DNA of 48,439 nt from positions 1-48,439 of the forward strand of contig JAHCJH010000008.1 in NCBI GenBank assembly GCA_026126345.1, given 5' to 3'. Of the stretch, positions 1 through 48,439 are shown in pieces (the first letter of the stretch is position 1; every line of letters begins with the position of its first letter). The notes below the pieces were generated by a model that was not told the origin of the DNA, did no database searches, and saw only the letters and a program-made list of their open reading frames with translations. Position numbers and translations under genes: made by a program. This stretch comes from Phycisphaeraceae bacterium. Lineage in GTDB: Bacteria > Planctomycetota > Phycisphaerae > Phycisphaerales > UBA1924.

Positions 1-1
1 G

Positions 2-910
2 CTGGCCGAGGAGCACGGCGTAGACCTGTCCCGCATCCAGGGCACCGGGGCTGCCGGGCGCGTGCGCGAGCAGGACGTGCTCGCGGCGGTCTCCGCCCGC
101 TCGGGCTCCGCCGCCCCTCAGGCGGTGGCCGTCGCACCGGCGCCAAGCCGCGCCGCCGCCGCGCCGACGACGCCCGCACCGGCGGGCGCCGGCATCCGCC
201 GCGAGCGGCTCAGCCCGCTCCGGCAGCGCCTGGCGCAGCGGCTGGTCGACGCGCAGCACAACGCCGCGATGCTCACCACGTTCAACGAGGTGGACATGAC
301 GGCGATTATGAATCTGCGGGCGCGTCACAAGGAAGAATTCGAGAAGAAGCACGGCGTGGGCCTGGGGTTCATGGCCTTCTTCGTCAAGGCCGTGGTCAAC
401 GCCATGAAGGTCATGCCCGTGGTCAACGCGCACATCGTGCCCGGCGCCGACGGCCAGCTCGAAGTGGAGCACCACGACTACGCCCACATCGCCGTCGCCG
501 TGAGCACCCCCAAGGGCCTCACCGTTCCCGTGCTGCGCAACTGCCAGGACCTCTCCTTCGCCCAGATCGAAGGGGGCATCAAGGACCTGGCGATGCGCGC
601 CCGCGACGGCAAACTCTCACTCGACGATCTGCAGGGCGGTACGTTCACCATCACCAACGGCGGCGTCTTCGGTTCGCTCATGAGCACGCCCATCCTCAAC
701 CCCCCGCAGACCGCCATCCTCGGCATGCACGCGATCAAGAACCGCGCGGTCGAACACCCCGATCGCCCCGGTGAAGTCGCCATCCGCCCGATGATGTACC
801 TGGCGATGTCGTACGACCACCGCCTGCTCGACGGGCAGGAAGCCGTGACGTTCCTGGTGGCCGTCAAGAAGGCCATCGAGAACCCCGAGCGGATTCTGCT
901 CGGAGTTTGA
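2..910 (+). CDS. sucB: Dihydrolipoyllysine-residue succinyltransferase (2-oxoglutarate dehydrogenase E2), 5' truncated
   Basis: This is the C-terminal part of the E2 core of 2-oxoglutarate dehydrogenase, which transfers succinyl groups from lipoamide to CoA in the TCA cycle. The frame is open from base 2, so the lipoyl domain lies outside the window. The first residues ([16 protein letters not shown]) are a peripheral subunit-binding domain that docks E1/E3. An Ala/Pro-rich linker follows, then the catalytic acyltransferase domain. [26 protein letters not shown] and [20 protein letters not shown] are SucB-like rather than pyruvate dehydrogenase-like. The catalytic [13 protein letters not shown] motif sits close to the C terminus, as is usual. 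No E1 or E3 gene follows; any partners would be upstream, outside the window. Confidence 0.95.
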
Positions 911-1071
911 AACAACGTGCTTCGTACATCTAGGTAGTTTTACTGAATTCGCACCGCGACGCAATTCGCAGTGGAACTGGTATACACCCGAGTCGTAAGG
1001 TAAACGGTAGCCGCGATGCCCGATCGAGTGATCGGCGCGTTCGGGGTGGCCGTAACCGTTGGGGGCGTTGA

Positions 1072-1830
1072 ATGTCAAGCTCGGGGTTTCAGGCAGCCAA
1101 CGGGGTGATCCCAGCTGCATTCGAAAGGTTCTTCGAATCTCCGCGAGCCGCCACGCTCTGGACCGCGTTGGTCGTGGACGCCGGCGCGGATGTATGCCTG
1201 ATCTCAGGGTCGGGGCATGTCCTCTGGTGCCCCGATTGGCCGCAGTGGTGGCCCAAGCGCGGACCCGCGCTCGATCACATCGGCAAGCACCTCACCGAGT
1301 TGCAACCCCGCGGTCTCGCTGAGGAAATGCTCGGTTTCGTACAACGCGCGATTGAAACCGGCAAGGCGGTCGTCGTCCGCACCGCGTGGCAGGGTGTCCG
1401 CACCCTCACCGTGTACCGCGCCGTCTCCGCTTCCGATGGTGGTGAGCACGCGGCGATGGTGATCTGCCGCGGCCTGCGCCCGCAGGACCTCGACCAGCAC
1501 CCCGTGCACAGCACGTCGGAGTTCGTCGAGTCCAAGCACCTCGATCAAGGCCCCCTCGCGGGGTTGACGCCCCGCGAAATCCACGTGCTGGCGCTCATCG
1601 GGCGAGGGCTCTCCACCGAGGGCATTGCTCGCCAGATGTTCCGGTCACGCAAGACGATCGAAGCTCATCGGCAGATGCTCGGCAAGAAACTCAACGCGCG
1701 GAATCGGGTCGAATTGGCTCGGATCGCCGTCCAGTGCGGGCTCCACCTGGTGGAGTTCCCGACCCTGCCGCCGGTCAATGGACGCCCCGTCGAGCCCGAC
1801 GACGACGAGGCCGTGGAAGGGAACGGGTGA
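1072..1830 (+). CDS. LuxR-type transcriptional regulator with N-terminal sensor-like region
   Basis: A 252-residue protein. Residues about 162-226 form a LuxR/NarL-type helix-turn-helix (LTPREIHVLALIGRGLSTEG, then SRKTIEAHRQMLGKKL), the usual DNA-binding domain of this family. The N-terminal 150 residues have alternating strands and helices (ALVVDAGADVCLISGSGHVL) resembling a PAS-like sensor fold. There is no phosphoacceptor receiver domain, so it is probably not a classical response regulator. ATG 1072 was chosen because the sequence makes sense from there; a longer reading in another frame at 1059 is a shadow. It stands alone between sucB and a secreted cytochrome-like gene, and its target is unknown. 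Confidence 0.82.
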   Translation: MSSSGFQAANGVIPAAFERFFESPRAATLWTALVVDAGADVCLISGSGHVLWCPDWPQWWPKRGPALDHIGKHLTELQPRGLAEEMLGFVQRAIETGKAVVVRTAWQGVRTLTVYRAVSASDGGEHAAMVICRGLRPQDLDQHPVHSTSEFVESKHLDQGPLAGLTPREIHVLALIGRGLSTEGIARQMFRSRKTIEAHRQMLGKKLNARNRVELARIAVQCGLHLVEFPTLPPVNGRPVEPDDDEAVEGNG

Positions 1831-1840
1831 GCGCCGCGGC

Positions 1841-1874
1841 GGTCCCGAGGAGGAAATAACTCCTGATCGGGACC
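1841..1874 (+). terminator. Stem-loop after the LuxR-type gene, possible terminator
   Basis: Bases 1841-1852 pair with 1860-1864 and 1868-1874. This gives a 12-bp stem with a 3-nt bulge (GAT 1865-1867) and a 7-nt loop. It starts 11 nt after the stop codon at 1830. There is no T-tract, so an intrinsic terminator role is only possible; a 3'-end-protecting hairpin would look the same. Confidence 0.4.
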
Positions 1875-1883
1875 GTTAGACTT

Positions 1884-1907
1884 CGGACCCCCCATCTCGT
1901 GGGTCCG
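1884..1907 (+). promoter_or_regulatory. Hairpin touching the ribosome binding site of the cytochrome b562-like gene
   Basis: CGGACCC at 1884-1890 pairs with GGGTCCG at 1901-1907. The likely Shine-Dalgarno GGAG for the ATG at 1918 is at about 1906-1909, so the 3' arm of the stem overlaps it. Folding could limit ribosome access. This is seen in sequence only; regulation is inference. Confidence 0.35.
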
Positions 1908-1917
1908 GAGTTTCCCC

Positions 1918-2499
1918 ATGTTCAAACGTTCTGTCGGTTTCTCACTCGCTGTCATTTCGCTGTCCCTCCTGGCAGGCGCCAGCATCGCGCTGCAGCCGGG
2001 CGGTCCCGGCGGTGGCCAGCCGCCCCAGCCCGGCCAGCAGCCGGGCCAGCCCGGCCCCGGCAAGCGTGCTCCCGGCGAAGGCCGCGGCGGTCCGCGGGGC
2101 GAGGGCGTGAGCCTGGAGAACGCCATGAAGGGCATGAACCGGGCCATGCGGACGCTCAAGGCCCAGATCGCCGACGCCGGCAAGAAGGACGAGAATCTCC
2201 GGCTGCTGGGCGAGGTGCAGCGGTTCGCCGTGCTGTCCAAGGGCCAACCCCTGCCGGCCAAGGTGCTCGAACACGCCAAGGACGACGCCGCCAAGGCCGA
2301 CATGAGCAAGTGGTTCCGGGCCGACCTCATCGCCATCGTTCGACTGGCTCTGGACGCCGAGGAAGCGGTGCTCGCCGGCAAAACCGCCGACGCGGCCGCC
2401 AAGCTCGACGAAATGGCCAAGCGCCGTGATGCGGCACACGACCGCCTGGGGATCAAGGAAGAGGAGCCGGCGGCGGCACCCCCCGGTCGGGGTGGTTGA
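1918..2499 (+). CDS. Secreted cytochrome b562-like four-helix protein
   Basis: A 193-residue protein with a Sec signal peptide (MFKRSVGFSLAVISLSLLAG) followed by a Gly/Pro/Gln-rich linker to about residue 62. The rest is helical. LENAMKGMNRAMRTLK matches the heme-binding start of cytochrome b562, with Met70 in the place of the Met heme ligand. RRDAAHDRLG near the C terminus puts His174 where b562 has its His ligand. This suggests a periplasmic electron carrier or heme-binding protein. Family members can lack heme, and the Met/His alignment was made by eye. A GGAG lies 8-12 nt before the ATG. A four-helix metal-stress protein is an alternative. Confidence 0.6.
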   Translation: MFKRSVGFSLAVISLSLLAGASIALQPGGPGGGQPPQPGQQPGQPGPGKRAPGEGRGGPRGEGVSLENAMKGMNRAMRTLKAQIADAGKKDENLRLLGEVQRFAVLSKGQPLPAKVLEHAKDDAAKADMSKWFRADLIAIVRLALDAEEAVLAGKTADAAAKLDEMAKRRDAAHDRLGIKEEEPAAAPPGRGG

Positions 2500-2657
2500 C
2501 ACTCGACATGGGCCGGCGGGCTGCCTAGACTTGACTTGATTCGTCAGGGCTCGTGCGGTCGTTCCGCTGTTCCCTCCCGTATCGACCGCGCTCGTCTCGC
2601 CCGACTCGTGCACGTGTCAAAGAGTTTCAGGATCGGGCGGAAGAAAGTGAGCTTCTG

Positions 2658-2996
2658 ATGAAGCTGTATGTTGGCAACCTGTCGTTCAAGACCACCGAGG
2701 ATCAGCTCCGCGCTGCGTTCGAGCAGTTCGGCGCCGTCTCCAGCGCTTCGCTGGTGCTCGACCGTGAAACCGGCCGCCCCCGCGGCTTCGGCTTCGTCGA
2801 GATGGCCGATGATGCGCAGGCGAAGGCCGCCATCGAGGGCATGCACGGCAAGAACCTCGACGGCCGCGACCTGACCGTCAACGAGGCCCGTCCCCGCGAG
2901 GATCGTCCGCGTGGCGGCGGCTTCGGCGGCGGCGGCAGCCGCGGCGGGTTCGGTGGCGGTGGCGGCGGCGGCGGTGGCCGTCGCGGCGGCTGGTAA
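2658..2996 (+). CDS. RRM-domain RNA-binding protein with glycine-rich tail
   Basis: A 112-residue protein with one RRM domain (residues 1-78) and an Arg/Gly-rich C-terminal tail (about 85-112). RNP2 is KLYVGNL at residues 2-8 and RNP1 is RGFGFVEM near residue 40, both carrying the aromatic residues that stack on RNA. The layout is that of the small Rbp proteins of cyanobacteria and planctomycetes, which bind single-stranded RNA and are often cold-induced. ATG 2658 begins directly at RNP2. A leader of about 150 nt precedes the gene. A strong intrinsic terminator follows 35 nt after the stop, so it is probably transcribed alone. Confidence 0.92.
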   Translation: MKLYVGNLSFKTTEDQLRAAFEQFGAVSSASLVLDRETGRPRGFGFVEMADDAQAKAAIEGMHGKNLDGRDLTVNEARPREDRPRGGGFGGGGSRGGFGGGGGGGGGRRGGW

Positions 2997-3030
2997 TCAC
3001 CGGTCCTGATCGATCGTTGGACACCACACA

Positions 3031-3068
3031 CCGCCCCGCGTGTTGCAACGCGGGGCGGTTTGCTTTTT
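3031..3068 (+). terminator. Rho-independent terminator of the RRM gene
   Basis: CCGCCCCGCG at 3031-3040 pairs perfectly with CGCGGGGCGG at 3049-3058, extended by one T-A pair with a 6-nt loop. TTTGCTTTTT follows at 3059-3068. It lies just after the RRM gene and before the serpin start. Confidence 0.9.
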
Positions 3069-3148
3069 GGCCGATCCGATTGAACCCGGGTCGTGCCCTC
3101 CCGCCTGTACCATGCGTCGGTGGACCATTCCTGCTCGGGAGATCCCTC

Positions 3149-4423
3149 ATGGTTCCGTTGCTTGCCGGGGCGACCCTCGCGTTGGGCGCCGTGCTTTCCT
3201 GCCCCGGTCCTCACATCGCCGGCGGCACGCCCCCAGCGGTTCAGCCGGGGTCTCGGGACGTGAAGTCGCTCATCCGTTCCAATCAGGCCTTCGCCTTTGA
3301 TTTCCTGCGGGCGTCGATCGCCGCCGATCCGGGGCGTGCGAACTTCGCGTTCAGCCCCCACAGCATCGCCACGGCCATCGCCATGGCGCACGCCGGCGCC
3401 CGGGACGCGACGCGACGGCAGATCGCAGACGCCATGCGATTCCCTCTCCCGTCGCCGGAACTCGACGCCGCCCTGGCCGACCTGGCCGCGTCGCTCGCCC
3501 CCGGACAACCGTCGGCGTTCGATCGCCAGCGGCAGCTCAGCCCGTTCCAGCTCACGGTCGCCAACCGCTTCTGGGCCGACGGGCAGCTGGAAGTCCTGCC
3601 GGAGTACCGGGAGGCACTGCGCCGGCACCACGGCGCGGACCTGGCCGCGTTGAACTTCTCCGATGCTCCCGCCGCGGCCGACACGATCAACCGCTGGGTT
3701 CATGAGCAGACCAAGGGGCGGATCGCCCGGATCACCTCGCCAGCCGGGATCACGCCTCGGGGCGCGATCATCACCAACGCCGTGTACTTCAAGGGCGCCT
3801 GGAGCGAGCAGTTCGCCGTCGCGGCGACCCACGACGGCGCCTTCAACCTCGGCGCGGGCAGGACGGCCACCGTCAAGATGATGCGCCGCACGGCGTTCTA
3901 CCCCTACGCGAAGACCGATCTGGGGCAGGTGCTTCGGCTCGACTTCGTCGGCGGAGCCGAGATGCTGATCATCCTGCCCGCCGAGGATCGTACGGACAAG
4001 GCCATCGGTTCGCTGACGCCCGAACTGCTGGAGCAGACCATCGCGAAGCTCGCGTACAACGAAGTTCGTCTGTCGCTGCCCCGCATCTCCGTTTCCAGCC
4101 TCGAGAGCGTCAAGCAGATTCTGGGTGCCATGGGGATTCGAGCCGCGTTCACCGACGCGGCGGACTTCTCGGGAATCTCGTCGAGCACGGCGCTGATGAT
4201 CGGCGACGTGAAGCACGCCGTGGACATCCGCGTGGATGAGAACGGGGCCGAAGCCGCCGCCGCGACGGCCGTGGAGATGCGCCCCACGTCCGCGCCGCCG
4301 GTAGCCGAGCCCGCGGAGATGCGGGTCGACCGTCCGTTTCTGCTGATCATCCGTCACGGCAACGGGCAGATCCTCTTCGTCGCCGCCGTCGGCGACCCGC
4401 GCGGGACGCCGGTCGGTCAGTAA
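3149..4423 (+). CDS. Serpin-family protease inhibitor, exported
   Basis: A 424-residue serpin, a suicide inhibitor that traps serine or cysteine proteases. Seen motifs are NFAFSPHSIATAIAMAHAGA, ANRFWADGQLEVL, NAVYFKGAWSEQF and the C-terminal DRPFLLIIRH. The reactive loop hinge at about residues 362-376 (VDENGAEAAAATAVEM) has the small-residue stretch typical of inhibitory serpins. P1 falls around the MRPTS segment but cannot be fixed by eye. The first 20 residues form a hydrophobic signal ending in VLSC, so it may be a lipoprotein. ATG 3149 was preferred because the in-frame extension to 3017 runs through the preceding terminator. Confidence 0.95.
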   Translation: MVPLLAGATLALGAVLSCPGPHIAGGTPPAVQPGSRDVKSLIRSNQAFAFDFLRASIAADPGRANFAFSPHSIATAIAMAHAGARDATRRQIADAMRFPLPSPELDAALADLAASLAPGQPSAFDRQRQLSPFQLTVANRFWADGQLEVLPEYREALRRHHGADLAALNFSDAPAAADTINRWVHEQTKGRIARITSPAGITPRGAIITNAVYFKGAWSEQFAVAATHDGAFNLGAGRTATVKMMRRTAFYPYAKTDLGQVLRLDFVGGAEMLIILPAEDRTDKAIGSLTPELLEQTIAKLAYNEVRLSLPRISVSSLESVKQILGAMGIRAAFTDAADFSGISSSTALMIGDVKHAVDIRVDENGAEAAAATAVEMRPTSAPPVAEPAEMRVDRPFLLIIRHGNGQILFVAAVGDPRGTPVGQ

Positions 4424-4432
4424 CGGGGTCGA

Positions 4433-4657
4433 TCAGCGGCGGCGGACTTTGCGCTCCGGCGCGCCGATGAGCGCCACGCCGGCCAGGACCAGGGCCCCGC
4501 CGCCGGTCAGCAGCATGACGGCCTGTTTGGTGGGCGAGCCGGTGAGGAACCGGGCGACGCTGCTGGCGCCCGACTGGTGAGCGTTGAGGCCCAGCACCAG
4601 CAGGGCGACGCCCCCTCCCAGCAGCAGAAGGGCCAGGATTCGAACGACGACTGCCAC
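4433..4657 (-). CDS. Small two-helix membrane protein, DUF3185-like
   Basis: A 74-residue protein with two transmembrane segments (VRILALLLLGGGVALLVLG and AVMLLTGGGALVLAGVALIG) joined by a loop containing NAHQSGASSVARFLTGSPT. The loop pattern N-x-x-x-S...RxFTGSPT matches the DUF3185 family as I recall it. The start is taken as GTG 4657, just before the first helix; a longer frame upstream overlaps the deaminase gene and is not credible. It is convergent with the serpin gene. No function is known for the family. Confidence 0.7.
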   Translation of the reverse strand: MAVVVRILALLLLGGGVALLVLGLNAHQSGASSVARFLTGSPTKQAVMLLTGGGALVLAGVALIGAPERKVRRR

Positions 4658-4738
4658 GGTGGGTGCATCGGCTGGCCGGCGTCCGGCTCTGCACGCGCCG
4701 CCCGCCACGGATCCGCGGCGCCTCGCTACGCTGGCCCC

Positions 4739-5215
4739 ATGAGTCCCGAGTACCTGGACTTGCTGGCCCTGGAAGCCGCCTACGAGCAGGCGTGCATCGG
4801 CCTGGCCGAGGGCGGCATTCCCATCGGCGCTGCGCTGATCAACCCCGACGGCGTCGTGGTCGCCCGCGGGCACAACCTGCGCGTGCAGGCCGGCGACCCC
4901 ACGGCCCACGCCGAGACGGCGTGCATCCGCGCGGCCGGCCGCCGGCGCGACTGGCACACGCTGACGATGGCCACCACGCTGTCGCCCTGCGCCATGTGCT
5001 CGGGCACCGCGGTGCTGCACCGCATCAGCCGGGTGGTCATCGGCGAGAACGAATCGTTCAAGGGCAAGGAGGATTGGTTGCGCGGGGCGGGGATTCCCGT
5101 GCGGATCGTCGGCGATCCGCGGTGCGTGCGGCTGATGCGGCAGTTCATCGCATCGCGCCCCGACCTCTGGGACGAGGACATCGGCGTACCGCCCCACGAA
5201 TCCGCCAAACGATGA
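4739..5215 (+). CDS. Cytosine deaminase, yeast FCY1-like zinc deaminase
   Basis: A 158-residue protein of the cytidine deaminase superfamily. The zinc site is HAE (His57, Glu59) with PCAMC (Cys84, Cys87). The rest follows fungal cytosine deaminase closely as I recall it: GGIPIGAALIN, RGHNLRVQ, GENESFKGKEDWL and a C-terminal RQFIASRPDLWDEDIG that corresponds to the FIDERPQDWFEDIG end of the yeast enzyme. It should deaminate cytosine to uracil in pyrimidine salvage. This type is distinct from the amidohydrolase-type CodA. ATG 4739 precedes the helix that starts the fold. Its stop overlaps the next start (ATGA), so the two genes are translationally coupled. Another small deaminase specificity, such as guanine, is less likely. 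Confidence 0.85.
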   Translation: MSPEYLDLLALEAAYEQACIGLAEGGIPIGAALINPDGVVVARGHNLRVQAGDPTAHAETACIRAAGRRRDWHTLTMATTLSPCAMCSGTAVLHRISRVVIGENESFKGKEDWLRGAGIPVRIVGDPRCVRLMRQFIASRPDLWDEDIGVPPHESAKR

Positions 5216-7152
5216 GGCTCCGGCTTTCCATCCGAACCAAGCTCGCCGCGAGCATCATCGTCCCGATGGTGGTGGTCGTCAGCGCGATCGTCTACGCGGG
5301 GGCTCGGCGCGAACTGAAGAACGCCACGGAGATCCTGGAGCAGCAGATCGCGTCTCGGGCCCAGGCCCTGGCGGCGCGGCTGGACGAGGTGTTCCGAGCC
5401 GCGGCGCGCTCGGCGGCGCTGGCGGGGTCGTACGTCGCCAGCGATCAGCAGCTCACCGACGCGGAGGTGTACGGCATCGCCCGCGCGACGGTGCAGGTGA
5501 ACCCGTTGGTGTTCGGGTCGTGCATCGCCTTCGCGCCGTTCGCGCACCAGCCCGGAACCCGGCTGTTTGCGCCGTATGTCTATCGGGACCCCCAGGGCCC
5601 CGCGGGCGCCCTGCGAGAGAAGGACCTGGCCACAGGCGGGTACGACTACACCGACCCGAAGTGGGAGTGGTACCGGGAGCCGACTCGACTGGGCACCGCC
5701 GTGTGGACCGAGCCGTACTTCGACGAGGGCGGGGGCAACGTGGTGATGTGCACGCACGCGGTCCCGTTCCTGCGCAACGGCGTCTTGGCCGGCGTCGCCA
5801 CCGTGGACGTGCGCCTGGAGGACATTCACCCGCTGGAACTGGAGGGCGCTCTGCCGGGCGAGGAACTGGCGATCATCAGCCGCAAGGGCACGCTGCTGTC
5901 GTTCCCGGATCGGGACGCGATCATGCGCTGGTCGATGTTCACCGTTGCCGAGCGATTCAGGCGGCCGGACATCGCGGAACTGGGCCGGCAGATGATCGCG
6001 GGCAGGCCCGGGCTGCTGCGCCTGGCGGACCTGGAGCGGGCCGACCGGATCGATATCGTCGCTTTCGCGCCCATCCCTTCGACGGGTTGGAGCGTGTACA
6101 CCTCGCTCGACGAGCGGCAGGTGTTGGCCCCGGTGTATCGGCACCTCTGGACCCAGTTGCTCTGGGGGCTCATCGGGATCACCGTCATCACGCTCGTGCT
6201 GCTGGTCGTGTCGGTGAGGATCACCCGGCCCATCCGCAGGCTGTCGCGGGCCGTCGGCGAACTTTCCTCCGGCAATCTCGAGGCCCACGCCGATGATTTC
6301 CATCTGCGCGACGAGGTCGGCGACCTCGCCCGCGGCTTCAACACCATGACCAGCCGCCTGCGCGAACAGGTGCAGCAACTCACCCGGGTGACCGCCCAGC
6401 GGCAGGCCGCCGAGACGGAACTCAAGGTCGCCCGCGAGATCCAGCTCTCCATGCTGCCGCGCCGGACGCCGACGATGCCCGGGGCGGAGGTCTTCGGAAC
6501 CAACGACCCGGCCCGATGGGTGGGGGGGGATTTCTACGACTGGTTCGAGTTGCCCGGGGGTCGCATCGGCCTGGTGATCGCCGACGTGTCCGGCAAGGGG
6601 GTTCCGGCGGCGATGGTCATGTCCGTGACGCGGATGATGCTGCGCGAGATCCTGCGCCTGGGCCAGACGCCGGCCCAGACGCTCAGCACCGCCAACGCGC
6701 TGCTGAGCGAGGACAACGACAACGGCATGTTCGTCTCGGCGTTCCTGGCCGTGTTCGACCCTTCCGACGGCACGCTGATCTACGGCAACGCGGGCCACCC
6801 CCAGCCCCTGCGCATCGCCGCCGGACGGCCCGCGGCACTCTTCGGCCAGATCACCGGGCCCGTCCTCGGAGCCGCCGGCGAGAGCGAGTTCTCGCAGGAA
6901 TCGTTGAGCCTCGCGCCCGGCGAGTCGCTGCTGCTGTACACCGACGGCGTGACCGAAGCCCGCGACCCCGGCGGGCGGATGTACGGCGAACAGCGGCTGG
7001 TGGACCTGATCAGTCGCGGCGCGCCGCAGCACGCCGCGGGCATCGCGGCGTTCGTGCGCGAAGCGATCGTGGACTACCAGCGCGGCGTACTGGTGGACGA
7101 TCTGACGATCGTCGTACTCACCAGATGCGCCGCGTCGCCGGCAGGGGCGTGA
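5212..7152 (+). CDS. Membrane sensor phosphatase: Cache-like sensor, HAMP, SpoIIE/PP2C
   Basis: A 646-residue protein with an N-terminal transmembrane helix (about 10-27), a large extracytoplasmic sensor containing PKWEWYREPTRLGTAVWTEP (typical of Cache/dCache domains), a second helix at about 310-330 (LWGLIGITVITLVLLVVSV), a HAMP domain, a short coiled coil (KVAREIQLSMLPR) and a SpoIIE-type PP2C domain. Metal-binding motifs VGGDFYDWF, ADVSGKGVPAA and NAGHPQPLR, plus YTDGVTEARD, are intact, so it should be active on phospho-Ser/Thr anti-sigma antagonists. No partner kinase or STAS gene is adjacent. The start overlaps the cytosine deaminase stop by 4 nt. The 3' end overlaps the convergent transporter gene by 35 nt. 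Confidence 0.93.
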   Translation: MRLRLSIRTKLAASIIVPMVVVVSAIVYAGARRELKNATEILEQQIASRAQALAARLDEVFRAAARSAALAGSYVASDQQLTDAEVYGIARATVQVNPLVFGSCIAFAPFAHQPGTRLFAPYVYRDPQGPAGALREKDLATGGYDYTDPKWEWYREPTRLGTAVWTEPYFDEGGGNVVMCTHAVPFLRNGVLAGVATVDVRLEDIHPLELEGALPGEELAIISRKGTLLSFPDRDAIMRWSMFTVAERFRRPDIAELGRQMIAGRPGLLRLADLERADRIDIVAFAPIPSTGWSVYTSLDERQVLAPVYRHLWTQLLWGLIGITVITLVLLVVSVRITRPIRRLSRAVGELSSGNLEAHADDFHLRDEVGDLARGFNTMTSRLREQVQQLTRVTAQRQAAETELKVAREIQLSMLPRRTPTMPGAEVFGTNDPARWVGGDFYDWFELPGGRIGLVIADVSGKGVPAAMVMSVTRMMLREILRLGQTPAQTLSTANALLSEDNDNGMFVSAFLAVFDPSDGTLIYGNAGHPQPLRIAAGRPAALFGQITGPVLGAAGESEFSQESLSLAPGESLLLYTDGVTEARDPGGRMYGEQRLVDLISRGAPQHAAGIAAFVREAIVDYQRGVLVDDLTIVVLTRCAASPAGA

Positions 7153-7897
7153 GGCCGAACACGCTCTGGATGATGGCCCGACCGAGGTACATGAACGGCG
7201 TGGTGAGCAGCGCGATGCAGAACTTGATGGCGTAGCCCTTGGCGGCGGCTTCGAGCGTGAACGCCAGGTCCGGCGGCTTGCCGCTGGCCAGGGTCGAGCT
7301 GAAGTACAGCACGGTCATGATGCAGGCGCTGTCGACCGCCTGGGAGATGATCGTGCTGCCGGTGGCCCGAAGCCACAGCAGGCGGTTGCCGGTGAGTCGC
7401 TTGGCCGCCTGGAACGAGGCGATGTCCACGAACTGGCCGATCATGTAGGCGATCATGGACGCGAAGATCATGGTGGCCGACCCGCCCAGCACGGCGTCGA
7501 ACTTCGTCTCGTCGATGAAGGTGCGTTCCGGCGGCGCGGGCGGGGCGTTGGTCGCCAGCCAGAGGAACCCGAACGCGAACAGCGACATCGCCAGGCCGAT
7601 GTAGGTCACGCGCCGCGCCCCGCGCGGCCCGAAGTACTCGTTCAGCAGGTCGGTGAGCAGGAACGTGACCGGGAACGCGAACATCCCCACCGAGTGTTCG
7701 ATGTGCAGTTCGACGCCCAGCAGGTTCACCGTGCCGAACGAGAAGAACTTGCTGCCGACGATGTTGGCCAGCAGCAGGCAGGTCACAAAGGCGGCGGTCA
7801 GCCAGACGTAGACGGCCTGCGCCGGGCCGAACGCCGGCGGCTGGGGGCCAGGCTCCTGCCGATCCGATGGGCTGGATTCCGTAGCGTGTTCGGGCAC
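7118..7897 (-). CDS. yhhQ: Queuosine precursor transporter (YhhQ/QPTR family)
   Basis: A 259-residue polytopic membrane protein. Seen motifs are LLLANIVGSKFFSFG in the first helix, FPVTFLLTDLLNEYFG (the family signature) and GQFVDIASFQAAKRLTG, then further helices. The family imports 7-cyano-7-deazaguanine or preQ1 for tRNA queuosine modification. The start is set at GTG 7897, which has GGAAGGGA at a good distance; longer readings overlap the next gene's promoter region. The N terminus has about 30 extra hydrophilic residues before the first helix. No other queuosine genes are nearby. Confidence 0.9.
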   Translation of the reverse strand: MPEHATESSPSDRQEPGPQPPAFGPAQAVYVWLTAAFVTCLLLANIVGSKFFSFGTVNLLGVELHIEHSVGMFAFPVTFLLTDLLNEYFGPRGARRVTYIGLAMSLFAFGFLWLATNAPPAPPERTFIDETKFDAVLGGSATMIFASMIAYMIGQFVDIASFQAAKRLTGNRLLWLRATGSTIISQAVDSACIMTVLYFSSTLASGKPPDLAFTLEAAAKGYAIKFCIALLTTPFMYLGRAIIQSVFGLTPLPATRRIW

Positions 7898-8018
7898 AGG
7901 GTCCCTTCCGTTCGGTGCGTGCCGGGCTCGGGTCGATGGTACCACCGGGTGCCGCGCCGGGCGGCGTGGTATGCTCCCGCCGGTGTCCGGGTCGGGGTGG
8001 GGCATCGAAGGAGCACGC

Positions 8019-8567
8019 ATGAGCACGCGGAGAGTCACCGTTCTGGTCTCGATGCTGGGGGCGGCGGCGCTGGCGCTGAGCGCGGTCGCGGCGTTCCCGC
8101 CGCCCGGCGACAAGGACGAGCACAAGGAGCACCACAAGCCGGCTCCGGCGCCGGCCCTCGAGCCGCTCAAGAGCCTGGTGGGCGAGTGGGAGGCCACCGG
8201 CCCCGACGGCAAGCGCATGACCGCGCTGGTGGTCAAGCTGACCGCGGCCGGATCGGTGGTGCACGAGACCATGTTCCCCGGCTCCGAACACGAGATGGTG
8301 AACGTGTATCACATGGACGGCGAGAAGGTCGCCATGACGCACTACTGCGCCATCGGCAACCAGCCCCGCATGACCAGCCCGCCGCCCAAGGACGGCGTCT
8401 ACACCTTCACCCTGGACAAAGTGAGCAACGGCAAGCCCGGTCAGTCGTACATGGGCGAGCTGGTCGTCAAGATCAAGGGCGACAACCTGACGCAGGTGTG
8501 GGCCTCGTTCGAGAACGGCAAACGAACCGAGGGCCCGACGATCGAGATGACCCGCAAGAAGAAGTGA
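8019..8567 (+). CDS. Secreted protein resembling DUF1579
   Basis: A 182-residue protein with a signal peptide (STRRVTVLVSMLGAAALALS) and a short charged His/Lys linker. The compact domain contains LKSLVGEWEATGPDGKRMT and later GSVVHETMFPG. The pattern LxxLVGxWxxTGxDG is typical of lipocalin-like families such as DUF1579, but I cannot assign it with certainty. ATG 8019 has GAAGGAG just upstream. The next gene starts 13 nt after its stop, so the two may be co-transcribed. Function unknown. Confidence 0.75.
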   Translation: MSTRRVTVLVSMLGAAALALSAVAAFPPPGDKDEHKEHHKPAPAPALEPLKSLVGEWEATGPDGKRMTALVVKLTAAGSVVHETMFPGSEHEMVNVYHMDGEKVAMTHYCAIGNQPRMTSPPPKDGVYTFTLDKVSNGKPGQSYMGELVVKIKGDNLTQVWASFENGKRTEGPTIEMTRKKK

Positions 8568-8579
8568 CGTGACGAACCG

Positions 8580-10535
8580 GTGTTGGACGTCGGCGTCAGG
8601 CTGATCTTCCTCGCAGGGCTCACGCTGCCGGCGTGGGCCCTGCTGTGCATCGTCGCGGCCCGACGGTGGCCGGGGCTGACCGCCTCCGAGCGGGCGCTGG
8701 CCGGAGCGCTGCTGCTGGCGCTGCTGGTGCTCGCGGAGGTTGGGTGTCTGGGCTACCTCCCCGCCGCAATCGTGGCCCGGCCGCTGGACCTTCTGCCGTG
8801 GCTGCACGTGGCGGTCGTGGCGGGCCTGGCGTGGATCGCGCTTCGCCGGACCGGCGCCGTTCCACCGGCTGCGCCCCCGGCCGGGGCGGCCACACAGATC
8901 GGCGCATCGCTCGCGGTCCGCCCGCTGGTTCTCCTGGCGGCGGCCTGGTACGCCGTGCTGGGTTTCTACGCGGCGTGGAACGTTGATTGGTTGGCCGACG
9001 CGACGCTGTACCACGTGCCGCAGGTTCTGCAACCGTGGCAGGACGGCCGGCTCGGTCCGGTCCACGCGTCGGTGGTCTGGGCCGATTCGTACCCGCGCGC
9101 GGCGAGCCTGCTGAAGTTCTGGGCGATGCGGGTGAGCGGCACCGACGCGGCGATCAACATCGTTTCGTGGTGGTGGGGGGGTGTGTTCATGCTCGCGGTG
9201 TGCGTCGCCGGCCGTCGGCTGGGCATGGCCAGGACCGCGGGCCTGCTGGCGGCGGCGCTGGTCCCCACCGCGCCGATCTTCGGCCTGCTGACGGGGATCG
9301 GATACGCGGATCTTGACGTTTCGGCGTGCGTCGCGGCGTGCCTGGCGTTCGCGGTACCAAGGGCGGGCGAAGACTGGAGCCGTTCGGCGTTGGCTCCGTG
9401 CCTGGCGGGCGGGGTGCTGGCGCTCTGGATGAAGTTCTCGGCCTGCCTCGTCGTCGGTCTGGTGCTCGCCTTCCGGCTCGCCATCGCCGGCCGGGGGAGC
9501 CGTCAACCACTGGGGCGGTTCGCGTTGCTCGCAGGGGTGGCAGTGCTCGCGGCGGCCTGTCCGTACCTGGTGACATGGATGCGGTACGGCTCGCCGGTGT
9601 GGCCGATCCGGCTCGAAGTCGTCGGATGGACCATCTTCGATGGGCCGCACCCGATGGGGACGCTCACGCCCGGGCACGCCGAGGTCGTGCAGCGATTCGC
9701 CCAGCAGTGGACCGGTTGGTTCGCGGAATTGACGCCCGATTCATTCGGGAATCAAGGGCCGTTGTTCGGCGTGCTGCTGGCGCCGGCGATGCTGGCGGGG
9801 GTGGCCGCGGCTGTCGTGACCCGATCGGCGGGCTGGCTGCTGATGGCGTTGGCGGTGCTGTCGGTCTTCGTCGGACCGCAGATGCACGCGGGCCGGTACG
9901 GGCTGCACGTGCTCATGCCAGCGAGCCTGTTCGCGTGCTGGCTCGGCGTGAGCGTTCCGGATCGGGCCTGGCGCACCGGGCTGGCGGCGCTGGTGGGGCT
10001 GCTGATGCTCGGGAACATCGCGCTGCTGGCCCGGGGCCTGGTGCAGCAGCAGGAACGGTTGCACGCCGCGACCGAGCCGCACGGGCAAAGCCCGTGGACC
10101 TCCCGGCGCAACGGCGTCTGGCTCGATTCGTCGGCGGGACCGGAGCCCCGCTGGCCGGGCGCCGAGGCCAGGGCCGCGGCACGAGAATCCACGCCCGACG
10201 GTGGGCTCCTGATCAGCGCCGTTCACGGCGCGACCACGCTGCTGCACAACGCCCGGTACACGTACCGCGTGGAGCACCGTCCCGCGGCGGCCTGGCCGAT
10301 CGATCTCGACAAGACGCGTTCGCCGGCGTTTGGATCGGAGTCGATCGGCGCCTGGGTGCGGATGCTGCGGGAACTCGGCGCCGACACGGTGCTGGTGTAC
10401 GCGGGCAGTTGCGAGGATGACGCGCTGCGGACCCTCGGCAGCGGGTTCGCGCTCTGTCACCAGGACCGGTCCGCGGCGCCGACCTCGGTCCGGGTCTACC
10501 GGCGGTCGCCGCCCGATGGCGCGGCGTCGCCGTGA
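8580..10535 (+). CDS. Polytopic membrane protein, GT-C glycosyltransferase-like
   Basis: A 651-residue protein with about ten hydrophobic segments. After the third segment it carries NVDWLADATLYHVPQVLQPW. An acidic residue followed by YHxP in the first large loop is the feature of GT-C enzymes such as the ArnT/PMT families, where the Asp is catalytic. The soluble C-terminal part (about 500-651) has no motif I recognise. The expected substrate is a polyprenyl-phosphate sugar, but this is inference from fold type. The start is GTG 8580; no strong Shine-Dalgarno is seen, and coupling to the preceding gene is possible. Confidence 0.65.
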   Translation: MLDVGVRLIFLAGLTLPAWALLCIVAARRWPGLTASERALAGALLLALLVLAEVGCLGYLPAAIVARPLDLLPWLHVAVVAGLAWIALRRTGAVPPAAPPAGAATQIGASLAVRPLVLLAAAWYAVLGFYAAWNVDWLADATLYHVPQVLQPWQDGRLGPVHASVVWADSYPRAASLLKFWAMRVSGTDAAINIVSWWWGGVFMLAVCVAGRRLGMARTAGLLAAALVPTAPIFGLLTGIGYADLDVSACVAACLAFAVPRAGEDWSRSALAPCLAGGVLALWMKFSACLVVGLVLAFRLAIAGRGSRQPLGRFALLAGVAVLAAACPYLVTWMRYGSPVWPIRLEVVGWTIFDGPHPMGTLTPGHAEVVQRFAQQWTGWFAELTPDSFGNQGPLFGVLLAPAMLAGVAAAVVTRSAGWLLMALAVLSVFVGPQMHAGRYGLHVLMPASLFACWLGVSVPDRAWRTGLAALVGLLMLGNIALLARGLVQQQERLHAATEPHGQSPWTSRRNGVWLDSSAGPEPRWPGAEARAAARESTPDGGLLISAVHGATTLLHNARYTYRVEHRPAAAWPIDLDKTRSPAFGSESIGAWVRMLRELGADTVLVYAGSCEDDALRTLGSGFALCHQDRSAAPTSVRVYRRSPPDGAASP

Positions 10536-10548
10536 ATACGCTTGCGCC

Positions 10549-11706
10549 ATGACCCAGGTGCTCCACACGCCGACGACGGAATTCGAGAAACTCGACCGCT
10601 GCGCGGATCTGGACCATCGCCCGCGCGTGCTGCTGGGCAAAATGGGTCTCGACGGGCACGACCGCGGGGTCAAGGTGATCGCCCGGGCGCTGCGCGACAG
10701 CGGCGTGCACGTGATCTACAGCGGCCTGTGGCAGACGCCGCGAAGCCTGGCGATCTCGGCTCGCGACGAGGACTGCGACGTGATCGCCGCGAGCATGATG
10801 AGCAACTCGCACCTGGTGCTGGGGCCGCGCCTGGTGGCGGATCTGAAGGCCCTGGGGCGCGACGACCTTCCGGTGTACATGGGTGGCATTCTTCCTTCGG
10901 AGGACATCCCCCAGTTGCTGAAGGAGGGCATCGCCAAGTGCTTCACGACGGGCACGGGGTTGCTGGACATCGTCGAGGCGGTCAAGGGGTCGGTCAGGCC
11001 GATGGCCCAGCGCGTGCCGGGCGGTCACCCGGTGGCGCAGTTGGCCCGCGACATCAGCCTGCTGCACGCGGGCCGGCCGATCCGGACCGATGCGCCGCGT
11101 CGCCGCCCGAGGCGGGTGATCGGAGTCACGGGTTCCCCGGGCGCCGGCAAGAGCACCCTGGTGGCGCAGCTCGTGGGCGAGTACGCCCGGCGCGCCAAGG
11201 ACAATCCGGGCATGGGACGCGCCGCCGTGGTGGCGTTCGATCCGGTGAGCCCGCTGACCAGCGGCGCGCTGCTGGGAGACCGCCTGCGCGTCGACTTCAA
11301 CAACCTCGACGACAGCATCTTCTACCGATCGCTGGCCATCAGCGGCGAAGACTACCACGCGCTGGACGAGATCATCCAACTCATCGGCGGCTGCGCTCCG
11401 TCCGGAGGCGGCGCGTTCGAGACCGTGTTCGTCGAGACGGTCGGCGCGGGGCAGAACGAGACGCGCATCCGCAAGCACGTGGATCGCACGCTGGTGCTCC
11501 TCACTCCGGGCATGGGCGACGCCATCCAGATGGACAAGGCGGGCATCCTGGAGATCGCCGACGTGTTCGTGTGCAACAAGGCCGACTACCCGGGCCAGAA
11601 CGAACTGGTGAAGAATCTCCGCGACGTCGCGGGCCGCAAGCCGATCGCCGAGACCGTCGCGACCATGGGCAAGGGAATCCCCGAACTGCTGGACATGGTG
11701 CTCTGA
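10549..11706 (+). CDS. Fusion of a mutase-type B12-binding domain with a MeaB/ArgK GTPase, without mutase domain
   Basis: A 385-residue protein. Residues about 25-150 form a cobalamin-binding domain of the methylmalonyl-CoA mutase type (KMGLDGHDRG with the cobalt-ligand His37, then the SMMSNSH and VYMGG regions). Residues about 185-385 form a MeaB-type G3E GTPase: Walker A GSPGAGKST (195-203), DPVSP, VETVGAGQNE and the base motif NKAD. MeaB loads and protects adenosylcobalamin in mutases. IcmF has the same two domains fused to the mutase, but here the protein stops after the GTPase and no mutase gene is adjacent. It probably serves a mutase catalytic subunit encoded elsewhere. The start is ATG 10549, 14 nt after the preceding gene. 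Confidence 0.88.
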   Translation: MTQVLHTPTTEFEKLDRCADLDHRPRVLLGKMGLDGHDRGVKVIARALRDSGVHVIYSGLWQTPRSLAISARDEDCDVIAASMMSNSHLVLGPRLVADLKALGRDDLPVYMGGILPSEDIPQLLKEGIAKCFTTGTGLLDIVEAVKGSVRPMAQRVPGGHPVAQLARDISLLHAGRPIRTDAPRRRPRRVIGVTGSPGAGKSTLVAQLVGEYARRAKDNPGMGRAAVVAFDPVSPLTSGALLGDRLRVDFNNLDDSIFYRSLAISGEDYHALDEIIQLIGGCAPSGGGAFETVFVETVGAGQNETRIRKHVDRTLVLLTPGMGDAIQMDKAGILEIADVFVCNKADYPGQNELVKNLRDVAGRKPIAETVATMGKGIPELLDMVL

Positions 11707-11749
11707 CACCATCCCGGCCGGCGTCGGCTCGAGCGGGACTCACGCAAGC

Positions 11750-12781
11750 ATGGCCGACGAGCCGACCACCCCGCCGCCGCGCACCATGCAGTGCATGGAG
11801 GTGTGGGGCGGCAACGGGGCGGGCGACAACGGCGTGACGATGCCGGGTCTGGACGCCTGGGTGCTCGCCCGCCCGTACGAGGGGCAGGCCGAGGGGGGCG
11901 ACATCCACTACGTGTCGTCGTGCGGCACGGGCCGGATCAGCCGCGTGCTGGTGGCCGACGTCTCGGGCCACGGCCGGCAGGTCGCGGACCTGGCGGTGGC
12001 GCTGCGCAACATGATGCGGCGGTACGTGAACTACGTGGACCAGACGCGCCTGGTGGAACGGATGAACCGGGAGTTCGCGGCGATGGAGCAGTCGGGTCGG
12101 TTCGCGACGGCCGTGGTCGCGACCTTCTGGGCGCCGACGGACTACCTGGTGGCCTGCAACGCCGGCCACCCGCCGCCGATCGCCTACAGCGGCCGGCATC
12201 GCTCCTGGCAGGTGCTGCGGGACGAATCCCCGGGCGAACCGGCCGGGGGCGAACCGACGAATCTGCCCCTGGGGATCATCGACGAATCCCGGTACGAGCA
12301 GTTCGCCGTTCGGCTGCGCTCGGGCGACCTGGTGGTCTTCTACAGCGATGCGCTGATTGAGGCCCGGCTTCCCGACGGTCGCGAGCTGGGTGAGAGGGGG
12401 CTTCTGGATGCGGCCCGCACGCTCGATCCGTCCGACGGCGCATCGTTCGCCCGGCGACTGTACGACGAGGTGGTTCGGCGGTGCGGCGGCGCCGAACCGA
12501 AGGACGACGTCACCATCCTGGTCATGCGGCCCAACGGCCTCAAGCCGCGGCCGACGATCGGGCAGCGGTTCGGCTCGCCGCTGCGGTTCCTGCGGCTGCT
12601 GGCGGCGAAGGTACGCCCTGGCGCAGCGCCGGTGCCCTGGCCGGAGGTGCGGTTGGAGAATCTCATGGGCCCGTTCAGCCGGCGCATCAACGAGCGGTGG
12701 GGGCGCGGCGCGCCCGACCTGAGGTCCGGCCCGGGCCCGGGCGGTTCCGACGGACGCCCTACTCAAAGCGCAGGTGCTTGA
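11750..12781 (+). CDS. Cytoplasmic SpoIIE/PP2C-type protein phosphatase
   Basis: A 343-residue phosphatase with no membrane segment. Seen motifs are EGGDIHYVSSC (metal site), LVADVSGHGRQVADLA, CNAGHPPPIAY, FYSDALIEAR and the late DDVTILVM with the metal-binding Asp. The family dephosphorylates anti-sigma factor antagonists in partner-switching systems. This is the second such enzyme in the window, and neither has a neighbouring anti-sigma kinase. The C-terminal 75 residues are basic and unfamiliar. It converges on the AMP nucleosidase gene with a 23-nt overlap. Confidence 0.88.
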   Translation: MADEPTTPPPRTMQCMEVWGGNGAGDNGVTMPGLDAWVLARPYEGQAEGGDIHYVSSCGTGRISRVLVADVSGHGRQVADLAVALRNMMRRYVNYVDQTRLVERMNREFAAMEQSGRFATAVVATFWAPTDYLVACNAGHPPPIAYSGRHRSWQVLRDESPGEPAGGEPTNLPLGIIDESRYEQFAVRLRSGDLVVFYSDALIEARLPDGRELGERGLLDAARTLDPSDGASFARRLYDEVVRRCGGAEPKDDVTILVMRPNGLKPRPTIGQRFGSPLRFLRLLAAKVRPGAAPVPWPEVRLENLMGPFSRRINERWGRGAPDLRSGPGPGGSDGRPTQSAGA

Positions 12782-13529
12782 CGCTCTCGCCGGAGTCGCG
12801 CAGGTCCACCAGCGCCTCGATGCCGATCTCCAGGTGCGTGCGGACGAACGCTTCGGTGACCGCCCGGTCGCTGTCGGCGGTCTTGACGCCCTCGGGGGTC
12901 ATGGGGCTGTCGGAGACCAGCAGCAGCGCTCCCTTGGGGATGGAATTCACGAACCCCACCAGGAAGATCGTCGCCGTCTCCATGTCGATCCCGATCGCCC
13001 GGATGCGCCGCAGGTACTCGCGGAAGTGCTCGTCGTGCTCCCAGACGCGACGGTTGGTCGTGTAGACGGTTCCGGTCCAGTAGTCGCAGTGATGCTGGAC
13101 GATCGACGCGCTGACGGCCCGCTGCAGGCGGAACGAGGGCAGCGCGGGCACCTCCGGGGGCATGTACTCGTTGCTGGTCCCCTCGCCACGGATCGCCGCG
13201 ATCGGCAGAACGAAATCGCCGACCTTGGCCTTCTTCAGGCCGCCGCACTTGCCCAGGAAGAGAACGGCGCTCGGCTCCACGGCGGCGAGCAGGTCCATGG
13301 TCGTCGCGGCCATGGCCGAACCCATGCCGAAGTTCAGGATGGTGATGTTCCGGGCGGAGGCGGTCTGCATGGGCCGGTCGCGTCCGAGCACGGGAACCCC
13401 GAACCGCTCGGCGAACATCTCGACGTAGTTCATGAAGTTCGTCAGCAGGATGTACTTGCCGAAGCGGTCGATGGGCAAGCCGGTGTAACGGGGGAGCCAG
13501 TCGCGCACGATCTCCGCCTTGCTCTTCAT
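12759..13529 (-). CDS. amn: AMP nucleosidase
   Basis: A 256-residue protein of the short AMP nucleosidase type, which cleaves AMP to adenine and ribose 5-phosphate. It is a phosphorylase-superfamily fold. The N terminus (KAEIVRDWLPRYTGLPIDRF, then GKYILLTNFMNYVEMFAE) is characteristic. ILNFGMGSAMAATTMDLLAA, FLGKCGGLKKAKVGDFVLP and AIGIDMETATIFLVG form the nucleoside and phosphate pockets. ATG 13529 was chosen over an upstream in-frame start at 13574 because it matches the family's usual N terminus. It lies divergent to the MFS gene. Confidence 0.93.
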   Translation of the reverse strand: MKSKAEIVRDWLPRYTGLPIDRFGKYILLTNFMNYVEMFAERFGVPVLGRDRPMQTASARNITILNFGMGSAMAATTMDLLAAVEPSAVLFLGKCGGLKKAKVGDFVLPIAAIRGEGTSNEYMPPEVPALPSFRLQRAVSASIVQHHCDYWTGTVYTTNRRVWEHDEHFREYLRRIRAIGIDMETATIFLVGFVNSIPKGALLLVSDSPMTPEGVKTADSDRAVTEAFVRTHLEIGIEALVDLRDSGESVKHLRFE

Positions 13530-13603
13530 GGTGGCCAAGCGTACCGCCACCGGGCCCGCGCCCGCTATGCTCACGCGGCCCCTCCCTCCCGGCAGCCGAC
13601 CCG

Positions 13604-14908
13604 ATGAGCACGCCCACGCCGATCCAGCCCAGCCCAGCGCCGCCGCACCGCAAGGCCAACCTCAATTTCATCTTCCTGACCCTGCTGCTGGACGTGCTGG
13701 GGTTCAGCCTGCTGATCCCCGTGGCGCCCAAGCTCGTGGCCGAGGTGCAGGGCCTGCCGATCCGCGGGAGCGAGAGCGAGACGAGCCTCGAGTACGGCCT
13801 GCTGGTGGCGACGTACGCCGCCATGCAGTTCTTCTTCGCGCCCGTGCTCGGGTCGCTGTCGGACCGCTTCGGCCGGCGGCCGGTGATCCTGATTTCGCTG
13901 TTGGGCTCGGGGCTGGATTACATCGCCGCGGCGCTGGCGCCGAACCTGGCCGTGCTGTTCATCACGCGGGCGATTAACGGGCTCAGCGGGGCGAACATCA
14001 CCGCGTGCAGCGCGTACATCGCCGACGTCACGCCGCCGGAGCGCCGGGCCGCGGGCTTCGGCATCGTGGGCGCCGCCTTCGGCATCGGGTTCGTCATCGG
14101 TCCGCTGGCGGGCAGCTACCTCGCCGAGTTCGGCCTGCGGGTGCCGTTCATGGTCGCGGCGGGCCTGACGCTGGCGAACTGGCTGTACGGGTTGCTGGTG
14201 CTTCCCGAGTCGCTGCCGAAGGAGCACCGCCGACCGTTCAGCTGGCGACGGGCCAACGCGTTCGGTTCGCTCGCCTGGCTGGGCACGCACAGGCTGGTGG
14301 CCACGCTGGCGGCCTCGGTGTTCCTGCTCAACATCTCCCAGTTCGCGCTGCACGCGACATGGGTGCTGGCGATGGGGCTGCGGTTCCAGTGGAGCAACAC
14401 CGACGTGGGGTGGTCGCTGTTCATCGTCGGACTGTCGGCCGCGATCGTGCAGGGCGGGTTGGCGCGGCGGATCATCCCGGCCCTGGGCGAGCGGGCGTGC
14501 CTGCTTGGAGGCCTGGTGATCGGCGTCTTCGCCTACATCGGCTACGGCGCGGCGACGCACGGATGGATGATGTACGCCATCATCGCGGCGGCGTCGATCG
14601 GCGCCGTCGCGGGGCCGGCGATGCAGGGTGTCATGTCCAAGTCCATCCCGCCGACCGAGCAAGGAATGCTGCAGGGCTCGTTGGCGAGCCTGGCGTGCGT
14701 GTCGCAGGTGCTCGGGTACCTGATGGGCACGGGCGTGTTCCGGCTCTTCACGCACCACGACGCGGCGGTGAAGGTGCCGGGGGCGAACTTCTACGCCAGC
14801 GCCGCGGTCTGCGCGATAGCCCTGGTCCCGGTGCTGGTCGCCTGGAAGCGGCTGCCGCGGACCGTGCGGGAGCCGGGCGACGAGACGATCCGGATCCCCG
14901 CGCGGTAG
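13604..14908 (+). CDS. MFS exporter of the TetA/TCR type
   Basis: A 434-residue, 12-helix major facilitator. The signature of the Tet group is present: LLLDVLGFSLLIPVAPKL in helix 1, GSLSDRFGRRPVILIS in loop 2-3, and NITACSAYIADVTPPERRA with GIVGAAFGIGFVIGPLAG in helices 4-5. Such proteins are proton-driven drug or metabolite exporters. Tetracycline as substrate is not implied, since chromosomal homologues are widespread. No repressor gene is adjacent. The ATG at 13604 begins a 20-residue Pro-rich tail before helix 1. Confidence 0.88.
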   Translation: MSTPTPIQPSPAPPHRKANLNFIFLTLLLDVLGFSLLIPVAPKLVAEVQGLPIRGSESETSLEYGLLVATYAAMQFFFAPVLGSLSDRFGRRPVILISLLGSGLDYIAAALAPNLAVLFITRAINGLSGANITACSAYIADVTPPERRAAGFGIVGAAFGIGFVIGPLAGSYLAEFGLRVPFMVAAGLTLANWLYGLLVLPESLPKEHRRPFSWRRANAFGSLAWLGTHRLVATLAASVFLLNISQFALHATWVLAMGLRFQWSNTDVGWSLFIVGLSAAIVQGGLARRIIPALGERACLLGGLVIGVFAYIGYGAATHGWMMYAIIAAASIGAVAGPAMQGVMSKSIPPTEQGMLQGSLASLACVSQVLGYLMGTGVFRLFTHHDAAVKVPGANFYASAAVCAIALVPVLVAWKRLPRTVREPGDETIRIPAR

Positions 14909-14940
14909 AAGTCGCGGTGGTCGGAGCGCGGTCGGCGTTC

Positions 14941-15432
14941 TCAGCTCTTCATGTTGACGAATTGCAGCGGCAGGCCGAGGTTGGCCCCGTTGAGCAGGCG
15001 GATGACCGACTGCAGGTCGTCGATCTGCTTGCCGTTGACGCGCACCTCTTCGCCCTGGATGGACGCCTGGACCTTGAGCTTGGAGTCCTTGATCTGCTTG
15101 ACGATCTGCTTGGCGATGTCCTGCTCGATGCCGTCCTGGATCTTCACCTCGCACTTGAGCTTGCCGGCGGCGCCGGCCTCGCCCTCGCCCCACTTGAAGG
15201 CCTTGAGATCCAGCCCCCGCCGGTGCGCGGCGGACTCGAACATCTCGCGGATGCCGCGGAGCTTGGTGCCGTCGTCGGTCAGAATCCTGAGCTTCTTCTC
15301 CTTCCGATCCACCGAGATCTCCGCGGTCGCGCCGCGGAAATCGAAGCGCGAGGCGATGGCCTTGAGGGTGTTGTTGATGGCGTTGTCGAGTTCGGCGAAG
15401 TTGAAGCGCGAGACGATGTCGAATGAGGGCAT
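14941..15432 (-). CDS. yajQ: YajQ-family nucleotide-binding protein
   Basis: A 163-residue protein, the normal length of the UPF0234/YajQ family. The N terminus MPSFDIVSRFNFAELDNAIN and the end ANLGLPLQFVNMKS are diagnostic. The fold is two tandem ferredoxin-like RNA-binding-like domains; homologues bind nucleotides, including cyclic di-GMP in Xanthomonas. It is the last gene of a minus-strand series beginning with topoisomerase VI subunit B and lies 42 nt after the subunit A gene. Confidence 0.95.
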   Translation of the reverse strand: MPSFDIVSRFNFAELDNAINNTLKAIASRFDFRGATAEISVDRKEKKLRILTDDGTKLRGIREMFESAAHRRGLDLKAFKWGEGEAGAAGKLKCEVKIQDGIEQDIAKQIVKQIKDSKLKVQASIQGEEVRVNGKQIDDLQSVIRLLNGANLGLPLQFVNMKS

Positions 15433-15474
15433 GCGGTCGGGTCCTTGCTGTGGCCCGGGCGGCCGGGCGGGGCG

Positions 15475-16602
15475 TCAATCGAGCCAATCCTTGGCCTTGA
15501 GCCGCTGGGGAACGTACTCCTCGGTGACGTAGGAGATGTCCTTGGCGATGAGCGATTCGACTTCCATCTTGAAGCCATTGTTGAGCAGTCCCTGGATTTC
15601 CTTCTGCCAGGCTCGGTTGTCCTCGAACCACGGGTAGGCGAGGATCTCCTTGGCCCGCTTGACGTCGTTCTCCGTCAGGTCGATCTTGACAGCCTCCGGG
15701 AGTCCGCACTCCTTGTAGTCCTTGGCGCGGATGCCCAGGAAGCGGGCCTCGGGGATCGCCAGGCGCGTGCTCTCGAACGCCAGGCTGATGGACCCTTGCT
15801 TGATGACGCTGTAGATGTAGTGCCCCCAGGGGTCGCAGTCGAGCAGGCAGATGATCGGCAGCCCCAGCTCCTGGTTGAGGCGCTGGAGCAGGCGGCGGCA
15901 CCCGCGCGGCGGTTGACCCGACCCGTGCGTCAGCACGCAGTTGTTCTTTTCCCAGAACCGGTCTTCGTTGAAGCGATTCCAGACGGTGCCCTTCTCGACG
16001 TGAAGAACGAACTTGGCCTCGCACTTCTTGAACTGGATCACGTCGGGTTCGACGATGCTCGGCATCGCGTAGCCGCCCGAGCCCATGCGGCGGCAATCGA
16101 TCTCGTCGCCCTTGTCCACGACGGTGATGTTGCCGACCATGGCCCCGCGGTTCTCGGCGAAGATGTGCAGCTCTTCCCGCAGCGAGCCCAGCGCGACCTC
16201 CAGATCCTCCAGGATCGGGTCGCTCTCGTCCTGGGTGTCGAAGGTGTTCTCCCTGGTGCCGGCGACGGTGTGCTTGGCCTTGTAGAACACGCCGCGGAGG
16301 CTCGCGGTCTTGCCCGCCTCGACCAGGTCCTTGATGGTGCTGGCGTGGAGCATGGTCTGCATGAACTGCTTGGCCTGGTTCAGGTTGAACAGCTCGCGCT
16401 CGGCGGTGGCCGAGCCCATCTCCAGGATGCCCCGCTTCTTGTTCCAGAGCGTGTTGCTCTTGGTGCGCGTGGGGATATCCAGCTTCGGCTCGCGCCCGGC
16501 CAGCGCCTTCCTGGCCACGTCATCGGCCAGTTGCACCAGCTTGGAGATCGTCTTGTGGTCCCGCTGCTTCAGCGTGGCGGTGTTGGACTTGCCTTTGGCC
16601 AT
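15475..16602 (-). CDS. top6A: DNA topoisomerase VI subunit A (Spo11-like)
   Basis: A 375-residue protein homologous to TopoVI-A/Spo11, the DNA-cleaving subunit of type IIB topoisomerase. The winged-helix catalytic region has LRGVFYKAKH, giving Tyr107 as the likely active-site tyrosine. The Toprim domain shows FVLHVEKG with Glu203 and LLDCDPWGHYIYSV with Asp255 and Asp257 for Mg2+. An extended N-terminal part of about 90 residues precedes the winged helix, so the length is comparable with archaeal subunit A. Subunit B is encoded upstream on the same strand, separated by two unrelated genes. Topoisomerase VI is standard in archaea and plants but uncommon in bacteria. Confidence 0.93.
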   Translation of the reverse strand: MAKGKSNTATLKQRDHKTISKLVQLADDVARKALAGREPKLDIPTRTKSNTLWNKKRGILEMGSATAERELFNLNQAKQFMQTMLHASTIKDLVEAGKTASLRGVFYKAKHTVAGTRENTFDTQDESDPILEDLEVALGSLREELHIFAENRGAMVGNITVVDKGDEIDCRRMGSGGYAMPSIVEPDVIQFKKCEAKFVLHVEKGTVWNRFNEDRFWEKNNCVLTHGSGQPPRGCRRLLQRLNQELGLPIICLLDCDPWGHYIYSVIKQGSISLAFESTRLAIPEARFLGIRAKDYKECGLPEAVKIDLTENDVKRAKEILAYPWFEDNRAWQKEIQGLLNNGFKMEVESLIAKDISYVTEEYVPQRLKAKDWLD

Positions 16603-16674
16603 GTCGCGGCACTCCGTTGCCGTGGGGGTATTGCGGTCGAGTGTACGGCGGAGGCCGCGGGAACGCGGCGCCGG

Positions 16675-17217
16675 TCAGGACCTGGTGAACTCCAGCTCAA
16701 CGACGCCCGAGGCGAACCGCTCCGTCCGCCGCGCGGCGAAACGTCTCGGAGCGTGGGCCTCCACGCCGCGCCCGAACAGTCGCACCCCCGAGCCCAGGAC
16801 CATCGGGACGACGAACAGGCGGATCCGATCGATGAGCCCCGATTCGAGGAACGCGGCGTTGGTCTCGCCGCCGCCGACCAGCCACACCCGGCGGGTCGCC
16901 GCGGGCAACGCGTCGACGGCGGCGCCCGGATGACCCCGGACGGGAAGCACGCGGGCCCCGGCCGGACCGTCCGGCAGCGGGCGACCGGCAAAGACCAAGG
17001 TCGGACGCGGGCCATAGGTCCACGGGTGCCGCAGGGCGAACTCGAAGGTAACGCGGCCCATGGCCAGCGCGTCGACGGAGCTCAGGAACTCGTCGAAGCC
17101 CGCCAGCGCGTCGGCGAACGGGTCGAGCCACGCGACCGAGCCGTCGCCGTCGGCGATGAACCCGTCGATCGACGCCGCGATGTACAGGACGATCTCCGGA
17201 CGCATGCGCTGGGTCAT
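16675..17217 (-). CDS. RibD_C/dihydrofolate reductase-like protein
   Basis: A 180-residue protein of the RibD C-terminal/DHFR-like family, which usually uses NADPH. The N terminus EIVLYIAASIDGFIADGDGS is the family hallmark. DALAMGRVTFEFAL, VFAGRPL, VWLVGGGETNAAFLESGLID and PMVLGSGVRLFG follow in order. The substrate is unknown; these standalone proteins are often annotated as dihydrofolate reductases without proof. Its start overlaps the stop of the upstream LURP-one-like gene (ATGA), and topoisomerase VI subunit A follows after 72 nt. Confidence 0.88.
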   Translation of the reverse strand: MTQRMRPEIVLYIAASIDGFIADGDGSVAWLDPFADALAGFDEFLSSVDALAMGRVTFEFALRHPWTYGPRPTLVFAGRPLPDGPAGARVLPVRGHPGAAVDALPAATRRVWLVGGGETNAAFLESGLIDRIRLFVVPMVLGSGVRLFGRGVEAHAPRRFAARRTERFASGVVELEFTRS

Positions 17218-17825
17218 CCTCCGGCCTGGTAGCCTTCGATGGCGGTGATGAGGCAGCCGACAGCCAGGATCAGCGCATCCTCCACCGCGGGATCGACGTG
17301 GGCGATACGAACCTCGAGCTGGTAGATGAAGGGGTTGAATCGCTGGCGGAAGGTGGCCAGGACCGCGCCGTCGTTCCGCACCAGCGAGTACCGTTGCGGG
17401 AAGAGCACCGCCACGAAATCGACGAAGCGACGCAGCACCGGCAAGGCCGAGCCGTCCTCCCGCACCTGGGCCACCTCGCGCCCGCCGGCGTCGAACACAA
17501 GCCACGAATCGCGGACGAACGTCGAAGCCAGCCCGCGACGCCGCAGCGATCCCAGCACACGCCCGTCGGGCCGGGCCACGTCGTAGGTGGAGCCGAAATC
17601 GATGATCGAACGGGCCTTGATGGTGATCCACTCCGACGTGCAGGCCTCGTCGGCGTAGATGCGGATGTCCTCTTTCAGTTTGAAGGCACGCTGCTTGCAA
17701 TAGCCGATCAGGCTCCCCGCGGGGTCGCGGATGTAGAACGCCGCGCCGAAGAGCTTGAGCACCTTCCGCCGAATGACGAAGGTTGCACCTTCTGAGCCGG
17801 CGGGCGTGGCGTGGCCATCGGTCAT
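17214..17825 (-). CDS. LURP-one-related/tubby-like C-terminal fold protein
   Basis: A 203-residue protein with the repeated strand pattern of LURP-one/scramblase-like proteins. Examples are FYIRDPAGSLIGYCKQRAFK, then YDVARPDGRVLGSLRRRG, LVFDAGGREVAQVRED and YSLVRNDGAVLATFRQRFNP, all of the type x-V-x-D-x-x-G-x-x-I/L. This predicts a closed 12-strand barrel around a central helix. The C-terminal hydrophobic segment (DALILAVGCLITAIEGY) could be the buried helix of this fold. The bacterial role is unknown. It lies between topoisomerase VI B and the RibD_C gene, overlapping the latter by 4 nt. Confidence 0.75.
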   Translation of the reverse strand: MTDGHATPAGSEGATFVIRRKVLKLFGAAFYIRDPAGSLIGYCKQRAFKLKEDIRIYADEACTSEWITIKARSIIDFGSTYDVARPDGRVLGSLRRRGLASTFVRDSWLVFDAGGREVAQVREDGSALPVLRRFVDFVAVLFPQRYSLVRNDGAVLATFRQRFNPFIYQLEVRIAHVDPAVEDALILAVGCLITAIEGYQAGG

Positions 17826-17842
17826 GGGATCCCCCGGATGGA

Positions 17843-20140
17843 TCAGAACAGGCGCGGGCCGTCGTCGGCCGGAGCGAGCTTGCCGGTCTTCGGGTCAAGC
17901 CGCAGGCGCGGCTTGACGGGCTTGGAGGGGACCTCTTCCGACCGCTGCGCGGCGTTGACCGACAGGGCCGCGGCTTCCGCCTTGGTGGGCTTACCGCCGG
18001 GAATGTCGCTCAGGTCAGCACGCGGACGGGCGGGCGATGCGCCGGCCTTGGATGACGGCCTTCCGCCGCTTCGAGCCTTGCGTGCGCCCGCCCGGCGGGT
18101 CTGGGGCTCCAGGTCCAACAGCGCGGGCCCCTCATCGGGCTTGAGGCGCACGCCGCCGGCGCGCGTCGGGGCCGGTTCGATGGGCGTGGCCGCCGGCGAA
18201 ACGGCGCCGGTTTCCACGATGATCACGCCCTCCTGGTCGGCCGGGTCCTCGTCGCGAAGCGCCTTGCCCTCTTCATCGAGCTGCAGGTCCGCGATGGCGG
18301 TCCGCTTCTTGGCCTGGGCCTGGAGCGCCTCGTAGAGCTTCTTCGCGTCCGTGTTGTTGATGGCGTGGATGGCCTGGGTGATCTCGCCGATGTAGCGCTC
18401 GAAGATGTCGCGGCGTTCGCTCTCCCGCTTCATCCGCAGACGCTTGCGCAGATAGGTGCCGAGTTTACGGCCGCACTCCATCAGCGCCAGCTTCATCTCC
18501 TTGCGGATCTCGTCGTAGTCCGCGATCGCCTCCTTGCTCTCGCTGGTGAAAGGCACCCAGACGCTGGCCATGTGCAGCATGATGACCAGCGGGCCGATCG
18601 GCAAGGCCCCGCGCGGGTGTTGCAGGTCGTAGTTCCGCCAGTTGGTCTCCGTGACCGCCTTGAACGACGAGCAGGCCGACTGCTGGAACAGCAGCGGCAC
18701 GCGGTTGGCAAACCGGATGACCCGCGACGGCTCGTCCGCCGGGAGTTCGCCGCCGAAGGCGATGGCGGTCTCGATCAGGAACGGGCGTCCCCGGTAAATG
18801 GCCGCCTCGCGGCTCGACGCCGCGTAGAACTCGGCGCGAACGCCCTTGAACATGCCCTTGAGCATCTGCTGCACGCCGATCGGCGCCAGACAGTCGGTGG
18901 GGGGCGGGGGGAGTTTGGAGTCCTGGAGCTCCTTGAACAGCCGTTCGGCCATCGCGTGATCGATGTCGGCCACCTTGGTGCGGCTGGTCACGCCGATCTT
19001 CTCGCAGAACCCCGAGGCGCTGGCCGGACTGACGCGGCAGAACTTCTCCTGCAGGAAGTGGTACAGCGAGCCGCCGGGCTTTTCCAGCTCGGCTTCCTTG
19101 AGCATCTGCAGCAGGATGCCCAGTTCGATGCCCTTGGGGTGCGGCTGGATCTCCTTGGTTTCTGGCGGCAGCTCGTTCACGGCGCGCGGGAAGACGACCA
19201 GGTCGCCAAGGTCCTCGGTCACGGCAGGGGCCGCCGGCGCGGGTTCGGCCGCCGGGCCCGCGTCCGCGGGCGACGGGGCGGCGGGGCGCGGCTTGAGCAG
19301 CGGCGTGTCCTCTTCCTCGTCGGTTGTGCGCGTCGGGCGCACGAACGCGATCCGCGCGTGCGGGTTGGCGATCGCCGTCAGTTCCAGGAACTCGTCGACC
19401 GACCCCCGCCCGCGCTGATACTTGCCGTCGAGCTCGATGCTCACCGACGTGCCGGTGGGGTGCGACTCGGCGCTCAGCAGCGTGCCCTCGGCCGCGAGCC
19501 GGCGCGTCGAGGCGCTCAGCTCCCGCAATCGCGCCGGGGGAAACTCCTTCGTCTCGCGGTCCTGTGTCACCTCGGCGCGGTTGGTCTTGGTGTTGATCGC
19601 CAGTTCGATGTGGTGGGCCGGCTTGCGCGCATCGGGCCGCGTGTAGATCGCCATCGGCTTGCCGGTGGTGATCAGCCCGTACATGCCCGCGGCGGAGATG
19701 CCGATTCCCTGCTGCCCGCGCGACATCTTCAGGCGGTGGAACTTCGATCCGTAGAGCAGCCGGCCGAAGATGTGCTCAACCTGCTTGCGGACGATGCCCG
19801 GCCCGTTGTCGACCACGGTCACTCGGTAGCGGCTGCTCTTGGCCGAGGCGGGCCTGTCGGGCTGCAGGTCCTCGAGCACGACGGTGATGTCCGGCAGGAT
19901 GCCCGCCTCTTCGCACGCGTCCAGCGAGTTGTCGACGGCCTCCTTGACGGTCGTGAGCAGGGCCTTGCGGGGGTTGTCGAACCCGAGCAGGTGCCGGTTC
20001 TTGGCGAAGAACTCCGACACCGAAATGTCGCGCTGCCGGGCGGCCATGGTTTCCGCCGTGGCACGCGCCGCTTCTCTCTTCTTCACGACTTTGGTCTCGA
20101 CCTTGGGTTCTGCGACTGGAGCCTCGACCACCGCGTTCAT
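17843..20140 (-). CDS. top6B: DNA topoisomerase VI subunit B
   Basis: A 765-residue GHKL ATPase subunit of type IIB topoisomerase. The Bergerat fold is clear: N-box KEAVDNSLDACEEAG (Glu67, Asn71), G1 box VVDNGPGI (Asp111) and G2 box RGQQGIGISAAGMYG (residues 141-155). A helix-two-turn-helix region and the transducer domain follow. About 130 C-terminal residues from residue 640 are Pro/Ala/Lys-rich and probably disordered. An acidic/Ala-Pro insert of about 40 residues lies near residues 270-310. ATG 20140 is preceded by GGAGGG at correct spacing, so it was preferred to the in-frame ATG at 20191. It would pair with the subunit A at 15475-16602. Confidence 0.94.
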   Translation of the reverse strand: MNAVVEAPVAEPKVETKVVKKREAARATAETMAARQRDISVSEFFAKNRHLLGFDNPRKALLTTVKEAVDNSLDACEEAGILPDITVVLEDLQPDRPASAKSSRYRVTVVDNGPGIVRKQVEHIFGRLLYGSKFHRLKMSRGQQGIGISAAGMYGLITTGKPMAIYTRPDARKPAHHIELAINTKTNRAEVTQDRETKEFPPARLRELSASTRRLAAEGTLLSAESHPTGTSVSIELDGKYQRGRGSVDEFLELTAIANPHARIAFVRPTRTTDEEEDTPLLKPRPAAPSPADAGPAAEPAPAAPAVTEDLGDLVVFPRAVNELPPETKEIQPHPKGIELGILLQMLKEAELEKPGGSLYHFLQEKFCRVSPASASGFCEKIGVTSRTKVADIDHAMAERLFKELQDSKLPPPPTDCLAPIGVQQMLKGMFKGVRAEFYAASSREAAIYRGRPFLIETAIAFGGELPADEPSRVIRFANRVPLLFQQSACSSFKAVTETNWRNYDLQHPRGALPIGPLVIMLHMASVWVPFTSESKEAIADYDEIRKEMKLALMECGRKLGTYLRKRLRMKRESERRDIFERYIGEITQAIHAINNTDAKKLYEALQAQAKKRTAIADLQLDEEGKALRDEDPADQEGVIIVETGAVSPAATPIEPAPTRAGGVRLKPDEGPALLDLEPQTRRAGARKARSGGRPSSKAGASPARPRADLSDIPGGKPTKAEAAALSVNAAQRSEEVPSKPVKPRLRLDPKTGKLAPADDGPRLF

Positions 20141-20343
20141 GTTCAGCCCTCCGTGGCTGGCCTTTCGAGTCCGTCTACCGTCGATCGGCACTATACCCGC
20201 GCGGGCGTGATCCGTGCCCGCCGAACGGTCAGCGCCCGGCCGCGCCGGGGCCGAGATTTTCGGTGCCGACCACGCGACTCGGGCCGGCGAGGCGGCTATA
20301 CAAGAGGCATCGCTCGGCCTCGTGGGAAACCCAGGGAGGGTGC

Positions 20344-21735
20344 ATGCCCAAGCCCCCGCGGCTCATCGTCGTCGCCAACAGACTGCCCATCAACCGCGTC
20401 GGCTCCGGCCCCAGCGCACGCTGGGTCGAGAGCGGCGGGGGCCTGGTGACGGCGCTCGTGCCGATGTGCAGGGCCCAGCGCGGCGCCTGGGTCGGCTGGA
20501 CCGGTGCGGCGACTTCACGCGGGGCGGCCGTTCGTCCCTTCACGCACGAAGGCATCGGCATCCGCCCGGTCACCCTGTCCGAGGCGGAAGTGGACGGGTT
20601 CTATCACCAGATGTCCAACCGGACCTTCTGGCCTCTCTACCACGACGCCATCCGCACGCCCGACTTCGACCACCGCTGGTGGCGGCCGTACTTCGAAGTC
20701 AACCGGCGGTACGCCCGGGCCGCGGCCAGCGTCGCCGGCAAGGGCGACCTGGTCTGGGTGCACGACTACCACCTGCAACTGGTGCCCGGAATGATCCGCG
20801 AGCTGCGGCCGGACGTGAAAATCGGATTCTTCCTGCACATCCCCTTCCCGCCCGAAGAACTGTTCGCCTGGCTGCCGTGGCGGGAGAAGATCCTGCGCGG
20901 GCTCCTGGGGGCGGACGTCGTCGGGTTCCAGACGCACGCCTCCGCGTTGAACTTCGTCCGGGCGGCACGCCAGTTCGCCGGCGCCGAGGGGCCCGAGGAA
21001 CAACTGGAGTTCGAGGGGCGGGCGGTGCACGTCGGTTCGTACCCGATCTCGATCGACACCCCGTGGTTCGAGGCCCAGGCGGCTGAGGCCGAAACCGTCC
21101 GCGAGGCGGCGACCATCCGCCGTCGCATCGGCGGCAACCGCAAGCTCATCCTGTGCGTTGACCGTCTGGACTACACCAAGGGCATCGACACCCGCCTGCG
21201 GGCGTTCGAGCTGCTGCTGGAGCGCGGCCGGTTCACCGCGCGTGACTGCGTGCTCATGCAGGTCGCGGTCCCCAGCCGCGAGCCGGTGTTCGAGTACGCC
21301 GAGATGCGCACCCGGATCGAGCAGATCGTGGGCCGGATCAACGGCGAGTACTCCGAGCCCGGGCGCGTCGCGGTGCACTACTTCCGCAGGAGCCTGGCCC
21401 GAAAGGAACTGGTCGCCTACTACCGCGCCGCGGACATCATGGTCGTCACGCCGCTGCGCGACGGGATGAACCTGGTCGCCAAGGAGTTCGTGGCGACCCG
21501 CCTGGACGGCAGCGGGGTGCTGGTGCTCAGCGAGTTCGCCGGCGCCGCCAGGGAGCTGCGTCGGGCGCTGCTGGTCAACCCGCGCGACATCGAGGGCGTT
21601 GCCAGCGCCATGGAGCAGGCGCTCAGCATGCCCAGGAGCGACGCGCGCCAGCGGATGAGCATCCTCCGCATGATCGTCCGCCGCCACGACGTCGCCGTCT
21701 GGGCCGAGTCGTTCCTGGAGTCCCTGCGCCGATGA
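20344..21735 (+). CDS. otsA: Alpha,alpha-trehalose-phosphate synthase (GT20)
   Basis: A 463-residue GT20 enzyme that makes trehalose 6-phosphate from a nucleotide glucose and glucose 6-phosphate. Motifs in order: VVANRLPINR, GGGLVTALVPM, WVGWTG, VHDYHLQLVPGMIRE, GFFLHIPFPP, CVDRLDYTKGIDTRL and PLRDGMNLVAKEFVA. ATG 20344 has AGGGAGG just upstream. It is followed with a 4-nt overlap (ATGA) by the phosphatase-GH15 fusion, so synthesis and dephosphorylation are coupled. A divergent region of about 200 nt separates it from topoisomerase VI B. Trehalose is a usual osmoprotectant. Confidence 0.96.
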   Translation: MPKPPRLIVVANRLPINRVGSGPSARWVESGGGLVTALVPMCRAQRGAWVGWTGAATSRGAAVRPFTHEGIGIRPVTLSEAEVDGFYHQMSNRTFWPLYHDAIRTPDFDHRWWRPYFEVNRRYARAAASVAGKGDLVWVHDYHLQLVPGMIRELRPDVKIGFFLHIPFPPEELFAWLPWREKILRGLLGADVVGFQTHASALNFVRAARQFAGAEGPEEQLEFEGRAVHVGSYPISIDTPWFEAQAAEAETVREAATIRRRIGGNRKLILCVDRLDYTKGIDTRLRAFELLLERGRFTARDCVLMQVAVPSREPVFEYAEMRTRIEQIVGRINGEYSEPGRVAVHYFRRSLARKELVAYYRAADIMVVTPLRDGMNLVAKEFVATRLDGSGVLVLSEFAGAARELRRALLVNPRDIEGVASAMEQALSMPRSDARQRMSILRMIVRRHDVAVWAESFLESLRR

Positions 21736-24299
21736 ACCCGGGCGAACGCCAACCCGCGATCGACCCCGCGCTCGAAGAACGGTTGCGGACCGCCGCCGCC
21801 GCGCCGATGCTCCTGATCGCCTGCGACTTCGACGGCACGCTGTCGCCCATCGCGCCGACGCCGTCCCAGGCCAGCCCGGACGCGGAGGCGGTTCGGGCGC
21901 TGCACGAGCTCGACGACCTGGCGCGGACGCACGGGGCCGTGATCTCCGGGCGCGGGGTGGACGAGATCGAGCGGCTGATCCAGGACTGCCGGGGCCTGCT
22001 GCTGGTCGGCAGCCACGGGGCCGAAGCGCCGTTGCTCGGACCGGCGCCGGCCATCGATCGTTCGCTGCTGACGGAGATCGAGCGGGAAGTGCGGTCGATC
22101 GCTTCCGAACTGGCCGGGTCTCTCGTCGAGGTCAAGCCCTACGGCGTGGCCCTGCACTACCGGCTGGCGACGGGCGACCCCGGGCCCGTGCTCGACGCCG
22201 TTTCGGTCGGCCCCGGCGGCCGGCCCGGCGTTCAGGTGATCCGGGGCCACAAGGTCATCGAGCTGTGCGTCGCCACACCCGGCAAGGGCCGGGCCCTGGA
22301 GCGGCTGAAATTCCACACCGACGCCAAGTCCGTGGTGTTCATCGGCGACGACGAGACCGACGAGCACGCCTTCGCCGCCCTGGCGCCGTCGGACGTCGGC
22401 ATCAAGGTCGGGTCCGGCCCGACGGTCGCCGCGCTGCGGGTCGCCCAGCAGGCGGACGTCGCCGTCGTGCTCCGCCGGCTGGGGGAGTTGCGCAGGGCCT
22501 GGTTGACGCACGCGGCGCCGACACCGATCAACGCGCACGCCATGCTCTCGGACCAGCGCACGGTGGCGCTGATCAATCCCCGCGGCGGCGTGGCCTGGCT
22601 GTGCGCGCCGCGAATCGACTCGGGTGCTGTGTTCGCGTCGCTTCTCGGCGGGCCGGGGCGGGGCGAGTGGTCCGTCGAGCCGGAGGGCGACCCCGCCGGC
22701 CCGGCGCGCCAGACGTACGCGCCCGACTCGATGATCCTCACCACCCACCTGGGCGGCGTGAAGATCACCGACTACCTCGATTGCTCGGCCGGACGCGCCT
22801 ACCAGCGGGCCGGCAGGTCCGATCTGGTCCGGGTCATCGAAGGCGTGGGAACCGTCCGCGTTCGCTTCGTGCCGCGACTGGACTTCGGCCGCCAGCCGTC
22901 GCGCCTGGCCGTTGTGTCCGACGGCCTGGTCGTCGAAGGGGCGCACGAGCCGCTGTGCCTCTACGCCCCGGGCGTCGCCTGGACCGTGGAAGAGGACGGC
23001 AGGCACCACTCGGCGACCGCGTCGATCAATCTCGAGCGCGGGCCCGTTCTCATGGAAATGCGGATCGGAACGTCGAGCCTGCGCGCCTCGCCGATCTTCG
23101 AGACCTCGCGCCGCGCCCAGACGCAGCGATTCTGGTCAGGCTGGGCCGCGAGTCTGGCGATCCCAGATCTCCCGCCGGATGCTCGGACGGCCGTCGCCCG
23201 CAGCGCCCTGGTGCTCAAGGCGCTCTGCCACGGCCCCTCGGGCGCGATCGCCGCCGCCGCGACCACCAGCCTGCCCGCCCCCATCGGCGGCTCCCGCAAC
23301 TGGGACTACCGCTACTGCTGGCCCCGGGATTCGGCGCTCGCCGCCGCATCGCTGCTGCGGCTGGGCAACACCGGCACAGCCATGAAGCTGCTGGACTGGC
23401 TGGTCGGCGTGGTCGATCGGTGCGAGTCGTCCGACCGCCTGCGCCCCATCTACACGGTCGCCGGCGCCGAACTGGGGCCGGAGGCGGAGCTTTCCGAACT
23501 GGCTGGCTACGCCGGCAGCCGCCCGGTGCGCATCGGAAACGCCGCCGCCGGTCAGTTGCAGCTCGATATGTTCGGCCCAATCGTTGAACTCGTGGCGATG
23601 CTCACCGATTCGGGCGCGCCGATCACGCCCCAGTACTGGCGGCTGGTGGAATCGATGGTGCAGGCGGTCGCGCGACGCTGGCAGGAGCCCGACCACGGCA
23701 TCTGGGAGGTCCGCTCGGCGCCGCGACACCACGTCCACAGCAAGGCGATGTGCTGGCTGGCCGTCGATCGCGGCATCCGCGTCGCCGACGCCGCCGTCGG
23801 CCGCGTGCCCGACGGGTGGATCGAGCTGCGCGACCGCATCGCCGCCGACGTGCTCACCCAGGGCTGGAACGCCGACGCCGGCGCGTTCTCCGCCGCCTAC
23901 GGAACCCCCGATCTGGACGCCGCGGCGTTGCACCTCGGGCTCTCGGGCTTGCTCCCTCCGGACGATGCCCGCTTCGTGGCGACGGTCCAGGCCATCGACC
24001 GGGAACTCGGCCAGGGGCCGGTGATTCGCCGGTATCGCAGCCCCGATGGGCTGCCCGGAGTGGAAGGTGGGTTCCTGATCTGCACCGCGTGGATGATCGA
24101 AGCCTTGGCCCTGATCGGCCGGACCGAAGAGGCCGCCCGGCGGTTCGCACGCTACCTCGAGCTCGCCGGCCCAACCGGCCTGTTGGCCGAGCAGTTCGAA
24201 CCGACCGAAGGCGTCGCCGCCGGCAACTACCCCCAGGCGTACTCCCACCTGGGGCTCATCAACGCCGCGGTGCGCCTTGCGGCCAGCACGCGGCGGTGA
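21732..24299 (+). CDS. otsB: Trehalose-6-phosphatase fused to a GH15 glucoamylase/trehalase-like domain
   Basis: An 855-residue two-domain protein. Residues 1 to about 250 form a HAD-type trehalose-phosphatase (CDFDGTLSP with Asp32 and Asp34, SGRGVDEIERLI, GSHGAE, IGDDETDEHAFAAL). From about residue 265 a GH15 enzyme begins (SDQRTVALINPRGGVAWLCA, RIDSGAVFASLLGG). The catalytic (alpha/alpha)6 part includes NWDYRYCWPRDSALAAASLL and the late region ending YSHLGLINAAVRLA. GH15 covers glucoamylases and bacterial trehalases. The fusion could dephosphorylate trehalose-P and also degrade trehalose or a related glucan; the second activity is inferred. It overlaps otsA by 4 nt. Confidence 0.92.
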   Translation: MNPGERQPAIDPALEERLRTAAAAPMLLIACDFDGTLSPIAPTPSQASPDAEAVRALHELDDLARTHGAVISGRGVDEIERLIQDCRGLLLVGSHGAEAPLLGPAPAIDRSLLTEIEREVRSIASELAGSLVEVKPYGVALHYRLATGDPGPVLDAVSVGPGGRPGVQVIRGHKVIELCVATPGKGRALERLKFHTDAKSVVFIGDDETDEHAFAALAPSDVGIKVGSGPTVAALRVAQQADVAVVLRRLGELRRAWLTHAAPTPINAHAMLSDQRTVALINPRGGVAWLCAPRIDSGAVFASLLGGPGRGEWSVEPEGDPAGPARQTYAPDSMILTTHLGGVKITDYLDCSAGRAYQRAGRSDLVRVIEGVGTVRVRFVPRLDFGRQPSRLAVVSDGLVVEGAHEPLCLYAPGVAWTVEEDGRHHSATASINLERGPVLMEMRIGTSSLRASPIFETSRRAQTQRFWSGWAASLAIPDLPPDARTAVARSALVLKALCHGPSGAIAAAATTSLPAPIGGSRNWDYRYCWPRDSALAAASLLRLGNTGTAMKLLDWLVGVVDRCESSDRLRPIYTVAGAELGPEAELSELAGYAGSRPVRIGNAAAGQLQLDMFGPIVELVAMLTDSGAPITPQYWRLVESMVQAVARRWQEPDHGIWEVRSAPRHHVHSKAMCWLAVDRGIRVADAAVGRVPDGWIELRDRIAADVLTQGWNADAGAFSAAYGTPDLDAAALHLGLSGLLPPDDARFVATVQAIDRELGQGPVIRRYRSPDGLPGVEGGFLICTAWMIEALALIGRTEEAARRFARYLELAGPTGLLAEQFEPTEGVAAGNYPQAYSHLGLINAAVRLAASTRR

Positions 24300-24355
24300 G
24301 GATCCCGCCTATCCTTGCCGCCCGTTTCACGACCCGTCCGACGGAGCCGCCACGC

Positions 24356-24826
24356 ATGGAAACGACGCTGATCATCCTCAAGCCCGACGCCGTTCAACGC
24401 GGCCTGATGGGACGCATCATCGCCCGGTTTGAAGACAAGGGTCTGCAGATCGTCGGCGCCAAGCTCACCAAGATCCCCATGAGCCTGGCTGAGCGGCACT
24501 ACGAGGCGCACAAGACCAAGGGGTTCTACCCCGGCCTGGTCAAGTTCATGACGTCGTCGCCGGTCCTGGTCCTGGCCGTCCGCGGCAACGGGGCCATCAC
24601 CATCGCCCGAAACATGATGGGCGCCACCTTCGGATCCAAGGCCAATCCGGGCACGATCCGCGGCGACTTCGGCGTCTCCAACTCGTTCAACCTGATCCAC
24701 GGCTCCGACAGCCCCGAAGCCGCCGCACGCGAACTCGCGCTGTTCTTCCAGCCCGGCGAGGTGCTCGAGTGGTCGCGGGCCGGCGACGCGTGGGTCTACG
24801 ACATGTCCGCCGGCAAGCCCGAGTAA
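24356..24826 (+). CDS. ndk: Nucleoside diphosphate kinase
   Basis: A 156-residue enzyme that transfers gamma-phosphate between nucleoside triphosphates and diphosphates. It begins METTLIILKPDAVQRGLMG. The phospho-histidine is in NLIHGSDSPE, the classical signature, and RNMMGATFGSKANPGTIRG forms the nucleotide pocket. It is slightly longer than the typical 140-150 residues because of a short C-terminal extension. The convergent acidic-protein gene ends 10 nt away. Confidence 0.97.
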   Translation: METTLIILKPDAVQRGLMGRIIARFEDKGLQIVGAKLTKIPMSLAERHYEAHKTKGFYPGLVKFMTSSPVLVLAVRGNGAITIARNMMGATFGSKANPGTIRGDFGVSNSFNLIHGSDSPEAAARELALFFQPGEVLEWSRAGDAWVYDMSAGKPE

Positions 24827-24836
24827 GCCGCCCCCA

Positions 24837-25190
24837 TCACAGTTCCATCGGCGTCCAGTCGGCGTGCTCGCCGATCGTGGCGCGATCGTCCAGCCACGCC
24901 AGAAACACCGCCGCGGCGTCCTCGGCCGACACCGGCTCCTCGGCGATCTGGAAGTGGCCATCGCCAGCGGGCTCGTGATACTCCACGTGGAGTCCTTCCC
25001 CGCCCATGGCGGCCGCCTGGATGTAGTCGCCCTCACCCGCCGCGAGAATGACAAACCCCGTCTCGCAGGCCGCCAGGTGCTCCACGATCGCCCGGACGTC
25101 ATCGCGCGTCGGCGCCTCGACCTCGCCGTCGGTGGGTTCGACGTCGACTTCCGCCCATTCGAGCCGGATTGTGGAGCCCGCCGAACCCAT
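24837..25190 (-). CDS. Small acidic protein coupled to csrA
   Basis: A 117-residue, strongly acidic protein of no family I can name with confidence. Seen features: FVILAAGEGDYIQAAAMGGE, HVEYHEPAGDGHFQ and EDAAAVFLAWLDDRA near the C terminus, suggesting a small alpha/beta fold. Its ATG (25190) overlaps the csrA stop by one base (TGATG), so it should be translated by reinitiation after CsrA. FliW, the usual CsrA partner encoded nearby, is longer and I do not see its motifs. It could be a new partner or an unrelated passenger. Confidence 0.7.
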   Translation of the reverse strand: MGSAGSTIRLEWAEVDVEPTDGEVEAPTRDDVRAIVEHLAACETGFVILAAGEGDYIQAAAMGGEGLHVEYHEPAGDGHFQIAEEPVSAEDAAAVFLAWLDDRATIGEHADWTPMEL

Positions 25191-25432
25191 CAGCCGCCCG
25201 CGGCGGACTTGTTCGGCTGGTTGTTGATGCACGCGATCACCTCGGGCGGCCCGGGCTGATCGGTCGCGATCTGCTGGGCCACCTCGCGGCGGTGGACTTC
25301 GACGTTCCTGGGGAAGTCAAAGGCGATGCGCACCCGGTCGCCACGAATCGACGCGATCCGCACCACGCCGATGGGGTTACGCGGGTCGCCGATGACGACC
25401 TCCTCACCTTCGCGACGCGTGATGACCAGCAT
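25190..25432 (-). CDS. csrA: Carbon storage regulator CsrA/RsmA
   Basis: An 80-residue RNA-binding post-transcriptional regulator. It begins MLVITRREGEEVVIGD, has VRIASIRGDRVRIAFDFPR, and keeps the RNA-binding elements VHRREVAQQI. It binds GGA motifs near ribosome binding sites as a homodimer. The C-terminal tail of about 20 residues (ending NNQPNKSAAGG) is longer than in most gamma-proteobacterial CsrA. AGGAGGT precedes ATG 25432. No fliW or flagellar genes are adjacent; the coupled downstream gene encodes a small acidic protein. Confidence 0.95.
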   Translation of the reverse strand: MLVITRREGEEVVIGDPRNPIGVVRIASIRGDRVRIAFDFPRNVEVHRREVAQQIATDQPGPPEVIACINNQPNKSAAGG

Positions 25433-25621
25433 GCGGACCTCCTGTCCCCGGACCAACCCGGCCCCGGTGAAGCTCTCCGGCCAATATACCACCCCGGCCG
25501 CCGGGCACCAATCGGAAACTGCCGGAAGCACCCATTCAGAGGCCGGACCGTCGTAAGTGCTTGTTCGACATGGGGTTACGGCGGAGTGGCCCGTGGATGG
25601 GCCGGGGATGACCGCCCCCGG

Positions 25622-25873
25622 TCATGCGACCGCTTCGACCCGCTTGACCTGCGGCACGTGCTGCCGGAGATTCCGCTCGATGCCCAGTTGCAGGGTGGCG
25701 CTGGCCGACGGGCAGCCCACGCACGCGCCGTGAAGCCGGATTCGGACGATGCCGTCGCTGGTAACGTCCACCAGTTCCAGGTCGCCCCCGTCCGCCTGCA
25801 CGGCGGGCCGGATCAGGCTCAAGACCTTCTCCACCTGGCCGACGACCGTCGCATTGCCGGTTGGGGTGTTCAC
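25622..25873 (-). CDS. NifU C-terminal-domain iron-sulfur scaffold
   Basis: An 83-residue protein equal to the C-terminal domain of NifU (Nfu type). RPAVQADGGDLELVDV and HGACVGCPSASATLQLGIE are diagnostic; the CVGC pair binds a [4Fe-4S] cluster at the dimer interface for delivery to apoproteins. It is the standalone single-domain form. ATG 25873 gives the usual length. It is divergent from the secreted protein gene at 25925. Confidence 0.93.
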   Translation of the reverse strand: MNTPTGNATVVGQVEKVLSLIRPAVQADGGDLELVDVTSDGIVRIRLHGACVGCPSASATLQLGIERNLRQHVPQVKRVEAVA

Positions 25874-25924
25874 GCGCTGCGTCTCCGTGCCTGATGGTAG
25901 GGCCCAGGCCGTCTACCGTACTTC

Positions 25925-27397
25925 ATGGACGCCCGAATACTGGCCCGCTTCACCTGCGTCGGCGTGATCGCCTTGGTGTCCGCGGCCGCCTTCGGCCAGC
26001 CCAAGGACCCGGTGAAGGAGGCCAAGGACGAGCGCCTGGCCACCAGCGACCGGGTCCGCGCCGTCGAGCGCGCCTGGCAAACGGACAAGACCCGCGAGGC
26101 CCGGCGGGAAGATCTCAAGAGCATCCTCTGGATTCAGCGCAGCGCCGTGGTTGTCCGCGTGCGGTGCCTGGAACTGCTGATGGACGATCCCGGCGACACC
26201 GACCACGCCGACACCCGCAGCATGCTCCGCCTCATGGTGCCCACCGAGGGCGATTTCGCCGTGCTCGAAGCCTTGTGCCGCATCATCGAACGCGAGCGCT
26301 GGCCCGAGTTCGCCGGCCCGCTGGTGCGGTCGTACTCCAGGTTCGTCGTGTCGCGTCCCGATGACGAACGGCCCGAGCGCCGGGCCCTGGCGGCTCTGGC
26401 CGGCGCTCGGCCCGTCGAGGAACTGGTCTACGAGGTCTTCTCCACCCCGGCGACCGGCACCGGCCAGCAGCGCGACCGCGAGGACAAAGCGCGTTCCGCC
26501 GCCTGGGAGCTGCTCGGCAGGCTCGACAAGTCCGGCGCCAAGCGCAAAGCCCTGATCGAGCAGGCCGCCGCGGCCCCGAGCGACGACCCCATGCTCCAGA
26601 ACGTCCGCTTCGCGGCGACGGAGCTCCGGGCGATCCCCTTGACGGCCTCGCAACTCACCTGGGTGGGGCAGATCCGCGAATCGGCGGCCAAGTCGCCCGA
26701 GTGGATGACGGAGCTTCGAGCGGCGCTGGCGGCCTGCGCCACCGAGCACCTGGCGGACCTCCGGCTGAGGCACCTCGAGCCGATCCGCTGGGCGTCGCTT
26801 CACCAGCCCGACTGGCTCCGGGCCGACCGGCCCGCGCTGCTGTCGCAACTGCACGCCCGCCTGAAGGGGCGGACGATCTACCAGCGGACGCAGGGCGACA
26901 CCACCTCCGAGGCCGTGAGCGAGCGCCTCAGCACGTACGAATCGCGGCTCACCTGGGCCGACCTGCTCTCCATGCTCGTGATCGACGTGGCGGTGCGGAC
27001 GCCCGGCCTGGCGGAAACGCTCTGGGATCACGTCGAGCGCGATCTCAAGGATCGAACCACGGAACTCGGTGGGCTGATCTCCGCCGACGGTGGGGGGTTC
27101 AAGGCCGTGCTCTATCCGCCGCGGGGCACGGCCCGCACGGGCGACCGGCGCTTCGTGGCGTCCGACGACATGCTCGCCGCAGGCGCTCTGGCGCTGGCCC
27201 ACTACCACTTCCACGCGCAGTCGGTGGACAACGCCGACTACGCCGGCCCCGGCCCGGGCGACATGGAATACGCGGACGACCAGGGCCGCTTGTGCCTGGT
27301 ATACACGCCGGTGCGCCGCGGCGTGCTCAACGTGGACTATTACCAGGCCGGCGGCGTGCGCATCGACCTGGGCACCATCACCGCAGCGACCAAGTAG
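25925..27397 (+). CDS. Large secreted protein of unknown function
   Basis: A 490-residue protein with a signal peptide (LARFTCVGVIALVSAAAFGQ). The first two-thirds are rich in helices with repeated spacing reminiscent of HEAT-type solenoids (AVVVRVRCLELLMDD, LEALCRIIERERWPEFA, AAWELLGRLDKSGAK). The last 170 residues look like mixed alpha/beta (GGGFKAVLYPPRG, LAHYHFHAQSVDNADYAGPG, YADDQGRLCLVYTPV, VDYYQAGGVRIDLG). I recognise no enzyme family. The C-terminal part has the look of a Mov34/JAB-like or other hydrolase fold, but this is not established. An M48 protease gene starts 31 nt downstream. Confidence 0.75.
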   Translation: MDARILARFTCVGVIALVSAAAFGQPKDPVKEAKDERLATSDRVRAVERAWQTDKTREARREDLKSILWIQRSAVVVRVRCLELLMDDPGDTDHADTRSMLRLMVPTEGDFAVLEALCRIIERERWPEFAGPLVRSYSRFVVSRPDDERPERRALAALAGARPVEELVYEVFSTPATGTGQQRDREDKARSAAWELLGRLDKSGAKRKALIEQAAAAPSDDPMLQNVRFAATELRAIPLTASQLTWVGQIRESAAKSPEWMTELRAALAACATEHLADLRLRHLEPIRWASLHQPDWLRADRPALLSQLHARLKGRTIYQRTQGDTTSEAVSERLSTYESRLTWADLLSMLVIDVAVRTPGLAETLWDHVERDLKDRTTELGGLISADGGGFKAVLYPPRGTARTGDRRFVASDDMLAAGALALAHYHFHAQSVDNADYAGPGPGDMEYADDQGRLCLVYTPVRRGVLNVDYYQAGGVRIDLGTITAATK

Positions 27398-27428
27398 GTC
27401 TCGCCCGCCCGGAAAGGACTCCGTCGGC

Positions 27429-28964
27429 ATGCACGTGCTGCTGATCGTCGCGTTCGCGGGGCTGATCCTCAGGGATCAACTGCGGATCGCGCCCCCGGGC
27501 TTGGACTGGCTCGGCCCCTGGGCGATTCTCGGCGCGACCGTGCTGCCGATGGTCGCGTTGGCAGCGATGACCCACGGCGCCATGAGCATGGCCGGGCGCG
27601 TGCTGGACACCAGCGGCCAGTGGCGGGCCCTGGTGCTGGCGCAGCGGGCGTTGTCGGCCTCGCGCTGGGCCGGCTTGGCTCTGCACCTGACGGCCGTGCT
27701 GGCGCTGGGGTGGCTCGACGCGGTGCGCGCGGTGACCGGCGACCTGATCCTCGCCGATGAACTGCTGGCGATGCTGCCGCTGCTGGCCATGTTTACGATC
27801 GGGTGGGCCAGTTTCTACTCCATCGAGCGTCGCATCGCCGAAGCGGCCTTCCTGGGTTCCATCGACGACGGCCGGCACGCCGAGCCGCTCGTCACGCGGG
27901 GCAGATTCGTCTCGCTGCAGGTCCGGCACCAGATCCTTCTGGTGCTCGTGCCCATGTCCCTTCTCATCGCCTGGAACGAATCGGCCGCGTGGGCCTTCGA
28001 CTCCCTGCTGCGCGCTCACGAGCTGGGGCGGCTCGATCCCTCAGGATGGCTCAACGCCGTCGCGGCCTGGCTGGCCGAAGGTGAAACGGCGTCGTGGGTC
28101 GGGGCGGCGGTGCAGTTGACCGGCGTGCTCATCGTGCTGACCGTGATGCCGCTCATCATCACCGTCATCTGGGAGGTCGAAGGGCTGCCCTCGGGCCCGC
28201 TGAGCGACCGGATGAACGCGATCTGCCGCGGCGCGCGCGTGCGGCCCGCGCGGGTGCTGATCTGGCGCACCGCGTCCACGCTGCTCAACGGCGCGGTCAT
28301 CGGCCTGGCGCCGGCGACTCGGATCATCCTCCTGACCGACGCCCTGCTGGAGCGGTTGCCGATGCGGCAGGTCGAGGGTGTCATGGCCCATGAACTGGGG
28401 CACGTCCGGCGACGGCACATCGTGTGGCTCGGCGTCACGATGCTCGGGTCCATTGGGCTCACCGCATCGCTGGGCGAACTGGCGCTCCGGGCGGCGGGCC
28501 TGCTGACCGTGCGGCCGGGCGAGCCGCCGCCCTCCACGGACCTGATGGCGCTCGGATTATCGATCGGTTGCCTGCTGATCGGACTGGTCGCGTTCGGCTT
28601 CGTGAGCCGGCGGTTCGAGTGGCAGGCCGACGCCTTCGCGGTGCAGACGCTCTCTCGCACGCCCCCGCTGGAGTCACTCCCCGACGCGCCCGATGAAGCC
28701 TCTCGCGTCGCCGCCGTTGCGACCGACGAAGCCGTCGATTCGGCCCGGGCGATGCTCGAATCGGTCGCCCGGATCAACCACATCCGTCCCGAGCAATTCT
28801 CCTGGCGGCACGGCTCCATCGCCGAACGCATCCGACGCATCGAAGCCCTGCGGGGCGTGCCCTTGAATCGCTTCCCGATCGACCGCCAGGTACGCTGGGT
28901 GAAGGCCGCGTGCGCCGCCGCGGCGGCGGGCGCCGTCGCGCTGGTTGTCTGGCCGCCGTTGTAG
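27429..28964 (+). CDS. Integral membrane M48-family zinc metalloprotease
   Basis: A 511-residue protein with about six or seven transmembrane segments and an M48 (Ste24/HtpX-like) domain. Zinc site: HELGH at residues 321-325 and EWQAD at 397-401, with Glu397 as the third ligand. TASTLLNGAVIGLAPATRIIL before the zinc site matches the usual NAxxxG region of the family. Such enzymes degrade misfolded membrane proteins or cleave prenylated peptides. ATG 27429 with AAAGGA upstream was preferred over a longer reading that overlaps the preceding gene. dapF follows after 16 nt. Confidence 0.92.
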   Translation: MHVLLIVAFAGLILRDQLRIAPPGLDWLGPWAILGATVLPMVALAAMTHGAMSMAGRVLDTSGQWRALVLAQRALSASRWAGLALHLTAVLALGWLDAVRAVTGDLILADELLAMLPLLAMFTIGWASFYSIERRIAEAAFLGSIDDGRHAEPLVTRGRFVSLQVRHQILLVLVPMSLLIAWNESAAWAFDSLLRAHELGRLDPSGWLNAVAAWLAEGETASWVGAAVQLTGVLIVLTVMPLIITVIWEVEGLPSGPLSDRMNAICRGARVRPARVLIWRTASTLLNGAVIGLAPATRIILLTDALLERLPMRQVEGVMAHELGHVRRRHIVWLGVTMLGSIGLTASLGELALRAAGLLTVRPGEPPPSTDLMALGLSIGCLLIGLVAFGFVSRRFEWQADAFAVQTLSRTPPLESLPDAPDEASRVAAVATDEAVDSARAMLESVARINHIRPEQFSWRHGSIAERIRRIEALRGVPLNRFPIDRQVRWVKAACAAAAAGAVALVVWPPL

Positions 28965-28980
28965 AGCTCCCAACCCGACC

Positions 28981-29865
28981 ATGAACTTCGTCAAGATGCA
29001 CGGCCTGGGCAACGACTACGTCTACCTCGACGCGGTCACCGTTCCCGCCATGGAGTCCGAGCATGACCTGCCCGCGCTGGCGCGGGCCATGAGCGATCGG
29101 CACCGCGGCATCGGTTCCGATGGGCTGATCCTGATCTGCCGCCCGACCGCGCCCGGGGCCGACGTTCGGATGCGCATGTTCAACGCCGACGGCTCCGAGG
29201 CCCAGATGTGCGGCAACGGGATTCGGTGCGTCGCGCGGTTCGCCCGCGAGCGTTTAGGCGTTCGGAGCCTGCCGATCCGCGTGCAGACCGGCCGGGGGGT
29301 CCTGGAGATCGCTTGTGAGTTCGACGGGGCCGGGCGATTCCGCTCGGCCACCGTGGACATGGGCGCCCCGGTGCTCGAACCCCACCTGATTCCGATCGAC
29401 CCGCGGCACGTTCGCCGCGCCGATCGGGAGCACGAACACACCCTGCACGACGGGCCCGGCGGGTCGCTCCGCTGGGCGTTCGTGTCGATGGGCAATCCGC
29501 ACGCGGTCTGCTTCGTGGAGGACCCGGCCCGCCTGGCGGGTTTCGCGGGCATCGGCGATCCCTCGGCGCTGGAGCGTCATCCGGCGTTCCCCCAGCGCAT
29601 CAATGTTCACGTCGCCTTCGTCGAAGCCCGCGGGCGGGCGGCCGTGCGAACCTGGGAACGCGGCGCCGGGTTCACCCAGGCGTGCGGCACGGGCGCGTGC
29701 GCCGTCGCCGTCGCAGGCGTGCTCACCGGGCGGATGGATCGCAGCGCCGTGCTCACCCTCCCGGGCGGCGAGCTGCGCGTGCGGTGGGATTCGGACACCC
29801 GGCACGTGCTGATGACCGGGCCCGCCGAGGAGGTCTTCGAGGGACATTGGCTCGGCGGTCGATGA
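28981..29865 (+). CDS. dapF: Diaminopimelate epimerase
   Basis: A 294-residue PLP-independent epimerase converting LL- to meso-diaminopimelate for peptidoglycan and lysine synthesis. It starts MNFVKMHGLGNDYVYLD. The two catalytic cysteines are in MCGNGIRC (Cys77) and TQACGTGACAVAVAG. A member of a three-gene run (M48 protease, dapF, M20 hydrolase); its TGA overlaps the next ATG by 4 nt. The cell therefore likely uses meso-DAP. Confidence 0.96.
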   Translation: MNFVKMHGLGNDYVYLDAVTVPAMESEHDLPALARAMSDRHRGIGSDGLILICRPTAPGADVRMRMFNADGSEAQMCGNGIRCVARFARERLGVRSLPIRVQTGRGVLEIACEFDGAGRFRSATVDMGAPVLEPHLIPIDPRHVRRADREHEHTLHDGPGGSLRWAFVSMGNPHAVCFVEDPARLAGFAGIGDPSALERHPAFPQRINVHVAFVEARGRAAVRTWERGAGFTQACGTGACAVAVAGVLTGRMDRSAVLTLPGGELRVRWDSDTRHVLMTGPAEEVFEGHWLGGR

Positions 29866-31124
29866 GTACCCCGGAACGCACGCGGGAGTTTCCCATGAGC
29901 CTGTCGGACCGTGAGCAACGATTCGTGTCCGCCATCGAGCGACGGCGGGGCGACCTGCTCGCGGACCTGAAGCTGCACGTCGGGCTGCCCACCGGCATGG
30001 GCAACGCGCCGGCGCTCGATGAATCCCGCGAGCGGCTGGCGGCCCGTTGCGCTGCGCTCGGGGCAGTGTGCGAACTGATCCCGGGCGACCCGAAGCCGAC
30101 GTGGATCGATGCCTGGGCACGCGGCCGAGATGCGCCGGCGGAGATCGCCCCGCCGCCCACGCTGGTGTGCCGCCGACCCGGCCCCCAGGGCTCACCGCAC
30201 GTACTCATCTCCGGGCACCTCGACACGGTGCACGATCCGCGGGGGGCGTTCCGGGAACTGTCGGTCGCCCCCGGAGGCGCGACCGCGACGGGACCCGGCT
30301 GCGTGGACATGAAGGGCGGCCTGGTGATCGCCATGGCGGCGCTCGAGGTCCTGGCCGAGTGCGGCGAGTCGATCGGCTGGTCATTCATCCTCAACAGCGA
30401 TGAGGAGACCGGTTCGTTCTGTTCCGATCGGGCGCTGCGGGCCGAGGCGGCGTCCGGGCGCTACGTCGCAGGGCTGGCCCTCGAGCCGGCCATGAGCAAG
30501 GGTGAATTGGCCATCGAGCGGGGCGGCTCCGGCCAGTTCCTGCTGGAATGCACCGGACGGTCGGCGCACGTCGGCCGCGACTTCGCCAGCGGCGTCTCGG
30601 CCGTGAACGCGCTGGCGTCGGCGATCCTCGAAGCGTCGGAACTGTCGCGCCCGTCGCTCGGAGTCTGCGTCAACGTCGGGCCGCTGCACTGTGCGACGCC
30701 GCCGAACGTCGTCCCCGATCGGGCCGCGGCGTGGGGCAACCTGAGATTCCCCACCCCACAGGCCGGTGCGGAGCTCGAGCGCGCGCTGTCGACCCTGGGA
30801 AGGTCGGGCCTGCCAGGGGTCACGGTGCGCTCCACCCTCAACCGACCCGCCAAGCCGATGACCCCCGCCGTCGAGCGTCTCGGAGGTGTGGTGCGAGCCG
30901 CCTCGGAGGCTCTGGGAAGACCACTCCCGTTCGGCCGTACCGCGGGAGTGTGCGATGGGAACAACCTGCAGGCCGCCGGCCTGCCGACAGTCGACACGCT
31001 CGGCGTCCGCGGCGGTGGACTGCACACGCCCGAGGAGTGGATCGAAATCGGCTCCCTCACGGAACGATCCGCCCTATTTGGGGTGGTCCTGAGCCGGTTG
31101 AGTGGTCTCGACCATCGATTTTGA
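29862..31124 (+). CDS. M20-family metallohydrolase (peptidase/deacylase)
   Basis: A 420-residue zinc hydrolase of the DapE/ArgE/CPG2 superfamily. Metal and catalytic motifs: LISGHLDTVHD (His and catalytic Asp), GPGCVDMKGGL (bridging Asp), LNSDEETGS (catalytic Glu-Glu), LALEPAMSKG (metal Glu) and the late GGGLHTPEEWI (metal His). GVCDGNNLQAAGLPTVDTLG is like the carboxypeptidase G2/ArgE type. The substrate is uncertain: an N-acyl amino acid or dipeptide. Overlap with dapF hints at DAP metabolism, while the nearby ast-like genes would fit desuccinylation. The start may also be the in-frame ATG at 29895. Confidence 0.88.
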   Translation: MSTPERTREFPMSLSDREQRFVSAIERRRGDLLADLKLHVGLPTGMGNAPALDESRERLAARCAALGAVCELIPGDPKPTWIDAWARGRDAPAEIAPPPTLVCRRPGPQGSPHVLISGHLDTVHDPRGAFRELSVAPGGATATGPGCVDMKGGLVIAMAALEVLAECGESIGWSFILNSDEETGSFCSDRALRAEAASGRYVAGLALEPAMSKGELAIERGGSGQFLLECTGRSAHVGRDFASGVSAVNALASAILEASELSRPSLGVCVNVGPLHCATPPNVVPDRAAAWGNLRFPTPQAGAELERALSTLGRSGLPGVTVRSTLNRPAKPMTPAVERLGGVVRAASEALGRPLPFGRTAGVCDGNNLQAAGLPTVDTLGVRGGGLHTPEEWIEIGSLTERSALFGVVLSRLSGLDHRF

Positions 31125-31238
31125 CCAAGTGGCTGGAACCAGGCCCGCCAAATCCCGAAAAGATCTCGTGAGAAGCTCGCCGGCGGCGTCAGCCCATTCG
31201 GGTGAATCGACGGCCTAACGTCGCGACCCGCCGGTCGC

Positions 31239-31272
31239 CCGCCGATTCAAGGGGCCAGGGGCCCATCGGCGG
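31239..31272 (+). other. Inverted repeat in the leader of the single-TM gene
   Basis: CCGCCGAT at 31239-31246 pairs with ATCGGCGG at 31265-31272, about 25 nt before the start at 31297. The 8-bp stem has an 18-nt G/C-rich loop. It could be a leader hairpin or an operator; nothing distinguishes these. Confidence 0.3.
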
Positions 31273-31296
31273 AACAGCGCGGGCACGGAGCGTCGC

Positions 31297-31539
31297 ATGA
31301 GTCTGCTGGAGCGATATCGCGACATGCCGGAAGATCAGCGCAAGCGCCTGACGCTCATTGTTGCGTCAGTGTGCCTGGTGCTGGGTGTCACTCTGGTCGC
31401 GTGGCAGTTGCTCAAGTCCGAACCCTTGCCCGGCACCCCCGCGGGTCCGGCGACCGAGGTGACGCAGGAAGGGGCCCCGCCCCCGCCGCCGTCGCCGACG
31501 ACGCCGGGCTTCCAGAGGGCCCCGGGCGAGCTGAAGTGA
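31297..31539 (+). CDS. Single-transmembrane small protein
   Basis: An 80-residue protein: a charged N terminus ([18 protein letters not shown]), one membrane helix ([20 protein letters not shown]) and a Pro-rich tail. It precedes the pseudopilin gene on the same strand with a 68-nt gap. It may assist the pilus/secretion system, but only position suggests this. Confidence 0.6.
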
Positions 31540-31607
31540 TGGGTCACGGTGTGGTGGACTGCGTGCCGGCCTCACAGCGACCGGCCGCAATCGAAATGGA
31601 GCGGAAC

Positions 31608-32495
31608 ATGAAGATGCGTCGCGGCGGATTCACACTCATCGAGCTGCTGGTGGTCATCGCGATCATCGCACTGCTGGTGGGCATCCTGTTGCCGGCCCTG
31701 AGCAAGGCGCGTCAGGCCAGCCGCCTGAGCGTGTCGCTGAGCAACGTGCGCCAGATCTCCGGCGCCATGGGCTCCTACCGCCTGGACTTCAAGGACCAGT
31801 TGCCCTTCCCCCTGGTGCAGAACGTCAACGGCGGCTGGGTGATCTGCGCCTGGGCCATGGGCGGCAAGTACAACGACGCCCGTTGGAACGGCGTGCCCTA
31901 CGACGTCGCCCCCGGCAACCGGCCGCTGAACGCGTACATCTACCCCACGGTGGCCCTGGACACCACGGTGAACACCGCCAACCGCGGGACCATCGACCTC
32001 CCGGCCTTCAAGTCACCCGGCGACAAGGGCACGATCAACTCCGACATCATCCTCGGCGGCGCGATGCGCGTCGACCAGTCGATCACCGGCTACGACGACG
32101 TCGGCTCGTCCTACATGCAGAACGTCGTCTGGTTCCAGCTCTTCCGCCGGAACAACAGCACCACCCTCGCTTCGTTCACTGAGGCGGTCAACGCCGGCAA
32201 CAAGCGCATGGGCTCGTCGCAGGTCGACCCGAGCAAGTTCGTGCTCCTCTCCGACCAGACCGCCCCGCTCGTGATCTTCGGCGCAGCGCCCAACCGGTTC
32301 GTCGGCGAGTTCGGCGACATCAACAAGTCCGTCATGGGCTTCCTCGACGGCCACGCCGACTACGTCACCATGGAACGGCGTAACCCCACCGCCGAGGACC
32401 CCTACGCCAACATGTCCATCGGCAACATGACCAGCAGCTCCCAGACCAAGCCCTACCCCTACTCCTTCTGGCTGCCGATGCGCACGCACAACTGA
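31608..32495 (+). CDS. Type II secretion/type IV pilus-like pseudopilin
   Basis: A 295-residue protein with a class III signal ([20 protein letters not shown]): cleavage after Gly7 exposes Phe, with Glu at +5, followed by a helix ending in [13 protein letters not shown]. The C-terminal globular part includes [19 protein letters not shown], the FxDGHxxxV motif seen in the large pseudopilin families of planctomycetes. It should be exported and processed by a prepilin peptidase; no assembly genes are present here. The start at 31608 has GGAG 7-10 nt upstream; ATG 31596 is an alternative. An intrinsic terminator follows. Confidence 0.92.
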
Positions 32496-32520
32496 ACCGG
32501 TCAACGAAGCTTCCCTCACG

Positions 32521-32550
32521 CGCCGCGGCCTGACTCGCCGCGGCGTTTTT
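32521..32550 (+). terminator. Rho-independent terminator of the pseudopilin gene
   Basis: CGCCGCGGC at 32521-32529 pairs perfectly with GCCGCGGCG at 32537-32545, with loop CTGACTC and TTTTT at 32546-32550, 25 nt after the stop. Confidence 0.9.
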
Positions 32551-32613
32551 CGTTCCCGCCACGACCACCCCGCCGAATATCATCCGCCGACCGCACCCTC
32601 CGACGGAGCACGC

Positions 32614-34092
32614 ATGAACGCCGCCGCCACCAAGCACCCGCCCGCGTCCGGTCACGCCCCGGCGCCCGCCACCCTGGCCGACGACCTGCACGCATCACCC
32701 CTGGTGGCCCAGGCCGTCGACACCATCGTCAAGGAGGTTCGCGCCCGCTCCGCCCGCATCACCGACGTGCGCGGCCCGGCGAGCCCCGCCGCCCGCCAGA
32801 CCTACGAGGATTACATGAAGCGTTGCGCCGACCTGCGGGGCCGGGCGCTGCTCTACCCGTACATCGGCTCGGGCCTGGGTCACGGGGCGCTGGTCGAGCT
32901 CATGGACGGCTCGGTCAAGTGGGACATGATCTGCGGCATCGGCGTGCACTTCTTCGGCCACAGCGACCCGGACCTCACGGCCGCGGCGCTCCGCGGCGCC
33001 CTGGGCGATACGGTGATGCAGGGCAACCTGCAGGCCAACGGCGACGCGTACCGCTTCATGGACCTGCTGCTCAAGGCCGCCGGCCGGTCCAGCCGCCTCA
33101 AGCACGCGTACCTCAGCACCTCCGGCTGCATGGCCAACGAGAACGCGCTGAAGGTCTGCTACCAGAAGCACGCGCCGGCGAGCCGGGTCATCGCCTTCAA
33201 GGACTGCTTCATGGGTCGGTCGGTGACGATGAGCCAGATCGGCGACGCCGCCGCCAATCGCATCGGTCTGCCGCTGTCGACGCAGGTCGACTACATGCCG
33301 TTCTACGACCCCGTGGCGGCGGCCCGCATGGGCCAGGGGCGCTACATCGACATGTGCGTGTCGCACCTGCGCCAGTACATCGAGCGGTACCCCCGCCAGC
33401 ACGCCTGCTTCATCTTCGAGTTGGTGCAGGGCGAGGGCGGCTTCAACACGGCGCCGCGCGAGTACTTCACCGCGCTGATGGACGTCTGCAAGGCCAGCGG
33501 CATCGCGGTGTGGGACGATGAGATCCAGTCCTTCGGCCGCACCACCAGCATGTTCGCCTACGAGGCGCTGGACCTCGGCGACTACGTGGACGTCTTCTGC
33601 GTCGGCAAGATGACGCAAGTGTGCGCCACGCTCTACACCGCCGAGTACAACCCCGGGCCCGGCCTGCTGTCGGGCACGTTCATCGGCGGGTCCGTGCCCT
33701 TCGCGGTCGGTTCGCGTGTGCTCGAGCGGCTCGGAGCCTCGGATTTCTACGGCCCCGAAGGGCGTTTCGCCCGCCAGCACCGGGCCTTCTGCGACCAGGT
33801 GCGGGCGCTGGCCGCCCGGCGCCCCGAGTGGTTCCCGCGCACCGGGCCCTGCGGCGAGTTCGCCGATATCGTCGGCGGCGTCGGCGGCATGATGCGCTTC
33901 ACGCCCTTCGGCGGCGACAAGGACAAGGTGATGAAGGCCTGCAAGGCCCTGTTCGACGAGGGCGTCATCGTCTTCTACTGCGGGCACGGCCCGTACCACG
34001 TCCGCATGCTGCCGCCCCTGGGCGTGTTCGACGAACGCGACTGGCCCCGGGTGTTCGCCTGCGTGGAACGGGGGCTGGCCAAGGTCCTCTGA
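32614..34092 (+). CDS. Class III PLP aminotransferase, likely acting on an ornithine-type amine
   Basis: A 492-residue fold-type I class III aminotransferase. Seen: STSGCMANENALKVCYQKHA (PLP phosphate site), AFKDCFMGRSVTMSQIG, FELVQGEGGFNTAPREYF, VWDDEIQSFGRT and VFCVGKMTQVCAT with the Schiff-base Lys. It is longer than AstC/ArgD (about 400 residues), with an N-terminal extension of roughly 60 residues. Genomic context (astA, astD and a ureohydrolase nearby, same strand) suggests the AstC step, succinylornithine to succinylglutamate semialdehyde. That role is inference; other omega-amino acids are possible. Confidence 0.85.
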   Translation: MNAAATKHPPASGHAPAPATLADDLHASPLVAQAVDTIVKEVRARSARITDVRGPASPAARQTYEDYMKRCADLRGRALLYPYIGSGLGHGALVELMDGSVKWDMICGIGVHFFGHSDPDLTAAALRGALGDTVMQGNLQANGDAYRFMDLLLKAAGRSSRLKHAYLSTSGCMANENALKVCYQKHAPASRVIAFKDCFMGRSVTMSQIGDAAANRIGLPLSTQVDYMPFYDPVAAARMGQGRYIDMCVSHLRQYIERYPRQHACFIFELVQGEGGFNTAPREYFTALMDVCKASGIAVWDDEIQSFGRTTSMFAYEALDLGDYVDVFCVGKMTQVCATLYTAEYNPGPGLLSGTFIGGSVPFAVGSRVLERLGASDFYGPEGRFARQHRAFCDQVRALAARRPEWFPRTGPCGEFADIVGGVGGMMRFTPFGGDKDKVMKACKALFDEGVIVFYCGHGPYHVRMLPPLGVFDERDWPRVFACVERGLAKVL

Positions 34093-34098
34093 ACCGAT

Positions 34099-35283
34099 TC
34101 ACGGGGACGGGTGGCCCAGGACGGCGCCGATCACGGCTCCGGCAAACACCTCGGGCGTGAAGGCGGCGCGGACGGCTCGCGCGCCGCGCTGGCCGAGCCG
34201 AGCGGCCTCCGCCGGGTCCGCCAGCAGCTCGGCGCACGCGCGGGCAAACCGCACAGGATCGTCGGCGACCAGGCAGTGCTCCCCGGCCCGGACCGACCCC
34301 TCCAGGCCGCTCAGCGCGTGCGGGCACGCCACCGTCGCCCGCCCGTGCGCCAGCGCCTCGAGCACCTTGATCTTCGTCCCCGCGCCAAATCGGATCGGCG
34401 CCACGCACACGCTGGCCGCGGCGTACTCCTCCCGCAGATCCTCCACAACCCCCGCCAGTTCCACGCCCGGCGTCCGCTCGCACAGCCGCAGCAGCCGGCC
34501 GGAAGGCGGCGCGCCGACCACCCGGAGCCGGGCGCCCGGGCGGGCTCGCCGCAGCCGGGGCCAGCACCGTTCCAGGAACCAGCGGAGTCCCTCGGCATTC
34601 GGGAACCACGACCACGTGCCCACGGTCATCACAACCCCGCCCTGGGGTTGGTGCGTCGGCTCGCACCAACCGCCCGCCGGAGGCACCGGAACATTCGGCG
34701 CGATCCACGTGGCCGCATGGCCGATCGCCTCGGCGTCGCGCCGGCAGGTGACGATCACCCGCCCGTACCGCAGAATCTCCGCCCGGGCGTGCTCGCGGGC
34801 CACCCGCGCCAGCCGCAGCGCCCGTCGGCGACGCACCGACCACCACGGACTCGCCGCGGCCATCGTCTCGTGCAGCATCCAGTCGAGATCATCCACGTCC
34901 AGGATCGCCGGCGCCAGGCGCGGCGCATCGACCAGCCTGCCGAGCCACGCCAGCCGCACGACCACCAGGTCATAGCCGCCCGCGCGAACAAGCTCCGCCG
35001 CGCGAGCACGAACCCCGGCCGCGGCTTCCACGCTCGTGCGCCCGGGCCGCCACCGGTCCCCCAGACCGGCGCTGGCCCGCCCCGGCTCCGGCGCCACCAC
35101 GTGCAACGTGCCGAACGCCCGACGCGACGTCTCGATGTCCTCGGCGGGATAATGGCCGTCGGAGATGACAGCTAGGTCCACCGACCCGAGGGTCTGCAAC
35201 GCTCGGATCGTGTGCACCGCGCGCTGCCTCACCCCGGCGCGTGCCGGCAGCGGGGGAACCTCGTTGAGGTACAAGATGCGCAT
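34099..35283 (-). CDS. GT4-type glycosyltransferase
   Basis: A 394-residue glycosyltransferase with the GT-B architecture. The N-terminal domain starts MRILYLNEVPPLPARAGVRQ, with the Gly-rich loop of such enzymes. The C-terminal domain has MTVGTWSWFPNAEGLRWFLE, LRVVGAPPSGRLLRL and IRFGAGTKIKVLEALAHGRA. The last is the donor-binding E-x7-E region of GT4. It probably adds a sugar to a lipid or surface glycan. It sits opposite to the ast-like genes, separating aminotransferase from astA, and ends 6 nt from the aminotransferase stop. Confidence 0.88.
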   Translation of the reverse strand: MRILYLNEVPPLPARAGVRQRAVHTIRALQTLGSVDLAVISDGHYPAEDIETSRRAFGTLHVVAPEPGRASAGLGDRWRPGRTSVEAAAGVRARAAELVRAGGYDLVVVRLAWLGRLVDAPRLAPAILDVDDLDWMLHETMAAASPWWSVRRRRALRLARVAREHARAEILRYGRVIVTCRRDAEAIGHAATWIAPNVPVPPAGGWCEPTHQPQGGVVMTVGTWSWFPNAEGLRWFLERCWPRLRRARPGARLRVVGAPPSGRLLRLCERTPGVELAGVVEDLREEYAAASVCVAPIRFGAGTKIKVLEALAHGRATVACPHALSGLEGSVRAGEHCLVADDPVRFARACAELLADPAEAARLGQRGARAVRAAFTPEVFAGAVIGAVLGHPSP

Positions 35284-35446
35284 CGGGGTGCACGATCGGG
35301 GCCTGCTCGGTGCCCCGTCCAGCCGGGCGACACAATAACCGCCTCCGGACCCGCCGTCCCGCTGCGCAAGGCCTGCCGCGCGGCCGATGGACCTGAAGCG
35401 CTACGCTGCCTCGCTCGTGGACCAGTGACTGTCCGCCCGGTGCCCC

Positions 35447-36640
35447 ATGTTCATCATCCGCCGCGCCACAGCCGACGACGTTCCCACGCTGCTGAAGCTG
35501 GCCAAGATGGTCCACTTCATCAATCTGCCGGCCGACAAGGAAATTCTCGACGACAAGGCCGTCTGGTCGCGCCAGTGCTTCATGCTCGCCGCCGAGGCCG
35601 ACGATCATCGCAAATCCGCCAAGCCGTCCCGGCGCACCGGCCAGGCGGCCGGCGACGGGCCGGGGTTGTCCGAACCCCTGCGCTCCCTCTCCGGACGCTC
35701 GCCGCTGTTCATGTTCGTCCTGGAGGAAGCCCCCGACGCCGATGGCCCCGGCGGCGGCGTGATCGGCACCTGCCAGATCGTCTCGCAGATGGGCGGTCCC
35801 GGCCAGCCGAACGTGTCGCTGCAACTGGCCCGGCGGGAGATGTTCAGCCAGTCGCTCCAGACCGGCGTCACGCACACCACGGCGCGGATGCACCTGGACG
35901 AAACGGGCCCCACCGAGATCGGCGGGCTCATCCTCCAGCCGTCGTTCCGCAGCCACCGTCAGAAGCTCGGCCGGTTCCTCTCGCTCATCCGGTTTCACTT
36001 CATGGGCCTGCACCGGGCGATGTTCTCGCAGCGCGTGCTGGCGGAGATGATGGGCGAGATCACCATCGACGGCTTCAGCCCGTTCTGGGAGCACTGCACC
36101 CGCTGCTTCATCAACCTGACCTACGACGAGGCCGACCGCTTCTGCCAGACCTCCAAGGAGTTCATCCTCACCCTGTTCCCCCGGGAGGAGATCTACCTGT
36201 CGCTGCTGCCGCCCGAAGCGCGAAGGGTCGTCGGCCAGGTGGGGCCCGAAACGGTGCCGGCCAAGCGCATGCTGGAGAAACTCGGCTTCCGCAGCCACAA
36301 CCGCGTCGACCCGTTCGACGGAGGCCCGCACCTCGAGGCCATGCTCGACGAGATCTCGATCGTGCGCGACACCGAGCGCGCCCCGCTGGCCCCGCCGGCC
36401 GCCGATGCGTCGAAGCTCAAGCGGTTCGGCATGGTCAGCGTGCTCAGCGACGACGGCGAGTTCTTCGCCGTCCAGTCGGCCTTCGACCTCGACCGCAAGG
36501 GCAGGCTGGTCGTTCCTCGCGAGTTCATGGCCGCGCTCCGGGCCGAGCCGGGCGACGAGGCGGGCTTCACGCCCACGGACCGCCCCGAGCCGCGGCCCAT
36601 CAGGGGCGGAGCCGGAAACCGGCCGACGTCCAAACGCTGA
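35447..36640 (+). CDS. astA: Arginine N-succinyltransferase-like GNAT protein
   Basis: A 397-residue protein of the AstA family, which succinylates the alpha-amino group of arginine using succinyl-CoA. Seen are IIRRATADDVPTLLKLAKMV, TEIGGLILQPSFR, FWEHCTRCFINLTYDEADRF and PAKRMLEKLGFRSHNRVDPF followed by DGGPHLEAMLDEI. An inserted, probably disordered segment lies at about residues 55-85 (SAKPSRRTGQAAGDGPGLSE region), and the C-terminal 100 residues extend beyond the usual length of about 340. astD follows after 34 nt. Start ATG 35447. Confidence 0.9.
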   Translation: MFIIRRATADDVPTLLKLAKMVHFINLPADKEILDDKAVWSRQCFMLAAEADDHRKSAKPSRRTGQAAGDGPGLSEPLRSLSGRSPLFMFVLEEAPDADGPGGGVIGTCQIVSQMGGPGQPNVSLQLARREMFSQSLQTGVTHTTARMHLDETGPTEIGGLILQPSFRSHRQKLGRFLSLIRFHFMGLHRAMFSQRVLAEMMGEITIDGFSPFWEHCTRCFINLTYDEADRFCQTSKEFILTLFPREEIYLSLLPPEARRVVGQVGPETVPAKRMLEKLGFRSHNRVDPFDGGPHLEAMLDEISIVRDTERAPLAPPAADASKLKRFGMVSVLSDDGEFFAVQSAFDLDRKGRLVVPREFMAALRAEPGDEAGFTPTDRPEPRPIRGGAGNRPTSKR

Positions 36641-36674
36641 CCGGCGCACCAGCGCGGCCCGTACCATCGCCCCC

Positions 36675-38237
36675 GTGAGCACGTTGCCAGCCAACCTGAT
36701 CGCCGGCCGGTGGGTCCCGATCCCCGGCGAATCCCTGCGCTCGACGAACCCGGCGCACCCTCAGCGGTGCGTGTACGCCTGCGGTCCCGTCCCGGCCCAC
36801 GTCGATGACGCCGTCGCCGCCGCCAGATCGGCCCTGGGCCCGTGGGCGGCCCTGCCCGCCGAACGCCGGCACGCCGTGCTCCGCCGGTTCGCGTCGATCA
36901 TCAAGCAGCGCGCCGACGCCCTGGCCGGCCTGCTGTGCGACGAGGTGGGCAAGGTGCTCTGGGAGTGCCGGGGCGAAGTCGCCTCGGTCGTCAACAAGGT
37001 CGAGATCACGCTCGACCCGGCCCCGGAAGGTGGCATGCACCGCGTCACCCCCGCGTCGATCGCGCTCTCGGCCACCCGCCAGGGGCGGACCATCTTCAAG
37101 CCCCACGGCGTCATGGCCGTGGTCGGGCCGTTCAACTTCCCCGCGCACCTGCCCAACGGGCACATCGTTCCCGCCCTGGCGATGGGCAACACGGTCGTGT
37201 TCAAGCCCAGCGACAAGGCCCCGGCGGTCGGGCAGATGCTCGCGCAGGCCTTCGACGATGCGCTGCGGCAGGAGCTCGGTAACGGCTACATTCCCGGCGT
37301 GGTGAACCTGGTGCAGGGCGGGGCCGATGTGGCGTCCCGCCTGGTGGGGCACGACGGCATCGACGCCGTCGCGTTCACCGGCTCCTGGCCGGTGGGGCGG
37401 CGGATCCTGGAGGCCAACCTCGACCGCCCGGGGCGGATCATCGCGCTGGAACTCGGCGGCAACAACCCCGCGATCGTGATGGACGACGCCGACCTTCGAT
37501 CGGCCGCGATCGAACTGGTCCGATGCGCGTTCAACACCACCGGCCAGCGCTGCACCTGCACCCGCCGGCTCATCGTGCACGAAAAAGTCGCCGCCCGGCT
37601 CGTCAGCGCCGTCTGCAAGGCGGCCAGCAACCTCATCATCGGCGACCCGCGAGCCCCGCACCCGGTCTTCACCGGTCCGATCATCTCCCAGGCCGCGCGG
37701 GACGCGGTGCTGGACTTCCAGGCCCGCGCCGCCGACGCCGGCGGCGAAGTGCTCATGCCCTGCCGGCCGATGGACAACCCCGGCGGCGGTTGGTTCATCA
37801 CCCCGGGCGTGATGCGCGTCGATCGCTTCGAGCCCACCGAGCCTCCCCGCGCCGCCGACCTGCGCCCCGGCTCCGACGTCGAGGTCTTCGGCCCGCTGCT
37901 GCGGTTCACCACCGTCAACAGCCTCGACGAAGCCATCGCCCAGGCCAACGCCACCCGCTACGGGCTCGCGGCCAGCATCTTCACGGCCAACCCGGACCAC
38001 GCCGAACGCTTCGTCGCCGAGTGCCGCGCCGGCTGCCTGAACGTCAACACCGGCACCGCCGGAGCCTCCTCCAAGCTCCCCTTCGGCGGGCTGGGGCTCT
38101 CGGGAAACCACCGCCCCGCCGGCGCCTTTGCCCTGGACTACTGCGCGTACCCCGCCGCTTCCATGGTGGAAACCTCTCCCGCGGCCGGGGCCACCATCCC
38201 CGAGGGCATGCGGTTTGATGATGGTTGGCTGCGTTGA
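36675..38237 (+). CDS. astD: N-succinylglutamate 5-semialdehyde dehydrogenase
   Basis: A 520-residue aldehyde dehydrogenase of the AstD type, which oxidises succinylglutamate semialdehyde to succinylglutamate with NAD. VVGPFNFPAHLPNGHIVPAL and GNTVVFKPSDKAP (Lys177) bind cofactor. IIALELGGNNPAIV has Glu259 and NTTGQRCTCTRR has the nucleophile Cys293. The LPNGHIVPAL segment is a recognised AstD feature. The start is GTG 36675, giving LIAGRWVPIPGE at the expected position. It forms a two-gene unit with astA. Confidence 0.94.
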   Translation: MSTLPANLIAGRWVPIPGESLRSTNPAHPQRCVYACGPVPAHVDDAVAAARSALGPWAALPAERRHAVLRRFASIIKQRADALAGLLCDEVGKVLWECRGEVASVVNKVEITLDPAPEGGMHRVTPASIALSATRQGRTIFKPHGVMAVVGPFNFPAHLPNGHIVPALAMGNTVVFKPSDKAPAVGQMLAQAFDDALRQELGNGYIPGVVNLVQGGADVASRLVGHDGIDAVAFTGSWPVGRRILEANLDRPGRIIALELGGNNPAIVMDDADLRSAAIELVRCAFNTTGQRCTCTRRLIVHEKVAARLVSAVCKAASNLIIGDPRAPHPVFTGPIISQAARDAVLDFQARAADAGGEVLMPCRPMDNPGGGWFITPGVMRVDRFEPTEPPRAADLRPGSDVEVFGPLLRFTTVNSLDEAIAQANATRYGLAASIFTANPDHAERFVAECRAGCLNVNTGTAGASSKLPFGGLGLSGNHRPAGAFALDYCAYPAASMVETSPAAGATIPEGMRFDDGWLR

Positions 38238-38267
38238 ATCCGGGCGGGTTGTTGCTATGGTCTCGGC

Positions 38268-38648
38268 GTGAGGCCGGACGGCGGACCAACTGATCTCGGC
38301 GATGCCGGCCCGGACGCGTCGGCGGTTGTGCCGTTCTCGCCCCGCGGACGCGTGCTCATGGTGCAGGCCGCCGCGCTGATCGTCGCGGGGCTCACGCTGC
38401 CCATGTTCATGGGCATCGTGGTTCAGCCGCTGATCACGGCCGTCGAGCGACTGGCGGAAGTGGAGATGGGGCCGGGCGGGTGGATCGAGCGCTTCGGGCG
38501 CTCGATCGCGCGCGCCTTCGCCGCCAAGTGGGGTGGGCTTTCGTCCTGGGCGTCCTTGATGCCGCCGGCCGGTTTCGTCCTGGGCCTCTGGGTCCTGATT
38601 CGCCCGCCGGCCGTCGCGCTCCGGCTCTTCGGGAGGCTTCCGCCATGA
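38268..38648 (+). CDS. Small membrane protein A
   Basis: A 126-residue protein with two membrane segments (LMVQAAALIVAGLTLPMFMG and LMPPAGFVLGLWVLIRPP) separated by an amphipathic stretch. GTG 38268 is the start. Its stop overlaps the next gene's ATG (ATGA, 38645-38648), so the two are coupled and may form a complex. No family recognised. Confidence 0.6.
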   Translation: MRPDGGPTDLGDAGPDASAVVPFSPRGRVLMVQAAALIVAGLTLPMFMGIVVQPLITAVERLAEVEMGPGGWIERFGRSIARAFAAKWGGLSSWASLMPPAGFVLGLWVLIRPPAVALRLFGRLPP

Positions 38649-39205
38649 CTCCGCACACCTGGTTTCGGCTGCTCGTTCGCGCCACCGGCCTGCTCCTGAT
38701 CGGCATCGGGCTGCCGCCGTTGTTCCAGTGGGTGTTCATGCTCGTGAACGGTCTGACGGACCCGTCGTTTGTCGAGCTGCCGCCCGGCGAACGCTTGCTC
38801 CGGATCGCCGCGCTATTGCCGATCTACTCGTGCCAGGTCGTGATGGGGACATACCTGCTGTTCTTCGCCGACAAACCGATCCGACGGCTGGTGCGCGACG
38901 CGGTGCGCCGTTGCCCGGCCTGTGGGCGACGCCACTCGGGGCCGGCCACCGAGCGGTGCCCCGCGTGCGGCCACGCCCAAACGCCGCCGATCGTCCCTTC
39001 GGCGCCCGCATCAGACGGCCCACGCGGGATTCTCCGGATCGCTAACCTCTCCCCGTGCCCAAGACCGTCCTGCCCGATTCGCGCGTGTCGCCCCGGTTCG
39101 CCGGGCTGGCGACCTTCTGCCGCTACCCGCGTCTGGCCGACGTGCGCCCGGACAACCTGCCCCTGGACTGGGCCATCTACGGTGTTCCGTTCGACGGCGG
39201 GGTGA
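38645..39205 (+). CDS. Small membrane protein B with C-terminal zinc ribbon
   Basis: A 186-residue protein with two membrane helices (LLVRATGLLLIGIGLPPLFQ region and LLPIYSCQVVMGTYLLFF) and a cytoplasmic zinc ribbon, CPACGRRH...CPACGHAQ. The recognisable part ends at about residue 135. The last 50 residues are encoded inside the beginning of the downstream ureohydrolase gene in another frame (151-nt overlap), so they look like read-through added after loss of an earlier stop. Coupled to the preceding gene. Confidence 0.6.
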   Translation: MTPHTWFRLLVRATGLLLIGIGLPPLFQWVFMLVNGLTDPSFVELPPGERLLRIAALLPIYSCQVVMGTYLLFFADKPIRRLVRDAVRRCPACGRRHSGPATERCPACGHAQTPPIVPSAPASDGPRGILRIANLSPCPRPSCPIRACRPGSPGWRPSAATRVWPTCARTTCPWTGPSTVFRSTAG

Positions 39206-40047
39206 CGTACCGGCCCGGGGCCCGCTTCGGCCCGCGCGCCGTGCGCGAGGCGTCCCAGTACGTCAAGCGGTTCCACCTCACGCACAACATCGACGTCTGC
39301 GAAGCGCTGTCCATGGCCGACGCCGGCGATGCGCCCGTCGCCCCGTTCTCCATCCACGACACGCTCGACCGCGTCGCCGACTTCGCCACCGAGCTGGCCG
39401 ACGGCGCGCCGGGAACCCGGCTCCTGGCCGTCGGCGGCGACCACAGCATCTCCTACGCCAACATCCGCGCCGCCTACGCCCGCGCCGGCGAGCCCGCCAG
39501 CGGCCTGGCCCTCATCCACTTCGACGCCCACCTCGACACCGTCGACGAAGTCTGGGGCGAGAAATTCAGCCACGCCTCGCCCTTCCGCCGCGCCGTGGAA
39601 GAGGGATTCGTCGACCCCAGAAACATGCTCTCGGTCGGCGTGCGCGGCCCGCTCAACTCGGCGGACGATCTGGCCTTCGCCAGGGCCAACGGCGTCGCGG
39701 TGGTCAGCGAGATCGACCTGCGGGCCAGGCCCAGCGGCCACGCCACGCTCAACCTGCTGCCCATCACCCAGTTCCTCCAGCGCCTCGGCAAGACCCCCGT
39801 CTACATCACCTTCGATATCGACGTCGTGGACCCCGCCTACGCCCCCGGCACGGGCACGCCCTGCCCCGGCGGCTTCTCCGCCGCCGAGGCGATCGCCATG
39901 CTGCGGCACCTCGCCGGCGTTCGCCTGGCCGGGGCCGATGTCGTGGAAGTCCTGCCGGCCATGGACCCTTCGGGCAACACCGCGCTGCTGGCGGCGCACG
40001 TGATGTTCGAGATCCTCGCGCTCGACGCCGTCTCGCGCCGGGCCTGA
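39055..40047 (+). CDS. Ureohydrolase (agmatinase/arginase family)
   Basis: A 330-residue manganese ureohydrolase. Metal motifs: VGGDHSISYANIRAA, IHFDAHLDTVDE and FDIDVVDPAYAPGTGTP; WAIYGVPFDGGVTYRPGARF is the agmatinase-like N-terminal signature. The enzyme releases urea from a guanidino compound (agmatine, arginine, guanidinobutyrate or similar). The position next to astA and astD suggests a guanidino substrate of that pathway, perhaps N-succinylarginine, replacing the missing AstB. That substrate is a hypothesis. GTG 39055 is the chosen start, matching the usual distance to the YGVPFD motif. Confidence 0.9.
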   Translation: MPKTVLPDSRVSPRFAGLATFCRYPRLADVRPDNLPLDWAIYGVPFDGGVTYRPGARFGPRAVREASQYVKRFHLTHNIDVCEALSMADAGDAPVAPFSIHDTLDRVADFATELADGAPGTRLLAVGGDHSISYANIRAAYARAGEPASGLALIHFDAHLDTVDEVWGEKFSHASPFRRAVEEGFVDPRNMLSVGVRGPLNSADDLAFARANGVAVVSEIDLRARPSGHATLNLLPITQFLQRLGKTPVYITFDIDVVDPAYAPGTGTPCPGGFSAAEAIAMLRHLAGVRLAGADVVEVLPAMDPSGNTALLAAHVMFEILALDAVSRRA

Positions 40048-40051
40048 ACCG

Positions 40052-40543
40052 CTAGCGCCGCAGCGCCAGGATCAGTTCCACCTTCCCCACGTGCTGCCCA
40101 AGTCGCCCGGCGATCTCCACCGGCGACAGGCCCTCCTCGCTCAACCGGCAGATCTCAGCCGTCAGGGCGTCCATCGGCGCTTCCACCGCCGTTGCCGGCG
40201 CCCGCGTTCGAACCGCCCGCGCCTCCGACCTCGCCGCAACCTCCGGGCCCGTCCGCCGCAGCGCCTCGATCCGCTCGTCGGCCGCGGCGATCAGCCGCTC
40301 GAGCTCCCGCGTCTTGCGGTCCAGTTCGGCCAGCACCCCGGCGGTCAGGTCCCTCAGTTCAGCGGCGTCGGCCCTCGGGGCCGCCGCGCGGGCCCGATCA
40401 GCCCCGCGCCGGCCGGCGACCATCGCCCCGATCACCACCGCCCCCAGCAGGGCGATCCCGGCGCCCACGATGGCCCACGGCACCCAATCGGGTATCGCCG
40501 CGACCAGCAGCGCTTGCGACCGGGCTAGGGTGAGCGGGACCAT
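40052..40543 (-). CDS. Membrane-anchored coiled-coil protein with C-terminal HTH-like segment
   Basis: A 163-residue protein: one membrane helix (WVPWAIVGAGIALLGAVVIGAM), a coiled coil (LAELDRKTRELERLIAAADE), a disordered linker and a C-terminal segment EICRLSEEGLSPVEIAGRLG that reads like a short helix-turn-helix of the RNA polymerase sigma/transposase kind. The layout resembles DUF2802/DUF6115-like proteins. ATG 40543 is the start; the gene ends 5 nt from the convergent ureohydrolase. Function unknown. Confidence 0.65.
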   Translation of the reverse strand: MVPLTLARSQALLVAAIPDWVPWAIVGAGIALLGAVVIGAMVAGRRGADRARAAAPRADAAELRDLTAGVLAELDRKTRELERLIAAADERIEALRRTGPEVAARSEARAVRTRAPATAVEAPMDALTAEICRLSEEGLSPVEIAGRLGQHVGKVELILALRR

Positions 40544-40605
40544 CGGCAAGCGGCCTCCGTGCCGGGCAACTCGGGTAGAACGTCGCCACACGCTAGCATC
40601 CCGCG

Positions 40606-41628
40606 ATGGCCCACGCCACGCGTGTGGACAACCCCGGCCGGCCCCGGCCCTTGAATCGGCGCGATCCGACGGTCGCCTCGGTCGTCCTGCAATGGCGGCG
40701 GCTGACCGGCGGCGGGCGCGGGGCCCCGACGCTCGTTGCCTGTTCCGGCGGTGCGGATTCGACGTTCCTGGCCCTAGCCCTGGCCAGCGCCGGGGCGCCG
40801 GTGTCCCTCGGCCACGTGGTGCACGACCTGCGTCCCCGGGCCGAGGCGCTGGCCGACCGCGATGCGGTCGTGGAACTGGGCGCTCGCCTGGGGCTTCCGG
40901 TGCTCGTGGCCGAGATCCGCGTGCGGGCCGCCAATGGCAATCTCGAGGCCGCCGCGAGAACGCAGCGCTACCGGGCCCTGGCGCACCTCGCGGCCGAAGC
41001 GTCGCTGCGGTTCATCGCGACGGCGCACCAGGCCCACGATCAGTTGGAATCGGTGCTCATGGCCCTGGTCCGGGGCAGCGGGCCGGGCGGCTGGCGGGCC
41101 ACGGCCGAGCGTCGCGTGCTCCCGGGCGGAACGGTTCTGGTCCGCCCGATGCTGGGCGTCGACCCCCAGCGGGCCCGCACCCTGTGCCGCGCCGCCGGGT
41201 TCGCCTGGCAGACCGACGCCACCAACGCCGACCCTTCGCGCCTCCGCGCTGCGCTGCGGGCACGGGTGCTCCCGCCGCTGCTGGAGCTGAGGCCCGCCGC
41301 GGCCCGCGCGGCGGCCCGCTGGTCGCGCCACGCCGCCGAGGCCCAGGCCCTGGTGCAGCACCTGGCCACGGCGCTGGGGCCCGGGCCCTGGGCACGGGCC
41401 GACCTGCGCGCGGCCAACCCCCTGGTGATCGGCCAGGCGCTGCGCCTGGCCGCGGCCCGGTGCGGCGGTGGGGGGGATCGACTGACGGATCGTGCGGTGC
41501 GCGAGGCGGTGCGGATCATCCGATCGCCGGCGACCGACCCCCGCGAGTTGACCTGGAATCGCGCCCGCGTCCGCATCACGGCCCGGCACGTCGAGGTGCG
41601 ACCGGTCGAACCGGTGGCTCGCCCCTGA
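40606..41628 (+). CDS. tilS: tRNA(Ile)-lysidine synthetase
   Basis: A 340-residue PP-loop ATPase, which attaches lysine to C34 of tRNA-Ile2(CAU) so that it reads AUA. The P-loop is CSGGADST (residues 46-53). LGHVVHDLRP, GNLEAAARTQRYRALAHLA, ATAHQAHDQLESVLMALVRG and DATNADPSRLR match the family order. It lacks most of the C-terminal TilS domains, ending near residue 340, as in short forms. Its substrate tRNA is encoded at 45398-45470. Expected essential in organisms using AUA. Confidence 0.93.
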   Translation: MAHATRVDNPGRPRPLNRRDPTVASVVLQWRRLTGGGRGAPTLVACSGGADSTFLALALASAGAPVSLGHVVHDLRPRAEALADRDAVVELGARLGLPVLVAEIRVRAANGNLEAAARTQRYRALAHLAAEASLRFIATAHQAHDQLESVLMALVRGSGPGGWRATAERRVLPGGTVLVRPMLGVDPQRARTLCRAAGFAWQTDATNADPSRLRAALRARVLPPLLELRPAAARAAARWSRHAAEAQALVQHLATALGPGPWARADLRAANPLVIGQALRLAAARCGGGGDRLTDRAVREAVRIIRSPATDPRELTWNRARVRITARHVEVRPVEPVARP

Positions 41629-41700
41629 ACACCGTCCCGGCGGCGTACGCGGCGTATTCGATTACTCTCACCCGACCCTCATAGCACCTGGTACAGAAAA

Positions 41701-42116
41701 CGGGGACAGGTCAGCGGCGGGGGCTTCAGTCAAACGGACCACGCAAGGCATCAAAAAGAATCCACGAACAACCGCATACCCATAGCAAAACCGTTGCTGA
41801 CACTGCACACGTGCGAACGATCCTCAGCACGCGGATTCTTCGCACTCGACTCCGCAATAGCACCAGCCGCCCAGCTCCACACTCTGGACAAATGTCGCGC
41901 CGAGAGACGGTTTGGTATGAACAAGCCATGCATGAAACGCCACGCCGTCTGAATTTCGTGCCTTCTCGGCCGATCCAGAGATCTGTCACGATGGCACAGC
42001 CAAGCGATCCGAGGGAACATGCAAAGCAGAGGACAAACATGTCAACGACCCTTCACGGATAGTAGCGAGTAGGACGGCGGGCGTTCCTAACACACGAAGG
42101 GCTGACCTGCCCCCCG
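41701..42116. repeat. Segment bounded by imperfect inverted repeats
   Basis: CGGGGACAGGTCAGC at 41701-41715 and GCTGACCTGCCCCCCG at 42101-42116 are inverted copies with one mismatch and one extra G. The 415-bp segment between them carries one minus-strand gene and looks less GC-rich than its surroundings. It could be a small non-autonomous element; no target duplication was found by eye. Confidence 0.35.
41726..42040 (-). CDS. Small membrane protein with internal zinc ribbon
   Basis: A 104-residue protein with a hydrophobic N terminus (MFVLCFACSLGSLGCAIV), a central CMACSYQTVSRRDICPECG ribbon and a second helix near the C terminus (SATVLLWVCGCSWILF). The CxxCxY...CPECG pattern is common in small planctomycete membrane proteins. 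The base composition is less GC-rich than its neighbours. It lies inside a segment with inverted-repeat ends. Function unknown. Confidence 0.55.
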   Translation of the reverse strand: MFVLCFACSLGSLGCAIVTDLWIGREGTKFRRRGVSCMACSYQTVSRRDICPECGAGRLVLLRSRVRRIRVLRIVRTCAVSATVLLWVCGCSWILFDALRGPFD

Positions 42117-42135
42117 AATCCCGATCCATGCCTGC

Positions 42136-42175
42136 GAGAGTCCCAACGGTCGCCGGGAGCGACCAGGAGACTCTC
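42136..42175 (+). other. Hairpin in front of the transposase remnant
   Basis: GAGAGTC at 42136-42142 pairs with GACTCTC at 42169-42175, and inside it GGTCGC 42148-42153 pairs with GCGACC 42159-42164. It ends 3 nt before the orfA remnant at 42179, in a place where insertion sequences carry regulatory structure. Confidence 0.45.
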
Positions 42176-42178
42176 AGC

Positions 42179-42344
42179 ATGAAGTGGACGAGGCACACAC
42201 CCGAACAGGTCGTGACCAAGCCGCGGGAGGCCGACGCGATGCTGGCGGGGGAAGGAGCGGAAGGCTGTCGCCCAAGTCGTGCAGGCGCTCGGGATGAGCG
42301 AGGCGATCTTCAACCGCCGACGGATCCAGGACGGCGGCATGAAC
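42179..42344 (+). pseudogene. IS3-family transposase OrfA remnant, frameshifted and truncated
   Basis: The segment begins with MKWTRHTPEQVVTKPREADA, the N terminus of IS3-type OrfA, where the usual reading is VTKLREAD. The frame then shifts near 42250-42270 and continues as AVAQVVQALGMSEAIFNRRR, again typical of the helix-turn-helix, ending at IQDGGMN. No leucine zipper, no OrfB and no clear right end are present. A decayed insertion sequence. Confidence 0.85.
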
Positions 42345-42470
42345 ACTCCCTCGGAAAGCCGCATCGTTGGAGGGCCCGCTGGTGACTCCGCCCTTCCGAA
42401 CAGAGAAGAAGCCTCATCGATGCCCGATCGGCACCGATCCGTCATGCCTGATCCGAGCTCGCACCAACCG

Positions 42471-43253
42471 CTACGGCCGGATCGTCAACGCCACCGCGGC
42501 CCGCCGGGCGCGATCCTGCAGGGCCCGCATGTCCGTCATGTCCTTGGTGTCGTAGGTCCCGAGCACCTGGCCGTTGTCGCTCACCAGGAACAGGCGCGTC
42601 GGGTGCACGATGTTCACCATCGTGCTCCCGTCGGCCAGCGGAATCTCCACGCTGGCGTCCAGCGCCACGTGCATCTTCAGGTGCTCAATCAAAGCCCGCC
42701 GGCTCCACACCTTGTCGGGCGCGATCTTCGTCCCCGCGTCCGGCTGCGTCAGGAACACCCACCGCGTGAAATCGGCGCCCACATTCTCTCCGTAGGCCTT
42801 CAGTTTCGCCGGCGTGTCGTGCTCCGGATCGAGCGACACCGACGCCAGCCGCACCGATGTGTCCTTGAGCGCCTGCTGCAGGCTCGCCATCTGCGCCGTC
42901 ATCGCCGGGCACGCCAGCGGGCAGTTGGTGAACACGAACCCGACGATCGTCACCCGCCCTCGGAACAGATCCAGCGACTGCCGCTGGCCCGACTGATCCA
43001 CAAGGTCGAACGCTGGAATTCGAAACGACTCCAGCCCGGTGTCCGGCCGCAGCGGGTCGAACGTGCCCGGAACCTGGTCCGGCGTGGCGCCCCGCGGCTG
43101 CATCAGGCCGGATCGCGTCGCAAACACAATCCCGATCAGCACGCCCACCGACAGCATGAACAGCGGCACGAACAGCCACAGCACCACCCGGAACCCAGGC
43201 GGCAGGGGCTGGGGCGTCCGGCCCGGGGCGGCTTGTGTTCCCGTCTGGCTCAC
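42471..43253 (-). CDS. SCO1/SenC-family copper chaperone of cytochrome oxidase
   Basis: A 260-residue thioredoxin-fold membrane-anchored protein. One helix (VVLWLFVPLFMLSVGVLIGI), then the CxxxC copper site in VFTNCPLACPAM, and the distal His in NIVHPTRLFLVSDNGQVLG. It delivers copper to the CuA site of cytochrome oxidase. GTG 43253 overlaps the stop of the upstream cyoE gene (GTGA, 4 nt), so the two are coupled, and the combination is a cytochrome oxidase assembly unit. Confidence 0.92.
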   Translation of the reverse strand: MSQTGTQAAPGRTPQPLPPGFRVVLWLFVPLFMLSVGVLIGIVFATRSGLMQPRGATPDQVPGTFDPLRPDTGLESFRIPAFDLVDQSGQRQSLDLFRGRVTIVGFVFTNCPLACPAMTAQMASLQQALKDTSVRLASVSLDPEHDTPAKLKAYGENVGADFTRWVFLTQPDAGTKIAPDKVWSRRALIEHLKMHVALDASVEIPLADGSTMVNIVHPTRLFLVSDNGQVLGTYDTKDMTDMRALQDRARRAAVALTIRP

Positions 43254-44353
43254 AGCAAGGCCCTCACGACAACCTCCGCCACCATCGCCGCCAGCAGCAG
43301 CGGCAGGTGCAGCACCGACGCGATGAACACCCGCCGGGCGTTCACCGGCGACATCTGCCGCGCCAGCCGGATGCACGCGGCCAGGAACACCGCCCCGGAC
43401 ACCGCCGCGACCGCGATGTACACCGGCCCCAGCAGCGTCGGCATGAACACCGCCGGGGCGAGCGTCGCGGGGATGAGCATCAGCGTGAACCCCAGCGTCA
43501 CGCCCGCCGTCAGCCGGCCCGTGCGGTCGTACAGCGGCAGCATGCGGTGCCCGCCCGCGGCGTAATCGTCCTGGTACATCCACGCCAGCGCCAGAAAGTG
43601 GGGGATCTGCCACACCGCCATCAGCACAAACAGCGTCCACCCTCCCGCCTCGCCCAGACCGGCCAGCCACGAGCGATCTCCGGTGGCCAGGGTGGCCGCG
43701 GCGGACCAGCCGATCAGCGGCGGCAACGCCCCCGGCACCGCGCCGATGAGCGTGGACAGGGGCGTCAGCGGCTTGGTCGGCGTGTACAGCAGCACGTAGA
43801 TCAGGATCGTGCTGAGGCTGACCATCGCGGCCCCCGGCCCGCAGAGCACGCACAGCAGGCCCACGCCCAGCAGCGACAGCGCCACACCCGCCGCGAGCGC
43901 CCCGCCGGCGGTGAGGCGGCCGGTGGGCAACGGGCGCGAAGCGGTGCGACGCATGCGAGCGTCCCTCACCCGTTCGAGCCACTGATTGAGCGCGTTGGCC
44001 CCGGCGCTGGACAGGTACGTGCCCAGCCCGCATCCCAGGGCGGCAACGGCCAGGTCTGCATTGCTGTGGGCCCCGGCGCGAACCCGCAGCGACAGCACGA
44101 ACCCGACCAGGCTCGTCATCGTGACCAGTCGCGTAATCCGGGGCTTGGTCAGTTCCATGACCGCCATCAGGCGTCGGACCGAGGGCCGGTCATGCTCCGG
44201 GCTGGGGGGCGACGGCAGCGGGCCCAGAGGTGACAGTGGGGGGGGCGTGGAGGGCCGGGCGGAAGCCTGGTCCGCGCCGCCCGCGGCCGGACCGGGACGC
44301 GATGCGTCAGGCTTCACCAGGTGCATCGCCAGCGCGGGCGTCGGGGAGGGCAC
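43250..44353 (-). CDS. cyoE: Protoheme IX farnesyltransferase
   Basis: A 367-residue polyprenyltransferase that makes heme O from protoheme and farnesyl diphosphate. Motif 1 NQWLERVRDARMRRT with ASRPLPTG, and YTPTKPLTPLSTLIGAVPGA are hallmarks. About nine membrane helices follow. The N terminus has about 60 disordered residues (Pro/Ser-rich), longer than usual; GTG 44353 or ATG 44326 could be the true start, or a later one before ELTKPRITRLVTM. Gene order cyoE-SCO1 fits heme/copper oxidase biogenesis. Confidence 0.92.
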   Translation of the reverse strand: MPSPTPALAMHLVKPDASRPGPAAGGADQASARPSTPPPLSPLGPLPSPPSPEHDRPSVRRLMAVMELTKPRITRLVTMTSLVGFVLSLRVRAGAHSNADLAVAALGCGLGTYLSSAGANALNQWLERVRDARMRRTASRPLPTGRLTAGGALAAGVALSLLGVGLLCVLCGPGAAMVSLSTILIYVLLYTPTKPLTPLSTLIGAVPGALPPLIGWSAAATLATGDRSWLAGLGEAGGWTLFVLMAVWQIPHFLALAWMYQDDYAAGGHRMLPLYDRTGRLTAGVTLGFTLMLIPATLAPAVFMPTLLGPVYIAVAAVSGAVFLAACIRLARQMSPVNARRVFIASVLHLPLLLAAMVAEVVVRALL

Positions 44354-44435
44354 GGTTGATTGTTCGCCGCCGGACGGCTCGCGGCGAGCCCCGCGGGGCG
44401 GGAGTTGCCGTTTCGGCCGATAGACTTGGCGAAAG

Positions 44436-44510
44436 GTCCCCGTAGCTCAGCCCGGATAGAGCAACGGATTTCTAATCCGTCGGTCGCTGGTTCGAATCCA
44501 GCCGGGGACG
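44436..44510 (+). tRNA. tRNA-Arg (anticodon TCT)
   Basis: A 75-nt cloverleaf: acceptor GTCCCCG/CGGGGAC, D-arm GCTC...GAGC, anticodon stem ACGGA/TCCGT with loop TTTCTAA (anticodon TCT), and T-arm CTGG TTCGAAT CCAG. No CCA is encoded. It reads AGA and is one base from the end of the minus-strand HAD-like gene. Confidence 0.95.
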
Positions 44511-44511
44511 T

Positions 44512-44877
44512 TCAATCGCCGGTCGACCTCGCCTCCAGCCGGTGCCAGTCCGGGTCGAACGGAACGAAGCACACCGTCCCGGGCCCGATGTGCCGGACCG
44601 TCTCGGGGCAGTCCTCGAACATCACGTCCACGCCCAGCTCCCGACAAACCAGCGCTTTCCACGCCAGCCCGTGCCGGTCGCGGTCGGCCCGGCTCTGACA
44701 GTGCAGCCCATCGTGCGGCACGCCCAGGGTCTCGAGCGTCCGGCGCGCATCCGATGGATCAGCGCGGTGCGTGATGACGACCACCCGGTGGCCCGCCGCG
44801 CGCAACGCCGTCGCGATGCAGGCGAAGAACGCCGGGTGTCGCGTGATCGTGTCGTCGAGATCCAGGCCGATGACCAT
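44512..44877 (-). CDS. Small HAD-like hydrolase
   Basis: A 121-residue protein with the HAD motif I GLDLDDTITRHPAFF. Motif II is VVVITHRADP; MFEDCPETVRHIGPGTVC near the C terminus resembles motif IV of phosphatase-like HADs. It is shorter than most HADs and has no cap domain. Resembles the 5'(3')-nucleotidase or polynucleotide phosphatase-like group; the substrate is unknown. Stop codon one base from the tRNA-Arg end. Confidence 0.75.
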   Translation of the reverse strand: MVIGLDLDDTITRHPAFFACIATALRAAGHRVVVITHRADPSDARRTLETLGVPHDGLHCQSRADRDRHGLAWKALVCRELGVDVMFEDCPETVRHIGPGTVCFVPFDPDWHRLEARSTGD

Positions 44878-44919
44878 CGCCTGTGTATCGGCCGTGCCGC
44901 CGCCGGCCGACGGGAAGCG

Positions 44920-45348
44920 TCAGGGCTTGCCAAACCGCACGTTGATCCGCGGCCCGTCGGCCGTGGCCGTCGCGGCCGGCGCCCCCTCGGCCGGCAGCCA
45001 GACCCCGCCGGTTCTCGACGGGTGAACGTCGAAATGCCGCTGCCACGCGGCAAAGCCGGGCGCGATTACCACGATCGCCGCGGGGTGCTCGTCGAAGGCC
45101 TGAATGATCGCCCGACCATCGGCATCGGTCCGTGCCCAGGGGCCGGGCTCCTGGTCGGAGGCAAAGAGATCGCTGATCCGCAGCGGGTGCCGCGGGTTGC
45201 TGGGGCTGCATTGCACGAACGCCCCGACGATCGGCTGGCCTTCCCCGCCCTGCACCTCGACCAGGAGCGGCGATTGCGACGGGCCGGCGCACGCCCCCAG
45301 AAGCCCGACGGGAAGAACGGTCAACAGGCTCCGGCAGCGCGCGGCCAT
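44920..45348 (-). CDS. Lipoprotein with a probable Ig/CNA-like domain
   Basis: A 142-residue protein with a lipobox LLGAC after a hydrophobic signal, so lipid attachment is expected at Cys20. The mature part contains LLVEVQGGEGQPIVGAFVQC, TDADGRAIIQAFDEHPAAIV and VVIAPGFAAWQRHFDV, the pattern of carboxypeptidase-regulatory-like or CNA-B-like beta folds. Function unknown; it lies between the two tRNA genes on the opposite strand. Confidence 0.65.
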   Translation of the reverse strand: MAARCRSLLTVLPVGLLGACAGPSQSPLLVEVQGGEGQPIVGAFVQCSPSNPRHPLRISDLFASDQEPGPWARTDADGRAIIQAFDEHPAAIVVIAPGFAAWQRHFDVHPSRTGGVWLPAEGAPAATATADGPRINVRFGKP

Positions 45349-45397
45349 GGCGACATGGTAACGCCCGTCGGCCGGGAGGTATCCTGTCCTCCGCCGC

Positions 45398-45470
<73 letters not shown>

Positions 45471-45516
45471 TTGTCGCTGCGTTCGCCCGCCGGGCGGGCC
45501 TGCGGGCCAGGGGGAT

Positions 45517-47061
45517 TCACGCGTCCGCCGCGAACGCCCCTTCGGCGATCAGTTCCGCCACGGCTTCGATGTCGGGTGTCAACTCCCGGTCGGCGTCCAG
45601 CGGGCGGACGCGGGAGCGCACGGTCCGGATCGCCCGCTCCACCAGCCGGCCCGACTTCAGCGGCCGGTGCGACTCGACGCCCTGAGCGGCGCAGATCAAC
45701 TCGATCGCCACCACGCGCCGGGCCAGGTCGATGGCACGCGACGCCTTCGCCGCCGCCCTCGGGCCGAACGAGTTGTAATCCTCCATCCCCGCGCACGTCG
45801 AAATGTTCGCGACGCTCGCCGGCGTGGCCAGGCCGATCATCTCGTTCACGCACGCCGCGGCGGCGTACTGGGCGATCATCAGCCCGCTCTGCAGCCCCGG
45901 CCGAGGCGTCAGGAACGGCTTGAGGTGGCTCTCGGGGTCGAAGGCGCCGGTCATGAGGTACGTGCGGCGCTCGCTGATCCCCGCCAGGTGGCACAGCGCG
46001 ATCGCGAGATAGTCCAGCGGCATGGCCAGGGGCATGCCGTGAAAGTTGGCGCCGGAAACGATGGCCGGCAGCCGCGTGCCGTGCACGCCGCGCGCGAAGA
46101 CCAGCGGGTTGTCCGTCACCGCGCCCAGCTCGTTCTCGACCGGCTCCTCAACGCGCAGCAGGGCCTCAAAGACCGCCCCGAGCACCGTCGGCCCGGCGCG
46201 GAGCGAGTAGGGGTCCTGCACCCGCGGATCATTCACGGCATGGCTGTGCACGATCTGCCCGCCCCGGAGCATCGCGGCGATCTGCTCGGCCACCATGTGC
46301 GGCCAGGTCTGGTTGCGCGCCTTGTACAGGCGTTCGTCGAGGAACGCGTGCGAGGCGCGGCAGGCATCGATGCTCATGGCCAGGGCCAGGCACGCGGCAT
46401 CGAACAGGCGGTGCGCATCGTGCAGCAACAGCGTGCCCTGCGCGCACATCAGGTGCGTGCCGTTGATCAGCGCCAGGCCTTCCTTGGCGTCGAGCTCGAG
46501 CGGCTTGAGTCCGGCGGCCTTGAGCGCTGCGCCGCCGCTGCCGGCGCGGCCACGGAAGGTGGCTCGTCCCTCACCGAGAAGCACCGCCGCGATCGCCGCC
46601 AGCGGCGCCAGGTCGCCCGACGCCCCGACCGATCCCACCGAAGGCACGATGGGCGTCACCCCTCGGTTTAACATAACCACCAGCCGCTCGGCAACGACCG
46701 GACGCACGCCCGACATCCCCCGCGCCAGCGACCCGGCCAGCACCAGCATCATCGCCCGGACCACCGGCTCGGGCAGGGGGTCGAGCACGCCCGCGGCATG
46801 CGACCGAACCAGGTTGCGCTGCAGCGTCGCCAGGTCGGCGGAGCCGATCCGCTGGCGGGCCAGCGAGCCAAACCCTGTGTTGATCCCGTAATGCGGCTTG
46901 CCGTCGTCCAGCAGCGACTCCACGACGCCCCGGGAGCGCTTCATGGCCGCAACCGCCTGAGGCGCGAGCGACACGGCCCGACCCTCCCGGGCCACGGCCA
47001 CGACGTCGCCAACCTCCAGGGAGGAACCATCGAGCCGCACGGGAGCGTTGCGCCTGGCCAT
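45517..47061 (-). CDS. hutH: Histidine ammonia-lyase-type MIO enzyme
   Basis: A 514-residue lyase with the MIO cofactor formed from Ala-Ser-Gly in GSVGASGDLAPLA. PHYGINTGFGSLARQRI holds the catalytic Tyr; INGTHLMCAQGTLLLHDA, RVQDPYSLRAGPTVLGA and GMEDYNSFGP follow the family order. Histidine is the likely substrate, giving urocanate. The other hut genes are not adjacent, and a related aromatic amino acid lyase or mutase activity cannot be ruled out. ATG 47061 gives the usual length; an open frame continues to 47514 but has no similarity. Confidence 0.88.
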   Translation of the reverse strand: MARRNAPVRLDGSSLEVGDVVAVAREGRAVSLAPQAVAAMKRSRGVVESLLDDGKPHYGINTGFGSLARQRIGSADLATLQRNLVRSHAAGVLDPLPEPVVRAMMLVLAGSLARGMSGVRPVVAERLVVMLNRGVTPIVPSVGSVGASGDLAPLAAIAAVLLGEGRATFRGRAGSGGAALKAAGLKPLELDAKEGLALINGTHLMCAQGTLLLHDAHRLFDAACLALAMSIDACRASHAFLDERLYKARNQTWPHMVAEQIAAMLRGGQIVHSHAVNDPRVQDPYSLRAGPTVLGAVFEALLRVEEPVENELGAVTDNPLVFARGVHGTRLPAIVSGANFHGMPLAMPLDYLAIALCHLAGISERRTYLMTGAFDPESHLKPFLTPRPGLQSGLMIAQYAAAACVNEMIGLATPASVANISTCAGMEDYNSFGPRAAAKASRAIDLARRVVAIELICAAQGVESHRPLKSGRLVERAIRTVRSRVRPLDADRELTPDIEAVAELIAEGAFAADA

Positions 47062-47230
47062 GCGGGCAGTGTACGACCGGCCCGAAGACCATCGCCCTCG
47101 CAACGCCCAGCCGTCAGGGCGTCCGCGTCGGGACCGGTGGCCGAGGGCCGATCGGCTCTCCCGCAGGGCGGAAACGATCACTCCATCCAAGGTCCGAGAA
47201 TCCCTGGAAGGTTTGGGACCCGATCCGCCG

Positions 47231-47269
47231 CAAAGAAAAACGCCCGCGCTGGTGCCAGCCAGCCGGGCG
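47231..47269 (-). terminator. Rho-independent terminator on the minus strand
   Basis: CGCCCG (47241-47246) plus GCTGG (47248-47252) pairs with CCAGC (47259-47263) plus CGGGCG (47264-47269). On the minus strand the hairpin is followed by TTTTTCTTTG (47231-47240 reversed). It would stop transcripts coming from the right, before hutH, yet no minus-strand gene is seen there. Confidence 0.8.
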
Positions 47270-47306
47270 CGTGACCCCAGCGATAAGGGCGCCGAGGTAT
47301 GCGAAC

Positions 47307-47385
47307 CGTAGCACGGCATCACGATCAACGGTTGGGCGGGCTGCTCCGGCACCCGTCTATGCCTGCGTCGTGGTGCCGTGCTGCG
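47307..47385 (+). other. Long hairpin in a 500-nt non-coding stretch
   Basis: Bases 47307-47325 pair with 47367-47385 over 19 consecutive positions, three of them T-G wobbles, around a 41-nt loop. All wobbles are T-G on the plus strand, so the opposite strand would have A-C mismatches; the structure favours plus-strand RNA or plus single-stranded DNA. Bases 47062-47561 otherwise contain no gene I can support; the remainder holds the minus-strand terminator and smaller hairpins (47426-47450, 47443-47473). Confidence 0.6.
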
Positions 47386-47561
47386 TTCTCCGTGCTGCCT
47401 TGGGCTGCGCTGGCTCGTCTCGGCTCCGGGCGGTCTGACGACCGCTCCGGCGCTTTGGGCTGCTGGCGGAGCGCCTCTCATGGCTCGCGTAAAGCCTGAC
47501 CGGTCCTCAATCACGCCGCCCGTTCAATCAGCCGGTGTCCCCGGCGGAAAGGTGGTCCCTC

Positions 47562-47864
47562 ATGGATCCGAGCAAGTGGGAGGCGAAGTTCGTGATGGTC
47601 GGTCTCTGCGACGGTCTCCGCGAGACGACCGACAAGGCTACGGGCGCGGTCGCCTGGGCGGGGAACGTTTCGTGGGTGGGCGGCTCGTTCTTCTTCCGCC
47701 TGGAGGATCCGGCGGTGGGGCGCCTCTGCCGCAAGGGCTCCGTCATCAAGGTGGAGGCCCCGGCTCGCTCGTTCAAGGGTCAACTGACGCCGGGCTTCAC
47801 CGGTGTCAAGGTCGTGGAGTTGGACGGCAAGCCGCTTTCGGCCGCTCCCACGAAGGCGGCGTAA
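47562..47864 (+). CDS. Small protein, possible single-strand DNA-binding protein of a mobile element
   Basis: A 100-residue protein: MDPSKWEAKFVMVGLCDGLR, then short strands (AWAGNVSWVGGSFFFRLED, GSVIKVEAPARSFKGQ, TGVKVVELDGKPLS). All-beta character with basic and aromatic residues suggests an OB-like fold such as inovirus gene V proteins, but I see no diagnostic motif. AAAGGTGG precedes ATG 47562; an in-frame GTG at 47535 is an alternative. The next gene is a Rep_trans-type initiator, which supports the idea. Codons ending in T are more frequent than in the chromosomal neighbours. Confidence 0.55.
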   Translation: MDPSKWEAKFVMVGLCDGLRETTDKATGAVAWAGNVSWVGGSFFFRLEDPAVGRLCRKGSVIKVEAPARSFKGQLTPGFTGVKVVELDGKPLSAAPTKAA

Positions 47865-47890
47865 CGGGCGCCTCCACGCTCGGGGAGTCC

Positions 47891-47958
47891 GCCGCCCCCG
47901 CTTCAGCGGGGGCGGCGGCTCCCGCCTGCCCGGCCCCCCGGGCTGTATTACGGGGGGC
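47891..47958 (+). other. Tandem inverted repeats between the small protein gene and the rep gene
   Basis: GCCGCCCCCGCT at 47891-47902 is a perfect 12-bp inverted repeat of 47905-47916. GCCCCCCG at 47933-47940 pairs with CGGGGGGC at 47951-47958 around a 10-nt loop. There is no T-tract. They end 20 nt before the GTG of the initiator gene and could act as terminator, leader structure or nick-site hairpins. Confidence 0.5.
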
Positions 47959-47977
47959 AAACTCACAAGGCGAGTCC

Positions 47978-48439
47978 GTGACCGTGGATTGGGTCCGTCT
48001 GGTGTTCCCGGCGGGGTTCGCTGAGGACGTGCGCGCCTCTATGGACTCGATCCTCGGTCCCGGGCTCGCCGGGCGCGGCCGGTTCAACGTCGCCGCGTCG
48101 ATCCGCTGGGGGGCGGCCGGGCTCTACTTCGATCCGCTCGACGGCTCGGCGCCGTCCGCCGCCGCCTACGCCGTCTTGGACCTGCCCGGGAGCGTCCTCG
48201 CGCTCGCGCCGTGGGTCGAGACCTGGGCGCCCCTGGCTCGTCAGATCGTCCGTCTTGGCGGTCGCTGCACCCGCTTCGATGCCGCGCTCGATCTGTTCGG
48301 TTCCGTCGCCGACGGTCTCATTGCCCGTGCGCATGATGCGTGCGTCCGCGGCGAACTCTGCGGCGCTCGGCGCTTCCGTTACATCTGCGATCGGGGCCTC
48401 TTCTCGCTGTGCGGTGAAGGGCTCACGTGCGGCGCCCGT
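47978..48439 (+). CDS. Rep_trans-type replication initiator, 3' truncated
   Basis: An open frame from GTG 47978 to the window end (154 codons). AAGG is 7 nt upstream of the GTG. The protein starts VTVDWVRLVFPAGFAEDV. YAVLDLPGSVLALAPWV matches the L-x-G-x-x-L region of this family as I recall it, and CTRFDAALDLFG gives the R-x-D-x-x-x-D signature of Rep_trans/phage replication initiation factors, which nick DNA for rolling-circle replication. The catalytic Tyr would lie outside the window. The family is found on inoviruses, pT181-like plasmids and ICEs. Codon use differs from upstream genes. Confidence 0.75.
   Translation, partial: MTVDWVRLVFPAGFAEDVRASMDSILGPGLAGRGRFNVAASIRWGAAGLYFDPLDGSAPSAAAYAVLDLPGSVLALAPWVETWAPLARQIVRLGGRCTRFDAALDLFGSVADGLIARAHDACVRGELCGARRFRYICDRGLFSLCGEGLTCGAR

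Follow-up and report, generated by a model that had tools for sequence, protein, structure and literature searches.

A proposed urea-releasing variant of the arginine succinyltransferase pathway in Phycisphaerae, with a ureohydrolase in the place of AstB

The arginine succinyltransferase (AST) pathway, described as AstCADBE in Escherichia coli and Pseudomonas, has at its second step the enzyme AstB, whose products are succinylornithine, CO2 and two ammonia. Among the ureohydrolases, proclavaminate amidinohydrolase (PAH) takes as its substrate a guanidine with a substituted alpha-nitrogen. The peptide arginase OspR, also a ureohydrolase, converts peptidyl (acylated) arginine to ornithine and so provides a precedent for the kind of chemistry considered here; it is a RiPP maturase that works on a peptide and has no activity on free arginine or N-acetylargininamide (PMC10028609).

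Here we describe a locus in which AstA and AstD are accompanied by a ureohydrolase (hereafter called UH) and AstB is missing. The AST pathway itself is known; judged from sequence, the variant appears to be new. The original prediction knew of no description of it, and we likewise found none of a succinylarginine ureohydrolase in the open-licence literature.

An ast cluster without AstB or AstE

The DNA analysed (the window) is a stretch of 48,439 nucleotides from a Phycisphaeraceae bacterium (contig JAHCJH010000008.1, assembly GCA_026126345.1); its cluster is given in Table 1. The original prediction, that astA and astD lie side by side, with an aminotransferase and an agmatinase-family ureohydrolase on the same strand, holds for all four genes. 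They lie in the range it gave (32614–40047), but the cluster conserved in relatives reaches further upstream, to the M20 deacylase gene, which it had overlooked; nor did it mention the opposite-strand glycosyltransferase that splits the aminotransferase (AT) from AstA.

Table 1. Genes of the cluster and those that interrupt it (positions in the window)
Feature	Position	Strand	Model matches and remarks
M20 metallo-deacylase (PRK07338-like)	29895–31124	+	PF01546 64.8 bits; PRK07338 301.6 bits (below cut-off 357)
Prepilin-like gene	31371–32495		Between M20 and AT; breaks the cluster run in this genome
Class III aminotransferase (AT)	32614–34092	+	PF00202 138.6 bits
Glycosyltransferase	34099–35283	opposite	Between AT and AstA; TIGR03087-like, PEP-CTERM/XrtA type, below cut-off
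AstA, arginine N-succinyltransferase	35447–36640	+	PF04958 266 bits; TIGR03243 185 bits (below cut-off)
AstD, N-succinylglutamate 5-semialdehyde dehydrogenase	36675–38237	+	GTG start; PRK09457 448 bits, TIGR03240 430 bits
Agmatinase-like ureohydrolase (UH)	39055–40047	+	GTG start; PF00491 269 bits

The two AstD models are the best families for that protein by a wide margin, yet both scores fall below the curated cut-offs. AstA of this genome scores 166 bits against the strict AstA equivalog cut-off of 391; in a relative with a contiguous cluster, AstA exceeds the cut-off of the AOST subfamily.

The remaining DNA around these genes can be described briefly. The glycosyltransferase occupies a position that has no counterpart in most relatives, where AT directly adjoins AstA. 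Between AstD and UH an open reading frame (38480–39205) appears to encode a small membrane protein that carries a motif like a zinc ribbon, and the stretch 38594–39040 within this gap gave no family match. Beyond UH, 40606–41628 encodes a short TilS-like protein of 340 residues, in which the N-terminal PP-loop domain alone is recognised. Clustering of neighbouring open reading frames for further conserved genes yielded nothing beyond noise in DNA so rich in GC.

AstB (PF04996) and AstE (PF04952, PF24827) have no match in the whole 3.01 Mb draft of the source genome (G000), which is 86.5% complete. The two enzymes are thus missing from the cluster, as had been claimed, and astB and astE were not found elsewhere in the draft. 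Because the draft is incomplete, this absence by itself is weak evidence, and we therefore widened the test to relatives.

In the pathway that we propose, AstA would convert arginine to N2-succinylarginine. The binuclear-metal UH, in AstB's place, would hydrolyse N2-succinylarginine with H2O to N2-succinylornithine and urea. AT would convert N2-succinylornithine to succinylglutamate semialdehyde, AstD would oxidize the semialdehyde to succinylglutamate, and the M20 deacylase, in AstE's place, would release succinate and glutamate. We consider it likely that this is an AST pathway in which UH replaces AstB and acts on succinylarginine after AstA. It is likely, too, that the activity is a new one, N2-succinyl-L-arginine ureohydrolase, in a urea-releasing AST pathway with AstB, AstC and AstE all replaced, and that the slot filled by AstB or UH has been swapped repeatedly.

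UH and AstB across Phycisphaerae

The search with a UH profile and for AstB and AstA covered 397 genomes from the class Phycisphaerae (Planctomycetota). UH is present in 46 of them, AstB in 60 and AstA in 106. UH and AstB never occur in the same genome (0/397; 0/46 UH genomes and 0/60 AstB genomes), and all 46 UH genomes carry AstA, so that no UH-bearing genome among the 397 is without it. In hypergeometric tests that are naive in ignoring relatedness, the association of UH with AstA has p ∼6e-31 and the exclusion between UH and AstB within AstA genomes has p ∼9e-26. These figures support the view that the ureohydrolase replaces AstB. In a draw from the phylum, AstA was found in 53 of 392 genomes.

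Within the window's order, the AstA genomes have a close UH orthologue (at least 57% identity) exactly where AstB is missing, with the single exception of G342. This genome is 98% complete and keeps M20-AT-AstA-AstD (locus L067) with neither AstB nor UH; it may hold a third solution to the AstB step. The other genomes with AstA and neither gene are G519, which is 58% complete, G736, in which AstA is a fragment match, and G743, which has no AT or M20 near AstA in the retrieved stretch. Outside the Phycisphaerae/Planctomycetota group the identity of UH homologues falls from about 60% to 47%, the best among the matches listed, in Actinomycetota; among these matches, the retrieved loci have neither AstA nor AstB near the UH-like gene.

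The gene neighbourhood is conserved in related genomes, M20, AT, AstA and AstD being adjacent in most of them. For the AstA regions retrieved, AT adjoins AstA in 40 of 46 UH genomes and 29 of 35 AstB genomes, and M20 lies near AstA in 36 of 46 and 21 of 35, respectively. UH itself is on the same strand and at most 7 kb downstream of AstA in 24 of the 46 UH genomes; in about half it is not near AstA. Four further metagenome-assembled genomes of Phycisphaerae or Planctomycetota with the UH version (L068, L069, L073 and L075) have UH close downstream of AstD. Genome G057, on the other hand, has a contiguous M20-AT-AstA-AstD-AstB run in which M20, AstD and AstB all exceed their curated cut-offs, so that the set there forms an AST pathway with AstB as its last gene. 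For AstB of the relative L048 the TIGR03241 score is 580 bits (cut-off 538), and AstD there exceeds its curated cut-off. Since some relatives have M20-AT-AstA-AstD-AstB and others M20-AT-AstA-AstD-UH, UH fills the AstB slot.

The exchange has happened repeatedly. A tree built from the joined AT, AstA and AstD sequences of 79 genomes requires a minimum of eight changes between UH and AstB, and well-supported branches force seven of these. In seven of seven independent pairs, one gene was gained where the other is missing (sign test p 0.016, with neither-gene genomes left out). Swaps occur even within genera: G609 has UH whereas G002, G034, G095, G172 and G624 have AstB, and G579 and G731 have UH whereas G548 and G674 have AstB.

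Two later steps of the pathway appear to have their own replacements. AT is not of the AstC type, scoring 61 bits with the AstC model TIGR03246 against a cut-off of 610. From its context we propose that AT is the succinylornithine transaminase, an equivalent of AstC and not its orthologue; its position beside AstA in UH and AstB genomes alike agrees with the role first suggested for it. Of 25 related genomes, 23 have an M20 orthologue, which as a rule immediately precedes AT. PF24827 (AstE) has matches in 11 of 25 related genomes with AstA, and all of these matches lie away from the cluster. The M20 protein is likely the N-succinylglutamate desuccinylase that substitutes for AstE. Removal of a succinyl group is within the known chemistry of M20 enzymes, since these include succinyl-diaminopimelate desuccinylase. 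As AT and M20 are also found in the clusters of AstB genomes, the replacements of AstC and AstE are separate from that of AstB.

The ureohydrolase and its proposed substrate

UH belongs to the ureohydrolase family (PF00491), with the metal motifs GGDHS (127–131), D(A/S)H(L/V)D (157–161) and FDxDxxDP (253–260). The metal ligands H130, D157, H159, D161, D254 and D256 are invariant in 10 orthologues. In both sequence and fold (AlphaFold2 model, mean pLDDT 91.6) its best matches are Pseudomonas aeruginosa guanidinopropionase, Streptomyces clavuligerus PAH and guanidinobutyrase. UH proteins form one clade within the ureohydrolases (SH-aLRT 99) and have private residues, Y69, K71, N136, A174-S175 and N201, some of them in active-site loops: A174-S175 adjoins the catalytic-loop histidine H173, and N201 is in loop B. 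In agmatinase, the form of the substrate site is reported to depend on loops A and B (PMC8125230). One guess is that the private residues of UH might bind the succinyl group.

On genome context and the exclusion of AstB, we propose that UH is an N-succinylarginine ureohydrolase. The pattern of co-occurrence would be the same if UH made ornithine and urea from free arginine and AstA then succinylated the ornithine, AstB being unneeded; this scheme also predicts UH with AstA and AstB excluded, so that co-occurrence cannot fix the order of the steps. Some enzymes of the AstA family do take ornithine besides arginine, and TIGR03243 is named for both. We nevertheless think this order of steps unlikely, for reasons that lie in both proteins. 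In arginase, N130, S137 and N139 bind the alpha-carboxylate of free arginine, and D181 and D183 its alpha-amino group (PMC9224512). When aligned with two annotated arginases, UH has no counterparts of N130, S137 and N139, nor of the D181/D183 loop. Its identity to arginases is 27–32%, against 43% to guanidinopropionase and PAH. We therefore disfavour an arginase role for UH, given that its counterparts of the ligands for free arginine are missing.

AstA points in the same direction. Between sister genomes of opposite state AstA is 71–83% identical, as alike as within one state, and no column of the AstA alignment was found that separates UH from AstB genomes, even between such sisters. The job of AstA, as its sequences suggest, is therefore probably the same in both, and in AstB genomes AstA must be the enzyme that supplies succinylarginine. 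Together, the missing arginase ligands and the undifferentiated AstA favour succinylarginine over arginine as the substrate of UH. The substrates along the pathway are all inferred, above all that of UH, which would act after AstA rather than before it, on arginine that is already succinylated.

The two other PF00491 genes of the source genome were considered as substitutes for AstB and rejected. Read by eye from the translations, one (L003, 1393–2319) is HutG beside hutI, and the other (L002, 1321–2484) encodes an agmatinase-like protein of 387 residues beside a phosphoglycerate-mutase-like gene; neither looks like an obvious arginase. AstB genomes, too, have PF00491 paralogues with identities about as low, and the presence of these other genes therefore does not follow the loss of AstB.

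Alternatively, UH could be a plain agmatinase, or a hydrolase of guanidino acids, whose place near the ast genes is due to chance, the loss of AstB being unrelated or made good by an undetected enzyme. With the agmatinase equivalog TIGR01230 it scores 202.4 bits, above the curated cut-off of 174.3, so that sequence alone would name it agmatinase, and its nearest solved structures are those of guanidinopropionase, PAH and guanidinobutyrase. Such an enzyme would not, however, be expected to come with AstA in every UH genome and with AstB in none, to be exchanged for AstB in at least seven independent swaps, to keep its position after AstD, or to form a separate clade with residues of its own. 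We find this explanation very improbable, and rejected a stray agmatinase on the pattern of co-occurrence.

It is hardly credible that the cluster handles some other acylated guanidino compound, such as an N-acylarginine released when peptides or natural products are turned over, in place of arginine catabolism: AT and M20 are not orthologues of AstC and AstE, and AstA is below the strict cut-off, but the M20-AT-AstA-AstD set of relatives ends in a true AstB (L048), which fixes the pathway there as AST.

Comparison with known systems

If the proposal that UH acts on succinylarginine in AstB's place is true, the textbook pathway can release its nitrogen by a second kind of reaction, which gives urea instead of two ammonia, and its use in nitrogen scavenging would be altered unless urease is present. 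The ureohydrolase superfamily would gain an activity. In UH genomes, the name agmatinase would be wrong for genes that score above the cut-off of that model, and reconstructed pathways would show a false AstB gap. Two unrelated enzymes that have repeatedly taken each other's place would make a clear natural example of non-orthologous replacement.

Compared with AstCADBE of E. coli and Pseudomonas, the cluster has AstA and AstD that are homologous by family models, and the proposed order of intermediates is equal save for the by-products of the second step. It differs in having UH for AstB, with urea as the expected product in place of two NH3 and CO2, another class III aminotransferase for AstC and an M20 deacylase for AstE. 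Agmatinase SpeB is the protein whose curated cut-off (TIGR01230) UH passes; E. coli SpeB is nonetheless only 39% identical to UH, whose context is that of AST. Guanidinopropionase GpuA (PDB: 3nip) and guanidinobutyrase GbuA (PDB: 3nio) rank with the best matches of UH in sequence and fold and have guanidino-acid substrates, but they are without most of the private residues of the UH clade and, to our knowledge, have no tie to ast genes. As far as we know, the nearest functional analogue on an alpha-N-substituted, arginine-type substrate is PAH (PDB: 1gq6), whose gene in S. clavuligerus, pah1, we take from its neighbours to be that at L238. PAH shares with UH the fold, the metal site and 43% identity, whereas it belongs to clavulanic-acid/clavam biosynthesis and has H, P and G-T at the positions of K71, N201 and A174-S175 of UH.
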